Below, in pieces: positions 1-64,000 of a stretch of 64,000 nt of DNA. The position numbers and the translations under genes were made by a program. This stretch comes from Rhodococcus xishaensis (GTDB lineage Bacteria > Actinomycetota > Actinomycetes > Mycobacteriales > Mycobacteriaceae). Every line of letters begins with the position of its first letter. Positions within the stretch are counted from its first letter, which is position 1. The DNA is taken from assembly GCF_004011825.1 (NCBI RefSeq), contig NZ_RKLO01000003.1, positions 186,001 through 250,000 on the forward strand, read 5' to 3'. The notes beneath the pieces were generated by a model. It searched no databases. It had not been told where the DNA came from and saw only the letters and a list, made by a program, of their open reading frames with translations.

Positions 1-40
1 CCGGACTAGTCGATCACTCTCCTGAACGATTGTCCAGGTC

Positions 41-685
41 CTAATCCGCCTCGACCGCCTTACCCGCGACAATTCGCGCCAGATCGTCCAGCTCAGTGAG
101 GATGGCGTTGCTGTCGCGGTCGACGAGCCAGCGCAGCACGATCCCATCGATGATGGCGAGCGCGAAGCGGGCGATCGCGTCAACCGGCTCGGTCCACGAG
201 CACCCCGTACGGCGAGCACACTCTTCGAGAAACGCGCTGGCCTGTACGTCCATGACCTGGTACTGCTCGTCGGCGACACTTCCGGCGAGGGACGCGCCGG
301 CTGCACGGTGCCGCAGCGCATAGGCGGTGATCTCGTACGTGAGCAACTGACGATCGGCGGTGGCCTCGATTACCTGCCACATCCCGGTAAGACCCGTGTG
401 CAGGACTTCGCGCAGACCTGGCAGCCCGACCGGTTCCTGGGAATCCAGCACCGACGTGAATGCCTCGTGGATACCGCCACTGAGTTGCAACACCAGGCTC
501 TCGGCCATGGCTGCGACCAGGGCTTCCTTGTTCTCGAAGCAGTAATGGACGACGCCGAGAGACACACCCGCTTCCTCGGCGACAGCGCGGATCGTCACCG
601 CAGCGATACCGCCGTGTTCGGCGATGGACAGAGCGGCCTCGACGAGCTGGGCACGGCGTTCTTCCGCGGGGAGCCGATTCAACAT
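41..685 (-). CDS. TetR-family transcriptional regulator
   Basis: This 214-aa protein is a one-component repressor of the TetR/AcrR family. An N-terminal three-helix DNA-binding domain spans about residues 8-56, with the helix-turn-helix at about 28-50 (VTIRAVAEEAGVSLGVVHY). The rest is a helical ligand-binding region of normal family length. The gene is divergent from the FAD-linked oxidase starting at 762, and a 6-4-6 inverted repeat lies between them. The likely role is therefore local control of that oxidase and of itself; this is inferred from position. The ATG at 685 follows an AGGGG stretch that can act as a ribosome binding site. The ligand cannot be told from sequence. Confidence 0.85.
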   Translation of the reverse strand: MLNRLPAEERRAQLVEAALSIAEHGGIAAVTIRAVAEEAGVSLGVVHYCFENKEALVAAMAESLVLQLSGGIHEAFTSVLDSQEPVGLPGLREVLHTGLTGMWQVIEATADRQLLTYEITAYALRHRAAGASLAGSVADEQYQVMDVQASAFLEECARRTGCSWTEPVDAIARFALAIIDGIVLRWLVDRDSNAILTELDDLARIVAGKAVEAD

Positions 686-730
686 CCCCTGATCGTAAGA
701 CCAAAGGCCCTATTTGCGTGTCTTATTTGC

Positions 731-746
731 TTGGACACTCGTCCAA
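731..746. promoter_or_regulatory. Candidate TetR operator (6-4-6 inverted repeat)
   Basis: TTGGACACTCGTCCAA has perfect 6-bp arms (TTGGAC/GTCCAA) around four bases. It lies between the divergent TetR gene (start 685) and the lactone oxidase gene (start 747 or 762), where a TetR repressor of both would be expected to bind. The assignment is by position and symmetry only. Confidence 0.55.
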
Positions 747-761
747 GTGAATAGTTACGGC

Positions 762-2072
762 ATGGCACAGCACACGTGGCGAAACTGGGCGGGTACCCAC
801 TCGTCGACACCACACCGATTCGAGACGCCCCGATCGGTGGCAGAACTCAGCACGCTCGTCGCGAAGGCGACCGAGCAAGGATTGCACGTCAAGCCCGTGG
901 GGGCGGGCCACTCGTTCACCGGAGTCGCCGTCACCGACGGCGTGTTGGTGAGCCTCGACAACATCGCCGGTATCGAGTCCGTACGCAACACGCCCGAGGG
1001 TCCGGTCGCGACCGTGCTCGCGGGTACACGTCTACGGAGCCTGAACGACCAACTCTGGGACCGAGGACTCGCGATGATCAACCTCGGCGACATCGACGTG
1101 CAGTCGATCGCCGGGGCGCTGTCGACAGGCACCCACGGGACCGGAGCACGGTTCGGTGGGTTGGCGACGGTGATCCGTGGGCTGCAGATCGTCCTGGCCG
1201 ACGGTTCGGTCGTCGACTGCTCCGACTCCGAGAACCCCGACCTCTACCAGGCCGCGAAGATCGGCCTCGGCGCAATCGGAATCATCTCCAAGCTCGACCT
1301 TGCAGTGCAGCCGGCCTTCACGCTGCGGGCGGTCGAGAGCCCGGCCCGACTCGACGAGACGCTCGAGGGGCTCGAGCAAGACCTCGCGAACGTCGATCAC
1401 TTCGAGTTCTACTGGTTCCCCCACACCAATCGGGTACTGACGAAGCGCAACACCCGGCTTCCGGGCGATTCGCCGCTGCAACGGGTCAGCCGGGTGCGCG
1501 GCTTCATCGACGACGAACTGCTATCGAACACCGTGTTCGACGGAGTCAACCGGGTGAGCGCCGCTTTCCCATCGGTCATTCCGCAGATCAACCAGATTTC
1601 GGCCCGTGCGCTCTCGGCCCGCGAGTTCACCGACCGCAGCTATCGCGTGTTCGCCTCGCCGCGCCGGGTTCGCTTCCGGGAGATGGAGTACGCGGTGCCG
1701 CAGGAGACGGTCAAGGACACCCTGCGGGAGATCTCGGCCTGGCTCGACCGATCCGACTGCCGGATCGCGTTTCCGGTCGAGGTGCGTTTCGCCCCAGCCG
1801 ATGATCTGTGGTTGTCGACCGCGACCGGCAGGGACAGCGCCTACATCGCTGTCCACCAGTACTACCGTCGCGACCACCGCGAGTACTTCGACGCTGTCGA
1901 AGCGATCGCCCGAGCCGTCGACGGCCGGCCCCACTGGGGCAAGATGCACGGTCGCACCGCCGCCGATCTACGGCCGACGTACGCGCGGTTCGACGACTTT
2001 TGCGCCGTCCGCGACAAGTACGACCCGTCACGAGTCTTCGACAACGACTACCTCCGACAGGTTCTCGCCTGA
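762..2072 (+). CDS. FAD-linked oxidase, D-arabinono-1,4-lactone oxidase / L-gulonolactone dehydrogenase family
   Basis: This protein of about 436 aa belongs to the vanillyl-alcohol-oxidase fold. An N-terminal FAD-binding domain carries the segment VKPVGAGHSF (about residues 42-51), whose histidine is the usual covalent flavin attachment site. STGTHGTG follows at about residue 120. A C-terminal ALO domain holds the HWGK motif near the end. Family members oxidise aldono-1,4-lactones to ascorbate-like products, passing electrons to oxygen or another acceptor. No strong ribosome binding site precedes either the ATG at 762 or the in-frame GTG at 747, so the start is uncertain and could be leaderless. 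The gene is divergent from the TetR gene and ends at a strong hairpin. The exact sugar-acid substrate is not determined. Confidence 0.85.
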   Translation: MAQHTWRNWAGTHSSTPHRFETPRSVAELSTLVAKATEQGLHVKPVGAGHSFTGVAVTDGVLVSLDNIAGIESVRNTPEGPVATVLAGTRLRSLNDQLWDRGLAMINLGDIDVQSIAGALSTGTHGTGARFGGLATVIRGLQIVLADGSVVDCSDSENPDLYQAAKIGLGAIGIISKLDLAVQPAFTLRAVESPARLDETLEGLEQDLANVDHFEFYWFPHTNRVLTKRNTRLPGDSPLQRVSRVRGFIDDELLSNTVFDGVNRVSAAFPSVIPQINQISARALSAREFTDRSYRVFASPRRVRFREMEYAVPQETVKDTLREISAWLDRSDCRIAFPVEVRFAPADDLWLSTATGRDSAYIAVHQYYRRDHREYFDAVEAIARAVDGRPHWGKMHGRTAADLRPTYARFDDFCAVRDKYDPSRVFDNDYLRQVLA

Positions 2073-2094
2073 TATACGCGGAACCGACCTCATA

Positions 2095-2132
2095 CCGGTC
2101 GGCACATCGCCAACGTGCGATGTGCCGACCGG
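2095..2132. terminator. Strong bidirectional terminator hairpin
   Basis: CCGGTCGGCACATCGC (2095-2110) pairs perfectly over 16 bp with its reverse complement at 2117-2132, around a CAACGT loop. It starts 23 bases after the lactone oxidase stop and lies in the gap before the convergent TetR gene, so it can serve both. There is no U-tract, as is common in actinomycetes. Confidence 0.75.
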
Positions 2133-2265
2133 GTCGAATCACCCACGCGACGACGAACTTCCGCTCCTACAGGGGCACCTCTGGACACAGCGCTGGGTGG
2201 GGCCGTACCGGTCCCGGTCACCGCGCAGATCGCGCGAACCGGTGTGACCACCGGAGCCGAGGGAA

Positions 2266-2898
2266 TCAGCGCGCGACAGCCACGCACTCGAGCAATTCGA
2301 CTATCGCAGTTCGTAGTTCGGAACCATCGGTCGGAGCCGAGCGCTCATTGAGCACGGCGTGCTGGAAGATTCCGTCGAACAGCGCATAGATCATCGCGGA
2401 CGCCATCGTGACCTTCCGGCCGTCGAGTTCCGCGAAGTGTTCCACGACACGGAAGATCATCGCCTCGAGGTTACGATCGAGTTCGGCGACCTTCTGAGCG
2501 AGCTCGACATCGAACATCGATTGACTACGCAAGTCGTACCAGAGTCGTTGCACCGGAGCGTCATCGACAAGTGACACGACCATCGCGTCGCAGAACCGTT
2601 GGCGGACCTCGTCCGCGGACGTAGCGGCGCCGACGACGCTGTCGTAGCGCGCGATACAGCGGGTCTTGTAGTGCTGGACACAGTAGGTGATCAGTTCCGT
2701 CTTGTCCTGAAAATAGTAGTGCAGGACGCCGTGCGTGAACTGGGACTTGTCGGCGATGTCCCGAAGACTGGTACGGGCGTACCCCTGCTCGGCAAGCGTC
2801 GCCAGCGCTGCAGCGGCAAGCTGCTCACGGCGATCTTCGAACTTGTCAGCGGGTCGCTTGCGCGTTCGGACAGCCGAACGCCCGAGCGTCTTCGTCAT
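2266..2898 (-). CDS. TetR-family transcriptional regulator
   Basis: This protein of about 210 aa has an N-terminal TetR DNA-binding domain. The helix-turn-helix (TSLRDIADKSQFTHGVLHYYF) is followed by a C-terminal helical effector domain. I chose the ATG at 2898 because GGAGGA lies four bases upstream; the reading frame stays open further upstream, but that part is low-complexity and not TetR-like. The gene is divergent from the SDR gene at 3098, and two related operator-like sequences lie over a promoter between them. It is therefore probably the local repressor of the 3098-8598 cluster. The inducer is unknown and may be a CoA thioester, given the ligase downstream. Confidence 0.85.
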   Translation of the reverse strand: MTKTLGRSAVRTRKRPADKFEDRREQLAAAALATLAEQGYARTSLRDIADKSQFTHGVLHYYFQDKTELITYCVQHYKTRCIARYDSVVGAATSADEVRQRFCDAMVVSLVDDAPVQRLWYDLRSQSMFDVELAQKVAELDRNLEAMIFRVVEHFAELDGRKVTMASAMIYALFDGIFQHAVLNERSAPTDGSELRTAIVELLECVAVAR

Positions 2899-2990
2899 CA
2901 ACTCCTCCATCTCACGTGCGCCTTCACAGCGCAACGCACTATACGGGAACTTGACTCTACCTGCGCAAACCACGTCCCGCGCGTCAAAGT

Positions 2991-3041
2991 TTGGACAGTT
3001 GTCTAGTGTTTTCTTGACAGTTGCCCAACGACAAGTAGTGT
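2991..3041 (+). promoter_or_regulatory. SigA-type promoter overlapped by two related TetR-like half-dyads
   Basis: TTGACA (3014-3019) and TAGTGT (3036-3041) are 16 bases apart and make a good housekeeping promoter for the SDR gene at 3098. Two sequences sharing the core GGACAGTTG/TGACAGTTG, at 2991-3006 (TTGGACAGTTGTCTAG) and 3014-3028 (TTGACAGTTGCCCAA), have partial dyad symmetry. The second covers the -35 box. Binding of the divergent TetR protein here would block transcription; this is inferred. Confidence 0.55.
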
Positions 3042-3097
3042 GATGCGCGTCGCAAGGGCGGCGGTCTCCGCCACCTCCTCGGCAAGGGAGCACTGAA

Positions 3098-3901
3098 GTG
3101 GGCACGTTCGACCTCTCAGGCAAGAAGGCACTGGTCACAGGCGGTGCACGAGGTCTAGGCGAAGGCTTCGCCCTCGCCCTCGCCAAGGCAGGTGCCGATG
3201 TCGTCATCAGCGACATCCAGGACGATCTGGGCAAGCAGGCCGCCGATCGCCTCGCCGAGACCGGACGCCGAGTCGGCTTCGTCCATCACGACGTCACTGC
3301 CGAAGGCGACTGGCGCGCAGCGGTCGCCGCCACCGTCGACTTGCTCGGCGGTCTCGACATCCTGGTGAACAACGCCGGTATCGAGGTCACCGGCCTGCTC
3401 TCGTCTTTCGACCCGGACGGCTGGCGACGGATGTTCGACGTCAACGTGATTGGCACCGGTCTGGGTCTCAAGTACGCCTTTGCCGCGATGGCACCGGGCG
3501 GCACAGCAGGCCGGGGAGGTGTCGTCATCAATGTGGCCTCCGTCGCCGCGACCATTGCGTTTCCCGGTATCGCCGGCTACTCGGCGTCGAAGTCGGCGGT
3601 GGATCGGATCACCCGGGTTGCAGCGCAGGAGTCCGGCAAGCTCGGGTACGGCGTGCGGGTGAACTGCCTCTACCCGGGCCTGGTCGCAACCGACATGGGC
3701 AACCAGCTAGCCGGTGACCTGGTCAGCCTGGGACTTGTGAGCGATCTCGGCGAGGCGATCGGTGCCGTTGTCGAACAGACGCCGTCAGGACGCCTCGGTG
3801 AGGTTTCCGATATGGCCAGTGCCGTCGTGTTCCTTGCCTCGGACGACGCCCAATTCATCAACGGCGCGGGCATTCCCGTCGACGGCGGTATGGGCATGTA
3901 G
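3098..3901 (+). CDS. Short-chain dehydrogenase/reductase (SDR)
   Basis: This 267-aa classical SDR is an NAD(P)-dependent alcohol/ketone oxidoreductase. The cofactor motif TGGARGLG is at residues 14-21, NNAG at 91-94, and the catalytic residues are S148, Y161 and K165 (YSASK). The length is normal. Translation starts at GTG 3098 behind a GGGAG ribosome binding site. It is the first gene after the divergent TetR repressor and promoter, and heads a run of five co-directional enzyme genes. The substrate is probably a hydroxyl or keto intermediate of the pathway encoded here. Aspartate after the second beta strand (VVISDIQ) favours NAD over NADP. Confidence 0.88.
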   Translation: MGTFDLSGKKALVTGGARGLGEGFALALAKAGADVVISDIQDDLGKQAADRLAETGRRVGFVHHDVTAEGDWRAAVAATVDLLGGLDILVNNAGIEVTGLLSSFDPDGWRRMFDVNVIGTGLGLKYAFAAMAPGGTAGRGGVVINVASVAATIAFPGIAGYSASKSAVDRITRVAAQESGKLGYGVRVNCLYPGLVATDMGNQLAGDLVSLGLVSDLGEAIGAVVEQTPSGRLGEVSDMASAVVFLASDDAQFINGAGIPVDGGMGM

Positions 3902-3984
3902 CTGTGCCGGACGCTGGCACGATGCGCGCCTTCCCTTCCACCCCTTCCCCCTCTCCACTGACAACACACACAGAAGGACATGAC

Positions 3985-5106
3985 ATGACCGACACGAAGC
4001 CTGTTGTTGTCTATGGTGCCTCCGGGTATACGGGGCGCCTCGCATGTGAATACCTGCGCGAGTACAACGTTCCGTTCATCGCAGCTGGTCGCGACCGCAA
4101 ACGCATCGAGGAAGGACTCGCGACCGTCCCCGGAGTCGGGACTGTCGAGCATGAGGTGGTCGAGGTCGAGCACAAGGTTGAGGCCCTGACCGAATTGTTC
4201 GCCGGGGCAAGTGTGGTCTGCAACTTGGTTGGTCCGTTCATCAAGTACGGCCCGGTGGCCGCCGAGGCCGCTCTCGCCGCCGGCTGTCACTACATGGACA
4301 CCACCGGCGAGCAGGACTGGGTCATGTATGCGCAGGCCAACTGGGGTGAGCAGTACAAGGAGAAGGGCTTGCTGCTCTCGCCGGGAATCGCTCACATGTA
4401 CACCACCAGCGAGATCGCGGCGAACATCTGTCTCGAAACCCCCGGGCTCGACTCACTCGACATCGTGTCGATGTTCAACGGCTTCCCGACCTATGCGTCG
4501 ACGCAGACGATCTTCCACAGTCTCAAATCCGACTGGTACCAGCTGCAGCAGAATCAGTACGTCCAATGGGATCGGACTTCGAAGTTCGAGATAAACGTTC
4601 CTGGCCAGCACGATCGCGGCCTGGCCCTGCCGTGGGGCGGGATGTCCCACCCGGTCTGGTTCAAGGACGACCCGCGTGTCGCCAACGTCCGGTCGATTGG
4701 CGGGGTTTACGACCGGACCGTGATGGAAGGCGTCATCGAGACGCTGAAGATGATCGAAGAGAAGATCAAGCCGCTGCCAGCCGAACAGCAGGAAGCGGCC
4801 CTGTCCGCGATCGCCGGATCCGTACAGGCAGGGATGCCACCGCGAGAGAACCCGCGGATCAACAAGTCGATCGATTCGGTCCACGCCTCCGGCCCGCTCG
4901 CGCGGGCGCACTGCATCATTCACGGCAACTGCAACTACAAGCAGACCGGTCTGCTGCAGGCATACGCCGCCTACTCGTTGCTTCAGCAGCCACCACGCCG
5001 CGCCGGCTTGGCATCGGCCTGCCAGGCGTTCGGTCACCGTGAACTCCTCGGTGTCCTGCGCAGCTTCGGGCTCGTCCTCAATCCGATCGTCGAAGTTCAT
5101 TCCTGA
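3985..5106 (+). CDS. Saccharopine-dehydrogenase-like NAD(P)-binding protein
   Basis: The 373-aa protein begins with a Rossmann segment VVVYGASGYTGRLACEYL (about residues 7-24), the nucleotide-binding signature of the saccharopine dehydrogenase / trans-acting enoyl reductase superfamily. The remainder fits the actinobacterial saccharopine-dehydrogenase-like group of unknown function (DUF5938-like). It is not a lysine-pathway enzyme by context: it lies between an SDR and an acyl-CoA ligase. The start at ATG 3985 is supported by AAGGA six bases upstream; the frame is open to 3904 but that extension is compositionally unlike the protein. It may reduce or oxidise a pathway intermediate, but neither reaction nor substrate can be read from the sequence. 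Confidence 0.75.
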   Translation: MTDTKPVVVYGASGYTGRLACEYLREYNVPFIAAGRDRKRIEEGLATVPGVGTVEHEVVEVEHKVEALTELFAGASVVCNLVGPFIKYGPVAAEAALAAGCHYMDTTGEQDWVMYAQANWGEQYKEKGLLLSPGIAHMYTTSEIAANICLETPGLDSLDIVSMFNGFPTYASTQTIFHSLKSDWYQLQQNQYVQWDRTSKFEINVPGQHDRGLALPWGGMSHPVWFKDDPRVANVRSIGGVYDRTVMEGVIETLKMIEEKIKPLPAEQQEAALSAIAGSVQAGMPPRENPRINKSIDSVHASGPLARAHCIIHGNCNYKQTGLLQAYAAYSLLQQPPRRAGLASACQAFGHRELLGVLRSFGLVLNPIVEVHS

Positions 5107-5299
5107 CGGGCAGCCGATGTCGACTCCCGTGCAATGCCGGAAGTTCAGCACTCGGCATCGCGCACATATCGATTGTCGCCCTTGTGCTCTGAACGCAAGT
5201 GAAGTCCGAAAGTCTGTCCTCGCCGCACATGGCGCAAGTCGTACGTGCTTCCTACTGTTCTCCTGTACTCCTGTTGAGCTCGAATCGAAGGTCTCCACT

Positions 5300-6781
5300 A
5301 TGAACTGGTCTGCATTGCCGGACGAACGCGCACGGATCGATCGCGAAGGCGCATGTATTGCCGACCAGCGGATCGCTTTGTCCAACGGCGAGTTTGCGGA
5401 GCGAGTACGTTCCACCGCAGTACAATTGAGTGATCTCGGGGTGAAGCCAGGATCGGTGGTGGCCGTCCAACTTCAGAATCGAGTCGAGCTGATCGTGGCC
5501 CTCTTCGCGGCATGGCGGGTCGGCGCCGCCGCGACCCCGGTCAATCCGAATCTGACCGATTTCGAGACCGCCCACCAACTCAGGGACGCCGGTGCAGCAG
5601 TACTGATCGGCGACGATCGGCCGGCGCCAGCTTTCGACGGCGCGTATCTCGACGTGGCGCAGTTGGGCGTGAATGTTGACGCGGACACCGGCGACGACAC
5701 ATACCTTCCGGCGCCCGGAGACCTGGCGCTGCTGATATACACCAGCGGAACGACGGGCTCGCCGAAGGGTGTCATGCTCACCCATGCCAATCTTCAGGTC
5801 ATGTGTGAGAGCGTGATCGAAGCGCTCGAAATGACCGCGGACGACCATTGCTTGCTGGTGCTGCCGCTGTTTCACGCCAACGCCATCGTGCTGAGCACGC
5901 TGACACCGCTACTTGTCGGAGCGCACGCCACCATCGCGGTCAAGTTCACCATCGATACCTTCTTCGAGCTGGTCGAGAAGCATCGCCCCACATACTTCTC
6001 CGCGGTTCCAACCATCTACGCAATGCTGGATGCGCTCGGAAAGGAGGTCCAGCCCGACACGTCTTCCATCCGACTGGCCATCGGAGGCGCCGCCCCGATG
6101 CCGGCCGAACTCATCGAACGAATCGAGACCCGGTACGGCTTCCCACTCATCGAGGGCTACGGCCTGTCTGAAGGCACCTGCGCATCGACCATCAACCCGC
6201 TGCGCGGAGCTCGTAAGCCGGGCACCGTGGGGATTCCACTGCCCGGCCAGCTCATCGAGATCGTCGCGCCCGACGGATCGCTGCGGCCACAGGGAGAGAC
6301 CGGCGAGGTGGTCATCAGTGGTCCGAATGTGATGGCCGGCTACTTCGGAAAACCCGAGGAAACGGCAAAGACGTTGGCGAACCGGCGCCTCCACACTGGT
6401 GACGTCGGGTACCTCGACGAGGACGGGTACCTCGTGTTGGTCGACCGCATCAAGGACATGATCATCCGCGGAGGGGAGAACCTCTACCCCAAGGAGATCG
6501 AGACGGCCCTCTACAGCCACGCGGACGTGCTCGAAGCAGCTGTGATCGGGCAACCGGACCCGATCTACGGCGAGGTCCCGGTTGCGTATGTGGCCCTACG
6601 ACCGGGATCCACGCTCAACACCGACGATCTCTTCGATGTCTGCCGGAAGTCCTTGTCCAAGTTCAAGCTTCCTGTCGAGATCGTTACCCGGGAGAACCTG
6701 CCGAAGAACGCCGTCGGCAAGCTCGACAAGCCCGCACTGAGGGCGCAAATGCGGGCGAATGGCCAGGCCGCGAATTCTTGA
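5300..6781 (+). CDS. Acyl-CoA synthetase (AMP-dependent ligase, FadD-like)
   Basis: This 493-aa ANL-superfamily adenylating enzyme activates a carboxylic acid with ATP and joins it to CoA. The P-loop-like motif YTSGTTGSPKG is at about residues 148-158. The acyl-pocket motif EGYGLSEG and the hinge motif around VDRIKDMIIRGGENLYP follow. The catalytic lysine of the C-terminal motif (NAVGKLDK) is present at about residue 474. ATG 5300 has GAAGG eight bases upstream. A 193-base gap separates it from the preceding gene, with no clear terminator in it. The short, compact size suits an aromatic, cyclic or medium-chain acid more than a long-chain fatty acid, but this is a guess. Confidence 0.88.
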   Translation: MNWSALPDERARIDREGACIADQRIALSNGEFAERVRSTAVQLSDLGVKPGSVVAVQLQNRVELIVALFAAWRVGAAATPVNPNLTDFETAHQLRDAGAAVLIGDDRPAPAFDGAYLDVAQLGVNVDADTGDDTYLPAPGDLALLIYTSGTTGSPKGVMLTHANLQVMCESVIEALEMTADDHCLLVLPLFHANAIVLSTLTPLLVGAHATIAVKFTIDTFFELVEKHRPTYFSAVPTIYAMLDALGKEVQPDTSSIRLAIGGAAPMPAELIERIETRYGFPLIEGYGLSEGTCASTINPLRGARKPGTVGIPLPGQLIEIVAPDGSLRPQGETGEVVISGPNVMAGYFGKPEETAKTLANRRLHTGDVGYLDEDGYLVLVDRIKDMIIRGGENLYPKEIETALYSHADVLEAAVIGQPDPIYGEVPVAYVALRPGSTLNTDDLFDVCRKSLSKFKLPVEIVTRENLPKNAVGKLDKPALRAQMRANGQAANS

Positions 6782-6820
6782 CGCGCGCTTTGACGTCCAC
6801 ACACACCGCAGGAGGAGCTG

Positions 6821-7591
6821 ATGGTTGGTCTGCTTGCTGACAAGGTAGCGATCGTCACGGGGGCCGGTGCCGGAATCGGCGCGGCGATCGCTCGCGCGTA
6901 CGGCGCAGAGGGAGCGCGAGTCGTCGTCTCCGACATCAACGGTGAGGCGGCGAGGGAGGTGTCCTCGTCCATCGAGGGGTCCATCGCGGTCACAGCCGAC
7001 GTCGCCGACGAAGAACAGGTAGTAGAACTTGTCCGTCGAACGGTCGCCGAGTTCGGTGGCCTCCACGTGGTGGTTCCGAACGCGGGTATCGCCACGACCA
7101 AGCCCTTGCTGGAGACTTCCCTAGAGGACTGGCGAAAGGTGATGTCGGTCAATCTCGACGGGGTGTTCCTGACCATCCGTCATTGCCTACCGGCGATGCT
7201 CGACTCCGGGGGCGGGTCGATCGTGAACATCTCCTCGATCGCGTCCACCACCGGTTCGGCCCTCATAGGCAGCTATTCCGCAGCGAAGGCCGCGGTGCGG
7301 AACCTGACGGAGACGCTCTCGGCCGAACTCCGGTTCCAAAACATCCGCGCCAATGCGCTTCTGCCCGGATTCATCGCTACCGACCTGGTCAAGTCGCACC
7401 AGCCGGACCTCGAGCGGGCACTCGGTCTCGAAGCCGGAGGATTCGACAATCTGATCGCGGCCAAACAGACGCGCTACGGCCGAACCGAAGAGGTGGCTGC
7501 GGCGGCGGTGTTCTTCGCGAGTGACCAGTCGTCCTGGTGCAACGGCAGTAGCCTGATCCTCGACGGCGGCTTCAAAGCTTCCCTGCTCTGA
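6821..7591 (+). CDS. Short-chain dehydrogenase/reductase (SDR)
   Basis: This 256-aa classical SDR has TGAGAGIG at residues 13-20, catalytic serine in NISS at about 138, Y152 and K156 (YSAAK). The usual NNAG motif reads PNAG (87-90), a tolerated variant. An excellent GGAGGAG ribosome binding site precedes ATG 6821. Its stop codon overlaps the start of the next gene by one base (TGATG), so the two are translationally coupled. It is the second SDR of the cluster and probably works on a later, CoA-activated intermediate such as a hydroxyacyl-CoA. Its sequence is clearly different from the SDR at 3098, so this is not a simple duplication. Confidence 0.88.
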   Translation: MVGLLADKVAIVTGAGAGIGAAIARAYGAEGARVVVSDINGEAAREVSSSIEGSIAVTADVADEEQVVELVRRTVAEFGGLHVVVPNAGIATTKPLLETSLEDWRKVMSVNLDGVFLTIRHCLPAMLDSGGGSIVNISSIASTTGSALIGSYSAAKAAVRNLTETLSAELRFQNIRANALLPGFIATDLVKSHQPDLERALGLEAGGFDNLIAAKQTRYGRTEEVAAAAVFFASDQSSWCNGSSLILDGGFKASLL

Positions 7592-8598
7592 TGCTCTCCC
7601 CAGCCGTATACGTTGTACCGCCCGGCGGCCTCGACCACCTCGTCACCCGGGACGTGGCCACACCCGAGCCGCAACCGGGCGAAGTCACGATCGAGGTGCA
7701 TGCGAACTCACTGAACCACCACGACGTTCTCGTCGCGAGCGGCGCGATCGAGACCGGTGAACCACGAATCCTGCTCTCCGACGCGGCGGGTGAGGTTGTC
7801 GCGGTGGGCGAGGGAGAGTCGCGTTTCGGCCTGGGCGACCGGGTGATGACGACCTACCTGCCGCACTGGCACCGCGGGCGACCCACCTTCGATGGATTTG
7901 CGAACTCGCCGGGCGACGGCGTCGACGGATACGCCCGCCGGTTTGTCACGATCCAAGCCGCCGCGCTGACCGCGATCCCGTGGAACTACTCGTACGCCGA
8001 GGCCGCGACCCTGCCGACGGCGGGGCTTTCCGCCTGGCGGGCGCTGTTCTCGTCGTCGCCGCTCGAACCGGGACAGACCGTGCTCGTTCCCGGTTCGAGC
8101 ACGGTGTCACTGTTCGCGATTCAACTTGCCAAGGCGGTCGGGGCCCGGGTGATCGGCACGTCCTCGTCGACAGAGAAGATGTCGAGGCTTCTCGATCTGG
8201 GTGTCGACGCCGCGGTCAACTATCGCGACAACCCGCAGTGGGGGCGAGAAGCTTTCGATCTGGCCGGTCACGGGGTCGATCATGTGCTCGACATCGGAGG
8301 GCCGGCCACGTTGGATCAGTCCCTCGCCGCGGTGAAGGTCGGCGGCCGGATCAGCGCGCTGGGCATCATGGCGGGTGCGTCGTCGACGGTCGATTTCACG
8401 CCGCTGCTGACCAAGCAGATCACGATCGAGGGTCTGCTGGTCGGAAGCAGGGAACACCAGGAGGAGATGGTCGCTGGGCTCGAGGGCCTCGCGGTCCATC
8501 CCGTCATCGACTCCACGTACCCCCTCGAAAGCCTGAGCGACGCGCTCCGCCACCAGGGGTCGGGCCGGCATTTCGGCAAGATCGTGGTCACGTCGTAG
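7591..8598 (+). CDS. Medium-chain dehydrogenase/reductase, quinone-oxidoreductase-like
   Basis: This 335-aa protein has a GroES-like N-terminal domain and an NAD(P)-binding Rossmann domain. The conserved coenzyme loop, usually GTGGVSLFA in this subfamily, reads PGSSTVSLFA at about residues 169-178, so the glycine pair is replaced by serine and threonine. I see no cysteine set typical of zinc sites. The INYR-type stretch (VNYRDNPQWG) is conserved. Translation is coupled to the SDR through a one-base overlap. Likely roles are enoyl reduction or alcohol oxidation in the same pathway. It is the last gene of the plus-strand cluster; no strong terminator follows in the 87 bases before the convergent deaminase gene. 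Confidence 0.83.
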   Translation: MLSPAVYVVPPGGLDHLVTRDVATPEPQPGEVTIEVHANSLNHHDVLVASGAIETGEPRILLSDAAGEVVAVGEGESRFGLGDRVMTTYLPHWHRGRPTFDGFANSPGDGVDGYARRFVTIQAAALTAIPWNYSYAEAATLPTAGLSAWRALFSSSPLEPGQTVLVPGSSTVSLFAIQLAKAVGARVIGTSSSTEKMSRLLDLGVDAAVNYRDNPQWGREAFDLAGHGVDHVLDIGGPATLDQSLAAVKVGGRISALGIMAGASSTVDFTPLLTKQITIEGLLVGSREHQEEMVAGLEGLAVHPVIDSTYPLESLSDALRHQGSGRHFGKIVVTS

Positions 8599-8685
8599 CG
8601 ATCGCGATTCGCCTGCGACACAACGGGTGCCGCACAGCCCGGGGTGGGATACCAGTCAGCCCTGTGCCCGGTCGTGAGACGGCCG

Positions 8686-9654
8686 TCAGGACCGGAGCAG
8701 CTCCGCCTTGCGGCCTGGGGATGCGAATGAAGCCTCGATCGAGTTGCGGGCGAGCAGATTCTCCTCGTCCTCGGTCAGCCCCAGCCGGTCGCGCAGCTGC
8801 GCGAAGTTCGCGCCGATGTCGCCACCGAAGTAGGCGGGGTCGTCGGAGTTCACGGTTACCCGTAGACCGGCCTGCAGCATGGTCCGCAGCGGATGGTCCT
8901 CGAGGGAATCCACCACCCGCAGGCATACATTCGAAAGTGGACACACCGTCAACGGGATCTCTTCGTCCACCAGTCGCTGGACCAGCGCCGGGTCCTCGAG
9001 GCAGCGGACACCATGGTCGATCCGTTCTGCACCGAGCAGATCCAGTGCCTGCCAGATGTACTCGGGTGGCCCCTCCTCACCGGCGTGTGCAACGACGTGC
9101 AGGCCTTCCGCCCGGGCACGGGCGAAGACGTCCTCGAACAGAGTCGGCGGGTATCCGACCTCCGCGGAATCGAGCCCGACGCCGATGATCGGCGCCCGCA
9201 ACCGTAGTAGCTCCGCCAGCACCTCCTCTGCGTCGTGCACCGGCTCGTCCCGCAGGAACGCCGCGATCAGTCCGCTGCTCACGCCGAACTCCCGCTCACT
9301 TGCGGCGAGCGCGTCGAAGATTCCGTCAAGCACCACCTGCAACGGCACACCACGCGAGATGTGCGCCTGCGGATCGAAGAAGATCTCCGCGTGGCGTACC
9401 CCCGCTGCGGCGGCACGCTGCAGGTAGTCGCGTGTGAGGTCGGCGAAATCCTCGGCCGTACGTAGCACAGCCATGTTCGCGAAGTACAGATCGAGGAACG
9501 ACTGCAGGTCGGCGAACTCGTAGCGGGCTTCCAGGTCCGCGAGCCCGCTGTACGGAAGGTGCATTCGATTGCGCTCGGCCAGCGCGAAGATCAACTCCGG
9601 CCCGAGCGCACCCTCGATGTGCATGTGCAGTTCCGCATATGGCGTCGCGGCCAT
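8686..9654 (-). CDS. Adenine deaminase (adenosine deaminase superfamily)
   Basis: This 322-aa zinc hydrolase of the adenosine/AMP deaminase superfamily carries the metal motif HMHIEG (H10, H12), HAGEE in the middle, and the C-terminal metal site NSDDPAYFGG. PLSNVCLRVVDSL with NSDDPAYFGG matches the adenine-deaminase branch (fungal Aah1, Pseudomonas PA0148) rather than true adenosine deaminases. The expected reaction is adenine to hypoxanthine plus ammonia in purine salvage. It is the last gene of a minus-strand operon, five bases after the enoyl-CoA hydratase stop, which is an odd partner for a purine enzyme. Subfamily assignment is from motifs recalled, not from an alignment. Confidence 0.85.
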   Translation of the reverse strand: MAATPYAELHMHIEGALGPELIFALAERNRMHLPYSGLADLEARYEFADLQSFLDLYFANMAVLRTAEDFADLTRDYLQRAAAAGVRHAEIFFDPQAHISRGVPLQVVLDGIFDALAASEREFGVSSGLIAAFLRDEPVHDAEEVLAELLRLRAPIIGVGLDSAEVGYPPTLFEDVFARARAEGLHVVAHAGEEGPPEYIWQALDLLGAERIDHGVRCLEDPALVQRLVDEEIPLTVCPLSNVCLRVVDSLEDHPLRTMLQAGLRVTVNSDDPAYFGGDIGANFAQLRDRLGLTEDEENLLARNSIEASFASPGRKAELLRS

Positions 9655-9659
9655 GCCGG

Positions 9660-10421
9660 TCAGCGCCCCTTCCAGATCGGTGCCCGCTTCTCGGCGAAGG
9701 CGGTGGCACCCTCACGTGCATCCTCGGAGACGAACACGGGGGCGATGGTCTCGAGCTGGCGTGCGAAAGCTTCATCGGAGGACCAGTCCCCGGACCGGAT
9801 GATCACTTCCTTCGTCTTGGCCACCGCAAGCGGGCCGTTGGCGGTGACACGTTCGGCGAGTGCGAACGCTCCCTCGAGCGCGGCGCCCGGCTGGGTCAAC
9901 GTGTTGACGAGCCCGTATGCGGCGGCCTCCTCCGCCGTGAACGAATCACCGGTAAGCGCATACTCCATCGCCTTCTGGTACGGGATTCGCTGGGGCAGGC
10001 GCAGCAGCCCGCCCGCGCCGGCGACCAGGCCTCGCTTGACCTCGGGGATCCCGAACTTCGCCTCGCGTGACGCGACTACCAGGTCCGTGGCGAGCACGAG
10101 TTCGGTGCCCCCGGCCAGCGCGTACCCCTCCACCGCAGCTATGAGGGGCTTGCGCGGCAGCGCCTCGGTGAATCCCAGTCCCCTACCCGGCGCCACGATG
10201 TTCTCGCCGGCCACGAACGCCTTGAGATCCATACCCGCACAGAAGTTTCCGCCGGCACCGGTGAGGATTCCGAGTGAGAGCCCATCGTCGCTGTCCAACT
10301 CATCGACAGCCGCCGCCAGTCCGCGGCTCACGGCACCGTTGATCGCGTTACGTGCATCCGGGCGGTTGATCGTGATCAGCAAGACACGGTCGCGGCGCTC
10401 GACCAGAACCTCATCCGACAT
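9660..10421 (-). CDS. Enoyl-CoA hydratase/isomerase (crotonase family)
   Basis: This 253-aa crotonase-fold protein has the N-terminal core RDRVLLITINRPDARNAI and the oxyanion-hole segment GAGGNFCAGMDLKAF (about residues 60-74). A second oxyanion region, AVEGYALAGGTELVLATDLVVA, follows at about 100-122. Family members hydrate trans-2-enoyl-CoAs or isomerise, dehalogenate or cleave CoA esters. The start at ATG 10421 lies inside the last codons of the upstream ligase gene (11-base overlap), which points to translational coupling. Together with the ligase it suggests activation and hydration of an acid. The exact acyl substrate is not identifiable. Confidence 0.87.
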   Translation of the reverse strand: MSDEVLVERRDRVLLITINRPDARNAINGAVSRGLAAAVDELDSDDGLSLGILTGAGGNFCAGMDLKAFVAGENIVAPGRGLGFTEALPRKPLIAAVEGYALAGGTELVLATDLVVASREAKFGIPEVKRGLVAGAGGLLRLPQRIPYQKAMEYALTGDSFTAEEAAAYGLVNTLTQPGAALEGAFALAERVTANGPLAVAKTKEVIIRSGDWSSDEAFARQLETIAPVFVSEDAREGATAFAEKRAPIWKGR

Positions 10422-11952
10422 CGGCACATCCCTTCGTCGTGGAACGATCCTCGAACCACGCACGCACCGAGCGCCGGTCGATTCGTCCCATGGAACTACG
10501 TGGTAGTACATCGATTTTCGCGCACAGCCGTCGCGGAAGCCGGTGGCCGAGAACCGCGTCGAGGAACTCACGGACAGCGTCGAGTTCGAGGTCCGCACCT
10601 GCCTTCGGGACCACGATGACGGCGAGGTCCCGCCCGCCAGCCGTCATCACGTCGACCGCAACAGCCTCGTCCACACCGGGGCACTCGAGCAGCGAGTCTT
10701 CGACCTCCCTGCTGTAGACCACGCCGCGAGACACCTCGATCGCGTCCGTTACGCGCCCTACGATTCGGAACCCACCGCCATGCCCGATCCGCGCGACGTC
10801 GCCGGTGCGCAGCCACCCACGCGCTGTCGTCCGCGCGGTGCCCTCGGGGTTACCCCAGTACCCCCGCATCACGCTCGGCCCGCGGCACCACAACTCTCCG
10901 ACACTGGCATCGTCTGCAGATCCCTTGACTGCGAACTCCATTCCACTATGAGGCAGTTCGGTCCGCCTGGTGACCGCGGTCATCGGCAGGATCATCCCGG
11001 CACCACCGGTTTCCGTCATTCCCCAGCCCGAGACGATCTGCGCTGCCGGAAAGCGATCGCACAACTGCTCCATCAGCGCAGGCGACACGATCTCGTCGTC
11101 GAGCGTGAGAACCCGCAATGATCCGAATGCAGCACCCGAGGTGCGCAGGGCCTGCCGACACAGATAGGTGGGAGCCGAAAGGCGTTCGATCCCTTCGACG
11201 TCGAAGGCGTGGCGCAGACTGTGGGCATCGAACTCGGGCGCCAGGACCACGGTGCCACCAGAGGCCAGGGTGGGCAGAAGTTGAGACACGCACACCGTGG
11301 CGGAACTGAGCGGCAGTGCCACGGCGTGCCACATGCCGTCCGGGGCAACACTCTCCGGCCCACCCCAGGATCGGATCACCGCCTCGATTGTGGAGAGCAC
11401 GTTCTCGTGGCTCAGCTCGACCCCTTTGGGCTGGCCCGTGGTGCCGCTGGTGTAGAACAGCAGCGCCGAATCGCCCAGCGCCGCACCGTCGTCGATGAAG
11501 GGTGTTCCGGTCGGCAGTTCCGAGTCGAGGACGAGGAGGCTTCCGCTGTCCGCGAGAATGCGACGTAACTGCGCGTCTGTGAGGCCAGGATGCACGGGCA
11601 CCGGCACGCCGCCGGCGAGCAGCACGCCGAGGAAGGCCTGCACCCACCGAACCCCATTCGGCATCCTGATCGCGACCCGATCGCCGATACCGACTCCCCG
11701 CTCGAGCATCCCACCCGCGATCCGGGACGCCGAGGTCCACAGTTGCGCGTAGGTCAGCCGCGGACCCCCACCGGCCTCGACGACGGCCTCGCGCCCCGCG
11801 TACCGGTGCGCGGCAACGTCGAGTAGTTCGGTCAAGCACGATGTGAGGCCGGTGAAGTGCAGCAAACCATCGGCGCAGCGCACCATCCGGTCATCATGCA
11901 ACCGACCGGTCTCGACGGGATACGCGAGCAGCGACGCCACAGCCACCTCCAC
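10411..11952 (-). CDS. AMP-dependent acyl-CoA ligase homologue with altered catalytic lysine
   Basis: This ANL-superfamily protein of about 513 aa has the adenylation motif LLFYTSGTTGQPKG and the later core motif GWGMTETGGAG. In the C-terminal motif, where the family normally has G-K (the catalytic lysine of the adenylation step), it reads SSMGRIDRRSV: arginine replaces lysine. The DNA (GGA CGA) supports this reading. It may catalyse only the thioester-forming half reaction, work slowly, or be a specialised ligase. It is first in the operon with the crotonase and deaminase. The start is ambiguous between GTG 11952 and GTG 11940; the latter has GGAGG just upstream. Confidence 0.82.
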   Translation of the reverse strand: MEVAVASLLAYPVETGRLHDDRMVRCADGLLHFTGLTSCLTELLDVAAHRYAGREAVVEAGGGPRLTYAQLWTSASRIAGGMLERGVGIGDRVAIRMPNGVRWVQAFLGVLLAGGVPVPVHPGLTDAQLRRILADSGSLLVLDSELPTGTPFIDDGAALGDSALLFYTSGTTGQPKGVELSHENVLSTIEAVIRSWGGPESVAPDGMWHAVALPLSSATVCVSQLLPTLASGGTVVLAPEFDAHSLRHAFDVEGIERLSAPTYLCRQALRTSGAAFGSLRVLTLDDEIVSPALMEQLCDRFPAAQIVSGWGMTETGGAGMILPMTAVTRRTELPHSGMEFAVKGSADDASVGELWCRGPSVMRGYWGNPEGTARTTARGWLRTGDVARIGHGGGFRIVGRVTDAIEVSRGVVYSREVEDSLLECPGVDEAVAVDVMTAGGRDLAVIVVPKAGADLELDAVREFLDAVLGHRLPRRLCAKIDVLPRSSMGRIDRRSVRAWFEDRSTTKGCADVG

Positions 11953-11969
11953 GAGTCGGGTTGGCCACG

Positions 11970-11987
11970 ACTATATGACCCCGGTCA
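11970..11987 (-). promoter_or_regulatory. Candidate -10 box and dyad upstream of the ligase operon
   Basis: On the minus strand a TATAGT hexamer (11975-11970) lies about 18 bases upstream of the ligase start. Immediately upstream is the inverted repeat TGACC-CC-GGTCA (11976-11987). Together they look like a promoter with an adjacent operator. No convincing -35 box was found, so confidence is low. Confidence 0.35.
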
Positions 11988-12078
11988 CAGATGTGTCGGA
12001 CGAACCGCACGGTCGGCGTGACGTAATCGCGCGGTTCGGGGCCGATGCCTGGCGCCGACGAGGCGTGCTCTCCGGCCC

Positions 12079-12942
12079 TCAGGCGGCTCGCTCGGCGTCC
12101 GCGCCGAGGATCTCGGTGAGCACCCGACCGAAGGTGTCGGGGTCGCCGATCAGCCAACCGTGACAGCCCGCCACCCGGTGTACGCGCGGGTTGCGAAGCG
12201 CACTGCGCAGGGACTCGAAGCTGGCCTGCGGAATGAAGGTGTCGCCCCGGCTCCACAGAAGCGTGGTCTTCAAACCGCGGTCGGCGATCCGGGTGGCCTC
12301 GGCGCGCAGGTCCGCGGTTCGCGCCAGCTCCCCGACCTGCCACAACGCAGACGGGCTGTGGACCATGTTGCGCACCGCGTCCCCGGTGATCGTCGCGATT
12401 GCCGAAACGGGTGTACCCGACAGGACCGCGTCGACAGCAGCGGAAACCCCCCACCGCCACAACGGCCGGTGCCTGATGTCGCGGACCTTCCCGTTCGGCG
12501 CCCATGCGCCACCGCCGACCGAGTTCACGAGCACGAGTCGCGATACGCGATCGCCGAGGTCATCCGCCGTTGCGAGGGCCACCCCGCCGCCGAAGGAGTG
12601 CCCCACGACGGTGACGGGTTCGTCGATGCCGAGCGAATCGAGGAATCTCCCAACCCACTTGGCGTACCCACCGAAACCGTGGTGCTGCGCCGACAGTGCG
12701 GCATTACCGCCGAAGCCCGGTAACGCCGGCGCGTACACGCGCACGCCCGTAGCGGCGAGCCGGTCGATCGCCCCCGCATAGGTCCGGTGGGTGAGACCGA
12801 AGCCGTGAAGGAAGATCACCGGTCGCCCGCGCCCGGCAACCCCGTAGGGGACCGTGCAGCCGTCGACGTCGACTTCGCGCCACGACGGTCCGAGGTCGGC
12901 GCGGGGGTCGATCGTCGGATGGAACTCCGGCTGTCGGCGCAT
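12079..12942 (-). CDS. Alpha/beta hydrolase
   Basis: This 287-aa alpha/beta-hydrolase has an oxyanion motif HGFGLT, a nucleophile elbow GHSFGGG (serine at about residue 117), a candidate acid in SRGDTFIPQ and a C-terminal histidine in CHGWLIGDP. There is no signal peptide, so it is cytoplasmic. Members include ester hydrolases, C-C bond (meta-cleavage product) hydrolases, epoxide hydrolases and haloperoxidases; I cannot choose between them. It lies directly downstream of three tandem LuxR-type regulators on the same strand. The DNA upstream of its start is homologous to the DNA upstream of the nearest regulator, so it is a candidate target of those regulators. Confidence 0.82.
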   Translation of the reverse strand: MRRQPEFHPTIDPRADLGPSWREVDVDGCTVPYGVAGRGRPVIFLHGFGLTHRTYAGAIDRLAATGVRVYAPALPGFGGNAALSAQHHGFGGYAKWVGRFLDSLGIDEPVTVVGHSFGGGVALATADDLGDRVSRLVLVNSVGGGAWAPNGKVRDIRHRPLWRWGVSAAVDAVLSGTPVSAIATITGDAVRNMVHSPSALWQVGELARTADLRAEATRIADRGLKTTLLWSRGDTFIPQASFESLRSALRNPRVHRVAGCHGWLIGDPDTFGRVLTEILGADAERAA

Positions 12943-12979
12943 TGGGATGCCTCACTTCGTGCAATCGGTGTCGGTTGGT

Positions 12980-13094
12980 AATAGCTTCGTTATCCGCACC
13001 CCATTTGCACCACGGTAGAATTACGTATTTATATACGTGTTCCGCGCCACAGGGTCCTCACGGTCACGTTCGTCCGCGAGGCCGATACCCCAGT
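12980..13094. repeat. Intergenic repeat, copy A (upstream of hydrolase)
   Basis: This whole gap between LuxR copy 1 and the hydrolase aligns without gaps to 15491-15605, the gap between LuxR copies 2 and 1, at a constant offset of 2511 bases. Shared blocks include TAGCTTCGT, TCCGCACC, ACGGTAGAA, TACGTGTT and GCGCCACAGG. Only this copy holds the AT-rich palindrome ACGTATTTATATACGT (13023-13038). It contains the presumed promoter of the hydrolase. Confidence 0.75.
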
Positions 13095-15461
13095 TCAAGG
13101 TGTTGATTCGTCGCGCTGTTCGGTGACCCATGCCGCGATCTGGGTGCGCGACCCGAACCCGAGTTTGGTGAGGACCCGCTCGACGTGGCCCTCTGCGGTG
13201 CGCAGCGCGATCATCAGCGTCTCGGCGATCTCCCGATCGGTCAGGCCACGAGCGACGAGTTCCGCGACCTCACGTTGGCGCGGGGTAAGCACAGACGTCG
13301 GAGCGGTCGGAATCGCGACTCGCATCGATGCGGTGGGCACATCACTCTGGGCCCGGGTGGGTTCGGTGCCGTCTTGCCGCGCGAGCGCGAACTCGACGGC
13401 CTCGGCGAACCCCAGGGCGGCACCCCGAGAGAAGGCCGCCTCGAAAGCCCGGTCACCGAGGATCCGACGGCACTGACTGCGGCACTCCTCGTGGTATTCG
13501 AGCATCGTTGGAATCGCCACCAGCGGCACGCCCATAGCGCGACGCATCCCCTCCGCCGCGCCCGCGAGGATCGCGCTTCGTTCGCCCTGCTGCGCATCAG
13601 CGGCGGCCCACGCCATTCCTTCGAGGCACCCTTCGCCGGCGAAATGATCGGCGACAGGCCGCGTGAGTGACAGCGCCTCGGCGAACAGCCCGGCCCCACG
13701 CTCGCGTTCACCTCGCCGCCACAGCGCGAGTCCGAGTATGTAAATGGCCTGGGCCTGGTACTTGCTCTCGCCGTTGGACCGTGTGATCGACAGCACTTCC
13801 TCGTGGTAAGCCGTCCCGAGGTCGGTGTCCCCGCCCATCCCGGCCGCCAGACCCAGCGACACCAGGGTGCAGACGAGTCGCTGCGGGTCGGGATGCGCCC
13901 GGAACGGCCCGAGCGCACCCTCGAGCAACTCGACGGCACGGACGCACTCGCCCTGGTAGAGCGCCTGCCGGCCGGCCGCGTGCAGGACGAGGGCATCGAC
14001 GTACGGGTCGTCGAGGACCCGGGCGAGGGGTTGCGCTCGAGCAATCAGGCCAGACGCCGCGGCGAAGTCTTCCTGCATGCCCGCGAGCAGGCTGGCATCG
14101 CAGAGCGCCGCGACGCGGATCGGATCGGGAACCTCGTCGGAGGCATCGAAGACGCGCGCAAACCAGCGCCGCCCCTCGTCGAGCATCCCTTTGCAGAACC
14201 AGAACGGGAACAGCGCCTTGGCCATCTGCACCCCGGTCGCTGCCTCCCCGGACCCGGTCGCGCAGAAGTCCAGGACCTCGCGCAGATTCGCGGTCTCCCG
14301 GGTGAGCCGTGCAATGATCTCCACCTGGCGAGGTCCGACCCAGTCGGCCTCTGAGTTCGTGATGAGAGCGTGGTACCAGTTCAGGTGCCGGCGCTGGCAC
14401 TGCGCCCGCTCTCCCGCCTCTTCGAGCTTCTCCTGCCCGTACTCACGCAACATCTCGAGCATCCGGTAGCGAACCACCGAACCGGACCGCTCCGCGATCA
14501 GGATCGACTTGTCGACCAGAGACCCCACCAAACCCAGCGTGTCCCCCGATTCAGCTTGGACGCATACGCCTTCGACGGCGTCCAGCTCGAATTCGCCTGC
14601 GAAAACCGACAACCAACTCCACAGCCGGCGCTCGTCCGGAGTACACAGCTCGTAGCTCCAATCGACACTCAATCGCAGCGTCTGCAGACGGGACGGAGCC
14701 ACCCGGCTGCCCGCGGTCAGCAACCGGTACCGGTCGGTGAGCCGCTCGAGGATCTGCTCCGGCGACAACACCCGCACACGAGCAGCCGCCAGCTCGATCG
14801 CCAGAGGCAAACCGTCCAGACGATGACAGATCCGGGCGATCGCAGCCCGGTTGCCCTCCGTGACGGCGAAACCCGGAACAGCGGCCTCGGCGCGCTCGAC
14901 GAACAGCGTCGCGGACTCGTAACTTGGCATCGCCCGAAGAGTCGGGGGCGAATCCGGGTCGGGAACCGGAAGCGGCGGCACCCGCAGAACCGCCTCACCA
15001 CCCACGTCGAGAGACTCCCGGCTCGTCGCGAGCACGCGAAGACCCGGGCACTTTCGCAGGAGCAGGTCGACCATCTCGGAGGCTGCCCCGACCAGGTGCT
15101 CACAGTTGTCGAGTAGGACGAGTAGATCCGCGTCGCCGAGGAAGTCCACCAGCAGATCGGTCGGCGAACGCGCGGCAAGATCGTGCAGCCTGAACGACGT
15201 GGCAACCGCGTTCGGGACCAAGTCCGGATCGTGCAGCGCCGAGAGTTCGACGAGCCATGCGCCGTCGCGGAAGTTCCGTTGCACCTCACCGGCAGCCTGC
15301 AACGCGAGCCGTGTCTTCCCGACGCCCCCGATGCCCGTCAACGTCACCAGACGAGACTCGGCGAGCAAACGCTTGGCCGCCGAGACCTCGCGACGTCGTC
15401 CGACGAATGTCGTCAGCGGGGCTGGAAGATTCCCGACCTTTCTCTCGGGGGCGGGCGACAT
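13095..15461 (-). CDS. ATP-binding LuxR-type transcriptional regulator, copy 1
   Basis: This 788-aa regulator has an N-terminal STAND/NB-ARC-like ATPase with FVGRRRE, Walker A GIGGVGKT (about residue 50) and Walker B LVLLDNCEHL. A large alpha-helical, TPR-like middle region follows (about 400-700). A LuxR/FixJ helix-turn-helix occupies the last 60 residues (LTPRQREVAELVARGL ... RTAEGHVERVLTKLG). Such proteins are thought to oligomerise on ligand and ATP binding and activate transcription. ATG 15461 was chosen because the protein there aligns with the starts of the other two copies (KVGNLPAPLTTFVG). It is the most diverged of the three tandem copies in the linker and HTH (LTPRQREVAELV against LTRRERQVADLV). 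The target genes are unknown; the adjacent hydrolase is a candidate. Confidence 0.88.
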   Translation of the reverse strand: MSPAPERKVGNLPAPLTTFVGRRREVSAAKRLLAESRLVTLTGIGGVGKTRLALQAAGEVQRNFRDGAWLVELSALHDPDLVPNAVATSFRLHDLAARSPTDLLVDFLGDADLLVLLDNCEHLVGAASEMVDLLLRKCPGLRVLATSRESLDVGGEAVLRVPPLPVPDPDSPPTLRAMPSYESATLFVERAEAAVPGFAVTEGNRAAIARICHRLDGLPLAIELAAARVRVLSPEQILERLTDRYRLLTAGSRVAPSRLQTLRLSVDWSYELCTPDERRLWSWLSVFAGEFELDAVEGVCVQAESGDTLGLVGSLVDKSILIAERSGSVVRYRMLEMLREYGQEKLEEAGERAQCQRRHLNWYHALITNSEADWVGPRQVEIIARLTRETANLREVLDFCATGSGEAATGVQMAKALFPFWFCKGMLDEGRRWFARVFDASDEVPDPIRVAALCDASLLAGMQEDFAAASGLIARAQPLARVLDDPYVDALVLHAAGRQALYQGECVRAVELLEGALGPFRAHPDPQRLVCTLVSLGLAAGMGGDTDLGTAYHEEVLSITRSNGESKYQAQAIYILGLALWRRGERERGAGLFAEALSLTRPVADHFAGEGCLEGMAWAAADAQQGERSAILAGAAEGMRRAMGVPLVAIPTMLEYHEECRSQCRRILGDRAFEAAFSRGAALGFAEAVEFALARQDGTEPTRAQSDVPTASMRVAIPTAPTSVLTPRQREVAELVARGLTDREIAETLMIALRTAEGHVERVLTKLGFGSRTQIAAWVTEQRDESTP

Positions 15462-15490
15462 GAACCGGCTCGCTTCCTCCCCCGCTGACA

Positions 15491-15605
15491 AATAGCTTCG
15501 TCGTCCGCACCCGATCGGCACGACGGTAGAACTACCTATCCCCGTACGTGTTCTGCGCCACAGGATCCTCCTGGGCGAGTGCCTCCGCTAGGTCGATATT
15601 CCAGT
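15491..15605. repeat. Intergenic repeat, copy B (upstream of LuxR copy 1)
   Basis: This segment is the gapless counterpart of 12980-13094. It links the end of LuxR copy 2 to the start region of LuxR copy 1 and must contain the copy-1 promoter. The palindrome of copy A is replaced here by CTACCTATCCCCGTACGT, so symmetry is lost while the flanking blocks are kept. It ends at the downstream edge of the duplicated gene unit. Confidence 0.72.
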
Positions 15606-17972
15606 TCAGGGCGTCGACTCGTGGCGTTGTTCGGCGACCCACGCCGCGATCTGGGTGCGCGACCCGAACCCGAGTTTGGTGAGGACCCGCTCGACGTGGC
15701 CCTCAGCGGTGCGCTGCGCGATCACCAGCGTCTCTGCGATCTCCCGGTTCGTCAAGCCACGTGCCACGAGATCCGCGACCTGACGCTCGCGACGGGTGAG
15801 CGCAGCCGTCACAGCGATCGGGTCCGCGATCCGCGTCGATGTGGTGGGCGCTTCCTTCTCGGCCCGCATCGGCTCGGAGCCGTCTCCCGGCGAGAGCGCG
15901 AACTCGACGGCGTCGGCGAACCCCAGGGCCTCACCCCGAGAAAAGGCCGTCTCGAAAGCCCGGTCACCGAGGATCTGCCGGCACTGTCTGCGGCACTGCT
16001 CGTGGTACTCGAGCATTCCCGGAACCGCCACCGGCGGCACCCCCATCTCCCGGCGCATTGCTTCCGCCGCACCCGACAGGATTGCGCCCCGTTGGCCCTG
16101 GCGCGCGTCGGCAGCAGCCCACGCCATCGCCTCGAGGCACCCCGCGCCGGCGAAGTGATCGTCGACCTCCGGTGTGAGTGGCAGCGCTTCGGCGAACAGC
16201 CGGGCGGCACGCTCGCGTTCACCTTGCCGCCACAACGTCAACCCGAGCACGAACATTGCCCCGGCCTGATAGAAAGTCGCGCCGTGGGCCCGCGCAATCG
16301 ACAGCAGTTCCTCGAAGTAAGCCGTCCCGCGTTCGGGATCCCCGCACATCCCGGCCACCATGCCCAGCGCCCCGAGGGTCCAGATGACTAGTGATAGCTC
16401 CGGACGCGCTCGGAACGGCCCGAGCGTGGGCTCGAACAACTCGGCTGCACGAGCGCACTCACCCTGATACAGCGCCTGCGCGCCGGCCGCGTGCAGGACG
16501 AGAGCATCGACGTACGGGTCCCCGAGGACCCGGGCGAGGGACCGCCCCCGTGCGATCAGCTCGGACGCGGCGGCGAAGTCTTCCTGCATGCTCGCGAGCA
16601 GGCTGGCATTGCAGAGGGCGGCGACGCGGATCGGATCGGGAACCTCATCGGAGGCATCGAGGACACGTCCGTACCAGCGTCTGCCCTCGTCGAGCATCCC
16701 CTTGCAGAACCAGAACGGGAACAGCGCCTTCGCCATCTGCACCCCGATCGCCGCCTCCCCGGACCCGGTCACACAGAAGTCGAAAGCTTCACGCAGATTC
16801 GCGGTCTCCCGGGTGAGCCGGGCGATGATCTCCACCTGACGTGGACCGACCCAGTCTGCCTCCGCACGCTGGACCAGAGCGCCGTACCAGTCGCGGTGTC
16901 GGCGACCGCACTCCGTCCGCTCACCCGCCTCGACGAGCCTTTCCTGCCCGTACTCCCGCAACATCTCGAGCATCCGATAGCGGACCACCGCATCGGACCG
17001 CTCCGCAACCAGGATCGACTTGTCGACCAGAGACCCCACCAGAGTTTGCACGTCCCCCGACACCACGTCGGCGGACACCCCTTCGACGGCGTCCAGCTCG
17101 AACTCGCCCGAGAAGACCGACAACCAACTCCACAGCCGGCGCTCGTCCGGAGTACACAGCTCGTAGCTCCAATCGACACTCATCCGCAGTGTCTGCAATC
17201 GCGACGGAGCCACCCGGCTGCCCGCGGTCAGCAACCGGTACCGGTCGGTGAGCCGCTCGAGGATCTGCTCCGGCGACAGCACCCGCACACGAGCGGCCGC
17301 GAGTTCGATCGCCAGAGGCAAACCGTGCAGGCGATGACAGATCCGGGCGATCGCAGCCCGGTTGCCCTCCGTGACGGCGAAACCCGGGACAGCGGCCTCG
17401 GCGCGCTTGACGAACAGCGTCGCGGACTCGTAGCTCGGCATCGCCTGCAGGGTCGGCGGCGAATCCGGGTCGGGAACCGGAAGCGGCGGCACCCGCAGAA
17501 CCGCCTCACCACCCACGTCGAGAGACTCCCGGCTCGTCGCGAGAACACGCAGACCTGGGCAGCTGCGCAGAAGCAAGTCGACCAACTTGGAGGCAGCCCC
17601 CAGCAGGTGCTCACAGTTGTCCAGCAGGACAAGCAGATCCCTGCTGCCGAGGAAGTCCACCAGCAGATCGGTCGGCGAACGCGAGGCAAGATCGTGCAGC
17701 CTGAACGCTTCGGCGACCGCGTTCGGGACCAAGTCCGGATCATGTAGCGCCCCGAGTTCGACGAGCCATGCGCCGTCACGGAAGTCGCGCTGCACCTCAC
17801 CTGCGACCTGCAACGCGAGCCGCGTCTTCCCGACGCCCCCGATGCCCGACAACGTCACCAGGCGAGACTTGTTGAGCAGACGTTTTGTCGCCGAGGATTC
17901 GCGCCTTCGTCCGACGAATGTCGTCAGCGCAGCTGGGAGATTTCCGACCCTTCTCTGGGTGGCCGTAGCCAT
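15606..17972 (-). CDS. ATP-binding LuxR-type transcriptional regulator, copy 2
   Basis: The 788-aa middle member of the triplet has the same architecture as its neighbours: FVGRRRE, Walker A GIGGVGKT, Walker B LLVLLDNCEHLLG, a TPR-like helical region and a C-terminal LuxR HTH (LTRRERQVADLVARGLTNREIAETL). The start at ATG 17972 is preferred over the upstream GTG at 17993, because the sequence GAAGAGAGACGGTCCATG is shared exactly with copy 3, where it precedes the only reasonable start. Long stretches are identical to copies 1 and 3. The extreme C-terminus (ESTP) follows copy 1, while the HTH follows copy 3, giving a mosaic pattern. Each gene is separated from the next by only 80-150 bases. Confidence 0.88.
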   Translation of the reverse strand: MATATQRRVGNLPAALTTFVGRRRESSATKRLLNKSRLVTLSGIGGVGKTRLALQVAGEVQRDFRDGAWLVELGALHDPDLVPNAVAEAFRLHDLASRSPTDLLVDFLGSRDLLVLLDNCEHLLGAASKLVDLLLRSCPGLRVLATSRESLDVGGEAVLRVPPLPVPDPDSPPTLQAMPSYESATLFVKRAEAAVPGFAVTEGNRAAIARICHRLHGLPLAIELAAARVRVLSPEQILERLTDRYRLLTAGSRVAPSRLQTLRMSVDWSYELCTPDERRLWSWLSVFSGEFELDAVEGVSADVVSGDVQTLVGSLVDKSILVAERSDAVVRYRMLEMLREYGQERLVEAGERTECGRRHRDWYGALVQRAEADWVGPRQVEIIARLTRETANLREAFDFCVTGSGEAAIGVQMAKALFPFWFCKGMLDEGRRWYGRVLDASDEVPDPIRVAALCNASLLASMQEDFAAASELIARGRSLARVLGDPYVDALVLHAAGAQALYQGECARAAELFEPTLGPFRARPELSLVIWTLGALGMVAGMCGDPERGTAYFEELLSIARAHGATFYQAGAMFVLGLTLWRQGERERAARLFAEALPLTPEVDDHFAGAGCLEAMAWAAADARQGQRGAILSGAAEAMRREMGVPPVAVPGMLEYHEQCRRQCRQILGDRAFETAFSRGEALGFADAVEFALSPGDGSEPMRAEKEAPTTSTRIADPIAVTAALTRRERQVADLVARGLTNREIAETLVIAQRTAEGHVERVLTKLGFGSRTQIAAWVAEQRHESTP

Positions 17973-18077
17973 GGACCGTCTCTCTTCCTCCACCCCTGCG
18001 GATTCGACGGTACGCGAACCCCATCGAGGGACCAGGCGAGACCGGACGACTTCGTCCGCCAGGCCCGATACCCCAGT

Positions 18078-20459
18078 TCAGTGTGTTGCGTCGTCGTGCT
18101 GTTCGGCGACCCACGCTGCAATCTGGGTGCGCGATCCGAACCCGAGTTTGCTGAGAACCCGCTCGACGTGACCCTCTGCCGTTCGCTGGGCGATCACCAG
18201 CGTCTCGGCGATCTCCCGGTTGGTCAGGCCGCGTGCCACGAGATCCGCGACCTGACGTTCGCGACGGGTGAGCGCAGCTTGCGCAGCGATCGGGTCCGTG
18301 ATCCGCGTCGATGTGGTGGGCGCTTCCTTCTCGGCCCGCATCGGCCCGGTACCCTCTCCCGCCGCCAGCGCGAACTCGACGGCGTCGCCAACCCTCAGGG
18401 CCGCACCCCGAGAGAAGGCCGCCTCGAAAGACCGGTCCCCGACGAGTCGCCGACACTGTCTGAGGCAATTTTCGTGGTACTCGAGCATCGTCGGAATCGC
18501 CACCGGCGGCAAGCCCATTTCCCGGCGCATCGCCTCGGCCGCACCCGACAGGATTGTGCCCCGTTCGCCCTGCCGCGCATCGGCGGCGGCCCACGCCATT
18601 CCCTCGAGGCACCCTTGGCAGGCGAAGTGATCGTCGACCGCCCGCGTGAGTGGCAGCGCTTCGGTGAACAGTCGGCACCCGCGATCGCGTTCGCCTCGCC
18701 GCCACAACGCGAGGCCGAGCATGAACATTGCCCTGGCTTGATAGGTACTCGCGCCGTGGGCCCGCGCGATCGACAGTGCTTCCTCGTGGTAGGCCGTCCC
18801 ACGTTCGGCGTTCCCGCTCGTACCTTCCACCAATCCCAGCCCCAACAGAGTCCGGATGAGCTGTGGCAGGTCCGGGCGTGCTCGGAGCGGCCCCAGCGCA
18901 GGCTCGAACGACTCGATGGCAAGAGCGCAGTTGCCCTGGTAGACCGCCTGCCGGCCGACCGCGTGCAGGACGAGAGCATCGACGTACGGATCCCCGAGAA
19001 CCCGGGCGAGGGATCGCGCCCGAGCAATCAGGCCGGATGCGGCGACGAAGTCTTCCTGAAAGCCCGCGAATGAGCTGGCAGAGCAGAGGGCGGCGACGCG
19101 GATCGGATCGGGAACCTCGTCGGAGGCATCGAGGACACGGCTGTACCAGCGCCGCCCCTCGTCGAGCATCCCCTTGCAGTCCCAGAACGAGTACAGCGAC
19201 TTCGCCATCTGCACCCCGGTCGCCGCCTCGCCGGACCCCGTCGCGCAGAAGTCGAGGGCTTCACGCAGATTCGCGGTCTCCCGGGTGAGCCGGACAATGA
19301 TCTCCACCTGGCGCGGGCTGACCCAGTCCGCCTCGGCCCGCTCGGCGAGAGCGCCGTACCAGTCCAGGTGCCGGCGCCGGCACTCCGTCCATTCTGCTGC
19401 CTGGACGAGGTTGTCCTGCCCGTAGTCCCGCAACGTCTCGAGCATCCGGTAGCGAACCACCGAACCGGACCGCTCCGCGATCAGGATCGACTTGTCGACC
19501 AAAGACTCGACCAGGGCCTGCACGTCCCCTGGTACAGCGTCAGAGCACACGCCTTCGACGGCGTCCAGCTCGAATCCGCCCGCGAAGACCGACAACCAAC
19601 TCCACAGCCTGCGCTCCTCCGGTGTACACAGCTCGTAGCTCCAATCGACACTCAGCCGCAGCGTCTGCAGTCGGGACGGAGCCACGCGGCTGCCGGCGGT
19701 CAGCAGCCGGTACCGGTCGGTGAGCCGTTGCAGAATCTGCTCCGGCGACAGCACCCGCACACGAGCGGCCGCCAGCTCGATCGCCAGAGGCAGGCCTTCC
19801 AGGCGATGACATATTCGGGCGATCGCAGCCCGGTTGCCCTCCGTGACGGCGAAACCCGGGACAGCGGCTTGGGCACGCTCGACGAAGAGGGTCGCGGACT
19901 CGTAACTCGGCATCGCCTGCAATGTCGGCGGCGAGTCCGGGTCGGGAACCGGCAGCGGCGGCACTCGTAGGACGGCCTCGCCACCGACGTCGAGGGGCTC
20001 CCGGCTCGTGGCGAGCACACGAAGGCGTGGACAGTTTCGCAGCAGCAGGTCGACCAGCTTGGAGGCCGCCCCGACCAGATGCTCGCAGTTGTCGAGCAGG
20101 ATGAGCAGATCCCTGCTATGGAGGAAGTCCACGACGAGATCGGTCGGCGACCGCGCACCCCGATCCTGCAGCCTGAAACGCGCGGCAACTGCGTTCGGGA
20201 CCAACTCCGGATCGCGTAGCTCCGCGAGTTCCACCAGCCATGCGCCGTCACGGAAGTCGCGTTGCACGTCGCCCGCGACCTGCAAAGCGAGCCGCGTCTT
20301 CCCGACGCCCCCTATACCCGTCAACGTCACCAGGCGAGATTCGGTGAGCAAACGCTTGGACGCAGAGACCTCACGACGGCGTCCTACGAATGTCGTCAAT
20401 GTGGCCGGGAGATTCCCGACCTTTCTATTGGGGGCCGTCCTCTGGGGGACCGTCGACAT
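18078..20459 (-). CDS. ATP-binding LuxR-type transcriptional regulator, copy 3
   Basis: The 793-aa first-transcribed member of the triplet has Walker A GIGGVGKT at residues 48-55, Walker B LLILLDNCEHLVG at about 115, a helical TPR-like middle and an HTH in about the last 60 residues. It differs from copies 1 and 2 mainly in scattered substitutions and at the C-terminus (AEQHDDATH). ATG 20459 is preceded by GAGGAAGAGAGACGGTCC, the same leader as copy 2. It is divergent from the acetyltransferase gene at 20600, with 140 bases between them. No sensor or ligand domain other than the helical region is visible, so the signal is unknown. Confidence 0.88.
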   Translation of the reverse strand: MSTVPQRTAPNRKVGNLPATLTTFVGRRREVSASKRLLTESRLVTLTGIGGVGKTRLALQVAGDVQRDFRDGAWLVELAELRDPELVPNAVAARFRLQDRGARSPTDLVVDFLHSRDLLILLDNCEHLVGAASKLVDLLLRNCPRLRVLATSREPLDVGGEAVLRVPPLPVPDPDSPPTLQAMPSYESATLFVERAQAAVPGFAVTEGNRAAIARICHRLEGLPLAIELAAARVRVLSPEQILQRLTDRYRLLTAGSRVAPSRLQTLRLSVDWSYELCTPEERRLWSWLSVFAGGFELDAVEGVCSDAVPGDVQALVESLVDKSILIAERSGSVVRYRMLETLRDYGQDNLVQAAEWTECRRRHLDWYGALAERAEADWVSPRQVEIIVRLTRETANLREALDFCATGSGEAATGVQMAKSLYSFWDCKGMLDEGRRWYSRVLDASDEVPDPIRVAALCSASSFAGFQEDFVAASGLIARARSLARVLGDPYVDALVLHAVGRQAVYQGNCALAIESFEPALGPLRARPDLPQLIRTLLGLGLVEGTSGNAERGTAYHEEALSIARAHGASTYQARAMFMLGLALWRRGERDRGCRLFTEALPLTRAVDDHFACQGCLEGMAWAAADARQGERGTILSGAAEAMRREMGLPPVAIPTMLEYHENCLRQCRRLVGDRSFEAAFSRGAALRVGDAVEFALAAGEGTGPMRAEKEAPTTSTRITDPIAAQAALTRRERQVADLVARGLTNREIAETLVIAQRTAEGHVERVLSKLGFGSRTQIAAWVAEQHDDATH

Positions 20460-20599
20460 GGACCGTCTCTCTTCCTCGCCCCTGCAGATTCGACGGTACG
20501 CCCACCGCCCTACAACGCCATACCAGGAGTGGACGAGTCGAGAGCCACGAACGAAGATCCCTACTACAACCGTCCGGGCACCGCACTACCGTTGACGTC

Positions 20600-21304
20600 G
20601 TGGACGGCCATCAGATCGACATCATCCGGCTCGCGTGGGCGCGCGAACTCGGCCTTCCCGACCGCGCCCTGGACGACTCTGGCGCCCGCCACGTAAGGGT
20701 TGACGACCTGGAGGACCGGATCCGCTTCGTGACGATCGCCGGCGCCGCAGCACTCGTCGGGCCCACGTGGGCCGTCGAACGCTCGCGTTCGTGCTCCAAC
20801 GACGAACTCGCGCGTTCCGGTGGCCTGCTTGCGCTCGCGAAGGACCACTCGGGCCGTGGATCCGGACCCGTAGAACTGGGTTGGGCTGCCGACTTCGGGA
20901 GCGCTGTCGCGGTCGAGGAACCCCTGGTCTCGCATGAGTTCGAACATGTTCTGGCCCTCGAGGCGGTATGCCCGCCCGACGATGTCGCCGAGGCCAGGCT
21001 GACCGCCAAGGCGAACTGGTTCACCGTCGTGGACGACGACCACGACCCGCTCGCATCAGCCGGATACCTGGAATGGCAGGGCATCATCGCCGACATGGGC
21101 ACACTGACGGCGCCGGCGGCCCGGCGGCGCGGGTACGGTGCTACCGCGACACAACTCGCCACCAACGACGCTCTCGATGCCGGCCTGATCCCGCAATGGC
21201 GTGCACACCGGGACAACATCGCCTCGCGCCGGCTGGCCACGAACCTCGGCTACGAGGAACTGGGAACATTCGTGTCGATCGTCGTGGCGCCCAGTACCGT
21301 GTGA
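20600..21304 (+). CDS. GNAT-family N-acetyltransferase
   Basis: This protein of about 234 aa has a C-terminal GNAT fold. The acetyl-CoA pyrophosphate-binding loop is in APAARRRGYGATATQLA, preceded by the beta strand IIADMGTLTAP and followed by the helix and strand N-ASRRLATNLGYEELGTFVSI. The N-terminal 100 residues show no motif I recognise. GTG 20600 is the best in-frame start; the open frame continues upstream into LuxR copy 3, which is not credible as coding on this strand. No clear ribosome binding site is seen. The acceptor substrate is unknown. It is divergent from the regulator triplet and co-directional with the next gene, 28 bases downstream. Confidence 0.75.
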   Translation: MDGHQIDIIRLAWARELGLPDRALDDSGARHVRVDDLEDRIRFVTIAGAAALVGPTWAVERSRSCSNDELARSGGLLALAKDHSGRGSGPVELGWAADFGSAVAVEEPLVSHEFEHVLALEAVCPPDDVAEARLTAKANWFTVVDDDHDPLASAGYLEWQGIIADMGTLTAPAARRRGYGATATQLATNDALDAGLIPQWRAHRDNIASRRLATNLGYEELGTFVSIVVAPSTV

Positions 21305-21332
21305 ATCAACGCGACACATGGAGTTGATCACG

Positions 21333-22394
21333 ATGAGCGACGACGGTACGCAGCGCTCGCCCGGCACCGAGAGCGGTGCCAGCTTCGTGGACCCGGGCAA
21401 GGAGTTCACCCGGGACATGCGGTACATCACGACGCGCATCACCGCCGACGGCCGCGACGGCTACCCCGTCGAACCGGGTAGATATCGGCTCATCGTCGCG
21501 CGCGCCTGCCCGTGGGCCAATCGGGCGATGATCGTCCGCCGACTGCTCGGACTGGAAAACGTTCTGTCCATGGGGATCTGCGGCCCCACGCACGACGAAC
21601 GCAGTTGGACATTCGATCTCGACCCCGAGGGCGTCGACCCGGTCCTGAAGATCCCGCGACTCCAGGACGCGTACTTCGCCCGCTTCCCGGACTACCCACG
21701 AGGCATCACGGTGCCGGCCATCGTCGAGATTTCGACTGGCCAGGTGGTCACCAACGACTTCCCGAACATCACCCTGGACCTGTCCACCGAGTGGAAGGAG
21801 TTCCACCGCGACGGTGCGCCGGATCTGTATCCCGAGGATCTGCGGAGCGAGATCGACGAGGTCGCCGAACTCGTGTTCCGGGATGTCAACAACGGCGTGT
21901 ACCGATGCGGCTTCGCCGGTTCGCAAGAATCGTACGAGAGCGCGTACGACCGACTGTTCGAGCGCCTCGACTGGCTGACCGAGCGACTGTCTGACCAGCG
22001 ATTCCTGGTGGGCGACACCATCACCGAGGCCGACGTGCGCCTGTTCACCACCCTCGCCCGGTTCGATGCGGTGTACCACGGGCACTTCAAGTGCAATCGG
22101 AGCAAACTGTCGGAGATGCCGGTGCTGTGGAACTACGCGCGGGATCTGTTCCAAACCCCTGGGTTCGGGGACACGATCGATTTCGCCCAGATCAAGGAGC
22201 ACTACTACATCGTTCACAAGGACATCAACCCGACACAGATCGTGCCGAAGGGGCCGGATCTGTCGCATTGGCTCGAACCACACAACCGGGAAACGCTCGG
22301 TGGCCGTCCATTCGGGGACGGCACTCCACCGCACCCGCCACTTCCAGAAGAGGTTGTACCGCTCTCACATTGGGCGACTACCGAGCGGGACTGA
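21333..22394 (+). CDS. Xi-class glutathione-transferase-like protein (glutathionyl-hydroquinone reductase family)
   Basis: This 353-aa protein has an N-terminal thioredoxin-fold domain with the catalytic motif ACPWANR (cysteine at residue 59). The C-terminal all-helical domain contains the Xi-class features RDVNNGVYRCGFA and FLVGDTITEADVRLFTTLARFD. Family members (YqjG, ECM4) remove glutathione from glutathionyl-hydroquinones. In an actinomycete, which makes mycothiol instead of glutathione, the equivalent would be mycothiol-dependent; that is inference. ATG 21333 is preferred because GGAG lies nine bases upstream. A role in quinone or aromatic-catabolism stress fits the catabolic neighbourhood. 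Confidence 0.85.
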   Translation: MSDDGTQRSPGTESGASFVDPGKEFTRDMRYITTRITADGRDGYPVEPGRYRLIVARACPWANRAMIVRRLLGLENVLSMGICGPTHDERSWTFDLDPEGVDPVLKIPRLQDAYFARFPDYPRGITVPAIVEISTGQVVTNDFPNITLDLSTEWKEFHRDGAPDLYPEDLRSEIDEVAELVFRDVNNGVYRCGFAGSQESYESAYDRLFERLDWLTERLSDQRFLVGDTITEADVRLFTTLARFDAVYHGHFKCNRSKLSEMPVLWNYARDLFQTPGFGDTIDFAQIKEHYYIVHKDINPTQIVPKGPDLSHWLEPHNRETLGGRPFGDGTPPHPPLPEEVVPLSHWATTERD

Positions 22395-22416
22395 AGTCGG
22401 CTGATAGCTTCCCAAT

Positions 22417-23049
22417 GTGAAACTTCGGACGATAGTGGCATGCCTGGTCTTGGCGATGGCGCTGGCCGCGTGCGGACAGAACTCGGACGCGAATCCCGTA
22501 GCAACGTCGTACGCCGCTCCTGCCGAATGCTGCACAGGCCTTTGGCAGACCGGCAGCCTCGAGGTTGGTGCACCACTGCCACCTACAGCGCCATCCACGA
22601 CATCCGAGCCATCCACGACATCCGAGCCGTCCGCCGAGGAGAGACAGATGCCGACCCTGATCGAGGTGACGCTCGAGGAGGTGAACGGTGGCGATGAGAT
22701 CGTGTACACGTTTCAGGGACAGGGCGCGGTCTCATGGTCCCTGCGCCCGGTGGCGGAGGCGATCGCACACGGCGGCCTCGGCGTTCAACATGTAGCTGGA
22801 AGCACCATCATTCAAGTTGATCTGGCTGGAGTCGGACCGTCTCCGGAAAACCGCGAAGCCGACGAGCCGCGGCGTCTGGCGAATGCCGGGCTCGGGAACG
22901 TCGTCGAGGTCGTCGAGATGCCATTGTCCGGTTCGGTTGCGCAGTCCTTTATCGGGTTGCGCCAGAACGCTTCCAACGTGGAGGTACACCACCGGACGGA
23001 CGGAGAGCACGCGCAGCTCGTGGTCACGATAGAAGGAGAACACACATAG
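22417..23049 (+). CDS. Putative secreted lipoprotein of unknown function
   Basis: The 210-aa product begins with a lipoprotein signal peptide (MKLRTIVACLVLAMALAAC), with the lipobox LAAC and acylated cysteine at residue 19. A Pro/Ser/Thr-rich linker follows, containing two exact copies of PSTTSE encoded by an 18-bp tandem repeat. The C-terminal 130 residues form a compact domain (EVTLEEVNGGDEIVYTFQG ... ) that I do not recognise. It is expected on the outer face of the cytoplasmic membrane. It begins 22 bases after the GST-like gene and may be co-transcribed with it. No enzyme motif is visible. Confidence 0.75.
   Translation: MKLRTIVACLVLAMALAACGQNSDANPVATSYAAPAECCTGLWQTGSLEVGAPLPPTAPSTTSEPSTTSEPSAEERQMPTLIEVTLEEVNGGDEIVYTFQGQGAVSWSLRPVAEAIAHGGLGVQHVAGSTIIQVDLAGVGPSPENREADEPRRLANAGLGNVVEVVEMPLSGSVAQSFIGLRQNASNVEVHHRTDGEHAQLVVTIEGEHT
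22591..22626 (+). repeat. Two exact tandem copies of an 18-bp unit
   Basis: CCATCCACGACATCCGAG occurs twice back to back inside the lipoprotein gene and encodes PSTTSE twice. The unit is a multiple of three, so changes in copy number keep the frame and alter only linker length. Confidence 0.9.
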
Positions 23050-23162
23050 GGCTGCACCGGGCCAGGAGCTCGACGGCACCCACCCCCCCATTCCGTATAG
23101 TCGTATTGGGAGTGACCACGCCACCCGGAATGCCGGACCGGGAGAACGAATTGAGGAGTGGG

Positions 23163-23903
23163 ATGGCCGACAGGCAGGGACGAGTCGAATCGACCATCAC
23201 CACAGTGCTGGACAATGCGAGCCGACTGCAGGCGCCAGCTGTGGCAAGGTACGTCGAGCGAGTGCGCCGCGCCCATCCCGATGAGACGCCCGCGCAGATC
23301 GTCGAGCGGATGGAGAAGATGTTCCTGACCGCGGTGACGAGCAGCGGGAGTGCGGTCGGCGCCACCGCCGCTGTCCCCGCGGTCGGAACAGCCGCGTCCA
23401 TCGCCGCCGTGGGCGCCGAGACTGCGTTCTTTCTGGAGGCCTCCGCGCTACTGACGCTGGCAATCGCTTCGGTGCACGGAATCTCCCCACACGACCATCA
23501 ACAACGTCGCACCCTCGTCCTTGCCGTCGCACTCGGTGAGTCCGGCATGGAGATCGTCGAACGGGCCACCGGACTGACGGCCACGAACTGGGCGCACCTG
23601 GTCACCGGACGGATACCGCCCCAGACCATGAAGGCGATGAACAGTTCGCTGGTGCGCAGGTTCGTGACGAAGTATGCGGCCAGGCGCAGCGCGCTCATCC
23701 TCGGCAAGCTGCTTCCGGCCGGCGTCGGCGCGGTAGTCGGCGGGGCCGGAAACCGTGCGATCGGCCGGGGTGTCATCGACAATGCCCGCGAGGCATTCGG
23801 GCCAGCCCCGCGGGCCTGGCGTGATCGAGTCGACGCACGCGATTCCGACGCGCGACTGCCGGTCAGCCCGGCACCGAACCAGGAGCGCAAGGTCTGCTCC
23901 TGA
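23163..23903 (+). CDS. Conserved membrane-associated protein of unknown function
   Basis: The protein of about 246 aa has a central hydrophobic, Ala/Gly/Val-rich stretch of about 60 residues (SGSAVGATAAVPAVGTAASI ... ALLTLAIASVHGI) that could form two membrane segments. A second hydrophobic patch follows (ILGKLLPAGVGAVVGGAGN). The N-terminus is predicted helical and charged. I do not recognise a family with confidence; it vaguely resembles EcsC-like actinobacterial membrane proteins. ATG 23163 is supported by GAGG seven bases upstream; the frame is open to 23106. It is followed 27 bases later by an alpha/beta-hydrolase gene, probably in the same transcript. Confidence 0.65.
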   Translation: MADRQGRVESTITTVLDNASRLQAPAVARYVERVRRAHPDETPAQIVERMEKMFLTAVTSSGSAVGATAAVPAVGTAASIAAVGAETAFFLEASALLTLAIASVHGISPHDHQQRRTLVLAVALGESGMEIVERATGLTATNWAHLVTGRIPPQTMKAMNSSLVRRFVTKYAARRSALILGKLLPAGVGAVVGGAGNRAIGRGVIDNAREAFGPAPRAWRDRVDARDSDARLPVSPAPNQERKVCS

Positions 23904-23930
23904 CGCCGATCCCGACGAGAGGACGACATC

Positions 23931-24749
23931 GTGCGCGCCGAGCGTTCCGACGGTCTCCACGTCCTCACCGCTGGGGCTGGCGAGCGGACAGTGGTTCTCT
24001 TGCACGGCTACTCGGACCACGGCGGAACCTGGCAGAAGGTGGTGCCCACCCTCGCCGAGCAGTATCGGGTGCTCGTCGTCGATCTGCCCGGTTTCGGTCG
24101 TAGTGCGGGAACCTGGCGAGAACCGGTCATCGACGGATACGTCGAGATCCTCAGTGACCTGGTCAATGATGAGTCCGACCAGGTCAGCGTCGTCGGAAAC
24201 TCGCTCGGCGCCGTGATCGCCCTCGTGTGGGCCTCCGCTCGGCCCGACCTCATCGCCGACGTCGTCCTGTCCGACATGCCCGGGGTCGTCCGGATCCCGC
24301 GCTCGTGGACCCGAGGTGCCCAACTACGCATGGATGGGCTCGCGGGCGCCCTCGCAGGCCCGATGCCGGACCGGTACGTCCAACGGATGATGGGTGCGGT
24401 GTATGCGCTTGCGGCGCTTCGGCATCCGAGCCGCGCGGACGCGAAGGTGCGGTCCGGCTACACCGAGCACTACGCGACCAAGCGTCAGGTTGCCGACCTC
24501 CTTGCTCTCGGCCGAGTCGTGATCCGGGAGATCGCAGAGCTGCCGATCCCGAGGATGATCGCCGACCTCGAGGTGCCCGCGCTGCTGCTGTGGGGTGCGA
24601 ACGACCTGCTCACACCTGCCCGGGCGGCTCGGCGAATCGCAGTCACGGCGGATCGTCAGGTGGCGGTCATACCGAGCTGCGGTCATTGTCCGCAGCTCGA
24701 CTGCCCGAGTGAGTTCCTGGGGGAAGTACTCCCGTTCCTGCGCCGATGA
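23931..24749 (+). CDS. Alpha/beta hydrolase
   Basis: This 272-aa alpha/beta-hydrolase has the oxyanion motif HGYSDHGGTW, the nucleophile elbow GNSLGAV (serine at about residue 89), the acid in LLWGANDLLTP and the histidine in SCGHCPQLDCPSEF. It lacks a signal peptide. The arrangement is typical of esterases, lipases and C-C hydrolases of the haloperoxidase/MhpC group; the substrate is not known. It starts at GTG 23931, with GAGAGGA as ribosome binding site seven bases upstream, and follows a membrane protein of unknown function. It shares only the fold with the hydrolase at 12079, not detailed sequence. Confidence 0.85.
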   Translation: MRAERSDGLHVLTAGAGERTVVLLHGYSDHGGTWQKVVPTLAEQYRVLVVDLPGFGRSAGTWREPVIDGYVEILSDLVNDESDQVSVVGNSLGAVIALVWASARPDLIADVVLSDMPGVVRIPRSWTRGAQLRMDGLAGALAGPMPDRYVQRMMGAVYALAALRHPSRADAKVRSGYTEHYATKRQVADLLALGRVVIREIAELPIPRMIADLEVPALLLWGANDLLTPARAARRIAVTADRQVAVIPSCGHCPQLDCPSEFLGEVLPFLRR

Positions 24750-24892
24750 GAACGGCGTCCGGGTCGGTAGTGTTGTAGCCATGCGCGAGCACCAGCTCGA
24801 TTACGGCGGGAGTCAGCCCGCCGCGACGCGCAAATCACGCAGCCCCTTCGTTCCCACCACTACCAAGTCCACTTGCGAAGAAGGCGCAGATC

Positions 24893-25522
24893 ATGAATAC
24901 CAAACGACTGCTCGTCGGGATCGGCGCCGCCGCGGCCGCCGTCATCCTCGTCGCCGGATGCTCGAACAACGAAGCCGCGAACAACGCCACGCCAACCGGC
25001 GCCGAGGCCACGACGTCGGCTGGTGCTCCCGGTACCAACGAACCGACCGGCGCCCACAATGACGCCGATGTCGCCTACGTGCGGATGATGATTCCGCACC
25101 ACGAGCAAGCCATCGAGATGGCGGAACTGGTTCCGAGCCGCTCCGACAGCCCCGAAGTCAACTCCCTCGCCACGCAAATCGAACACGCCCAGGAGCCCGA
25201 GATCGAGCAGATGGAGGGGTGGTTGACCGCGTGGGGAGTTCCCGAGCCGGAGCACCAACCGATGACGAATATGCCCGAGATGGAAAACGGCATGCACGGC
25301 ATGATGACGCCGGAACAGATGCGGGCACTCGAGAGTGCGAGCGGCATGGAGTTCGATCGCATGTGGCTGGAGATGATGATCGAACACCATGAGGGCGCCG
25401 TCACCAGCTCGGAAGAGATTCTGCGCGACGGTGAAAGTGAGCAGGTGCGGGAACTGGCTCAGAACATCATCGCAAGCCAACAGGCCGAGATCGCTCAGAT
25501 GCGGCAACTTCTGAACAGGTAG
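24893..25522 (+). CDS. DUF305-domain lipoprotein
   Basis: This 209-aa exported lipoprotein has a signal peptide with lipobox VAGC (cysteine 23) and an Asn/Thr/Ala-rich linker to about residue 58. Two ferritin-like DUF305 repeats follow, marked by MMIPHHEQAIEMA and MMIEHHEGAV, then a methionine-rich loop (MENGMHGMMTPEQM). The paired HH and Met motifs are typical of this family and suggest metal (often copper) binding, though no function is firmly established. The start at ATG 24893 is clear. It is the first gene after a 143-base gap and lies just ahead of an ABC transporter pair. Confidence 0.9.
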   Translation: MNTKRLLVGIGAAAAAVILVAGCSNNEAANNATPTGAEATTSAGAPGTNEPTGAHNDADVAYVRMMIPHHEQAIEMAELVPSRSDSPEVNSLATQIEHAQEPEIEQMEGWLTAWGVPEPEHQPMTNMPEMENGMHGMMTPEQMRALESASGMEFDRMWLEMMIEHHEGAVTSSEEILRDGESEQVRELAQNIIASQQAEIAQMRQLLNR

Positions 25523-25550
25523 GTCGACTCGGCCGGCCTCGAGGGGATCG

Positions 25551-26525
25551 GTGATCTCGGGAATGCCTTCCACGCGAGCCCCGGGCACACACCCCACTTC
25601 ACGTGCGGCCATCGAGACGCACGGGCTGTCGAAGCAATTCAAATCCGTTCGGGCCGTGTCGAATCTGAGCTTCAGCGTTCCTCACGGTTCGATCACCGGC
25701 TTGCTGGGACCCAACGGTTCCGGGAAGACGACAGCGCTGCGGATGCTGCTGGGCCTCGTTCGTCCGGACGCGGGCACGTCTGCAGTGCTCGGGCTCCCGT
25801 TCGGTGCGATTGCGGACCCGGCGCGCGCCGTCGGCGCGATGCTCGGCTCCCGCGGGCTCCACCCCAACCGAACCGCAAGCAGCCATCTGCGGGTGTATGC
25901 GTCTGCCATTGGAGTGCCGGACGACCGGGCTCGGCAGGTACTGCACCGCGTGGGGCTCACCGACACGGCAGACCGTAGAGCCGGCACATTGTCACTGGGC
26001 ATGCGCCGGCGCCTGGTTCTCGCGACGGCGCTACTCGGCGACCCGCGAGTCCTCGTACTCGACGAGCCCTTCGACGGACTCGACCCCGCGGGCATCGCGT
26101 GGTTGCGCGAGTTCCTCGCCGGTTTCACCCGAGCGGGCCGGACGGTGCTGATCTCGAGTCACCTGCTTCGCGAGGTGGAGCCGATCATCGATCGCCTCGT
26201 GGTCGTCAACCAAGGTGTGCTCGTCCACCAAGGCTCCATGGAGCACTTCCGCGCCCGCCATCGCGCCCGACTCGTTGTCGCGTGTTCCGACCCGGTCCGA
26301 CTCGCGACCGCGCTCGCTGCCGCCGGCATCACCGACGTCCGGCATCAGGCCGACGGCAAGGTCGCCATCGCCGGATCGGATACCACGACGGTCGGCAGGA
26401 TCGCCTCGAGCTCCGACGTCACCGTGTTCGGAGCCGCAACCGAACAAACGGATCTCGAGCGGGTATTCGTCGCGATGACATCGGGACAGTGCGCCGACCC
26501 CGGACCGTCCGGAGTCGAACAGTGA
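25551..26525 (+). CDS. ABC transporter ATP-binding protein
   Basis: This 324-aa ATPase of a drug/antibiotic-type (DrrA/NatA-like) exporter has Walker A GPNGSGKT at residues 53-60, signature LSLGMRRR at about 147, Walker B VLVLDEP at about 166 and the H-loop SSHLLREVE. The C-terminal 90 residues are the usual accessory domain. GTG 25551 follows a GAGGGG ribosome binding site. Its stop overlaps the GTG start of the permease gene by four bases (GTGA). Together they would form a simple two-gene exporter. The transported compound is not predictable. Confidence 0.9.
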   Translation: MISGMPSTRAPGTHPTSRAAIETHGLSKQFKSVRAVSNLSFSVPHGSITGLLGPNGSGKTTALRMLLGLVRPDAGTSAVLGLPFGAIADPARAVGAMLGSRGLHPNRTASSHLRVYASAIGVPDDRARQVLHRVGLTDTADRRAGTLSLGMRRRLVLATALLGDPRVLVLDEPFDGLDPAGIAWLREFLAGFTRAGRTVLISSHLLREVEPIIDRLVVVNQGVLVHQGSMEHFRARHRARLVVACSDPVRLATALAAAGITDVRHQADGKVAIAGSDTTTVGRIASSSDVTVFGAATEQTDLERVFVAMTSGQCADPGPSGVEQ

Positions 26526-27304
26526 CGACGAACCTGCTGTTGTCGGAGTTCCGCAAGTTCGCGACATTGCGATTCTGGTGGGCCTTGGGTCTGGCACCGC
26601 TGCTTGCCGGTGTGCTCTCGGGCCTGATCAGCGTGCCAGTGGTCGCCGGACTGACCGGAGACGCGAGTGCCCACGAGTTGGCGTCCTTGGTGGACAGCAT
26701 CGGATTGCTGGTCACTCTCCCGCTCGTGATCGTGTGCTCGGCCCTGTTCGGCGCCCTCCACGCCGGCACCGAGTACCAGCACGACACGATGACGACCACG
26801 GTGCTCATCGCGCGCAGCCGGGACGCGGTCGCGGCCGCCAAGCTTCTGGTCAGTGCCGCGTTCGGATTCCTCTCCTGCCTGGTCATCGCGATTGTCGGGG
26901 TCTCGACGGTCCTACTCGTCGGGTCCGACGGTGTCCGCTTCGACGGGACACTGGCGGCGATTCTCTTCGTCGCAGTGGTGGCATCCACGCTGTGGGCGCT
27001 GATCGGCGCCGGATTGGCATTGCTGACCACGTCTTCGACCGCGAGCGCAGTCGGAATCATCGCCTGGTTGGTACTCGAGCCAGGAGTTGTCGGAACCATT
27101 CTCGACGGCATCCACCTGGAGGCCGCGGGCCGGTGGCTTCCCGGTTCGGTCACCGTCTCGGCGTTCCGCGGCATCGTCCAAGGCGACCTCGGTGGTGACG
27201 CCTCGGAGCCCACGACCTCGTTGTCGCTCGTAGCCCTGGCACTGTGGGCGACGCTGTCGTGCGGGCTCGGTTGGTGGGCCACCCGCGCCCGCGACCTCAC
27301 CTGA
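26522..27304 (+). CDS. ABC transporter permease (ABC-2 type)
   Basis: This 260-aa integral membrane protein has about six hydrophobic segments (for example WWALGLAPLLAGVLSGLI near residue 20, LPLVIVCSALFGALHAG near 65, SAAFGFLSCLVIAIVGVS and ILFVAVVASTLWALIGAGL), as in ABC-2 permeases of two-gene exporters. The EYQHDTMTTT segment after the second helix is typical of these permeases. GTG 26522 overlaps the ATPase stop by four bases, showing translational coupling. It ends 48 bases before the large fused exporter, which is a different transporter class. Confidence 0.88.
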   Translation: MTTNLLLSEFRKFATLRFWWALGLAPLLAGVLSGLISVPVVAGLTGDASAHELASLVDSIGLLVTLPLVIVCSALFGALHAGTEYQHDTMTTTVLIARSRDAVAAAKLLVSAAFGFLSCLVIAIVGVSTVLLVGSDGVRFDGTLAAILFVAVVASTLWALIGAGLALLTTSSTASAVGIIAWLVLEPGVVGTILDGIHLEAAGRWLPGSVTVSAFRGIVQGDLGGDASEPTTSLSLVALALWATLSCGLGWWATRARDLT

Positions 27305-27352
27305 GTCTCCTGCGGCGGGTGTTGTCTGCCCATCGGACTACGGTTGATCACG

Positions 27353-30300
27353 ATGGCTGGACAGGATGCGACAACGGTGGCCGAGGGCCGGCAAGGCTGG
27401 ATTCGACGACTCGGAGCGGAGTGCTGGAACCACCGACGCACCGCCGTCGGAGCACTTTCCGTGACGGTGATCGCAGCGGTCATCGACATCCTGTTCCCGC
27501 TGCTGACGAAGTTCGCGCTGGACGCGGCGACGGGCGGCGAGGCGAGCGCAACCAGTGTCATCGCCTACATCACCGCAACCATCGCGGTTCTCGCCTGCGT
27601 CCGCTTCGCCTGCCAGTACGGGCGCCGGATGCTTGCCGGACGGCTCTCGCTGGACGTCCAGCACGACCTGCGCCTGGGTCTGCTCGGCTCGCTGCAACGC
27701 CTCGACGGCCGGGGCCAGGACCAGATCCGGACCGGCCAAGTGGTGTCCCGCTCGATCACCGACCTACAACTCGTCCAGAGTCTGCTGTCCATGGTTCCGA
27801 TGTCGGCGGGTGTGGTGCTTCAGTTCGTCCTGGCGCTGGCGATCATGACCTGGCTGTCTCCGCTGCTCACGGTCGTCGCGCTGATGGTGGTGCCGGCGGT
27901 GGCCTTCGTGGTGTACCTGATACGGCCCACGCTGTTCGCGGCCACGTGGTCGGCGCAGCAACGCGCCGCCGACCTGGCCCAGCACGTCGAGGAAACCGTC
28001 ACGGGTGTCCGGGTCGTCAAGGGGTTCGGGCAGGAGTCCCGCGCGGTAGACCAACTCGAGGATCGTGGCCGCACGCTCTACGCCGAGCGCCTCCGTGCGG
28101 CCCGGATCAACGCACGGTTCGCACCGTCAATGGCGACCCTCCCCCAACTCGGCCTGGTCGGTGTGGTCGCGCTCGGCGGCTACCTCGCACTGAACGGGTC
28201 CATCACCGTCGGCACGTTCCTGGCGTTCGCGGCGTACATCGCCACCATGACCACAGCCACGCGCACCATGTCGCAGGTCGTGATCATGGCCCAACTCTCA
28301 CGGGCCGCCGTCGAACGCGTCTACGAGGTCATCGACACGAAGCCGGACGTCTCCGACCCGCCACACCCGACCGATCTACCCGACGGGCCGCTCGGGGTGG
28401 ACCTGCACGACGTCATCTTCGGGTTCGACGAAGGCAGCACTGTTCTCAACGGTCTCGACCTGACTATCGCGCCTGGTGAGTCGGTGGCCGTCGTGGGGCC
28501 GGCCGGTTCAGGCAAGACCGCACTGTCGTTGCTCCTGCCCCGCTTCTACGCGCCCAATGCCGGAACGCTGTCCCTGACCAGTGGCGGCCACAGCTACGAC
28601 GTCTCCGCCCTGCGAGCCGAACAACTGCGCGAGGCTGTCGGCCTGGTGTTCGACGAGCCCTTCCTGTTCTCCGACACGATTGCCGCGAACATCGCCCTCG
28701 GCCGGCCCCACGCCAGCGACGAGCAGATCCGCGCCGCCGCCCAGCTCGCGCAGGCCGATGAGTTCATCTCCGCACTGTCCGACGGCTACGACACCGTTGT
28801 CGGAGAGCGCGGGCTGACACTGTCGGGTGGCCAGCGTCAGCGCGTGGCTCTGGCCCGGGCACTGCTGGTGGATCCGCGTGTGTTGATCCTCGACGATGCA
28901 ACGTCCGCAGTGGACGCGGGCACCGAGGCGGCGATCTTTGCGGCGTTGAAGACCGGCCGCCGCCGGACGACCCTGATCCTGGCCCACCGCCGCTCGACGC
29001 TCACGCTCGCCGATCGTGTGGCCGTGCTCGACGGTGGCCGGATCGTCGACATCGGGACTGTTGACGAACTCGATGAGCGTTGCCCGCTGTTCAGGACCCT
29101 ACTAGCCACGCCGGATCCGTCGCAGACGTCATCCGACGAAGTCGACACCGTGGCGAAGCGCGACGGAATCGACGCAGTCGTCGACTCAGCGGACGATCCG
29201 ACCGCGGCGCAACTGTGGCCGGAGATCGTTCCGGAGGACGGCGACGGGACCCGAGCCGACCGGGGGCTTCCGGGTGGCCACGGCGGTGGCGGCGGGGTGG
29301 CCGGCGCCCTCGGTGGCGTGGTCGCGACTCCCGAACTGCGACGCGCCGTCGACGCTCTGCCGCCCGCGGACGAGGACCCGCACACCGACACCGACCGATT
29401 GCGCGCGGACGAGTCGGAGTTCCGGCTCAGCCGGCTCCTGCACCCGGTGCGTTGGCTACTGGCCGGCGTCGTGCTGTGCCTGGCGCTGGACTCACTGATC
29501 GGCATAGCGTTCCCGTCAATCGTCCGGTTCGCGATCGACCGTGGTGTGGTCCCCGGCGATTACGGTCCGCTCTGGGCGGCCACCGCGGTGGGCGCGACGC
29601 TCGCCCTCGTCGGGTGGCTCGTCGTCGCGATCCTCACGGTCATCACGGCACGGGCGGGCGAGCGAGTGCTCTTCGGGCTGCGGGTCCGCAGCTACGCTCA
29701 CCTGCAACGACTCGGACTCGACTACTACGAACGTGAACTGTCCGGCCGGATCATGACCCGCATGACGACCGACGTCGACGCGTTGTCGTCGTTCATCCAG
29801 ACCGGCCTGTCGACCTCGATCGTCGCGCTGCTGACATTGCTGGGCATCTCGGTGGCATTGCTGGTTACCGACGCGGCGCTCGCTCTCGTCACGCTGACCG
29901 CGCTCATCCCGCTCACTGTCGCCACGCTGGTGTTCCGGCGTATCTCCAGCGTCGCGTACAGCGTGTCCAGAGAACGGATCTCGCTGGTGAACGCCGATTT
30001 CCAGGAGAACATTGCGGGTCTGCGCGCCGCCCAGGCGTACCGACGCGAGGAGTTCGCCGCGCAACGGTTCGCTGAGGGCGCGGACCGATACCGCCGCAGC
30101 CGCATGCGGTCCCAGCGCGCAATCTCGGTGTACTTCCCGTTCATCACGTTCCTCTCCGACCTAGCGCTCGCCGCCGTCGTGTTCGCCGGTGCTCAGCGCG
30201 TCGCCGACGGTGTGGCCACCCCAGGCACCCTCGTCGCGTTCGTTCTCTACCTGGGGCTGCTGTTCGGGCCGATCCAGCAGCTGTCACAGGTGTTCGACGG

Positions 30301-31207
30301 TTACCAGCAGGCCAACGTCGGCCTTCGCCGAATCGCCGAGCTACTCGCGACCACCAGCTCGATCGAGACCACGGAGCCCAGGGACACCGTCCCGATCGAG
30401 GGCCGCCTGCACGGTCGAGTCCGGTTCGACGACGTGAGCTTCCGGTACCAGGGCGCCGAATCCGACGCCCTCAGTGAGGTCGACCTGCACATCCCGTCCG
30501 GTTCCACGGTCGCGCTGGTGGGACGGACAGGTGCAGGCAAGTCGACGATCGTCAAACTTCTCGCCCGCTTCTATGACCCGACGTCCGGAGCGGTCGCTGT
30601 CGACGACGAGAACCTGCGCCGGTATCCGCTCCACCGGTACCGGCGACGCCTCGGAGTCGTCCCGCAGGAAGCTCACCTGTTCACCGGGACCGTCGCGAGC
30701 AACATCGCCTACGGGCGACCCGACGCGACCAGGTCGGAGATCGAGGCGGCGGCCCGGGCGGTAGGAGCCCTGCCCGTCATCGCCGCACTCCGTGGCGGCA
30801 TGAATCAGCCGATCGGCGAACGCGGCCAGGGTCTGTCCGCGGGTCAGCGCCAACTGATCGCACTCGCACGTGCGGAGATGGTGGACCCTGATCTGCTGCT
30901 ACTCGACGAGGCGACCGCGACACTCGACCCTGCCACGGAGCGGCTGGTTCTCGACTCGAGCCGGATGGTCACTCGACGGCGCACGTCCGTAGTGGTCGCG
31001 CACAGGTTGGCGACCGCCGCGAGAGCGGATCTCGTAGTGGTTGTCGACAACGGCCGAATCGTCGAAACCGGAGATCACATCACACTTCGACATGCCGGCG
31101 GCCATTATTCACGACTCTGTGATGTGGCGGAAAAAGGACAGGGGAATAATTCGTCCGCGAGAACCGTCGTCGATGGTGACCCCATCGACTCCATCGCAAC
31201 AATGTGA
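27353..31207 (+). CDS. Fused two-module ABC exporter (TMD-NBD-TMD-NBD)
   Basis: This 1284-aa protein carries two complete ABC-exporter halves. Half 1 has a six-helix membrane domain to about residue 320 and an NBD with Walker A GPAGSGKT (about 381), signature LSGGQRQR (about 489) and Walker B ILDDATSAVD (about 509). Half 2 follows a Gly-rich linker near 640. It has a second membrane domain and an NBD with Walker A GRTGAGKST (about 1057), signature LSAGQRQL (about 1160) and Walker B LLLDEATATLD (about 1181). The catalytic glutamate is Asp in NBD1 but present in NBD2, giving one degenerate and one consensus site. The layout resembles mycobacterial Rv0194 multidrug exporters. The start at ATG 27353 lacks a clear ribosome binding site. 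Confidence 0.9.
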   Translation: MAGQDATTVAEGRQGWIRRLGAECWNHRRTAVGALSVTVIAAVIDILFPLLTKFALDAATGGEASATSVIAYITATIAVLACVRFACQYGRRMLAGRLSLDVQHDLRLGLLGSLQRLDGRGQDQIRTGQVVSRSITDLQLVQSLLSMVPMSAGVVLQFVLALAIMTWLSPLLTVVALMVVPAVAFVVYLIRPTLFAATWSAQQRAADLAQHVEETVTGVRVVKGFGQESRAVDQLEDRGRTLYAERLRAARINARFAPSMATLPQLGLVGVVALGGYLALNGSITVGTFLAFAAYIATMTTATRTMSQVVIMAQLSRAAVERVYEVIDTKPDVSDPPHPTDLPDGPLGVDLHDVIFGFDEGSTVLNGLDLTIAPGESVAVVGPAGSGKTALSLLLPRFYAPNAGTLSLTSGGHSYDVSALRAEQLREAVGLVFDEPFLFSDTIAANIALGRPHASDEQIRAAAQLAQADEFISALSDGYDTVVGERGLTLSGGQRQRVALARALLVDPRVLILDDATSAVDAGTEAAIFAALKTGRRRTTLILAHRRSTLTLADRVAVLDGGRIVDIGTVDELDERCPLFRTLLATPDPSQTSSDEVDTVAKRDGIDAVVDSADDPTAAQLWPEIVPEDGDGTRADRGLPGGHGGGGGVAGALGGVVATPELRRAVDALPPADEDPHTDTDRLRADESEFRLSRLLHPVRWLLAGVVLCLALDSLIGIAFPSIVRFAIDRGVVPGDYGPLWAATAVGATLALVGWLVVAILTVITARAGERVLFGLRVRSYAHLQRLGLDYYERELSGRIMTRMTTDVDALSSFIQTGLSTSIVALLTLLGISVALLVTDAALALVTLTALIPLTVATLVFRRISSVAYSVSRERISLVNADFQENIAGLRAAQAYRREEFAAQRFAEGADRYRRSRMRSQRAISVYFPFITFLSDLALAAVVFAGAQRVADGVATPGTLVAFVLYLGLLFGPIQQLSQVFDGYQQANVGLRRIAELLATTSSIETTEPRDTVPIEGRLHGRVRFDDVSFRYQGAESDALSEVDLHIPSGSTVALVGRTGAGKSTIVKLLARFYDPTSGAVAVDDENLRRYPLHRYRRRLGVVPQEAHLFTGTVASNIAYGRPDATRSEIEAAARAVGALPVIAALRGGMNQPIGERGQGLSAGQRQLIALARAEMVDPDLLLLDEATATLDPATERLVLDSSRMVTRRRTSVVVAHRLATAARADLVVVVDNGRIVETGDHITLRHAGGHYSRLCDVAEKGQGNNSSARTVVDGDPIDSIATM

Positions 31208-31319
31208 GACAGCCAACACGCTGCGGACCGGACACCCGCGTTCGACGCATGGAAGCTAGCCTCATGTGTATAGGCGCTCTGATCGGGTACCGAAGAAAGA
31301 AACGAGGCGAACACCTGCC

Positions 31320-34300
31320 GTGAGCAGCAGCTCTACTTCCCAGTTCGGACAGAACCAGTGGCTAGTCGACGAGATGTACCAACGCTTCCAGGATGATCCC
31401 TCATCTGTGGACCCCAGTTGGCACGAATTTCTGACGGATTACTCGCCCGACGCAGCGAATGCGGGCGGAAACGGTAAAGCGCTGGGCGGCGATGTCGCCA
31501 CCAAGACAGTGAACCACGCAGCAGCTCAGGCTCCTGCGGCCGCCCCGGCACCGGCACAAGAAACCGCACCAGCCCCGGCACCGACAACCAAGGCGGAGAC
31601 CGCACCTCCGGCCCCCGCACCTGCGCCCGCTCCAGCCGCCGCCCCCAAGGCGGAAGCCCCCAAGGCGGAAGCGACCCCGACCGCTACCGAGGACACCAAC
31701 CAGGTGCTGCGTGGCGCTGCCGCCGCGGTGGCCCGCAACATGTCGGCCTCGCTCACGATCCCGACGGCGACCAGTGTTCGCGCCGTCCCGGCAAAGTTGA
31801 TGTTCGACAACCGAATCGTCATCAACAACCACCTCGCCCGTACCCGCGGCGGCAAGGTCTCGTTCACCCACATCCTCGGCTACGCGATCGTACAGGCGGT
31901 CAAGTCGTTCCCGAACATGAACCGGCACTTCGCCGAGATCGACGGCAAGCCGAACGTCGTCACCCCGGCGAACACCAACCTGGGCCTGGCAATCGACCTG
32001 CCGGGCCGCAACGGAAGCCGCTCACTGGTCGTCGCCGCGATCAAGGGCTGCGAGTCGATGAACTTCGTCCAGTTCCACAGCGCATACGAAGATATTGTCC
32101 GACGTGCGCGCGACGGCAAGCTCACCACCGAGGACTTCTCGGGTGTCACGATCTCGCTGACCAACCCGGGAGGCATCGGCACCGTGCACTCGGTGCCGCG
32201 TCTGATGCAGGGCCAGGGCGCCATCATCGGCGCCGGCGCGATGGAGTACCCCGCCGAGTTCCAGGGTGCCAGCGACGCGCGCATCGCAGAGATGGGCGTC
32301 GGCAAGCTGATGACGCTGACCTCCACCTACGATCACCGGATCATCCAGGGCGCCGAGTCCGGCGACTTCCTCCGCACAATCCACAACCTGCTGATCAGCG
32401 ACGAGTTCTACGACGAGGTCTTTCTCTCGCTGCACATTCCCTACGAGCCGGTCCGGTGGCGCCAGGACGTGCCGGAGGGTGCGGTCGACAAGAACACCCG
32501 CGTGCTCGAACTGATCGCGGCGTACCGCAACCGCGGCCACCTCATGGCCGACACCGACCCGCTGCAGTTCGTCAAGGACAAGTTCCGCAGCCACCCGGAC
32601 CTCGACGTCACGACTCACGGCCTGACCCTGTGGGATCTCGACCGCGAGTTCAACGTCGGCGGTTTCCACGGCAAGACCCGGATGAAGCTGCGCGACGTCC
32701 TGTCGATCCTGCGGGACGCCTACTGCCGTCACATCGGCGTCGAGTACACGCACATTCTCGAGCCCGAGCAGCAGGAATGGCTGCAGGAGCGGGTCGAGGC
32801 CAAGCACGTCAAGCCGACCGTCGCCGAGCAGAAGTACATTTTGAGCAAGCTCAACGCCGCCGAGGCGTTCGAGACCTTCCTGCAGACCAAGTACGTCGGT
32901 CAGAAGCGCTTCTCGCTCGAGGGCGCCGAGTCGGTCATCCCGATGATGGACGCGATCATCGATCAGGCGGCCGAGCACCAGCTCGACGAGGTCGTGATCG
33001 GGATGCCGCACCGCGGTCGCCTCAACGTGCTCGCGAACATCGTCGGTAAGCCGTACTCGAAGATCTTCACCGAGTTCGAAGGCAACATGAACCCGGCGGC
33101 GGCGCACGGCTCCGGCGACGTGAAGTACCACCTCGGCGCCGAGGGCACCTACATCCAGATGTTCGGCGAGAACGACATCAAGGTGTCGCTGACGGCGAAC
33201 CCGTCGCACCTCGAAGCGGTCGACCCGGTCCTCGAGGGTCTGGTCCGCGCAAAGCAGGACATCCTGGACAAGGGCGAGAGCGGGTTCACCGTCATGCCGC
33301 TGATGCTCCACGGCGACGCGGCGTTCGCGGGCCAGGGTGTCGTCGCCGAGACGCTCAACCTGGCGCTGCTGCGCGGCTACCGCACCGGCGGCACCGTGCA
33401 CGTGGTCGTCAACAACCAGGTCGGCTTCACCACGGCGCCGGAGCATTCGCGCTCGTCCGAGTACTGCACCGACATCGCCAAGATGATCGGCGCACCGGTC
33501 TTGCACGTGAACGGCGACGATCCGGAGGCCGGCGTCTGGGTCGCGCAGCTCGCCGTCGACTTCCGTGAGAAGTTCGGCAAGGACGTCGTCATCGACATGA
33601 TCTGCTACCGCCGCCGCGGCCACAACGAGGGCGACGACCCGTCCATGACGCAGCCGGCGATGTACGACCTGATCGACACCAAGCGCAGCGTCCGCAAGAG
33701 CTACACCGAGGCGCTGATCGGCCGCGGCGACATCTCGCTCAAGGAAGCCGAAGACGCCTTGCGCGACTACCAGGGCCAGCTGGAGCGGGTGTTCAACGAG
33801 GTCCGCGAGCTCGAGAAGTTCACCCCCGAGCCGTCGGAGTCCGTGGAACTCGACCAGACGCCACCTGCGCGCCTGACCACGGCCGTCGATACAGCGGCGC
33901 TCGAGCGTATCGGCGACGCATTCGTCAACGTCCCCGAAGGCTTCACGGTCCACCCGCGCGTCAAGCCGGTCATCGAGAAGCGCAAGGAGATGTCCCGCGA
34001 GGGCCATATCGACTGGGCATTCGCCGAGCTCCTCGCGTTCGGTTCACTTGCCGAGCAGGGCGCCCTGGTGCGTTTGGCCGGCCAGGACTCGCGCCGCGGC
34101 ACGTTCACGCAGCGCCACGCGGTGCTGATCGACCGCAAGAACGGCGACGAGTACAACCCGCTCGCCGAGTTGGCCGCGACCTCCGGCTCCGGCGGCAAGT
34201 TCATGGTCTACGACTCGGCGCTCACCGAGTTCGCCGGCCTCGGATTCGAGTACGGTTACTCGGTCGGCAACCCGGACGCGCTGGTCCTGTGGGAAGCGCA

Positions 34301-35072
34301 GTTCGGTGACTTCGTCAACGGCGCGCAGACCATCATCGACGAGTTCATCAGCTCCGGTGAGGCCAAGTGGGGCCAGCTGTCCGACGTCGTGCTTCTACTG
34401 CCGCACGGCCACGAAGGCCAGGGCCCGGACCACACCTCGGGTCGCATCGAGCGTTTCCTGCAGCTGTGTGCTGAGGGCTCGATGACGGTCGCGATGCCGT
34501 CGACGCCGGCGAGCTACTTCCACCTGCTGCGTCGTCACCACCTGGACGGCATCCGTCGCCCGCTCGTGGTGTTCACGCCGAAGTCGATGCTGCGCAACAA
34601 GGCTGCGGTCAGCAAACTCGAGGACTTCACGACCGGCAAGTTCCGCTCGGTGTTCGAGGAGCCCACGTACGAGGCCCCTGGCGGTGACGGTGCCCGCACC
34701 ACGGTCGAACGTGTGCTACTCACGTCCGGCAAGCTCTACTGGGAGTTGCTGGCGAAGAAGCAGAAGGAGAACCGCGACGACGTCGCGATCGTTCGGATCG
34801 AGCAGCTGTACCCGATCCCGCGGCGCCGCATCGCGCAGACGCTGGACCGCTACCCGAATGCCTCAGAGTTCTTCTGGGTCCAGGAGGAACCGGCGAACCA
34901 GGGTGCGTGGCCATTCCTCGGTCTCGCGCTCCCGGAACTGCTTCCCGAGAAGTACGCGGGCATCAAGCGCATCTCGCGGCGTGCGATGTCGGCGCCGTCG
35001 TCGGGCTCGAGCAAGGTCCACGCTGTCGAGCAGCAGGAGATCATCGACGCCGCGTTCGCGCCGAGGAAGTAG
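31320..35072 (+). CDS. kgd: Multifunctional 2-oxoglutarate decarboxylase / dehydrogenase E1 with succinyltransferase domain
   Basis: This 1250-aa protein is the actinobacterial Kgd/OdhA type. A short N-terminal segment ([15 protein letters not shown]) is followed by an Ala/Pro-rich linker (about 60-125). An E2-like acyltransferase domain (about 150-370) contains [15 protein letters not shown] thiamine-diphosphate E1 domain carries [11 protein letters not shown] (about 563), [10 protein letters not shown] (about 664) and GDDPEAGVW (about 731). It decarboxylates 2-oxoglutarate and can act in the dehydrogenase complex of the TCA cycle. Close mycobacterial relatives are regulated by the GarA/OdhI forkhead protein. 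GTG 31320 matches the start of the mycobacterial protein; GAGG lies 12 bases upstream. A hairpin terminator follows the gene. Confidence 0.96.
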
Positions 35073-35102
35073 TCGGTCTCCGATCGACTGAGCGACAACA
35101 CC

Positions 35103-35132
35103 GGCCCGTCCACTCACACGAGTGGGCGGGCC
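35103..35132 (+). terminator. Rho-independent-type terminator after kgd
   Basis: GGCCCGTCCACTC (35103-35115) and GAGTGGGCGGGCC (35120-35132) form a 13-bp stem with one G-T pair around an ACAC tetraloop. It starts 31 bases after the kgd stop. The convergent TetR gene ends at 35185, so the hairpin may serve both directions. Confidence 0.8.
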
Positions 35133-35184
35133 GCTGTCGTATCGACGGACCGAGACCACTGTCGGCCGGCACTGCCCAGGCGCT

Positions 35185-35793
35185 CTATCCCGGCAACACT
35201 GCCGCGGCTTCGACGCCGAGCGTCACCGCTGTGAGGGCCGAAACTTGCAGGTCGATCAGGTCGTCCCGGGAGATCTGAGGGCGACGCAGCCACGAGATGG
35301 TGGCCTCTTCGACGAACGCGATCCAACCGCGGACGGACAGCTCCGTGCGGGCCGTGGGCTCGATACCGAGCGACGGGAGATGCTCGACCACCCGCCGGAC
35401 CATCTCTGCGCGAGTCTCCTCGCACACCTCCCGCATGTCGGGGTCGCTGCTGGTGGTCCCTCGCAGCAGCGGGAGGTAGGTGCCGCGGTTCTCCGAGACA
35501 TAGTCCACGTACGACGCCATGGCATCGCGCACGATCTCGAGGGGTTCGAGGTCGGGGTTAGGAGCCGTGTGCGCGAGCATCTCCGCGCTCGTGTAGCGAA
35601 CGATGGCAAGGTGGAAGTCGTGTTTGGACGCGAAGTAGTGGAACAGCAGGCCGGCGGATACACCGGCCTGATCGGCTATGTCCTCGACCGAGATCTGCTC
35701 GAGCGGCCGATCGGCGAGCATGCGAACGCCCAGGCCGATCAGCTGCGCCCGCCTCTCCTCGGGGCTCAGACGCGTGCGTTTCACGCCATCCAT
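35185..35793 (-). CDS. TetR-family transcriptional regulator
   Basis: This 202-aa TetR regulator has its HTH in ISVEDIADQAGVSAGLLFHYF (about residues 34-54) and a C-terminal helical ligand domain. It is divergent from the Baeyer-Villiger monooxygenase operon. A 19-bp dyad (35822-35840) lies between the two starts, over the monooxygenase promoter. This position supports a role as repressor of that operon, released by a ketone or acid intermediate. The start ATG 35793 is preceded by GGTGG. It is distinct from the other two TetR proteins of the window, which face their own clusters in the same way. Confidence 0.88.
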   Translation of the reverse strand: MDGVKRTRLSPEERRAQLIGLGVRMLADRPLEQISVEDIADQAGVSAGLLFHYFASKHDFHLAIVRYTSAEMLAHTAPNPDLEPLEIVRDAMASYVDYVSENRGTYLPLLRGTTSSDPDMREVCEETRAEMVRRVVEHLPSLGIEPTARTELSVRGWIAFVEEATISWLRRPQISRDDLIDLQVSALTAVTLGVEAAAVLPG

Positions 35794-35821
35794 GGGTCCA
35801 CCATACTCAACGGCGGCCAGC

Positions 35822-35852
35822 TATTGACTGTCGATCAATAAGCTTCTACGCT
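35822..35852 (+). promoter_or_regulatory. Monooxygenase promoter overlapped by a 19-bp operator-like dyad
   Basis: TTGACT (35824-35829) and TACGCT (35847-35852) are 17 bases apart, a good SigA-type promoter. Its predicted start point falls at about 35859-35860, the A of the ATG at 35860, so the mRNA is probably leaderless. The dyad TATTGA-N7-TCAATA (35822-35840) covers the -35 box and much of the spacer, where the divergent TetR protein would repress. Confidence 0.65.
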
Positions 35853-35859
35853 CCCGTAC

Positions 35860-37470
35860 ATGAGTCTTCCGGTCACAGATACTTCCGCTCGGGTCACGTC
35901 CCCGCGCCAGGTCGGCACACTGATCATCGGCGGCGGCTTCTCGGGTCTCGGCGCTGCTATCAAGCTGGTCCAGGAGGGTAAGCACGACTTCGTCGTGCTC
36001 GACCGCGGCGATGACGTGGGTGGCACCTGGCGCGACAACACCTACCCCGGCGCCGCATGCGACGTGCCTTCCCATCTGTACTCGTACTCGTTTGCTCTCA
36101 ACCCCGACTGGACTCGGTCGTTCTCGCCTCAGCCCGAGATCCGGAAGTACATCTCGTCGGTCGCTCGCAAATACAAGGTGCTTGACAAGCACATATTCGG
36201 CTGCGAGGTTCATTCCGCGCGGTGGAACAATGAGACCGCTCGATGGGAGCTGAAGACCTCCAAGGGCGACTTCGTCGCGAAGATCGTGATCTCGGCGGTC
36301 GGCGTGCTGTGCGAGCCGTCGTTGCCCGACATCAAGGGCATCGAGGAGTTCGAGGGCGAGATCTTCCACTCCGCCCAGTGGAATCACGACGTCGATCTGG
36401 ACGGCAAGCGAATTGCGGTCATCGGAACGGGTGCGTCTGCCATTCAGATCGTGCCGGAGCTGGGGAAGACTGCCGCACAGCTCGACGTGTACCAGCGCAC
36501 GGCACCCTGGGTCCTGCCTCGCTTCGACCGCGAGTACACAACCGTCGAGCGTCTCGCGTTCAAGTACGTTCCCGGATTCCAGAAGCTGTGCCGCACAGGC
36601 ATCTACTGGGCACGCGAGGCGCAGGTCTTCGGACTCACCAAGGCGCCTGTCTTCATGGAGCCGCTGAAATTCCTGGCCGCGCAGCATCTGCGCCTGCAGA
36701 TCAAGGACGAGAACCTGCGCCGCAAGGTCACCCCGAACTTCCAGATCGGATGCAAGCGCATGCTGATCTCCAACAACTACTATCCGACGCTGACGCAGCC
36801 CAACGTCGACCTCGTCACCGAGGGCATCGCCGAGATCCGTAAGGACTCGATCGTCGATCGCAACGGCACTGAACGCGAGATCGACGCGATCGTCGTCGCG
36901 ACAGGATTCCACGTCACCGACTCCCCCACTTTCGCAAGCATTTTCGGAAAGGACGGGAATTCGCTGGCCGAGACGTTCGAAGCGGTCGGCATGCAGGGCT
37001 ACAAGGGTGCTGCGGTCGCCAACTTCCCCAACATGTTCTTCCTGCTCGGGCCCAACACCGGACTCGGCCACTCCTCGATGGTGTACATGATCGAGTCCCA
37101 ACTCAACTACATCGTCGACGCGCTCGAGACGATCGAACGCTACGACATCGGCACCATCGAGGTCCGCAAGGACGTGCAGCAAGCCTACAACCGCGATCTG
37201 CAGGCCAAGTTGTCAGCGAGCGTGTGGAACACCGGCGGATGCGCCAGCTGGTATCTCGACAAGCACGGCAACAACCCGACGCAGTGGCCGGGCTTCACGT
37301 TCCAGTTCCGGGACATCACCAGGAAGTTCGACCTCGACGCATACCGTAGCGTCTCCACGAGCGACCTTCCCGTCCCCGCAGTCGTTGCGCAGGGACAGGT
37401 GGCCGCCACCTCGGGCACCACCGACGCCGAGCCGACAGATCTTGACGATGACAAGGTCGCGGCACAGTGA
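35860..37470 (+). CDS. Flavin-containing Baeyer-Villiger monooxygenase
   Basis: This 536-aa FAD/NADPH monooxygenase has an N-terminal FAD Rossmann motif GGGFSG (about residues 24-29) and DDVGGTWRDNTYPG. The Baeyer-Villiger fingerprint F-x-G-x3-H-x3-W is present as FEGEIFHSAQWN (about 164-175), and the NADPH Rossmann motif GTGASA lies near 187. Such enzymes insert oxygen next to a ketone to give an ester or lactone. The operon also encodes an SDR and an esterase, fitting alcohol to ketone to ester to acid plus alcohol. The group resembles the MymA/LipR operon of M. tuberculosis. The start at ATG 35860 coincides with the predicted transcription start. Confidence 0.92.
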   Translation: MSLPVTDTSARVTSPRQVGTLIIGGGFSGLGAAIKLVQEGKHDFVVLDRGDDVGGTWRDNTYPGAACDVPSHLYSYSFALNPDWTRSFSPQPEIRKYISSVARKYKVLDKHIFGCEVHSARWNNETARWELKTSKGDFVAKIVISAVGVLCEPSLPDIKGIEEFEGEIFHSAQWNHDVDLDGKRIAVIGTGASAIQIVPELGKTAAQLDVYQRTAPWVLPRFDREYTTVERLAFKYVPGFQKLCRTGIYWAREAQVFGLTKAPVFMEPLKFLAAQHLRLQIKDENLRRKVTPNFQIGCKRMLISNNYYPTLTQPNVDLVTEGIAEIRKDSIVDRNGTEREIDAIVVATGFHVTDSPTFASIFGKDGNSLAETFEAVGMQGYKGAAVANFPNMFFLLGPNTGLGHSSMVYMIESQLNYIVDALETIERYDIGTIEVRKDVQQAYNRDLQAKLSASVWNTGGCASWYLDKHGNNPTQWPGFTFQFRDITRKFDLDAYRSVSTSDLPVPAVVAQGQVAATSGTTDAEPTDLDDDKVAAQ

Positions 37471-38312
37471 GTGAATTCGCGGGCAAGGTCTGCGTCGTCA
37501 CGGGCGCTGCATCCGGCATCGGCCGGGCGCTGGCCCTCGATCTTGCCCGGCGAGGAGCGAAACTTGCCCTCTCCGACAAGGATTCGGTGGGCCTAGCGAG
37601 CACCGTGCGTCAGGTCGAAGCGCTCGGCGCCGAGGTCAAGTCCGACCACCTCGACGTCGCCCAACGCGAGGCGGTTCTTTCGTACGCGGACGCGGTGGCC
37701 ACCCACTTCGGCAAGGTGCACCAGGTCTACAACAACGCCGGCATCGGCTTCCAGGGCGAGGTGGAACGCTCGCAGTTCGCTGATATCGAGCGCATCATCG
37801 ACGTCGACTTCTGGGGTGTGGTGAACGGCACCAAGGCTTTTCTTCCGCATTTGATCGCATCGGGCGATGGGCACGTCGTCAACGTCTCCAGTGTCTTCGG
37901 CCTGGGGTCTGTCCCGGGCCAGAGCGCCTACAACGCAGCGAAGTTCGCGGTGCGTGGATTCACCGAGGCACTGCGACAGGAGATGCTCGTCGCGAAGCAT
38001 CCGGTCAAGGTCACGTGTGTCCATCCGGGTGGTATCAAGACCGCGATCGCGCGCAACGCCGGTGCACCCGAGGGTGACGATCGGGCGGCGTACGCGGAGT
38101 TCTTCGACAAACGACTCGCGCGGACGACGCCCGAGGACGCCGCACGGACCATCGTGAACGGGGTACGTAAGGGCAAGGCGCGGGTGCTGGTCGGCGCCGA
38201 CGCAAAGCTCATCGACGCGTTCGTGCGGATCCTCGGCCCGAGCTACCAGCGGGTGGTCGCTGCAGTCGCAGCGCGTACATTTCCCAAGCCGACGACGGAG
38301 GTAACCCGATGA
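37467..38312 (+). CDS. Short-chain dehydrogenase/reductase (SDR)
   Basis: This 281-aa SDR has TGAASGIG at residues 12-19, NNAG at about 91, and the catalytic pair Y155 and K159 (YNAAK). The C-terminal extension of about 30 residues (VRILGPSYQRVVAAVAARTF) is common in SDRs of mycolata. Its GTG start overlaps the monooxygenase stop by four bases (GTGA), and its stop overlaps the esterase start (ATGA), so all three are coupled. The likely job is to make or reduce the carbonyl substrate of the monooxygenase. Confidence 0.9.
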   Translation: MSEFAGKVCVVTGAASGIGRALALDLARRGAKLALSDKDSVGLASTVRQVEALGAEVKSDHLDVAQREAVLSYADAVATHFGKVHQVYNNAGIGFQGEVERSQFADIERIIDVDFWGVVNGTKAFLPHLIASGDGHVVNVSSVFGLGSVPGQSAYNAAKFAVRGFTEALRQEMLVAKHPVKVTCVHPGGIKTAIARNAGAPEGDDRAAYAEFFDKRLARTTPEDAARTIVNGVRKGKARVLVGADAKLIDAFVRILGPSYQRVVAAVAARTFPKPTTEVTR

Positions 38313-39208
38313 GGGCGGTATCGCTCCCGCTGCCACTGGTAGAAGCGAGCCTGAAGCCGTTCTACCGGCTCGCGCTCAACGCCCGGTTGCCTTTCCGGGT
38401 GCAGCGCGCGCTGCTCGACATGGCCGCGCCTACCCAGTGGTTGCCCGACGGGGCCGTCGTGCGCAAGACCACGCTCGCGGGTCGTCCCGCCGAGCGCATC
38501 ACCGTCGGTGCCACCGAGCGGCCCAACGCGGTCCTGTACTTGCACGGCGGTGCCTTCACGATCGGGTCTCTGGCGACGCACCGCTCCCTCGCGGCCCACC
38601 TGGCTCGCGAATCCGGCAGCGTCGTCTACACACTCGACTATCGGCTGGCGCCGGAGCACCCGTATCCGGCCGGACTCGAGGACGCCGTCACGGCGTTCAT
38701 CGAACTCGCCACCGACCACGGTTACACGGCCGAACGCGTCGCGGTCGCCGGCGACTCGGCAGGCGGCGGTCTGGCACTCGCGACCACTCGACGACTGATC
38801 GACACCTATGAACTGTCGCCTGCGGCAATGGCGTTGATCTCGCCGTGGGCCGATCCCGGCTCCCGTGTTGTCCCGTTCGACCGTGATCTGGTCGTCAACA
38901 CCGCGTGGGCGTTCGCCTCGGCGGCCGCGTACCTCGGTACCGGTGATCCATCGGATCCCGGCTACGCACCACTCCATGGCCGTCTGGACGGACTGCCGGC
39001 GACGGTGGTCCACGTGGGCACCAGTGAGGTTCTGTATCCCCAGATCGTCGACCTGGTGACGAAGCTCGAAGCCAGCGGAAACCGTCTGCACTTCGTGGAG
39101 TACCCGCGACTGTGGCATGTCGCTCACCTACAGGCGTCGCTGTTGCGGGAGGCCGCCGACGCGGTGGCCGACCTTGGCTCGTTCCTGCGGTCGGCATTCC
39201 CGTCATAG
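38309..39208 (+). CDS. Alpha/beta hydrolase, hormone-sensitive-lipase family esterase
   Basis: This 299-aa esterase has the family oxyanion motif HGGAFTIGS (about residues 79-87), the nucleophile motif GDSAGGG (serine at about 151), an acid residue near VGTSEVLYPQ and the histidine in RLWHVAHLQ. It is the LipR-like third gene of the monooxygenase operon and could hydrolyse the ester made by the Baeyer-Villiger step. Its start is translationally coupled (ATGA). Its stop overlaps the stop of the convergent lipoprotein gene by six bases, so no terminator separates them. No signal peptide is visible. Confidence 0.9.
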   Translation: MRAVSLPLPLVEASLKPFYRLALNARLPFRVQRALLDMAAPTQWLPDGAVVRKTTLAGRPAERITVGATERPNAVLYLHGGAFTIGSLATHRSLAAHLARESGSVVYTLDYRLAPEHPYPAGLEDAVTAFIELATDHGYTAERVAVAGDSAGGGLALATTRRLIDTYELSPAAMALISPWADPGSRVVPFDRDLVVNTAWAFASAAAYLGTGDPSDPGYAPLHGRLDGLPATVVHVGTSEVLYPQIVDLVTKLEASGNRLHFVEYPRLWHVAHLQASLLREAADAVADLGSFLRSAFPS

Positions 39209-40117
39209 GTGCTCGTCGAGCCACCCACTCGCGGCGTCGGCTGAGGAGATCTCGCCACTGCGGATTCGCACCACCAAGTCGGTCAAATCCGCAGTGGTGA
39301 GCTGCTGGACCACGCTCAGCCCGTTGACGTCGTCGGCGCGCAGCACATTGCTGCGATACAGCGGCACGACGTTTTGCGCGGTGAATGTGTCCTCGGGGGC
39401 ATCGAGAACGACCACGCCGTCATCCTGCACGCCCGGTGCGGCGGCTGTGGCACCGCCGATCGGCGACGGGCTGACGATCAGTTCCCGCACAACATCATCG
39501 GTCGATCCCACCGGGACCACCGCCCGGAATGTGCAACCGTATTCCGAGCGCAGGCGCGAAAGCGCCAGTTCGTCCTCGTCGAATCCTTCGGAGGCATAGA
39601 GCGTCAGGCGCGTGCATTCCGGCTCAATGTCGCCGATCGCGCGGGCTCCGAGCCGGTCGGCCTCTGCGCCGGGCAGCACGAGCACTGCCCGGTCGTCGGC
39701 GGGCGCGTACTCGGAGACCGCGAGTTCACCGGGCAACGCCCTGTTGAGCATCTCGAACACGTCCTCGGCAGCGGTGACGTCGGCGTCGGGATCGAACCAA
39801 TGCAGCAGCCGCCCGGTGTAGTCCGGCACCAGCGACACCCGGTTCGAATCGAGCGCCGCCAGCCGGTCGGCTCGGTCCCCCAACCCCAGAACGAGTTCGG
39901 TACTACGCCCGGACGCTTCGAGCGCGCCGGCGTAGAGCCGGGCGACGAGCTCGCTCTCGACGGTGGCGGAGGCACCGACCACGACGGGCGGCGGCTGCAC
40001 GGGTTCGCTGACGCTGCTGCTGGTGTCGACACCGCACCCAGCGAGCATCGCCAGAACCGGAAGGACGGTGAGGCGTGTCGCGAGCCCACCTACGTACCGA
40101 GCCCGCTTCGGTGCCAC
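39203..40117 (-). CDS. lpqZ: LpqZ-like lipoprotein, substrate-binding (OpuAC-type) protein
   Basis: The 304-aa protein has a lipoprotein signal peptide with lipobox LAGC (cysteine 28). Its type-2 periplasmic binding domain resembles glycine-betaine/osmoprotectant binding proteins (VVVGASATVESELVARLYAGAL; DYTGRLLHWF). It corresponds by position and type to the LpqZ lipoprotein near kgd in M. tuberculosis. No permease or ATPase gene is adjacent, so it is an orphan binding protein in this window. It would sit on the outer face of the membrane. GTG 40117 is the start. Ligand identity is not evident from the sequence. Confidence 0.82.
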   Translation of the reverse strand: MAPKRARYVGGLATRLTVLPVLAMLAGCGVDTSSSVSEPVQPPPVVVGASATVESELVARLYAGALEASGRSTELVLGLGDRADRLAALDSNRVSLVPDYTGRLLHWFDPDADVTAAEDVFEMLNRALPGELAVSEYAPADDRAVLVLPGAEADRLGARAIGDIEPECTRLTLYASEGFDEDELALSRLRSEYGCTFRAVVPVGSTDDVVRELIVSPSPIGGATAAAPGVQDDGVVVLDAPEDTFTAQNVVPLYRSNVLRADDVNGLSVVQQLTTADLTDLVVRIRSGEISSADAASGWLDEHL

Positions 40118-40213
40118 GCCCCCGCCTCCGATCTTCCCGCGAACGGTCCCAGGGAACTTACCAAGGGCTCTGAATACCCAAGGACTGACTTCCCAAGGAC
40201 TGAGGACTACCCA

Positions 40214-41410
40214 CTACGGCGTGGTGACACCCTCATCCTTCGCGGCCTGCGCAACGGCCGCGGCGACCGCTGGGGCGACCCGCGGGTCGAGCGGGCTCGG
40301 GACGATCTTGTCGGCTGCGAGTTCGTCGCCGAGGACCGACAGGATCGCGTCGGCGGCCGCGAGCTTCATGCCTTCGGTGATGCGGCGGGCACCGGCGTCC
40401 AGTGCGCCCTTGAAGACCCCCGGGAACGCCAGCACGTTGTTGATCTGGTTCGGGAAGTCACTGCGGCCGGTGGCGACGATCGACGCGTACTTGCGAGCGA
40501 TGTCCGGGTGGATCTCCGGATCCGGGTTGGACATCGCGAAGATGATCGCGTCGGAGGCCATGGTTGCAATGATCTCTTCGGGCACCGTGCCTGCGGACAC
40601 ACCCAGGAACACATCAGCGCCATCGAGTGCCTCGACGATCCCGCCCGTGCGGGCTGCGGGGTTGGTCCGGGCAGCGAGGTCCGCCTTGATCTCGTTGAGG
40701 TCGCTGCGATCCGACGACAGAATGCCCTTCGAGTCGAGCACGGTCACGTCGTAGACCCCGGCAGCGAGCAGGATGTTGGCGCATGCGACGCCAGCGGCGC
40801 CGGCGCCGGAGATCACCACCCGCAGACCCTCGATGTCACGCCCCCGAACCTTGGCGGCACCACGCAATGCGGCGAGCGCGACGATTGCGGTGCCGTGCTG
40901 GTCGTCGTGCATGACCGGGCAGTCCAGCGCTTCGATGACGCGCTGCTCGATCTCGAAGCAACGCGGCGCCGAGATGTCCTCGAGGTTGACTGCGCCGAAA
41001 CTCGGACGCAGCCGCACCAGCGTCTCGACGATCTCGTCCGGATCCTTGGTGTCGAGTACGAGCGGGATGGAGTTGAGGTCAGCGAAGTTCTTGAACAGCG
41101 CCGACTTGCCCTCCATCACCGGCAGCGAGGCACGGGCACCGATGTCGCCGAGCCCGAGGACGGCCGAGCCGTCACTGACGACGACGACCAGGCGGTTGGT
41201 CCACGTGTAGCGATCGGCGAGCGCGTCGTCCGCATGAATCGCTCGGCTGACTTGCGCGACGCCGGGGGTGTACGCGATCGACAACGCACGCTGGGAATCG
41301 AGGGGAGCGGTGGTCTCTACAGAGAGCTTGCCACCGATATGACCCGCGAAAATCTCGTCGTCGGTTATATCGACCTTAGGCGTAACGGAAGCTTCAGACA
41401 CAGTGGACAC
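40214..41410 (-). CDS. mez: NAD(P)-dependent malic enzyme
   Basis: This 398-aa small-type malic enzyme oxidatively decarboxylates malate to pyruvate. The catalytic region includes AYTPGVAQVSRAI, GLGDIGARASLPVMEGKSALFK, the metal-binding segment EDISAPRCFEIE and HDDQHGTAIV. The nucleotide-binding domain carries GAGAAGVACANILL. There is no phosphotransacetylase extension. GTG 41410 has GAGGAG seven bases upstream. The 382-base stretch upstream is unusually long for this window and contains several dyads. With kgd nearby, the enzyme sits at the malate/pyruvate node. NAD against NADP preference cannot be decided by eye, and the symbol is given by family only. Confidence 0.92.
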   Translation of the reverse strand: MSTVSEASVTPKVDITDDEIFAGHIGGKLSVETTAPLDSQRALSIAYTPGVAQVSRAIHADDALADRYTWTNRLVVVVSDGSAVLGLGDIGARASLPVMEGKSALFKNFADLNSIPLVLDTKDPDEIVETLVRLRPSFGAVNLEDISAPRCFEIEQRVIEALDCPVMHDDQHGTAIVALAALRGAAKVRGRDIEGLRVVISGAGAAGVACANILLAAGVYDVTVLDSKGILSSDRSDLNEIKADLAARTNPAARTGGIVEALDGADVFLGVSAGTVPEEIIATMASDAIIFAMSNPDPEIHPDIARKYASIVATGRSDFPNQINNVLAFPGVFKGALDAGARRITEGMKLAAADAILSVLGDELAADKIVPSPLDPRVAPAVAAAVAQAAKDEGVTTP

Positions 41411-41792
41411 GATGACACTCCTCTAGATGCCAGACTCACTCGGGTCCTGGTTACTGAGAAGTAACCGTGTCGACGGGGTGAAATCGACAGGTACTTCCAA
41501 CACAGGACTGCTTCGGTTGCAGCTACCGGGGCGCGCGATTGGCTGCACTACTGCCGGAGCGTGTGACGGCGCCGGGCAGGGTGGGCCCTGGCACAGGTTC
41601 TGCCACCTGGAACCCCCGCGAAGGGCGGTAGCACCCACGCGAGAGTGCAGTAATTCTGCATCATCCGGGGACCGGAATCAAATCCGTCAGATCGGTCTCG
41701 ACCTCACCGAAAACCCTTACCTACCTGTGAGGATGCACTCTGCATGCCCAGCGCGGCTCGCCCCATCGAGCTGGATCCGTTACACCCGCTGG
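41411..41792 (-). other. Long upstream region of malic enzyme with several dyads; no gene seen
   Basis: This 382-base stretch has no credible coding sequence. It contains a perfect palindromic hairpin GGTTACTGAGAAGTAACC (41449-41466), the hairpin TGGCA-N7-TGCCA (41589-41605), and TGCAG-TAATT-CTGCA (41646-41660). Both flanking genes are on the minus strand, so it is the leader and promoter region of the malic enzyme gene. It does not match any riboswitch consensus I can recall. The first palindrome, about 40 bases before the start codon, could be an operator or an RNA hairpin. Confidence 0.55.
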
Positions 41793-42113
41793 TCACGTCC
41801 ACCACTGCGTCCAAAGCAGCAAGCCGGCAACCAGGAGAACAGCCATCGATGCGAGCACGGACGCACCCCCGCGCAGGCGATCGGCAGCGACCTGGAGACC
41901 CACCGCGACGGTGCTTGCGACGACGTGAGCGGTGATCAAGTCGCCGCCCGGGCCCGGGAAGTCCCGACTGGTCGCCAGATACGCGACGAAGACGGCGGCG
42001 ATTGTCGCGGCCAGGACTCCACCGGCCGCGATCCCGGACAGTCCACGAAGCGCGCGCACTGTCCACGGGTCCAGCCAATTACGGGGCTCGTCACCGTATC
42101 CGTCGTAGGTCAC
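41793..42113 (-). CDS. Small conserved membrane protein
   Basis: This 106-aa protein has a polar N-terminus and three hydrophobic segments: SGIAAGGVLAATIAAVFVAYL, LITAHVVASTVAVGLQVAA and ASVLASMAVLLVAGLLLW. It is probably a small integral membrane protein with no recognised function. GTG 42113 was chosen because GGGAGG lies six bases upstream; a longer in-frame extension to 42188 is Arg/Gly-rich and lies inside the PHP gene. The start lies 23 bases inside the end of the PHP phosphoesterase gene, so the two are translationally coupled. Confidence 0.7.
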   Translation of the reverse strand: MTYDGYGDEPRNWLDPWTVRALRGLSGIAAGGVLAATIAAVFVAYLATSRDFPGPGGDLITAHVVASTVAVGLQVAADRLRGGASVLASMAVLLVAGLLLWTQWWT

Positions 42114-43047
42114 CGGTCGCCTCCCGTGTCGTCCCGTCCTCGACTGTCGGCTCGCCCACTGTCGCCGTGCGCCCTGGCGGCCCATCACCTGGCGGGACCG
42201 ACAGAACGGGCACGCCCGATGCGCGCGCCACGATCGCGTCGAACGACTCCGGAGTCGTGGTGTACTGGCCGAGCTCGATCGTCTTGTTCGTCCCGTGGTA
42301 GTCCGACGACCCGGTGACGATCAGATCCAGCTCGCTCGCGAGCGACCTCAGCAGCGCGACGTCGCGCCCGTCGTGGTCCGGATGGTCGACCTCGAGACCG
42401 GCGAGCCCACGGTCAGCGAGTTCGCGAATGTTGTCGAGTGCCAGGAGTCGCCCGCGTGACCGCGCCCGGGCGTGGGCGATGACGCTGACCCCGCCGGCCG
42501 CGGTGACCATCTCAACCGCTCGTTCGATGGGGGTGTCCTCTTTCTCGACGTAGTAGGGGCTGCGCGTGGAGAGCAGATCGGCGAATGCCTCGTCCACGCT
42601 CGAGACGACCCCGGCCTCCACGAGCGCTCGCGCCAGATGCGGGCGCCCGACCACCTGCCCGGCGTCGGCCATCACCGCGTCAAGGTCGATGGGCAACCCG
42701 TCCGCGGCCATCTTCGTCGCCATCGCACGGAGCCGCACCACCCGTTCACCGCGCAACCGCTCCCGCTCGTTTGCGAACTCGCGCGCGGTCGGGTCGAACA
42801 GGTAGGCCAGCAGGTGCACGGCGACGGGGCGTCCGTCCTCATCCCTGCCCTCGCACGACATCTCCATGCCCCGGACCAACCGGAGGCCGCCGGGCAATGC
42901 GGCGGCCGCCTCCGCCCAGCCGGCGGTGGTGTCGTGGTCGGTGATCGCGAGCACGTCCATACCGGCTCTGACCGCTGCCCGCACCAGCTCCGCGGGGCTA
43001 TCGGTGCCATCCGATGCGGTCGAGTGGGTGTGGAGATCGATACGCAC
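42091..43047 (-). CDS. PHP-domain phosphoesterase (TrpH / RNase AM-like)
   Basis: This 318-aa PHP-family metal-dependent phosphoesterase has the metal motif LHTHSTASDGTDSP at residues 5-18, ITDHDTTAGW at about 35-44, a later histidine in VIAHAR and the C-terminal SGSSDYHG. TrpH-type proteins have 5'-phosphate nucleotidase or 5'-3' exonuclease activity on nucleotides and RNA ends. The length and motif order fit TrpH. It lies between a SUFU-domain gene (42 bases upstream) and a small membrane protein gene. It is not linked to tryptophan genes here. Confidence 0.88.
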   Translation of the reverse strand: MRIDLHTHSTASDGTDSPAELVRAAVRAGMDVLAITDHDTTAGWAEAAAALPGGLRLVRGMEMSCEGRDEDGRPVAVHLLAYLFDPTAREFANERERLRGERVVRLRAMATKMAADGLPIDLDAVMADAGQVVGRPHLARALVEAGVVSSVDEAFADLLSTRSPYYVEKEDTPIERAVEMVTAAGGVSVIAHARARSRGRLLALDNIRELADRGLAGLEVDHPDHDGRDVALLRSLASELDLIVTGSSDYHGTNKTIELGQYTTTPESFDAIVARASGVPVLSVPPGDGPPGRTATVGEPTVEDGTTREATGDLRRIR

Positions 43048-43089
43048 CGGTCCAGTGTGGCAGGTCCCGGCGAGGTGCGCCGTGCCTTG

Positions 43090-43677
43090 TCAGAGCGCCG
43101 CCGCGCCGCGGTTCGGATCCCGGATGTCGATCCCGGCCTCAGCCCACGCCTCACGGAGGGCTTCAGCGCCACGCAGGCGCACCCAGGCCGCCTCGGTGCC
43201 GGTCAACGGCGCCACCTCCAGGAACTGCACCGGCTCGAGCGGCTCGGGCAGGGCCAGGTCGGGGATCTCGCTCGGGCCCAGCAGCACCGCAGTGAACGGC
43301 ACCCCCTTCCACAGCGGCTCACCCAGGTCCATCAACCCGTCCGGCTTCAGGACCACGCCCTCGACCGACGGCGCGGCCGCAAGAACGGCGAGCGTCTTGT
43401 GCACACCGGAAGCGACTCCCGCACCCCCGGTGAGGGTCAGAACCAGCTCGGCCCGGGGCCCGCGCGTGGGGTCGGCGACCATCTCGCTCGGGTCACCCAT
43501 CGGGTTCCGCGAGCAGCCCAGGGTCGCGTAGCGCACCGGTGTGTCACCTGCCCCGGGGTAGTGAAGGATGTCGATAGGTTCGACGCCGAGGAAGGTCACC
43601 GAGGCCGCGGTCGGCTCGGGCCCACCGATATGCCGGTCGAGGTGTGCGCGTACGGCGGGGACAACACTGTCAGTCAC
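43090..43677 (-). CDS. Suppressor-of-fused (SUFU) domain protein
   Basis: This protein of about 195 aa has a bacterial SUFU-like domain (PF05076 type) over most of its length. Recognisable pieces are VRYATLGCSRNPM, PRAELVLTLTGGAG and VPFTAVLLGPSEIPDL. Bacterial SUFU-domain proteins are of unclear function and are often found near polymorphic-toxin immunity genes. No toxin gene is visible here. GTG 43677 is the likely start; the frame remains open further upstream but that region is low-complexity. Function is not assigned. The family call is made by eye and is moderate. Confidence 0.68.
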   Translation of the reverse strand: MTDSVVPAVRAHLDRHIGGPEPTAASVTFLGVEPIDILHYPGAGDTPVRYATLGCSRNPMGDPSEMVADPTRGPRAELVLTLTGGAGVASGVHKTLAVLAAAPSVEGVVLKPDGLMDLGEPLWKGVPFTAVLLGPSEIPDLALPEPLEPVQFLEVAPLTGTEAAWVRLRGAEALREAWAEAGIDIRDPNRGAAAL

Positions 43678-43819
43678 GCATCCATCTAACACCCGGCGCG
43701 GCGACGGGTCCTCGGGGTGGCCGAGCGGACACCCACCCACCCCGGACGGACCAAACGCCTCCGCTGACGATCCAACGAACGACCAAGCGCCCGAAGCAAT
43801 TCCACGGACCCCGTCCCCG

Positions 43820-44308
43820 TCAGAGCGCGAGTCGGGCCAGCATGTCGCGGCCGGACTCCGCCGTCTTGGGATCGCAGAGCACGTCGTAGCGGGTGGCGAC
43901 CAGTTGCATGGTGGACGAGAAGTCCCGCGTACCACGGGTTGCCGCGTACGGGATCGTCGTAGAAATCAGCCCGAAGACGATTCCGCCCACGATGCCGACG
44001 AGCAGCGGCCCAAGGAGTCCGCCCGTGAAGATGCCGAGCAGCAGACCGAAGAACACGCCCAACCACGCGCCCGAAACAATCCCGCCACCAATGACTTTGG
44101 CCCAAGTCAAGCGCCCCAGTACGCGTTCGACCTGCATGAGGTCGACGCCGACGATCGTCACATCCTGGACCGAGAACTCCTGGTCGGACAAGTAGTCGAC
44201 AGCCCGCTGGGCCTCGGCGTAGGTCGAGTACGAACCGATGGGCCAGCCGGTGGGCGGCGTGGGAAGCCCCCGACCGGCACGATTCGGCTGTGAGAGTGGG
44301 TTCGTCAT
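43820..44308 (-). CDS. Membrane protein with general-stress-protein (GSP17M-like) N-terminal domain
   Basis: This 162-aa protein has an N-terminal domain of about 60 residues (IGSYSTYAEAQRAVDYLSDQ ... DVTIVGVDL) like general stress protein 17M. A glycine-rich two-segment membrane hairpin follows (VIGGGIVSGAWLGVFFGLLLG and GLLGPLLVGIVGGIVFGLI). The short C-terminus (RYDVLCDPKTAESGRDMLARL) is soluble. Related membrane proteins occur in most mycolata near kgd and mrp. It is likely a small membrane stress protein with unknown partner. The start at ATG 44308 is clear. Confidence 0.75.
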   Translation of the reverse strand: MTNPLSQPNRAGRGLPTPPTGWPIGSYSTYAEAQRAVDYLSDQEFSVQDVTIVGVDLMQVERVLGRLTWAKVIGGGIVSGAWLGVFFGLLLGIFTGGLLGPLLVGIVGGIVFGLISTTIPYAATRGTRDFSSTMQLVATRYDVLCDPKTAESGRDMLARLAL

Positions 44309-44402
44309 CGTCTTCGTCTCTCCTCCTCGCGGCGCGTGATGTGTCCGGTTCTATCGATCGTCGGTCCTGCTATCAATTGTGCCCGCCCCTGGTCGTGCCC
44401 GC

Positions 44403-45365
44403 CTACCCGTTCGATGGAGGAGTGAAACGAGAGGTTCGACTCATTCCCGCAGCCCGACCCTTCGCCGAGATGACCAGGGCCATCTTGCGGCTCGCCTCGT
44501 CGATCATCTCGTCGCCGAGCATCACGGCACCGCGGGCGCCGCCGGCCGCGGACGTGTGGAACTCATAGGCGTCGAGGATCAACTCGGCCTGGTCGAAGTC
44601 CTCCTGTCGAGGGCTGAATACCTCATTGGCAGCATCGATCTGGGTGGGATGGAGCACCCACTTGCCGTCGAACCCGAGCGCTGCGGTGCGCTGCGCGGAG
44701 CGGCGGAAAGCTTCGACATCGCGGACCTGAAGGTAGGGTCCGTCGATGGCCTGCAGGTCGTGCGTGCGCGCGGCCATCAGGATCGTCATCAGGATGTGGT
44801 GGTAAGCGTCACCGCGGTCGTAGCCCTCGGGCTGCTCGCCCACGACGAGTGTCCGCATGTTGATACTCGCCATGAAATCAGCGGGACCGAACACGAGAGT
44901 CTGTACGCGCGGACTAGCGGCCGCGATGGCGTTGATGTTCGTCAAACCGATCGCGTTCTCGATCTGCGGTTCGATACCGATGCGCCCCACCTCGAGTCCG
45001 GCGGACTTCTCGATCTGCGTCAGCAGGAGATCGAGCGCCTCGACGTGGCTCGCGTCGGGCACCTTTGGGAGCAGGATCGCGTCGATGTTCCCACCAGCGC
45101 CGCCGACGACGGTAGCAACGTCGACATGGGTCCATTCGGTGGTCCAGTCGTTGACCCGCACCACCTTGATCTGGTCGCCCCAACCGTCCTCGTTCAATGC
45201 GTCGACAACGCGCTCACGCGCCTCCGCCTTCGCGATCGGTGCGACGGCATCCTCGAGATCGAGGAAGATCTCGTCGGCCGGCAACCCCTTGGCCTTGTCG
45301 ATCATCTTGCGGCTCGAACCGGGCACAGCCAGCACTGACCGGCGCGGCCGCAAACGAGAGGACAT
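44403..45365 (-). CDS. HpcH/HpaI aldolase / citrate-lyase-beta-like (CitE) protein
   Basis: This 320-aa TIM-barrel protein of the CitE/malyl-CoA lyase superfamily has RRSVLAVPGSS near the start, FLDLEDAV (metal-binding Glu/Asp) at about 38, KVVRVNDWTT, LLPKVPDASHV, IEPQIENAIGL, FGPADFMASI and KWVLHPTQI. Members cleave or form malyl-CoA, methylmalyl-CoA, citramalyl-CoA or related hydroxyacyl-CoAs with Mg. It lies opposite to the PRC/MgtE_N gene. ATG 45365 has GGAGG ten bases upstream. Which CoA ester it handles is not determined; stand-alone CitE-like proteins in actinomycetes differ from the citrate lyase complex. Confidence 0.85.
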   Translation of the reverse strand: MSSRLRPRRSVLAVPGSSRKMIDKAKGLPADEIFLDLEDAVAPIAKAEARERVVDALNEDGWGDQIKVVRVNDWTTEWTHVDVATVVGGAGGNIDAILLPKVPDASHVEALDLLLTQIEKSAGLEVGRIGIEPQIENAIGLTNINAIAAASPRVQTLVFGPADFMASINMRTLVVGEQPEGYDRGDAYHHILMTILMAARTHDLQAIDGPYLQVRDVEAFRRSAQRTAALGFDGKWVLHPTQIDAANEVFSPRQEDFDQAELILDAYEFHTSAAGGARGAVMLGDEMIDEASRKMALVISAKGRAAGMSRTSRFTPPSNG

Positions 45366-45421
45366 GGTCCACAACCCTCCAAATTCAGTGGATCACCAGA
45401 CAAGGACTTAGCCTTTTCATC

Positions 45422-46696
45422 ATGGCAGCTGTGAACAAGGTATTCGCAGCCAGGCTCGCCGGCCTGGTGGTTCTCGGACCCGACGGCGAGTCGATCGGTC
45501 GGGTCCGTGACGTGGTGCTCACGATTCGGGTGGGCCGCCAGCCGCCGCGGGTTCTCGGCCTTGTCATCGAAATGTTCACGCGCAAGCGGATTTTCGTACC
45601 GATGCTGCGGGTCACCGCGATCGAACCAGGCTCGGTGACCCTCAAGACGGGCAACGTGAGTCTGCGCAGGTTCGATCAGCGCCCGACCGAGGTGCTCGCC
45701 CTCGCCCAGGTCCTCGACTCCCGCGTCACCACCGACGACCCGGAGGTCGTCGAGGCAATCGGATCGGACGTCGTCATCGTGGATCTCGGCATCGAGTTGA
45801 CCCGCACCCGGGACTGGGTCGTCTCCCGTGTCGCGGTCCGCACCTCTCGCGGTCGGCTCGGCAGGCGCTCGGCGATTCACATCGTGGACTGGCAACATGT
45901 CCACGGGCTGACCTCGACCACGCTCGCGATGCCCGGCCAGGGCGTCTCCCAACTGCTGATGCAGTTCGAGGGCATGCGCGCGGCGGACGTGGCACACGCG
46001 ATGCGCGAACTACCGGAGAAGCGTCGCCACGAGGTGGCGCTGGCGCTCGACGACGAACGCCTGGCCGACGTAGTGCAAGAACTGCCCGCCGACGCCCAGA
46101 CGGACCTGCTGCTGCACCTCGAGGAAGAACGTGCCGCCGACGTGCTCGAGGCGATGGATCCCGATGACGCCGCGGACGTGCTCGGTGGGCTGCCCGAGAC
46201 GGACGCCGAATCGCTGCTGCAGCGGATGGACCCAGAGGATTCCGAACCAGTCCGCCGCCTGCTCGAACACTCACCGGACACCGCGGGCGGTCTGATGACG
46301 CCGCAGCCTGTGGCGCTCACTCCGTCGACCACGGTTGCCGAGGCCCTTGCCCGGGCCCGCAACGCCGATCTGACGCCGGCACTCGCCAGCATGCTCTTCG
46401 TGGTCCGGCCGCCCACCGCGACCCCGACAGGACGATATCTCGGATGCGTGCACCTGCAGCGGCTGCTGCGCGAGCCCCCGGCAAGCCTCGTCGGCGGCAT
46501 CCTCGACGACGGCCTCCCCCGCCTCGATCCCGAGGACTCGCTCGCAACGGTCACGCGCTACTTCGCCACCTACAACCTGGTGTGCGCACCGGTCGTCGAC
46601 GACGAACACCATCTGCTCGGGGCCGTAACGGTCGACGACGCCCTCGACCACCTCCTGCCCTCCGACTGGCGTGAGGAGGAGTCCAACGATGAGTGA
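45422..46696 (+). CDS. PRC-barrel / MgtE N-terminal / CBS domain protein without the transport domain
   Basis: The 424-aa soluble protein starts with a PRC-barrel-like region (about 1-180; VVLGPDGESIGRVRDVVLTI). An MgtE intracellular N-domain follows (about 190-280), made of helical repeats such as ERLADVVQELPADAQTDLLLHL and DPDDAADVLGGLPE. The end carries CBS domains (about 285-415). The membrane transport domain of true MgtE Mg transporters is absent. The arrangement matches M. tuberculosis Rv1232c. Its stop lies in the start of the DUF1003 membrane protein gene (8-base overlap), so the two may form one regulatory or transport unit for divalent cations; this is inference. Confidence 0.88.
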   Translation: MAAVNKVFAARLAGLVVLGPDGESIGRVRDVVLTIRVGRQPPRVLGLVIEMFTRKRIFVPMLRVTAIEPGSVTLKTGNVSLRRFDQRPTEVLALAQVLDSRVTTDDPEVVEAIGSDVVIVDLGIELTRTRDWVVSRVAVRTSRGRLGRRSAIHIVDWQHVHGLTSTTLAMPGQGVSQLLMQFEGMRAADVAHAMRELPEKRRHEVALALDDERLADVVQELPADAQTDLLLHLEEERAADVLEAMDPDDAADVLGGLPETDAESLLQRMDPEDSEPVRRLLEHSPDTAGGLMTPQPVALTPSTTVAEALARARNADLTPALASMLFVVRPPTATPTGRYLGCVHLQRLLREPPASLVGGILDDGLPRLDPEDSLATVTRYFATYNLVCAPVVDDEHHLLGAVTVDDALDHLLPSDWREEESNDE

Positions 46697-47219
46697 ACTG
46701 AACGGTCGCCAGCGCCTCGAGACCCCCCGCGGCACGCGGGGCCTGGGATTCCACATCGATGTCGAGGCCGTCGGCCGGGTCAGCGAGAGCATCGCGCGGT
46801 TCCTCGGCACCGGGCGTTACCTGGTGATGCAGACCGTGGTCGTGGTCGTGTGGGTCTCCCTCAACGTGTTCGCGGTGAGGCTGCAGTGGGATCCCTATCC
46901 GTTCATCTTGCTGAACCTCGCCTTCTCGACGCAGGCCGCGTACGCCGCTCCCCTGATTCTGCTGGCCCAGAATCGGCAGGAGAACCGCGACCGGGTTTCG
47001 CTCGAGGAGGACCGCGCACGCGCGGCGCAGACGAAGGCCGACACCGAGTTCCTCGCGCGCGAACTGGCGGCCCTGCGGCTGGCCGTCGGCGAGGTGGCGA
47101 CCCGCGACTACCTCAGACGCGAACTCGACGACATCCGTCAGTTGCTCGTCGATCGGGAGCACGGCGAGGACGAGATCGACTCCGCCGCCGGTCCGAGACC
47201 GCCGACCGGCAGGAAGTAG
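46689..47219 (+). CDS. DUF1003 membrane protein
   Basis: This 176-aa protein contains the DUF1003 region: a soluble N-terminus, two hydrophobic segments (LVMQTVVVVVWVSLNVFAV and PFILLNLAFSTQAAYAAPLI) and the conserved AAPLILLAQNRQENRDRV. A charged coiled-coil-like C-terminus follows (RARAAQTKADTEFLARELAAL). It matches Rv1231c by position and type. The start at ATG 46689 has GAGGAGG upstream and overlaps the preceding gene by eight bases. Function is unknown; the link with the MgtE_N/CBS protein suggests a membrane partner. Confidence 0.88.
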   Translation: MSELNGRQRLETPRGTRGLGFHIDVEAVGRVSESIARFLGTGRYLVMQTVVVVVWVSLNVFAVRLQWDPYPFILLNLAFSTQAAYAAPLILLAQNRQENRDRVSLEEDRARAAQTKADTEFLARELAALRLAVGEVATRDYLRRELDDIRQLLVDREHGEDEIDSAAGPRPPTGRK

Positions 47220-47355
47220 CCCGACGGCGCGGTCCCGCCGCACGGCACATGACCGATAGGTAACGTGTGCGAGCATCGCCGAGATATTCCCGCAGAACGC
47301 TCGGAATGTGTTGCGTGACTGTGGATGCAGGTTTCTGCAAGGAGGGGTCGAGGGA

Positions 47356-48396
47356 GTGCGTGCCCGTGGAGCTGTCAGTGTGTTCGCCATCGTTCTTGCC
47401 GGATTCGTGACGACAGCATCATCCTCGGGTGGCATGTCCAACCCACTCGCCATCGGCTCGACGTCGTTGACTGCCGGTGCGGAGGCCACGGCGGGACAGG
47501 CCGCCCTGATCCCGACGGTCGGACTGGTACCCGCGGCACCGCGACCTGAGCGTCAACTGCGCACCGCCAGATCGGTGGCGGCCTCCGGTGGCAGGTCGCC
47601 CTCGCGTTCGGCGCCCCAGGCCGTGCCCGTTCCAGCCGCTGTCGGCCCCCTCGGCATCCCGGAGATCGTCCTCAACGCCTACCGTTCGGCCGAACTGGCC
47701 GCAGCGAGCACCCAACCGGGCTGCGGCCTGCCCTGGAACCTTCTGGCCGGCATAGGGAAGATCGAGTCCGGCCACGCCGGCGGCGGACGGACGGACGCCG
47801 CGGGAACCACCGTGACGCCAATCCTCGGCCCGACCCTCGACGGCCACCTGGCCGGCCACGAGATCATTACCGATACCGACCTCGGCGTCCTCGACGGCGA
47901 TCCGGTCCACGACCGTGCCGTCGGCCCCATGCAGTTCATTCCGAGTACCTGGGCACGGTTCGCCTCGGACGGGAACGGTGACGGTGTCGCCGATCCGAAC
48001 AACGTCTTCGACGCCTCCCTCTCCGCTGCCCGGTACCTGTGCTCGGGTGGCCTGGATCTGCGTGATCCGGAACAACAGTCACGTGCCGTGCTCCGGTACA
48101 ACAACTCGACGTCGTACGAGGCGAGCGTGCTCTCGTGGTCGGCGGCCTACGGCGCCGGCGCTACAGCGGCGGTACCTGGGACGCCTTCGCCGCCGCAGCG
48201 CCTTGCCGACCCGGTGGATGTCGCCGCCGCGGTCCCGGCGCCGACGACCCCTCCCCCGTCACCGACCGTCGAAACCTCCCCCGCTCCGGTTCCCGCGCCG
48301 ATGCCCCTTCCCGCCATACCCGGACTCCCACAATTGCCGTGTCTGATCCTCTGCCCTCCGCCCGCCCCGACGCCGGAGGCCGGCCCGACTCGCTGA
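47356..48396 (+). CDS. Secreted lytic-transglycosylase-like (SLT/MltB-type) protein
   Basis: This protein of about 346 aa has an N-terminal signal peptide (VRARGAVSVFAIVLAGFVTTAS), a low-complexity linker and a muramidase/transglycosylase core at about residues 95-270. Core motifs are LPWNLLAGIGKIESGHAGG (catalytic Glu in KIESGH), GPMQFIPSTW and VFDASLSAARYLCSGG. The Pro/Thr-rich C-terminus is typical of exported cell-wall enzymes. It corresponds to M. tuberculosis Rv1230c. It would cleave peptidoglycan during growth or remodelling. GTG 47356 was chosen because it is preceded by purine-rich GGAGGGG and opens directly on the signal peptide. Confidence 0.85.
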   Translation: MRARGAVSVFAIVLAGFVTTASSSGGMSNPLAIGSTSLTAGAEATAGQAALIPTVGLVPAAPRPERQLRTARSVAASGGRSPSRSAPQAVPVPAAVGPLGIPEIVLNAYRSAELAAASTQPGCGLPWNLLAGIGKIESGHAGGGRTDAAGTTVTPILGPTLDGHLAGHEIITDTDLGVLDGDPVHDRAVGPMQFIPSTWARFASDGNGDGVADPNNVFDASLSAARYLCSGGLDLRDPEQQSRAVLRYNNSTSYEASVLSWSAAYGAGATAAVPGTPSPPQRLADPVDVAAAVPAPTTPPPSPTVETSPAPVPAPMPLPAIPGLPQLPCLILCPPPAPTPEAGPTR

Positions 48397-48431
48397 CGGC
48401 CGTCCGCACCGCGCCGCCTACCATGGGGGGT

Positions 48432-49568
48432 ATGGCAGCCCTGACCGAGACCGCCGTCCGCACCGCACTGTCCAAGGTGCAGGACCCCGAGATCCGTAAA
48501 CCCATCACGGAACTGGGCATGGTCAAGAGCATCGATATCGGTGGCGACGGCAGCGTCGACATCGGCATCTACCTGACCACGGCCGGCTGCCCACTGCGGA
48601 CCGAGATCACACAACGGGTGACCAAGGCCGTCGCCGATGTCGAGGGAGCCGGCACCGTGCGCGTCGAACTTGACGTGATGAGCGATGAACAGCGAACCGA
48701 ACTGCGCCGCGCGCTTCGTGGAGACTCCACCGAACCGGTGATCCCGTTCGCACAGCCAGGGTCGCTTACTCGTGTGTACGCGGTGGCGTCCGGCAAGGGC
48801 GGTGTCGGAAAGTCGAGCGTCACCGTCAACCTGGCGGCCGCGATGGCGGCGAAGGGACTGTCCGTCGGCGTGCTCGACGCCGACATCTACGGCCACTCGG
48901 TGCCGCGCATGCTCGGCACCGACGCCAAGCCGACCCAGGTCGAGCGGATGATCATGCCGCCGCAGTCGCACGACGTGAAGCTGATCTCCATCGCCCAGTT
49001 CACCCAAGGCAACACGCCGGTGGTGTGGCGCGGACCGATGCTGCACCGCGCGCTGCAGCAGTTCCTGGCGGACGTCTTCTGGGGAGATCTGGATGTGCTC
49101 CTGCTCGACCTGCCGCCCGGCACGGGTGACGTCGCCATTTCTGTCGCCCAGCTCATACCCGGCGCCGAGATCCTCGTCGTGACCACGCCGCAGCAGGCCG
49201 CCGCTGAGGTCGCCGAACGAGCCGGCGCCATCGCGCTACAGACCCGTCAGCGGATCGCCGGCGTCGTCGAGAACATGTCGTGGATGGAACTGCCCGATGG
49301 CACCCGCATGGACGTCTTCGGTTCGGGTGGTGGTCAGGCCGTCGCCGACCGTCTCACCCGGGCAGTGGGCGCGAACGTTCCCCTGTTGGGCCAGATTCCG
49401 CTCGAGCAGGCGGTCCGCGAGGGCGGCGACGCCGGCGTGCCGATCGTACTCGACGCTCCCGACTCTCCGGCCGGCGCCGCGTTGCGGGAGATAGCGGACA
49501 AGCTGTCGGTTCGGGCGCGCGGCCTGGCCGGAATGTCCCTCGGTATCGACACCGTCCGGCACCTGTAG
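48432..49568 (+). CDS. mrp: Mrp/NBP35-family Fe-S cluster carrier P-loop ATPase
   Basis: This 378-aa protein has an N-terminal MIP18/DUF59 domain (about 5-80; VQDPEIRKPITELGMVKSID). A Mrp P-loop domain follows, with deviant Walker A SGKGGVGKSS (about 119-128), DADIYGHSVPRMLG, FLADVFWGDLDVLLLDLPPGTGD and ENMSWM. It is thought to carry or deliver Fe-S clusters. The usual CxxC of many Mrp/ApbC proteins is absent, as in mycobacterial Mrp. The start is ATG 48432 or in-frame ATG 48423. The stop is 17 bases from the convergent tatB stop. Confidence 0.93.
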   Translation: MAALTETAVRTALSKVQDPEIRKPITELGMVKSIDIGGDGSVDIGIYLTTAGCPLRTEITQRVTKAVADVEGAGTVRVELDVMSDEQRTELRRALRGDSTEPVIPFAQPGSLTRVYAVASGKGGVGKSSVTVNLAAAMAAKGLSVGVLDADIYGHSVPRMLGTDAKPTQVERMIMPPQSHDVKLISIAQFTQGNTPVVWRGPMLHRALQQFLADVFWGDLDVLLLDLPPGTGDVAISVAQLIPGAEILVVTTPQQAAAEVAERAGAIALQTRQRIAGVVENMSWMELPDGTRMDVFGSGGGQAVADRLTRAVGANVPLLGQIPLEQAVREGGDAGVPIVLDAPDSPAGAALREIADKLSVRARGLAGMSLGIDTVRHL

Positions 49569-49584
49569 TAGGCGATCGCTGCGA

Positions 49585-50010
49585 CTACGTCGCGTCGGGA
49601 TCGACCGGGGGACGTTCTCCTGCCGCGAGGGGCTTCGACTGGGGCGCGGTGGAAGCTCCGGAAGAAGCATTGGCCGACGGCGCGGAAGGCGTGGAGCCGT
49701 TGGTGCTCGGCGGGCTGTCGAAGTCGCCTGTCAGGATCGAGTCATCTCCGTCGAGCAGATGCTTGGTGATGACCGCGCGCGGCGACATACCGCGCAACTC
49801 GTTGATCTGGGACAGCGGTTTGCGCAGGTCCTCGAACTCGGGGCCCAACTCGTCCTTGAGCTGCTTGCTTGCGCCGCTGGCGTAGTCACGAACCTGACGC
49901 ATGGTCTTGGTCACCCAGCTGACGGCACCCGGCAGCCGCTCAGGTCCCAGGATCACAAGCGCCGCCACGAGGAGCACCATGAACTCGCCCCAGCCGATGT
50001 TGCCAAACAC
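49585..50010 (-). CDS. tatB: Sec-independent (Tat) translocase subunit TatB
   Basis: This 141-aa protein has the TatA/B layout: one N-terminal membrane helix ([18 protein letters not shown], residues 6-23), the hinge GPERLPG and an amphipathic helix (about 28-60). A long Ser/Pro/Ala-rich acidic C-terminus follows. TatB works with TatC in the twin-arginine export pathway for folded proteins. It lies downstream of sigE-rseA-htrA on the same strand, the same order as in M. tuberculosis. It starts 79 bases after htrA ends. Confidence 0.94.
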
Positions 50011-50089
50011 GGGTCTAGGGTACGTGGTCGCAGCCAGAAGCGCTCGCGCTCATCCCGAATATCACATGAACCTCTCCTGGAGCGACCGG

Positions 50090-51622
<1,533 letters not shown>

Positions 51623-51699
51623 TCAGTCACGCTTGCCAGTATCGCCGATTCGTCCACGCGGCAACACCGACGGCACGTCAGGACAGCACCGACGCCACG

Positions 51700-52059
51700 T
51701 CAGCGGCGACGGCGGAAGGGCCAAAGTCGAGCGGGATCGCTGCCCTGATCGAAAGAGATGATGCCCGGCACCTCGCTCTGGCTGGGAGCGGGCTCCTGGC
51801 TGGGATGACACCGTGGGATGTCGCTGAGCAGCCCTAGCAGCGAACTGGGCATCGACATTTCCCCAGCGACCCGGCGCAACGCGACCCTCGCCTGCTGCTG
51901 CGCGTCTACCTCCGCCGCGCAGTCAGGACACAAGGACAGGTGGTGGGAGGCACGCACGTAGGCGTTCATGCCGAGTTCGCCGTCGACATACGCGGCGATC
52001 GCCTCACTCGCCAAGTGTTCGGTCGAGCCGAACCGACGAGGTCTGCGCGCCTGCGTCAT
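51700..52059 (-). CDS. rseA: Anti-sigma factor RseA (zinc-binding ZAS type)
   Basis: This 119-aa anti-sigma factor has the ZAS motif H-x3-C-x2-C (HLSLCPDC) near residue 44 and binds SigE in the cytoplasm. It has no clear membrane segment. It lies 14 bases downstream of sigE on the same strand; ATG 52059 has GGAGG five bases upstream. Phosphorylation and redox are known to relieve the mycobacterial homologue. The C-terminal half is Ser/Pro-rich and variable. Confidence 0.9.
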   Translation of the reverse strand: MTQARRPRRFGSTEHLASEAIAAYVDGELGMNAYVRASHHLSLCPDCAAEVDAQQQARVALRRVAGEMSMPSSLLGLLSDIPRCHPSQEPAPSQSEVPGIISFDQGSDPARLWPFRRRR

Positions 52060-52073
52060 CGAACCCTCCTGAA

Positions 52074-52721
52074 TCAATAGCCGACACCGGTCCGGTCGGT
52101 GTCAACCTTGCCATTCGCAGCCAGGTGCTCGCGCAGAGCTTGCCGTCCACGGTGAATCCTGCTGCGTACAGTACCCAGCTTGACTCCCAGTGTGGCACCG
52201 ATCTCCTCGTAGGAGAGTCCTTCGATGTCACAAAGGACGACTGCAGCACGAAACTCGGGCGCCAGCGAGTCGAGCGCCGACTGCAGGTCAGGCGCCAGTC
52301 TCGCATCGTGATAGATCTCTTCCGGGTTCGGCGAGTCCGAGGGGACGCGGTCGTAGTCCTCGGGCAGCGCTTCCATCCGGATGCGGTTGCGGCGGCGCAC
52401 CATGTCCAGGAACAAGTTGGTGGTGATGCGGTGCAGCCAGCCCTCGAACGTCCCGGGCTGGTAGTTCTGCAGCGAGCGGAAGACCCGGATGAATGTGTCC
52501 TGGGTCAAGTCTTCGGCGTCCTGCGCGTTACCCGACAGACGGTAGGCCAGCCGGTACACCCGGTCGCCGTGCTCTCGGACCAGTTCGTCCCACGAGGGCA
52601 TCGCGGACTTGTCACCGGTGGCATCGAACGCGGCCGTGCCGGCCGCGGCTACGCCTGAATCGGTGCCCGCAACGGCGGGTCCATCGGCGGCTATGGGGAG
52701 CGTGCGTTCGGCGTTGATCAT
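52074..52721 (-). CDS. sigE: ECF sigma factor SigE
   Basis: This 215-aa ECF sigma factor has region 2 (about 46-115; [24 protein letters not shown]) and region 4 (about 160-208; [21 protein letters not shown] and [16 protein letters not shown]). It is the cell-envelope/heat/surfactant stress sigma factor of the mycobacterial type. The N-terminal 40 residues are Ala-rich and weakly conserved. The ATG at 52721 has GGAGG 14 bases upstream, a long spacing, and an in-frame ATG lies at residue 41, so a shorter isoform is possible. An ECF-type promoter lies upstream. It is followed by its anti-sigma factor. Confidence 0.93.
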
Positions 52722-52784
52722 GTGGATGGGTGGATCCTCCTACTCAGGACCGCGGACCACGAGACTTCGGATTGTTTGAGGGTC

Positions 52785-52811
52785 AACTCCCGAGAGCACG
52801 AAATTGTTCCC
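52785..52811 (-). promoter_or_regulatory. Candidate ECF (SigE-type) promoter of sigE
   Basis: On the minus strand GGGAAC (52811-52806) is followed 18 bases later by GTT (52787-52785). This matches the GGAAC ... GTT pattern of SigE/SigH-type promoters. Its expected start point is about 57 bases before the sigE start codon, so sigE is probably autoregulated. Confidence 0.6.
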
Positions 52812-52990
52812 AAACCGTCCGCAGAGATCGGTCTGTGATCTTCACGCCGTGCGGTCTAGTCGTCCGGCGCTGCACCTAACCTTGTCGTGCCCCGATATGT
52901 GAGCACTATGAACAACCTGAGCGGCACCTGAGAATGTCGCCCGAGCGAGCCTTGGCGACTCCACTGCACGGCAGAGCTAGCCTCTACAGC

Positions 52991-53623
52991 GTGTACACCA
53001 ACGTCGAACGGATTCTCACCCACACCGAGGACACGATCCTCGAGGACGAGAAACTGACCACGGCACGTGATCGTGCGACCGAACTCGGCGCCGCCCCGGT
53101 ACCACCCGCAGTCGGTGCCGCACTCGCGCTCTTCACGAAGATGCTCGACGCAAAGACCGTTGTCGAGGTCGGTATGGGCGCGGGCGTCAGTGGTCTGTGG
53201 TTGCTTCGCGGCATGCGGGAGGACGGCGTCCTCACCACGATCGATAGCGAGCCCGAGCACCAGCACGCGGCAAAACAGGCGTTTCGGTCCGCGGGTATCG
53301 CGCCCTCGCGCACGAGGCTGATCAAGGGACGGGCACTCGACGTCCTGCCTCGACTCGCCGATTCGGCGTACGACCTGGTTTTCATCGACAATTCACCGGC
53401 CGACCATCCGCACTTCGTGCGCGAAGGCGTGCGCCTTCTGCGACCGGGCGGCGTGATAGTGCTGCACAACGCGCTGCTCGGCGGCCGCGTCGCCGATCTC
53501 CGCCAGCGGGACGCGGCCACGGTCGCCGTCCGGGACGCCGCTCGCGCGATCGCCGAGGACGATCGGCTCACCCGGGCCCTGCTCCCCGTGGGCGACGGCC
53601 TGTTGTGCGCCGCCCGCTTGTGA
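52991..53623 (+). CDS. SAM-dependent O-methyltransferase (Rv1220c-like)
   Basis: This protein of about 210 aa is a class I SAM methyltransferase of the catechol-O-methyltransferase-like family. Motif I is [17 protein letters not shown], the acidic binding residue is in [10 protein letters not shown], and [12 protein letters not shown] carries the metal/substrate Asp. [14 protein letters not shown] and the C-terminal LPVGDGLL complete the fold. The corresponding mycobacterial protein has DADP at the IDNSP position. GTG 52991 fits the length of the homologue and lies eight bases after a TAGCCT -10-like hexamer, so the mRNA may be leaderless. A longer start at ATG 52934 exists. It is divergent from sigE. 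The methyl acceptor is unknown. Confidence 0.85.
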
Positions 53624-53626
53624 GGT

Positions 53627-54841
53627 CTAGATCCAGACGCCTTTTCCGATCGTCACAACACCGCCGTTGCTGACGGCGAAGCGCTGGCGGTCCCGTTCGA
53701 GGTCGACGCCGATGATCTCACCCTCACCAACCAGGACGTTCTTGTCGAGGATCGCGCGGCGCACCACGGCACCCCGGCCGACCCGGACGCCGGGCATCAG
53801 GACGCTGCCCTCGACTGTTGCCCCGTCGTCGACCATGACGTTGGAACTGAGAACCGAGTTCCGGACTGTGGCTGCCGAGAGGATCGAGCCCGCCCCGACG
53901 ACGGACTCCTGCGCCAGTCCGCCCTGGACGAACTTGGCGGGAGCAAGGTTCTCGCCGCCGCCGCGGATGGGCCAGCGCCGGTTGTAGAGATTGAACACGG
54001 GGTGGACGGACACGAGATCCATGTGCGCGTCGTAGAAGGCGTCGATCGTCCCGACATCGCGCCAGTACCCGCGATCACGGTCCGTCGCCCCAGGTACCAC
54101 GTTGTTCTTGAAGTCGTAGACCGACGCGACCCCCGCCTCGACGAGCGCGGGAATGATGTCGCCACCCATGTCGTGGTCGGAGTCGGAGTTCTCGGAGTCG
54201 GCACGGATCGCGTCGACCAGCACCTTCGTGGTGAATACGTAGTTGCCCATCGACGCAAACGTCGCGTTGGGGTCGTCGGGGGTGCCCGGTGGGTGCACGG
54301 GCTTCTCGAGGAACTGGGTGATATGACCGGATTCGTCGCTGTCGATGCAGCCGAACGCGTACGCCTCGCTGCGCGGAACCCGGATGCCGGCGACGGTCAC
54401 CCCGGCGCCCGAGTCGATGTGATGCTGCACCATCTGTTCAGGATCCATCCGGTACACGTGGTCGGCTCCGAAGACGACGATGTACTCCGGGTCCTCGTCG
54501 TAGACGAGATTGAGCGACTGGAAGATCGCGTCAGCGCTGCCCGTGTACCAGCGCGGGCCGAGGCGTTGCTGCGCCGGCACAGGGGTGATGTACTCACCCG
54601 CGAACCCGGACAACCGCCAGGTCTGTGAGATGTGCCGATCGAGCGAGTGAGACTTGTACTGGGTGAGAACGCATATTCGCAGGTAACCGGCGTTTACGAG
54701 GTTGCTGAGCACGAAATCGATCAGGCGATACGCACCCCCGAAGGGGACGGCGGGTTTAGCCCGGTCAGCAGTGAGCGGGTACAGACGTTTACCCTCGCCT
54801 CCGGCGAGCACGATCCCGAGCACATGGGGCGAACTCCTCAC
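53627..54841 (-). CDS. glgC: Glucose-1-phosphate adenylyltransferase (ADP-glucose pyrophosphorylase)
   Basis: This 404-aa enzyme makes ADP-glucose from ATP and glucose-1-phosphate for alpha-glucan synthesis. The N-terminal nucleotidyltransferase domain has [23 protein letters not shown] (about 14-36), QYKSHSL and [11 protein letters not shown]-terminal left-handed beta-helix region with hexapeptide repeats follows. It is nearly superimposable on mycobacterial GlgC. It is convergent with the methyltransferase gene (three bases between stops) and divergent from glgA. GTG 54841 is the start. Confidence 0.96.
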
Positions 54842-54939
54842 ACCGTCAACCTATCCGCCGCCTTCGACGGTCGCCAGCATTGCCGGGGGCACGCCCCGCG
54901 CCGCTGGCCGGAACGGGTTCCTGCGGTTACGTTTAGCCG

Positions 54940-56112
54940 GTGCGGGTCGCGATGATGACGAAGGAATATCCCCCCGAGATCTACGGCGGTGCGGGCGTCC
55001 ACGTCACCGAGTTGGTCGCGCACCTGCGCAGCCTGTGCGATGTCGACGTGCACTGCATGGGCGCGCCCCGCGACGGTGCCATCGTCCACGGTCCCGACCC
55101 CGCCCTGACCGGCGCCAACCCTGCCCTCCTCACGCTCTCCGCCGGGCTGCGGATGGCGCACGCCACTGCTGAGGCGGACGTCGCGCACTCGCACACGTGG
55201 TACACGGGGCTGGCAGGCCACCTGGCGGGCGAACTGCACGACATCCCCCACGTCGTGACTGCGCACTCGCTCGAGCCACGGCGCCCTTGGAAGGCTGACC
55301 AGCTCGGTGGTGGCTACCGCGTCTCCTCGTGGTCGGAGCGCAATGCCATGGAGCACGCCGACGCGGTCATCGCTGTGAGTGCCGGCATGCGAGCGGACGT
55401 CCTGTCCACGTATCCGGCGATCGACCCCACACGAGTCCACGTGGTACACAACGGGATCGACTCCGCAGCATGGTTTCCCGGGCCACCTCCCCCCGGGACC
55501 CGATCACTACTGGCGGCGAACAGCGTCGACCCGGACCGCCCGATCGTCGCGTTCGTCGGCCGGATCACCCGCCAGAAGGGGCTCAGCCACCTCGTCGCCG
55601 CGGCCCACGAGTTCGACCCGTCGATCCAACTGGTGTTGTGCGCAGGCGCACCGGACACTCCGGAACTCGCGGCCGAGACGGAGGCTGCCGTCACACAACT
55701 CGCAGCTCGCCGCGATGGTGTCTTCTGGATCCGCGACATGCTTCCAACCGAGCGGATTCGGGAAGTTCTTTCCGCAGCAACAGTATTCGTGTGCCCTTCG
55801 GTGTACGAGCCGTTGGGCATCGTCAATCTCGAGGCCATGGCGTGCGAGACGGCCGTCGTGGCGTCCGACGTCGGTGGTATCCCGGAGGTAGTGCAGGACG
55901 GCGTCACCGGCCGGTTGGTCCACTACAACTCGTACGAGACCGAAGCCTTCGAAAGCGCACTGGCGGCGGCAGTGAACGAGGTGGCCACCGACCCCGGCCG
56001 CGCGGCGACGATGGGCCGTGCGGGACGTCTGCGCGCGACGGCGGAGTTCTCGTGGTCTCGGATCGCCAGACAGACCCTCGACGTATACGCCGACGTGCTC
56101 GGCCGGCGGTAG
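54940..56112 (+). CDS. glgA: GT4-type alpha-glucan synthase (GlgA/GlgM; maltose-1-phosphate synthase type)
   Basis: This 390-aa GT-B glycosyltransferase uses ADP-glucose. The N-terminal motif [15 protein letters not shown] is at about 8-22. The C-terminal nucleotide-sugar site contains [11 protein letters not shown] and the E-x7-E stretch [21 protein letters not shown]. The short length and GT4 character fit actinobacterial GlgM, which makes maltose-1-phosphate for the GlgE pathway, rather than classical GT5 glycogen synthase. It is divergent from glgC, its substrate supplier. GTG 54940 is the start. The choice between GlgA and GlgM is from family knowledge. Confidence 0.93.
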
Positions 56113-56124
56113 CGATCGGTCGGC

Positions 56125-56988
56125 TCAGTCGGGTGAGGCGGCTCGACGATAGGCCGACACCACGACCGAGGCCGTCACCGGAAATCGTTCGGGAAGAGCA
56201 GCGATCGCCTCCGCGCGCTGTGCGGGGCTGCGGTGGCGGGCTGACGGACCCATGCCGACGACGTTCTCGACATCGTGGTGCGACAACATCATCCGGATCT
56301 CCACTGGGGTCCGCTCGATGCGTTCGAATCGGCCGGCCACCGTTTCACCGAGTCGCTCCACCTTGCGTTCGTCGACCCGAATCATTCCGAGCAGGCCCAC
56401 GAGTTCGACGAGATGACGATCGGTCGGCGTGAGGATGACGAGAGTGCCCTCGTCGGCGAGCACGCGGTCGATCTCGGCAACGTTGCGCGGAGCGAAAACC
56501 GAGAGCACGTGTGTCATGGCACGGTCGCGAACCGGCAGCTGCCGCCAAACGTCGGCGACTACTGCGGCGGCGCGTGGATGCGCGCGGGCCAGTCGCCGCG
56601 CGGCCGGTTTGGAGAGGTCGATGCCGATGCCCTGTGCGGTTGGAATCGCATCGAGCGCCCGTGCGAGATAGTGACCGGTACCGGAACCGATCTCGAGGAG
56701 GCGCGGTTTGTCATGGCACCCAGCCTCCTTGGCCGTCAGCACGACGGCGTCAGCGACCGCGGAAATCAGGGGATCGAAATGGCCCGCGTCGAGGAATTCA
56801 CTGCGAGCGGAGATCATCTCGGGACTGTCGCCGGTGAATTTCGTCGCGGAACCGGTCAGCAGTGTGACGTAGCCCTGGCGGGCCACATCGAAGCTGTGGC
56901 CGCGCGCGCAGACCAGCGCGCCGTCGAGCAGATCCAGTTCATCGCCGCACTGGGGGCACGCGAGAAGCTCGCACACGTCGGCAAGCAC
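56125..56988 (-). CDS. rRNA (guanine-N1)-methyltransferase-like protein (RlmA family)
   Basis: This 287-aa protein has an N-terminal zinc ribbon CELLACPQCGDELDLLDG with CARGH, followed by a SAM-methyltransferase domain: LLEIGSGTGHYLARAL (about 100-115), VADVWRQLPVRDRAMTHVLSVFAP and LLSHHDVENVVGMGPSA. RlmA/TlrB proteins methylate 23S rRNA G745 or G748 and can give macrolide resistance. Which position applies cannot be told. It is convergent with glgA and downstream of the DUF3117 gene. The GTG start at 56988 has no good ribosome binding site. Confidence 0.85.
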   Translation of the reverse strand: MLADVCELLACPQCGDELDLLDGALVCARGHSFDVARQGYVTLLTGSATKFTGDSPEMISARSEFLDAGHFDPLISAVADAVVLTAKEAGCHDKPRLLEIGSGTGHYLARALDAIPTAQGIGIDLSKPAARRLARAHPRAAAVVADVWRQLPVRDRAMTHVLSVFAPRNVAEIDRVLADEGTLVILTPTDRHLVELVGLLGMIRVDERKVERLGETVAGRFERIERTPVEIRMMLSHHDVENVVGMGPSARHRSPAQRAEAIAALPERFPVTASVVVSAYRRAASPD

Positions 56989-57069
56989 CTGTACTGCCGC
57001 CTTTCCGGAAGCCGCTCGGATAGTCAGCTGGCCCGCTTGTCAGCTGGTACGGATCGTGAGCTACAGGCG

Positions 57070-57099
57070 GCGGCCGGGTCGAAGAATCGACCCGGCCGC
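57070..57099 (-). terminator. Terminator hairpin after the DUF3117 gene
   Basis: GCGGCCGGGTCGA and its perfect reverse complement form a 13-bp stem around an AGAA loop. It lies 22 bases downstream of the DUF3117 stop on the minus strand and separates that gene from the rRNA methyltransferase gene. Confidence 0.8.
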
Positions 57100-57121
57100 A
57101 ACGCCACAGAGTAGATCCCTG

Positions 57122-57289
57122 TCAGCTGGTGACACCCTTGAGCTCGTCTCCGAGAGCCGCAGCTTCCTCCGGGGTGAGTTCGACGACCAGACGTCCGCCG
57201 CCCTCGAGTGGAACCCTCATGACGATCCCTCGTCCCTCTTTGGTTGCCTCGAGGGGACCGTCCCCGGTCCGGGGCTTCATGGCCGCCAT
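57122..57289 (-). CDS. DUF3117 small conserved protein (Rv1211-like)
   Basis: This 55-aa protein is highly conserved in actinomycetes. It begins MAAMKPRTGDGP and continues with EGRGIVMRVPLEGGGRLVVEL and the end DELKGVTS. No function is known. The start at ATG 57289 was chosen because the next upstream Met at 57322 gives an atypical extension, and a GGAG/AGAGG stretch precedes the chosen ATG. It lies between tag and a terminator. Confidence 0.92.
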   Translation of the reverse strand: MAAMKPRTGDGPLEATKEGRGIVMRVPLEGGGRLVVELTPEEAAALGDELKGVTS

Positions 57290-57440
57290 CCTCTGCTCCC
57301 TCCACATCTGCGCCGGATTCACTAGCGCGTCGAGTTACCGTGGGTGCCCCACCTCAGTCGGCGAGGCCTGTGGTCCATTCTTCCCTATCGAGTGGGTCGC
57401 CGGGTAGCGAGGAGCCAAAAACGGCGCAAATCAGACGCCG

Positions 57441-58040
57441 TCATCGACGAGGTTCGACCCAGCAAGATGCAAGGTGGTCGTCGACCATCCCGGTGGCTTG
57501 CATGAGCGCATACGCCGTGGTGGGGCCCACGAAACGGAAACCGCGGCGCTTCAACTCGGAGGCCATCGCCCTCGATTCCGCAGTGACTGCGGGCACGTCG
57601 TCGAGTCGCTCGTACCGCCGCGCGCGGCGCGGTGGGGCAAACGACCACAGCAACGTGTCGAGATCGGTGTCGGCGAGGTGGAGTACCGCGCGCGCATTAC
57701 CGATGACGGCCTCGATCTTCGCCCGGTTGCGGACGATCCTTTCGTCGCCCAACAAGCGCTCGACATCGTCGTCGGTGAACGCCGCCACGCTCTCGGGGTC
57801 GAAGCCTGCGAATGCCTTACGGAACGCTTCTCGCTTGCGCAGGATCGTGATCCAGGACAGTCCGGACTGGAAGGCCTCGAGGGAGAGCTTCTCGAACAGC
57901 GCCGTGCGACCGTGGAGCGGCTGCCCCCACTCGAAATCGTGGTAGTCGCTGTAGATCCGCGAGCCGTCGGTGTCGACCGCCCATGGGCAGCGGGTCCGTC
58001 CGTCCACCGACGAAACCCTATCCCCCGCAACCTCGCTCAT
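57441..58040 (-). CDS. tag: DNA-3-methyladenine glycosylase I
   Basis: This 199-aa base-excision enzyme removes 3-methyladenine from DNA. Conserved Tag features are RCPWAV (zinc Cys), YHDFEWGQPL, LSLEAFQSGLSWITILRKREAFRKAF and the end DDHLASCW with the zinc His/Cys pair. ATG 58040 overlaps the stop of the preceding DivIVA-like gene (TGATG). The order gpgS - DivIVA-like - tag - DUF3117 is the same as in M. tuberculosis Rv1208-Rv1211. Confidence 0.94.
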   Translation of the reverse strand: MSEVAGDRVSSVDGRTRCPWAVDTDGSRIYSDYHDFEWGQPLHGRTALFEKLSLEAFQSGLSWITILRKREAFRKAFAGFDPESVAAFTDDDVERLLGDERIVRNRAKIEAVIGNARAVLHLADTDLDTLLWSFAPPRRARRYERLDDVPAVTAESRAMASELKRRGFRFVGPTTAYALMQATGMVDDHLASCWVEPRR

Positions 58041-58381
58041 CACTCCGACTCCGTACGGTTGGACTCACCCGAATTCTCGGGACCGCCACCCGTACCCGCG
58101 TCGATGCGAGCGGCCAATTGGGCTCTCAGAGAGTCGATCTCCCGCCCCAGACGGTCAAGCGCCCAGTCCACTTCGCTCGCCTTGTACCCACGCAAGGTCT
58201 GTTGGAACCGCAACGCGCGTACGTCTGCCCCGGTGACCCCTTCCGCAGGCACCACCGTCGCGGTGGTACCGGCGGGCAGCGGGGGCAATTCCTCGGAACG
58301 ACCGAACACCATGCTCACGACGAGATAGAGCAGGCCACCGACCAGCACCATGATCAACAGGTACAGCAGGACCGTCAGCAT
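58040..58381 (-). CDS. Membrane-anchored DivIVA-domain protein (Rv1209-like)
   Basis: This 113-aa protein has one N-terminal membrane helix (LTVLLYLLIMVLVGGLLYLVV) and a short DivIVA-like motif, VRALRFQQTLRGYKASEVDW (about 55-74), followed by a coiled-coil LDRLGREIDSLRAQL. DivIVA motifs usually mark proteins of the polar growth and septation machinery. It lies between gpgS (12 bases) and tag (overlap). Its precise role is unknown. Confidence 0.88.
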   Translation of the reverse strand: MLTVLLYLLIMVLVGGLLYLVVSMVFGRSEELPPLPAGTTATVVPAEGVTGADVRALRFQQTLRGYKASEVDWALDRLGREIDSLRAQLAARIDAGTGGGPENSGESNRTESE

Positions 58382-58393
58382 GACCCGATACTG

Positions 58394-59362
58394 TCACGAG
58401 CCTCCGACACGCACGCCCCGGGCGGGTCCGCGGCGGAACACCGGGCGGACCGTACTCATCGGTGGGCGGTCGTCGAGCGAGACGTCGGTACGCGCCGGGA
58501 CGAACGAGCCGGCGTCCGCGACGAACTGTGTCAGCCCGGCACCACTGTCCTCCACCCCGCACCGGCGCAGCATCGTGCCGATGATCTGTCGGCTCATCAC
58601 GCCGAGTTCGGACAACGGTCGATTGCGATGCTTGCGCACGCCCAGGTTGACCTGTCCGATCGCGGCGAGTCCCAGCCGATCGTAGGTGTCGAGAAGCAGT
58701 CCGATCTCGACGCCGTATCCCGGCGCGAACGGCACCGACGACAGCAGTTCCCTGGTCCCGGCATACTCACCGCCGAGTGGTTGCAGCACAGATGTCAGCT
58801 CGGGGCGTAGCGCCGCAAGCATGGGCCGGGCGACCAATTCGGTGACCCGGCCGCCACCGTTCGCATCCTCGGCACCACTCACCCGCAGCGGACGCCGATA
58901 GTATCCCTTGACCAGGTGGATCCCGTTCACGGTGAGCAACGGGCCGAGCAGTTTGGGAACGAAGGCGGGATCGGGTTCGACGAGGTCGGAGTCGACGAAC
59001 GCGATCAGGTCACCCGTGCTCGCGGCGATCGAGCGCCACAGCACCTCGCCTTTGCCCGGGACCGGCGGCAGACCGGGGACTGCCTGCTCACGGCTGATGA
59101 CCGTCGCCCCCGCAGCCGTGGCACGCTCGGCCGTCGCGTCGCACGATCCGGAGTCGAGCACGATCAATTCATCGACCAGTCCACCGAGAAGCGGCTCGAT
59201 CGTGCCGACGACCCCGGCGACCGTCTTCTCCTCGTTGAGCGCAGGTAGCACGACCGACACCGTGCGGCCCGCCTTGGCCCGCTCGAGTTCGGCGATGCTC
59301 CAGCTGGGGTGATCCCAACTGTTGACATCCGTCCACGTGCTCGAAACCTCGGTGATGCTCAC
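58394..59362 (-). CDS. gpgS: Glucosyl-3-phosphoglycerate synthase
   Basis: This 322-aa GT-A glycosyltransferase (GT81) joins glucose from a nucleotide sugar to 3-phosphoglycerate, the first step of methylglucose lipopolysaccharide synthesis. Motifs are VSVVLPALNEEKTVAGVV, ELIVLDSGSCDATAE, the DxD motif FVDSDLVEP, the GKGEVLWRS segment and NLGVRKHRNRPL near the end. GTG 59362 overlaps the folP2 stop by four bases, giving the length of mycobacterial GpgS (324 aa). A longer open frame exists upstream but lies inside folP2. It is translationally coupled to folP2. Confidence 0.95.
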   Translation of the reverse strand: MSITEVSSTWTDVNSWDHPSWSIAELERAKAGRTVSVVLPALNEEKTVAGVVGTIEPLLGGLVDELIVLDSGSCDATAERATAAGATVISREQAVPGLPPVPGKGEVLWRSIAASTGDLIAFVDSDLVEPDPAFVPKLLGPLLTVNGIHLVKGYYRRPLRVSGAEDANGGGRVTELVARPMLAALRPELTSVLQPLGGEYAGTRELLSSVPFAPGYGVEIGLLLDTYDRLGLAAIGQVNLGVRKHRNRPLSELGVMSRQIIGTMLRRCGVEDSGAGLTQFVADAGSFVPARTDVSLDDRPPMSTVRPVFRRGPARGVRVGGS

Positions 59363-60279
59363 GCCAACCCCCGTACGGTGCGGGCGGGCTGCCGGGTACC
59401 CATGATCGCGGCGACCATGTCGACCACGCGCCGGGTCTGGGCAACCTCGTGGACACGAAACACACGAACGCCACCGGCGGCGGCCAGCGCGGTCGCCGCG
59501 AGCGTGCCCTCCAACCTCTCGTCCAGTTCCACCCCCAAAGTCTCCCCGACGAAGTCCTTGTTGCTGAGCGCCATCAGCACGGGCCATCCGCTCTTAACGA
59601 GATCTTTCACACGACGCAACAATTCGAGCCCGTGAAAGGTGTTCTTCCCGAAATCGTGGGTTGGGTCGATCAGGATCGAGTCCGGCTTCACCCCTAATCG
59701 CACCGCATGATCGGCAGCCTGCACGACCTCGTCGACGACATCGGCTACCACGTCGGTGTAGCGAACCCGGTGCGGGCGGGTGCGCGGCTCGGCACCCCCG
59801 GTGTGGGAGCAAACGATCCCGGCACGCAGTTCCGCGGCAACCTCGACCAGCCCAGGATCCGCACCCGCCCACGTGTCGTTGACGAGGTCTGCGCCCGCAC
59901 CGCACGCGAGTCTGGCGACCTCACTTCGCCATGTGTCGATACTGATCATCAGATCGGGGTGGCGCGAGCGGATGGCCTCCACGAACGGGACCACCCGTCG
60001 GATCTCCTCCGTGCTGTCCACCACGGCACCCGGGCCGGCCTTGACTCCGCCGACGTCGACGAGGTCCGCCCCCTCAGCGACCGCACGGTCGACCGCCGCC
60101 ATGGCCGCCTCGTCGGCGAACGTGGCACCGTGGTCGTAGAACGAGTCCGGAGTGCGGTTGACGATCGCCATCACGAGCGCTCGATCGGTCGCGACCGGCC
60201 TGCCGCACAGCGTCGGCAGGACGACGCGGCTGTCGGCCGAGTCGTCATCGGAGGCAGGGCGGGGTGCCATGCCCCCCAT
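59359..60279 (-). CDS. folP2: Dihydropteroate-synthase-like protein FolP2
   Basis: This 306-aa TIM-barrel protein of the DHPS family has MAIVNRTPDSFYD (normally GILNVTPDSFSD) at about 36-48 and VGGVKAGPG where true DHPS has GGESTRPG. It also has SIDTWRSEVARLA, NDTWA and IDPTHDFGKN. The altered pterin and loop motifs match the mycobacterial FolP2 paralogue, which lacks dihydropteroate synthase activity. It is more probably linked to the gpgS gene downstream (4-base overlap) and to methylglucose lipopolysaccharide. The start is ATG 60279 or ATG 60270. Confidence 0.9.
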   Translation of the reverse strand: MGGMAPRPASDDDSADSRVVLPTLCGRPVATDRALVMAIVNRTPDSFYDHGATFADEAAMAAVDRAVAEGADLVDVGGVKAGPGAVVDSTEEIRRVVPFVEAIRSRHPDLMISIDTWRSEVARLACGAGADLVNDTWAGADPGLVEVAAELRAGIVCSHTGGAEPRTRPHRVRYTDVVADVVDEVVQAADHAVRLGVKPDSILIDPTHDFGKNTFHGLELLRRVKDLVKSGWPVLMALSNKDFVGETLGVELDERLEGTLAATALAAAGGVRVFRVHEVAQTRRVVDMVAAIMGTRQPARTVRGLA

Positions 60280-60300
60280 GGTCGCACGGCCGAGATGGCG

Positions 60301-62073
60301 CTACGCCCCGGGAGCATCACCCTCGGCGACAGCACGGGCGTAGCCGTCGTACGCAGGTACAAAACCTCCGGTCCGGCCGGCGAGAACGTACAGCCGCTCG
60401 ACGGTCGACGAGTAACCCTCCTGGCACAGGTCCACCTTGCGACTCTTGAAAGTCGACGTCACCTCGAGCGAATCGACAACCCGCACGAACAGCGGGATCG
60501 CATACCCTGGCAGCCGATCGAACAAGATCGTCGCGAGTCGATGTCCGTCGAACTGATGGCCGGGACGTAACGTCACCGCGGCCATGCCGGCCTTGCCGTC
60601 GGCTCCGGGAATCGCGACGCCGTACGCGACGGATTGTTCGATCGCGCGGTACGCGGACAGTGCACCCTCGACCTCGGTTGTGGCGACGTTCTCGCCCTTC
60701 CAGCGGAAGGTGTCGCCGAGACGGTCGACGAACGCGACATGCATGAAACCCTGGCGTAGGACCAGGTCGCCGGTGTCGAACCAGCAGTCACCGTTCTCGA
60801 AGCCATCTCGGACAAGCTTGTTCTCGGTCGCTTCAGGATCGGTATACCCGTCGAAGGGAGAGCGATCGGTGACCTTGGACAGCAACAGCCCCACCTCGCC
60901 GGTCCCCACCCGCGTCAGACGTCCGTCGGCTGCGCGTCGGGCGCGGCCACTGTCGGGATCGAACTCGACCACTGCATACGGCAGCGGGCACAGTCCCGCG
61001 GTGCGCTCGACGCCGAGCGCATTGATGAACGCGATATTGCACTCGCTCGCTCCGTAGAACTCGGCGACACGGTCGATGCCGAACCGCTCGGTGAACTCGG
61101 TCCAGATCTCCGGGCGCAATCCGTTTCCGACGACGAGTCGGATGTCGTTGTCCCGATCAGCCGGCGTGGGTGGCTGGTTCAGCAGGTAGCGACACACCTC
61201 ACCGATGTAGACGAATGCGGTGGCTTGGTTGCCCTTCGCGTCGTCCCAGAATCGGGAGGCGGAGAAGTTGCGCCCGATCGCGAAAGTCGCGCCCGCGAAG
61301 AGCACCGACGACAGCGACACCGTGAGGGCGTTGTTGTGGTACAGAGGCAGCGGACAGTAGAGAGTGTCGCTGCGGCGCAGGCGCACTCCCATCGCGCCGA
61401 TCCCCGACATGCTCTTCAGCCAGCGATGGTGACTCATCAGACTGGCCTTCGGTAGCCCGGTGGTACCTGAGGTGAAGATGTAGAAGGCGCGATCCGTTCC
61501 CTGGATACGATCGCACACAGCGGGATTCGACGCGTCCGCGTCCTCGGCTGCCCGGTCGAGTTCGACACTCCACAGCACTGTCTGCGCGTGCGTCTCACCG
61601 TCAAGTGATGCAAGAGCCTCATCGCACTCCTCACCCACCACGAGCACGCGGCTGTCCAACAGGGACAGACTGTGTGCGAGGACGTCGCCGCGTTGGTTGT
61701 GGTTCAGCATTCCCGCGACCGCACCGAGCTTGACCGTCGCCAGCGTCACCAGGAGGGTCTCGGGGCGGTTCTTCACCAGGATCGCGACGACGTCGCCGCG
61801 GCGGACACCGTTTCGCGCGAGGACGTCCGCGTAGCGATTGACCCGAGCGTTCGCCTGACCGTATGTGATGGATTCGCCCTCGAACCGAATGAACGGATGA
61901 TGCGGTTGCCGGCGCGCCACGTCCTGAAAGACGCGGCCGATGGATACAGGGTCCTCGGGCTTGCGGAGCAAACCCAGCGCCCCGCGCGCCAGGCCGGGGA
62001 GTTCGGTCGCCATCCCCGGCAGTCGCCGCGCCAACTCGAGAAGACCGATAGCCGAAGCGGCGTCTGAACTCAT
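60301..62073 (-). CDS. fadD6: Long-chain fatty acyl-CoA synthetase FadD6
   Basis: This 590-aa acyl-CoA synthetase of the FATP/very-long-chain class has the adenylation motif FYIFTSGTTGLPKASLMSHHR and GASECNIAFINAL. WFDTGDLVLRQGFMHVAFVDRLGDTFRWKGENV marks its hinge and the C-terminal catalytic lysine is in STFKSRKVDL. It resembles mycobacterial FadD6, a broad long-chain fatty acid CoA ligase, and lies in the same position between folP2 and the LOG genes. It has no signal peptide but an Arg/Leu-rich start that may associate with membrane. Confidence 0.93.
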   Translation of the reverse strand: MSSDAASAIGLLELARRLPGMATELPGLARGALGLLRKPEDPVSIGRVFQDVARRQPHHPFIRFEGESITYGQANARVNRYADVLARNGVRRGDVVAILVKNRPETLLVTLATVKLGAVAGMLNHNQRGDVLAHSLSLLDSRVLVVGEECDEALASLDGETHAQTVLWSVELDRAAEDADASNPAVCDRIQGTDRAFYIFTSGTTGLPKASLMSHHRWLKSMSGIGAMGVRLRRSDTLYCPLPLYHNNALTVSLSSVLFAGATFAIGRNFSASRFWDDAKGNQATAFVYIGEVCRYLLNQPPTPADRDNDIRLVVGNGLRPEIWTEFTERFGIDRVAEFYGASECNIAFINALGVERTAGLCPLPYAVVEFDPDSGRARRAADGRLTRVGTGEVGLLLSKVTDRSPFDGYTDPEATENKLVRDGFENGDCWFDTGDLVLRQGFMHVAFVDRLGDTFRWKGENVATTEVEGALSAYRAIEQSVAYGVAIPGADGKAGMAAVTLRPGHQFDGHRLATILFDRLPGYAIPLFVRVVDSLEVTSTFKSRKVDLCQEGYSSTVERLYVLAGRTGGFVPAYDGYARAVAEGDAPGA

Positions 62074-62090
62074 TTACATCCCCACCACTC

Positions 62091-62651
62091 TCAACGCGTG
62101 CAAGCGTCCAACGCGGCCTCGACGTCACCGGTGACGATCAACCGGTCGAGCGCTCGCTGCGAGACGAAGCCCTCAGCCTTCAGGTCTTCGAGCCAGTGCA
62201 GCAGCGGGCGGAAATGGTCGAAGGGATCGAGCATCACCACCGGCTTGTGGTGCATACCGAGATACCCTGCCGTCCACGTCTCGAACAACTCTTCGAGCGT
62301 GCCGATCCCTCCGGGCAGCGTGATGAACGCGTCGGCGCGGTCCTCCATGATCCGCTTGCGGTCCCTCATCGTGTCGGTGACGATCAGCTCGTCTGCATCG
62401 ACGTCAGCAACTTCTTTGTGCACCAACGCTTTCGGAATGACACCGACCGTCGGCGCATCGGCCGCACGGGCCGCTGCCGCGACAGCGCCCATCATCGCGA
62501 CATTGCCACCGCCGGATACCAGTTGCCATCCGCGGCGACCGATCGCGGTACCAACCTCGGAGGCCAACTCCAGGAATCGCGCGTCGACTGACAGAGAGGC
62601 GCAGTACACGCAAACAGCGAACTTCTCGCCGGACTTCTCGCCGCTCACCAC
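62091..62651 (-). CDS. LOG-family protein (cytokinin riboside 5'-monophosphate phosphoribohydrolase type)
   Basis: This 186-aa Rossmann-fold LOG protein has GGGNVAMMGAVAAAA, MRDRKRIMEDRADAFITLPGG and the signature PGGIGTLEELFETW. LOG enzymes release the base from nucleoside monophosphates. It corresponds to M. tuberculosis Rv1205. The start is GTG 62651 or GTG 62648, overlapping the stop of the adjacent larger LOG gene (62645) by four or seven bases, so the two are coupled. Length and motif agree with the type-I LOG group. Confidence 0.92.
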   Translation of the reverse strand: MVSGEKSGEKFAVCVYCASLSVDARFLELASEVGTAIGRRGWQLVSGGGNVAMMGAVAAAARAADAPTVGVIPKALVHKEVADVDADELIVTDTMRDRKRIMEDRADAFITLPGGIGTLEELFETWTAGYLGMHHKPVVMLDPFDHFRPLLHWLEDLKAEGFVSQRALDRLIVTGDVEAALDACTR

Positions 62652-63463
62652 TCGTCTTCATCTCCCAGAAGTGCCGCTTCGTCCACACCTTGCTGCGACT
62701 CCACGACGATACGTACAGCCTCGTCGACGCTGTCGGTGAGGTGGATGAGGTCGAAGTCGCCCGACGAAATCTTACCGGCTCCTTCTAGCACAGAATGGAG
62801 CCAGTCCACGAGCCCTGACCAAAACTCGGTGCCCACCAAAATGATCGGGAACCGAGTGATCTTGCGGGTCTGCACCAGAGTGAGTGCCTCGAACAGCTCG
62901 TCGAGCGTGCCGAATCCACCGGGCAGGCAGATGAATGCCTGCGAATACTTCACGAACATCGTCTTGCGCGCGAAGAAGTACCGGAAGTTGATGCCGAGGT
63001 CGACCCAGTCGTTGAGCCGCTCCTCGAACGGTAACTCGATCCCGAGACCGATGGAGAATCCGCCGCTCTCGCACGCACCTCGGTTCGCCGCCTCCATGAG
63101 TCCTGGCCCGCCACCGGTGATCACCGCGTACCCGGCGTGTACCAGCGCGGCACCGAGTTCGCGAGCGAGCGCATACTCGGCGTGACCCTCACCGACACGC
63201 GCCGACCCGAACACGGAGACGGCACGCGGAACCTCCGCGAGCGCATCGAAGCCATCGATGAACTCACTCTGGATGCGCAGCACACGCCACGGGTCCGTGT
63301 GCACCCAGTCGGTCGGACCGCGTTGGTCGAGCAGCTTCCGATCGGAGTTCGCGGCGTCGGCCTTGCGGTCGCGCCGCAACATGACCGGGCCACGATGTTC
63401 CACCGAGGTGTCGGCGCGGCTGTCTCCGCGTCGTCCCTCTCCGGTCTTCCTCTCGGGTGCCAT
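62645..63463 (-). CDS. LOG-family protein (type II, longer)
   Basis: This 272-aa LOG-family protein has an N-terminal extension of about 80 residues before VSVFGSARVGEGHAEYALA. GGGPGLMEAANRGACESGGFSIG, RKTMFVKYSQAFICLPGGFGTLDELFEAL and the substrate-binding Arg/Lys in RKTMF follow. It is clearly related to the next gene but different in length and in the GGGPGLM motif. It lies between dapE and the smaller LOG gene. Both may hydrolyse nucleotide or cytokinin-like monophosphates. Substrate preference is not known. Confidence 0.92.
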   Translation of the reverse strand: MAPERKTGEGRRGDSRADTSVEHRGPVMLRRDRKADAANSDRKLLDQRGPTDWVHTDPWRVLRIQSEFIDGFDALAEVPRAVSVFGSARVGEGHAEYALARELGAALVHAGYAVITGGGPGLMEAANRGACESGGFSIGLGIELPFEERLNDWVDLGINFRYFFARKTMFVKYSQAFICLPGGFGTLDELFEALTLVQTRKITRFPIILVGTEFWSGLVDWLHSVLEGAGKISSGDFDLIHLTDSVDEAVRIVVESQQGVDEAALLGDEDEW

Positions 63464-63481
63464 GCTGGTCAGGCTAGGCGC

Positions 63482-64000
63482 TCATGCGCTCAGGTACCCA
63501 CGCAACACACGCGTCACCTCGGTGACCTGGTGGACCGCGACGTGCTCGTCCCTCTTGTGCGCCAGGTTCGGGTCGCCCGGTCCGTAGTTGACTGCTGGAA
63601 TCCCCAGCGCCGAGAAGCGCGAGACGTCCGTCCACCCGTACTTGGCGCGGTAGTGTCCGCCCGCTGCGCCGATCAGCGCCGCTGCCGCTGGGTCGGACAG
63701 CCCGGGCAGCGCCCCGGGCGAACTGTCGGTGACCTCCAAGCCCAGCTCGAGCCCTCCGAGCGCCGACGGATCGAACACCTCGCGCACGTGCGCGATCGCC
63801 CCCTCGACACTACGGTCCGGCGCGAACCGGAAGTTGACGTCCAACTGCGCGGCGTCGGGCACGACGTTGCCGGCGACCCCGCCCGAGATTCGCACCGCCG
63901 ACAGCCCCTCGCGATATACGCAGCCGTCTATGTCCACCGACCGCGCCTCGTACGCCGCAAGCCGCTCGAGGACCGGGGCAAGCTTGTGGATCGCATTGTC
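63482..64000 (-). CDS. dapE: Succinyl-diaminopimelate desuccinylase, C-terminal part (cut by window edge)
   Basis: The reading frame is open to the window end and encodes the last 172 residues of an M20-family metallopeptidase. Recognisable pieces are the dimerisation domain ([29 protein letters not shown]) and the C-terminal [18 protein letters not shown] with the metal-binding His. By the gene order it is DapE, of lysine and peptidoglycan diaminopimelate synthesis. It is the last gene of the dapE-LOG-fadD6 segment. The N-terminal catalytic domain lies outside the window. Confidence 0.88.

Follow-up and report, generated by a model that had tools for sequence, protein, structure and literature searches.

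LAL/STAND LuxR regulators are large proteins of about 800–1000 aa, and to our knowledge neither the inducer nor the binding site has been established for most STAND regulators. Activators of the TPR-STAND type are held in a closed ADP form by contacts with the sensor, and an inducer leads to their oligomerisation with ATP, according to the available parts of PMC6468293 and PMC10427625. TpdR, a LAL regulator of Rhodococcus jostii TMP1, is required for small-molecule induction of a catabolic operon, as stated in the available part of PMC6099782. LuxR architectures and duplications in Actinobacteria are treated in PMC3466318, whose available part does not contain the array described here. Among the matches listed in a search of the open PMC literature, which left subscription papers outside its scope, there was no report of this array or of gene conversion in LAL/STAND LuxR regulators. 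What we consider new is the sharing of the array with a sister species, the proposed capture of a promoter by its last copy, and an element common to two regulator clades; the parts themselves are known.

The array lies in a 64,000-nucleotide stretch of the Rhodococcus xishaensis genome (the window) and consists of three intact regulator genes arranged head to tail on the minus strand, with ORFs of 793, 795 and 808 aa (Table 1). We named the copies c1, c2 and c3 in order of transcription. A sequence-only reading of the same DNA, whose copy 1 is our c3 and whose copy 3 is our c1, had described three tandem genes of about 790 codons on one strand, and this description was correct: 84 bp separates neighbouring ORFs, and the copies share 83–85% nucleotide and 78–82% protein identity pairwise. 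The start leader that it saw in common between c2 and c1 was also found (GTACCGTCGAATCYGCAGGG and GAGGAAGAGAGACGGTCCATG). For c3, translation from ATG 15461 is likelier than from GTG 15521, judging by the position of the GTG within a duplicated promoter region.

Table 1. Features of the array locus, with positions counted from the first letter of the window
Feature	Position	Strand	Basis
Enoyl-CoA hydratase/isomerase family protein, adjoins at most loci	9660..10598	-	
AMP-binding acyl-CoA-ligase-like protein, conserved neighbour at most loci	10411..11952	-	
Alpha/beta hydrolase, conserved neighbour, proposed target gene	12079..12942	-	
Original region, c3 stop to hydrolase gene	12980..13094	-	
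Hydrolase copy of the element; its GGTAG half is degenerate in R. xishaensis	13007..13038	-	
c3, transcribed last; 808-aa ORF with GTG 15521	13095..15521	-	ORF and profiles
115-bp duplicate of the pre-hydrolase region, before c3	15491..15605	-	89/115 identical, ungapped
Candidate operator/promoter ACACGTACGGGGATAGGTAGTTCTACCGTC with palindrome GGTAGTTCTACC, before c3	15522..15551	-	
c2, middle copy, mosaic; 795 aa (GTG 17993) or 788 aa (ATG 17972)	15606..17993	-	
Regulator promoter element repeated before c2, GTACCGTCGAATCCGC	17998..18013	-	
c1, first transcribed; STAND/LAL LuxR regulator, 793 aa, ATG 20459	18078..20459	-	ORF and profiles
Regulator promoter element before c1, GTACCGTCGAATCTGC	20484..20499	-	
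Divergent GNAT acetyltransferase ORF, conserved neighbour; true start further inside	20390..21304	+	
Glutathione-S-transferase-like protein, conserved neighbour	21201..22394	+	

All three proteins matched profiles for nucleotide-binding, TPR and C-terminal GerE (LuxR) HTH domains, with some nucleotide-binding and TPR scores below the curated cut-offs. The GerE HTH scored 47.8–54.3 bits against a cut-off of 23.5. With the NB-ARC profile (cut-off 23.5), c1 (25.1) and c2 (23.6) lay above and c3 (21.7) below, and the same held for TPR_12 (cut-off 30.1), where c2 scored 49.0, c1 36.7 and c3 25.3. The stretches GIGGVGKT, LL[VI]LLDN and GLPL, which we take to be the Walker A, Walker B and GxP-type motifs of the STAND NOD, are intact in all three copies, as is the recognition-helix stretch RTAEGHVERVL. 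On the basis of the profile matches and these intact motifs, c1–c3 were assigned to the STAND/LAL LuxR regulators. The first half of the c3 HTH is altered, its recognition helix unaltered. A role as a defence system was rejected because PADLOC gave only HTH and TPR cross-matches for the array genes, and a phage origin was rejected since six peptide patterns were unmatched in viral_contigs. As for the neighbouring genes, the hydrolase met no NCBIfam model cut-off, the ligase met none among the best 25 of 105 models, and the hydratase passed one broad subfamily model, PRK08252, among the best 25 of 72; taken together, the conserved neighbours of the array suggest a link to acyl-CoA metabolism.

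The sequence-only reading had proposed a search for the array in related Rhodococcus, and this was carried out in a genus sample of 14 genomes including that of R. xishaensis itself. R. spongiicola (G012, NZ_RKLN01000001) carries the same triplet in the same order with the same two junctions; its copies are referred to as s1, s2 and s3. Both species belong to the R. equi sublineage, according to the available part of PMC11893733. A single copy between the same neighbours was found in 10 of the 12 other genomes (14–15 kb examined per locus), its protein 62–67% identical to c2, with the hydrolase on one side, the acetyltransferase and glutathione-S-transferase on the other, and the ligase and enoyl-CoA hydratase next in most; in the remaining two, the gene was cut by a contig end (G002) or the locus was not recovered (G009). 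Outside the genus, no match exceeded 53% identity among the best three candidates per genome from 301 family genomes. The statement that such regulators usually occur singly was too strong, as at least six same-strand STAND-LuxR pairs lying 0.1–1.5 kb apart were present in 3 of 61 family genomes (best 16 candidates per genome).

Similarity had been claimed to switch along the genes, and a sliding identity plot displayed such switches. Over codons 1–60, c2 was closest to s2 (0.94–0.98), and c3 went with s3 in the first window. Between codons 100 and 660, the copy nearest to c2 was s3 in 21 of 29 windows (0.85–1.00) and c3, s2 or s1 in the other eight. In the TPR region (codons 505–690), c1 paired with s1 and c2 with s3, and c3 stood alone, with no close partner among the copies and no counterpart in R. 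spongiicola. Around codon 700 the pairing became one within species (c1–c2 0.89, s1–s2 0.88), and at codon 720 c1–c2 reached 0.92–0.93 against 0.72–0.74 for c2–c3, with s1–s2 at 0.89. The linker holds AEKEAPTTSTRI in both c1 and c2 and RGAPAASMRIAEP in both s1 and s2. In the last window, from codon 760 on, c2–c3 stood at 0.92 and c1–c2 at 0.89.

In none of 2000 permutations was the observed PHI value reached. A permutation test on the longest runs gave P = 0.0005 for c1–c2 (codons 720–734) and for c2–s3 (codons 628–678), both of which survive correction for 15 pairs, and uncorrected values of 0.004–0.048 for five further pairs; with third positions alone, c2–s3 passed (0.001) and c1–c2 (P = 0.009) failed the 15-pair correction. 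In maximum-likelihood segment trees, c2 with s3 and c1 with s1 each had 100% support for the TPR, c2 with s2 had 97% for the leader, and s1 with s2 and c1 with c2 had 97% and 70% for the HTH. By AU tests, positional orthology was rejected in the TPR (1e-41), and the leader rejected the topology of the TPR (0.013). The best topology of the linker/HTH segment paired copies 1 and 2 by species, and positional orthology was not rejected there (0.23–0.28). Site patterns placing c2 with s2 rather than s3 numbered 18:2 over codons 0–60 and 13:63 over codons 505–690 (p = 2e-9), and those pairing copies 1 and 2 by species rather than by position numbered 10:5 over codons 690–762 and 2:33 over codons 505–690 (p = 1.5e-5), in segments picked after the sliding-identity result was known. 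Positional orthology throughout was discarded, AU rejecting it for the TPR and the whole gene and not for segments A, B, C and E; strict within-species clustering of all three copies was discarded as well, being rejected in segments A, C, D and E and the whole gene and not in B.

These comparisons show that inter-copy recombination is real and that c2 is a mosaic, with a start like s2, a body mostly like s3 and a linker/HTH like c1, the last being statistically the weakest part. The sequence-only reading had seen in c2 a c1-like HTH joined to a c3-like C-terminus. The likeness of the HTH to c1 is seen in the identities; the c3-like C-terminus is literally there, but it is weak and probably an older tail. 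EQHDDAT occurs only in c1 and s1, and among the 10 single-copy relatives the tail reads EQR[DR]E in G010 and G006 and EHRHEST in G003, so the c2 tail is probably the older state and the similarity of c2 and c3 at this end was not accepted as conversion. Beyond the switch between HTH and C-terminus, the exchange appears to reach further than had been described, the largest exchanged tract probably being the body common to c2 and s3. Of the gene conversion after duplication that had been put forward, the part that holds is recombination between copies: unequal crossing-over with loss would fit the likeness of the c2 and s3 bodies just as well.

The two junctions of the array carry different upstream regions. 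At the c1|c2 junction lies the regulator's own promoter element GTACCGTCGAATC, and within the element before c1, GTACCGTCGA is invariant in all 12 aligned genus loci. The 115 bp that follow the c2 stop and extend into the leader of c3 match the 115 bp running from the c3 stop towards the hydrolase, with a local score of 100 compared to a maximum of 26 in 100 shuffles; the match ends at GAAGCTATT, after which the regulator leader starts. An equivalent duplicated region is present in R. spongiicola (gapped score 77, shuffle maximum 26). From the junction elements and the 115-bp duplicate, it follows that the regulator promoter precedes both c1 and c2, and the promoter of the next gene precedes c3.

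Within the duplicated region, the inverted repeat GGTAGNNCTACC is, from its placement only, a candidate NarL/GerE-type operator of the regulators, and the element GGTAGWTCTACCGTC/GGTAGWTCTACC may function as a binding site or as a core promoter, or in both ways. The palindrome is kept before c3 in R. xishaensis, and its hydrolase copy has lost one half; in R. spongiicola, the hydrolase copy is degenerate and a single mismatch is found in the copy before s3. Of the 10 single-copy loci, 5 (G001, G003, G006, G008 and G010) have exactly GGTAGWTCTACCGT in the hydrolase promoter region. A perfect inverted repeat, ACGTAT-ATAA-ATACGT, is also found at 13023–13038 within the hydrolase copy of the element. 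The perfect palindrome ACGTATNNNNATACGT before the hydrolase was not taken as an operator since only the two sister species have it among 12 loci.

Across the 14 genus genomes, GGTAGNNCTACCGT gave 28 matches against 23 for the reversed control; 16 of them come from a single palindrome centred on CG, which sits at a different place in eight genomes and matches on either strand, 11 lie directly 3' of a STAND-LuxR gene, and one is elsewhere (G001:C1). With one mismatch allowed, GGTAGNTCTACCGT gave 55 matches in the same genomes against 67 for its reverse. By count, the short pattern is therefore at background, and only its placement is unusual. The composite ACASGTA..GGTAGWTCTACCGTC had 10 matches in 301 family genomes, all just 3' of a STAND-LuxR gene, and its reverse had none; the pattern was derived from these same loci, so that the information it adds is its absence elsewhere. 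These matches divide equally between the array locus (five) and a second regulator locus (five), whose protein is 47–51% identical. At the second locus, the 12-mer of the element with at most two mismatches was present in all 11 genes examined, starting 44–69 bp past the stop. Other paralogs had it in 0 of 19 cases and random stretches in 63 of 2000; L085, among those 19, has a one-mismatch 12-mer upstream of the gene instead. In a tree, the 11 second-locus genes formed one clade and the 16 array-locus genes another, with support of 1.0 each, and the two were not sisters; L047 joined the array-locus clade and L072 and L074 the second-locus clade, all three without the element. Since the two element-bearing clades are not sisters in this tree, the element probably did not just travel with a young duplicate, and its presence at a second, non-sister clade makes it a candidate operator or promoter. 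In the one case analysed with Pfam (G006), the gene that follows the second locus encodes a ChsH2-like zinc-ribbon/OB-fold protein, unlike the hydrolase of the array.

The sensor domains differ between copies. In the TPR, replacements exceeded synonymous changes in five copy pairs (Nd/Sd 1.1–1.4), in contrast to 0.39 and 0.44 in the orthologous pairs c1–s1 and c2–s3. The NBD contrast with c1–s1 was weak except for s1–s3 (p = 0.006) and c2–c3 (p = 0.03). In seven single-copy ortholog pairs, TPR Nd/Sd ranged from 0.5 to 1.28, and two of them, at 1.12 and 1.28, were similarly high, for which reason fast sensor evolution was not accepted as proof of new ligands. Different inputs for the three TPR sensors are thus suggestive only. 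The graded or multi-ligand control that the sequence-only reading had offered keeps some footing in that the TPR differs between copies and is conserved in orthologs, but two of the seven single-copy pairs are as divergent.

We favour, with considerable reserve, a history in which a single regulator was tandemly multiplied and recombined, c3 came under a captured target promoter, and one DNA-binding output was left with three sensors. The ancestral STAND/LAL LuxR regulator would have controlled the adjoining hydrolase and acyl-CoA genes and would have been multiplied in the common ancestor of R. xishaensis and R. spongiicola. One duplication would have taken the pre-hydrolase region along, so that a duplicated target promoter would now drive the last copy, and homologous recombination between copies, by unequal crossing-over, gene conversion or both, would then have reshuffled segments. 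The products would retain one recognition-helix stretch and the STAND motifs while differing in their TPR sensor domains. An inducer on a TPR sensor would release the ADP-locked autoinhibition, and the ATP-bound proteins would oligomerise and activate promoters with ACASGTA..GGTAGWTCTACCGTC. With c1 and c2 made from the regulator's own promoter, c3 would be made once the target promoter is on, as a cascade or positive feedback. An elaboration that we put forward as speculation, and consider rather improbable, is a multi-input switch in which three interchangeable STAND cores homogenised by recombination, possibly in mixed oligomers, connect three TPR sensors to one operator, and feedback through c3 brings in a further sensor after the pathway has been switched on, not before.

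Several other explanations bear on the origin of the array. An assembly artefact is extremely improbable: the source genome is a draft of 22 contigs, but the copies are 15–17% divergent, the two junctions are unlike each other, and the triplet with its order and both junctions recurs in R. spongiicola. Mis-assembly is therefore very unlikely, and what the two species share is best described as a tandem expansion that they inherited. A far more substantial alternative, with a good though not prevailing chance of being right, is true orthology of the c2 and s3 bodies, with descent from an ancestor with at least four copies, which were lost differently by unequal crossing-over with little gene conversion. 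The predominance of s3 as the nearest relative of c2 over codons 100–660, the full support for c2 with s3 in the TPR tree and the c3 TPR that lacks a counterpart in R. spongiicola would all be expected from such an ancestor, but the linker-HTH similarity of c1 and c2 would require an extra event. Moreover, the synonymous difference in the c2–s3 body is 14.5%, compared to 24.3% in seven flanking genes (p = 2.7e-6), contrary to plain orthology; exchange between the lineages after their split would account for this. The corresponding value for c1–s1 is 31.5% (p = 0.002 against the flanks), and c2–s2 and c3–s3 show no difference from the flanks.

Other alternatives concern function. It is conceivable, although we rather doubt it, that the GGTAGWTCTACCGTC stretch is merely a core promoter, with TACCGT as the -10 and ACASGT, 17–18 bp upstream, as the -35, and not a site for the regulators. 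In all 12 aligned loci, TACCGT is present in the promoter regions of the regulator and of the acetyltransferase as well, the spacing suits a promoter, and the short pattern is at background by count; yet a sigma-70 consensus scan of 12900–20800 found no promoter, the full element in 301 genomes is confined to the 3' side of genes from two clades of STAND regulators, and none of the 19 other paralogs has it there. A third protein, too, could have its site in the element that the non-sister regulators have in common. Alternatively, the array might be a neutral leftover, its copies redundant, its sensors drifting and the promoter region before c3 a passenger of the breakpoint with no special regulatory role. 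We think this unlikely. Close STAND-LuxR pairs recur in the family, most single-copy ortholog pairs likewise show faster change in the TPR, and the c2|c3 junction can be read as a simple breakpoint product, but all copies are intact in both species at inter-copy synonymous distances that match the flanking genes of the species, the TPR is conserved between orthologs (c1–s1 dN 0.047 at dS 0.40), and the palindrome is kept before c3 with half of it lost at the hydrolase copy.

If promoter capture works as proposed in the favoured history of multiplication and recombination, it would be a simple route by which duplication puts a regulator into its own regulon. The locus also offers a comparative set of one DNA-binding output, three sensors of similar age, ten single-copy relatives and a candidate operator at two clades, and gene trees of tandem regulators are better built segment by segment.

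Compared with described systems, c1–c3 resemble TpdR (available part of PMC6099782) and MalT (available part of PMC10427625) in their N-terminal Walker A/B motifs, C-terminal LuxR HTH and similar size, and differ from both in being three recombining tandem copies. With the TPR-sensor STAND ATPases PH0952 and MalT, as presented in the available part of PMC6468293, they have in common the NOD with a TPR sensor and the Walker and GLPL motifs, although c1–c3 are known from sequence. The only PDB sequence match at E <= 0.01 to cover the NOD region was AfsR (8k60); the DNA-binding domain of AfsR is a SARP domain at the N-terminus (available part of PMC10936776), whereas that of c1–c3 is a LuxR HTH at the C-terminus. 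The STAND-LuxR sets of G033, G037 and G058, the three family genomes with close neighbours, belong to the same family and also lie on one strand, but they are pairs and the array is a triplet. The candidate site of the array is an inverted repeat with a 2-bp spacer, in contrast to the direct repeats of MalT and the one proposed for TpdR in the available part of PMC6099782.

Across codons 95-690, the between-species synonymous difference between c2, the second regulator gene of the array, and s3, the third copy in the sister species Rhodococcus spongiicola, was lower than that of seven flanking genes (p=2.7e-6). By sequence comparison, this tract looks as if it had been exchanged later than the species split. 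Among the matches listed for other genomes, pairs of STAND-LuxR paralogs on the same strand and at most 1.5 kb apart were seen in G033 (C27, C2 and C23), G037 (two sites on C1) and G058 (C18).

A perfect inverted repeat, ACGTAT-ATAA-ATACGT, lies upstream of the alpha/beta hydrolase gene, and alignment of 12 loci showed that it is confined to the two sister species. The imperfect short palindrome around CGGTACCGG in each array copy is probably merely coding sequence. Of the 14 genus genomes, 8 carry a single ACGGTAGCGCTACCGT palindrome each, and its flanks are similar in the pair of loci compared (near 5489 in L056 and near 5096 in L057).

Coordinates of the elements and of the paralogous gene
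Feature	Location
Inverted repeat	window 13023-13038
CGGTACCGG palindromes in c3, c2, c1	window 14717-14740, 17228-17251, 19700-19723
Paralogous STAND-LuxR gene L049	G000:C20:205050-207463

The candidate operator/promoter element of the array, GGTAGTTCTACCGTC, also sits 3' of L049, and a ChsH2-like zinc-ribbon/OB-fold gene, assigned by alignment with the relatives of L049, is likewise downstream of it.
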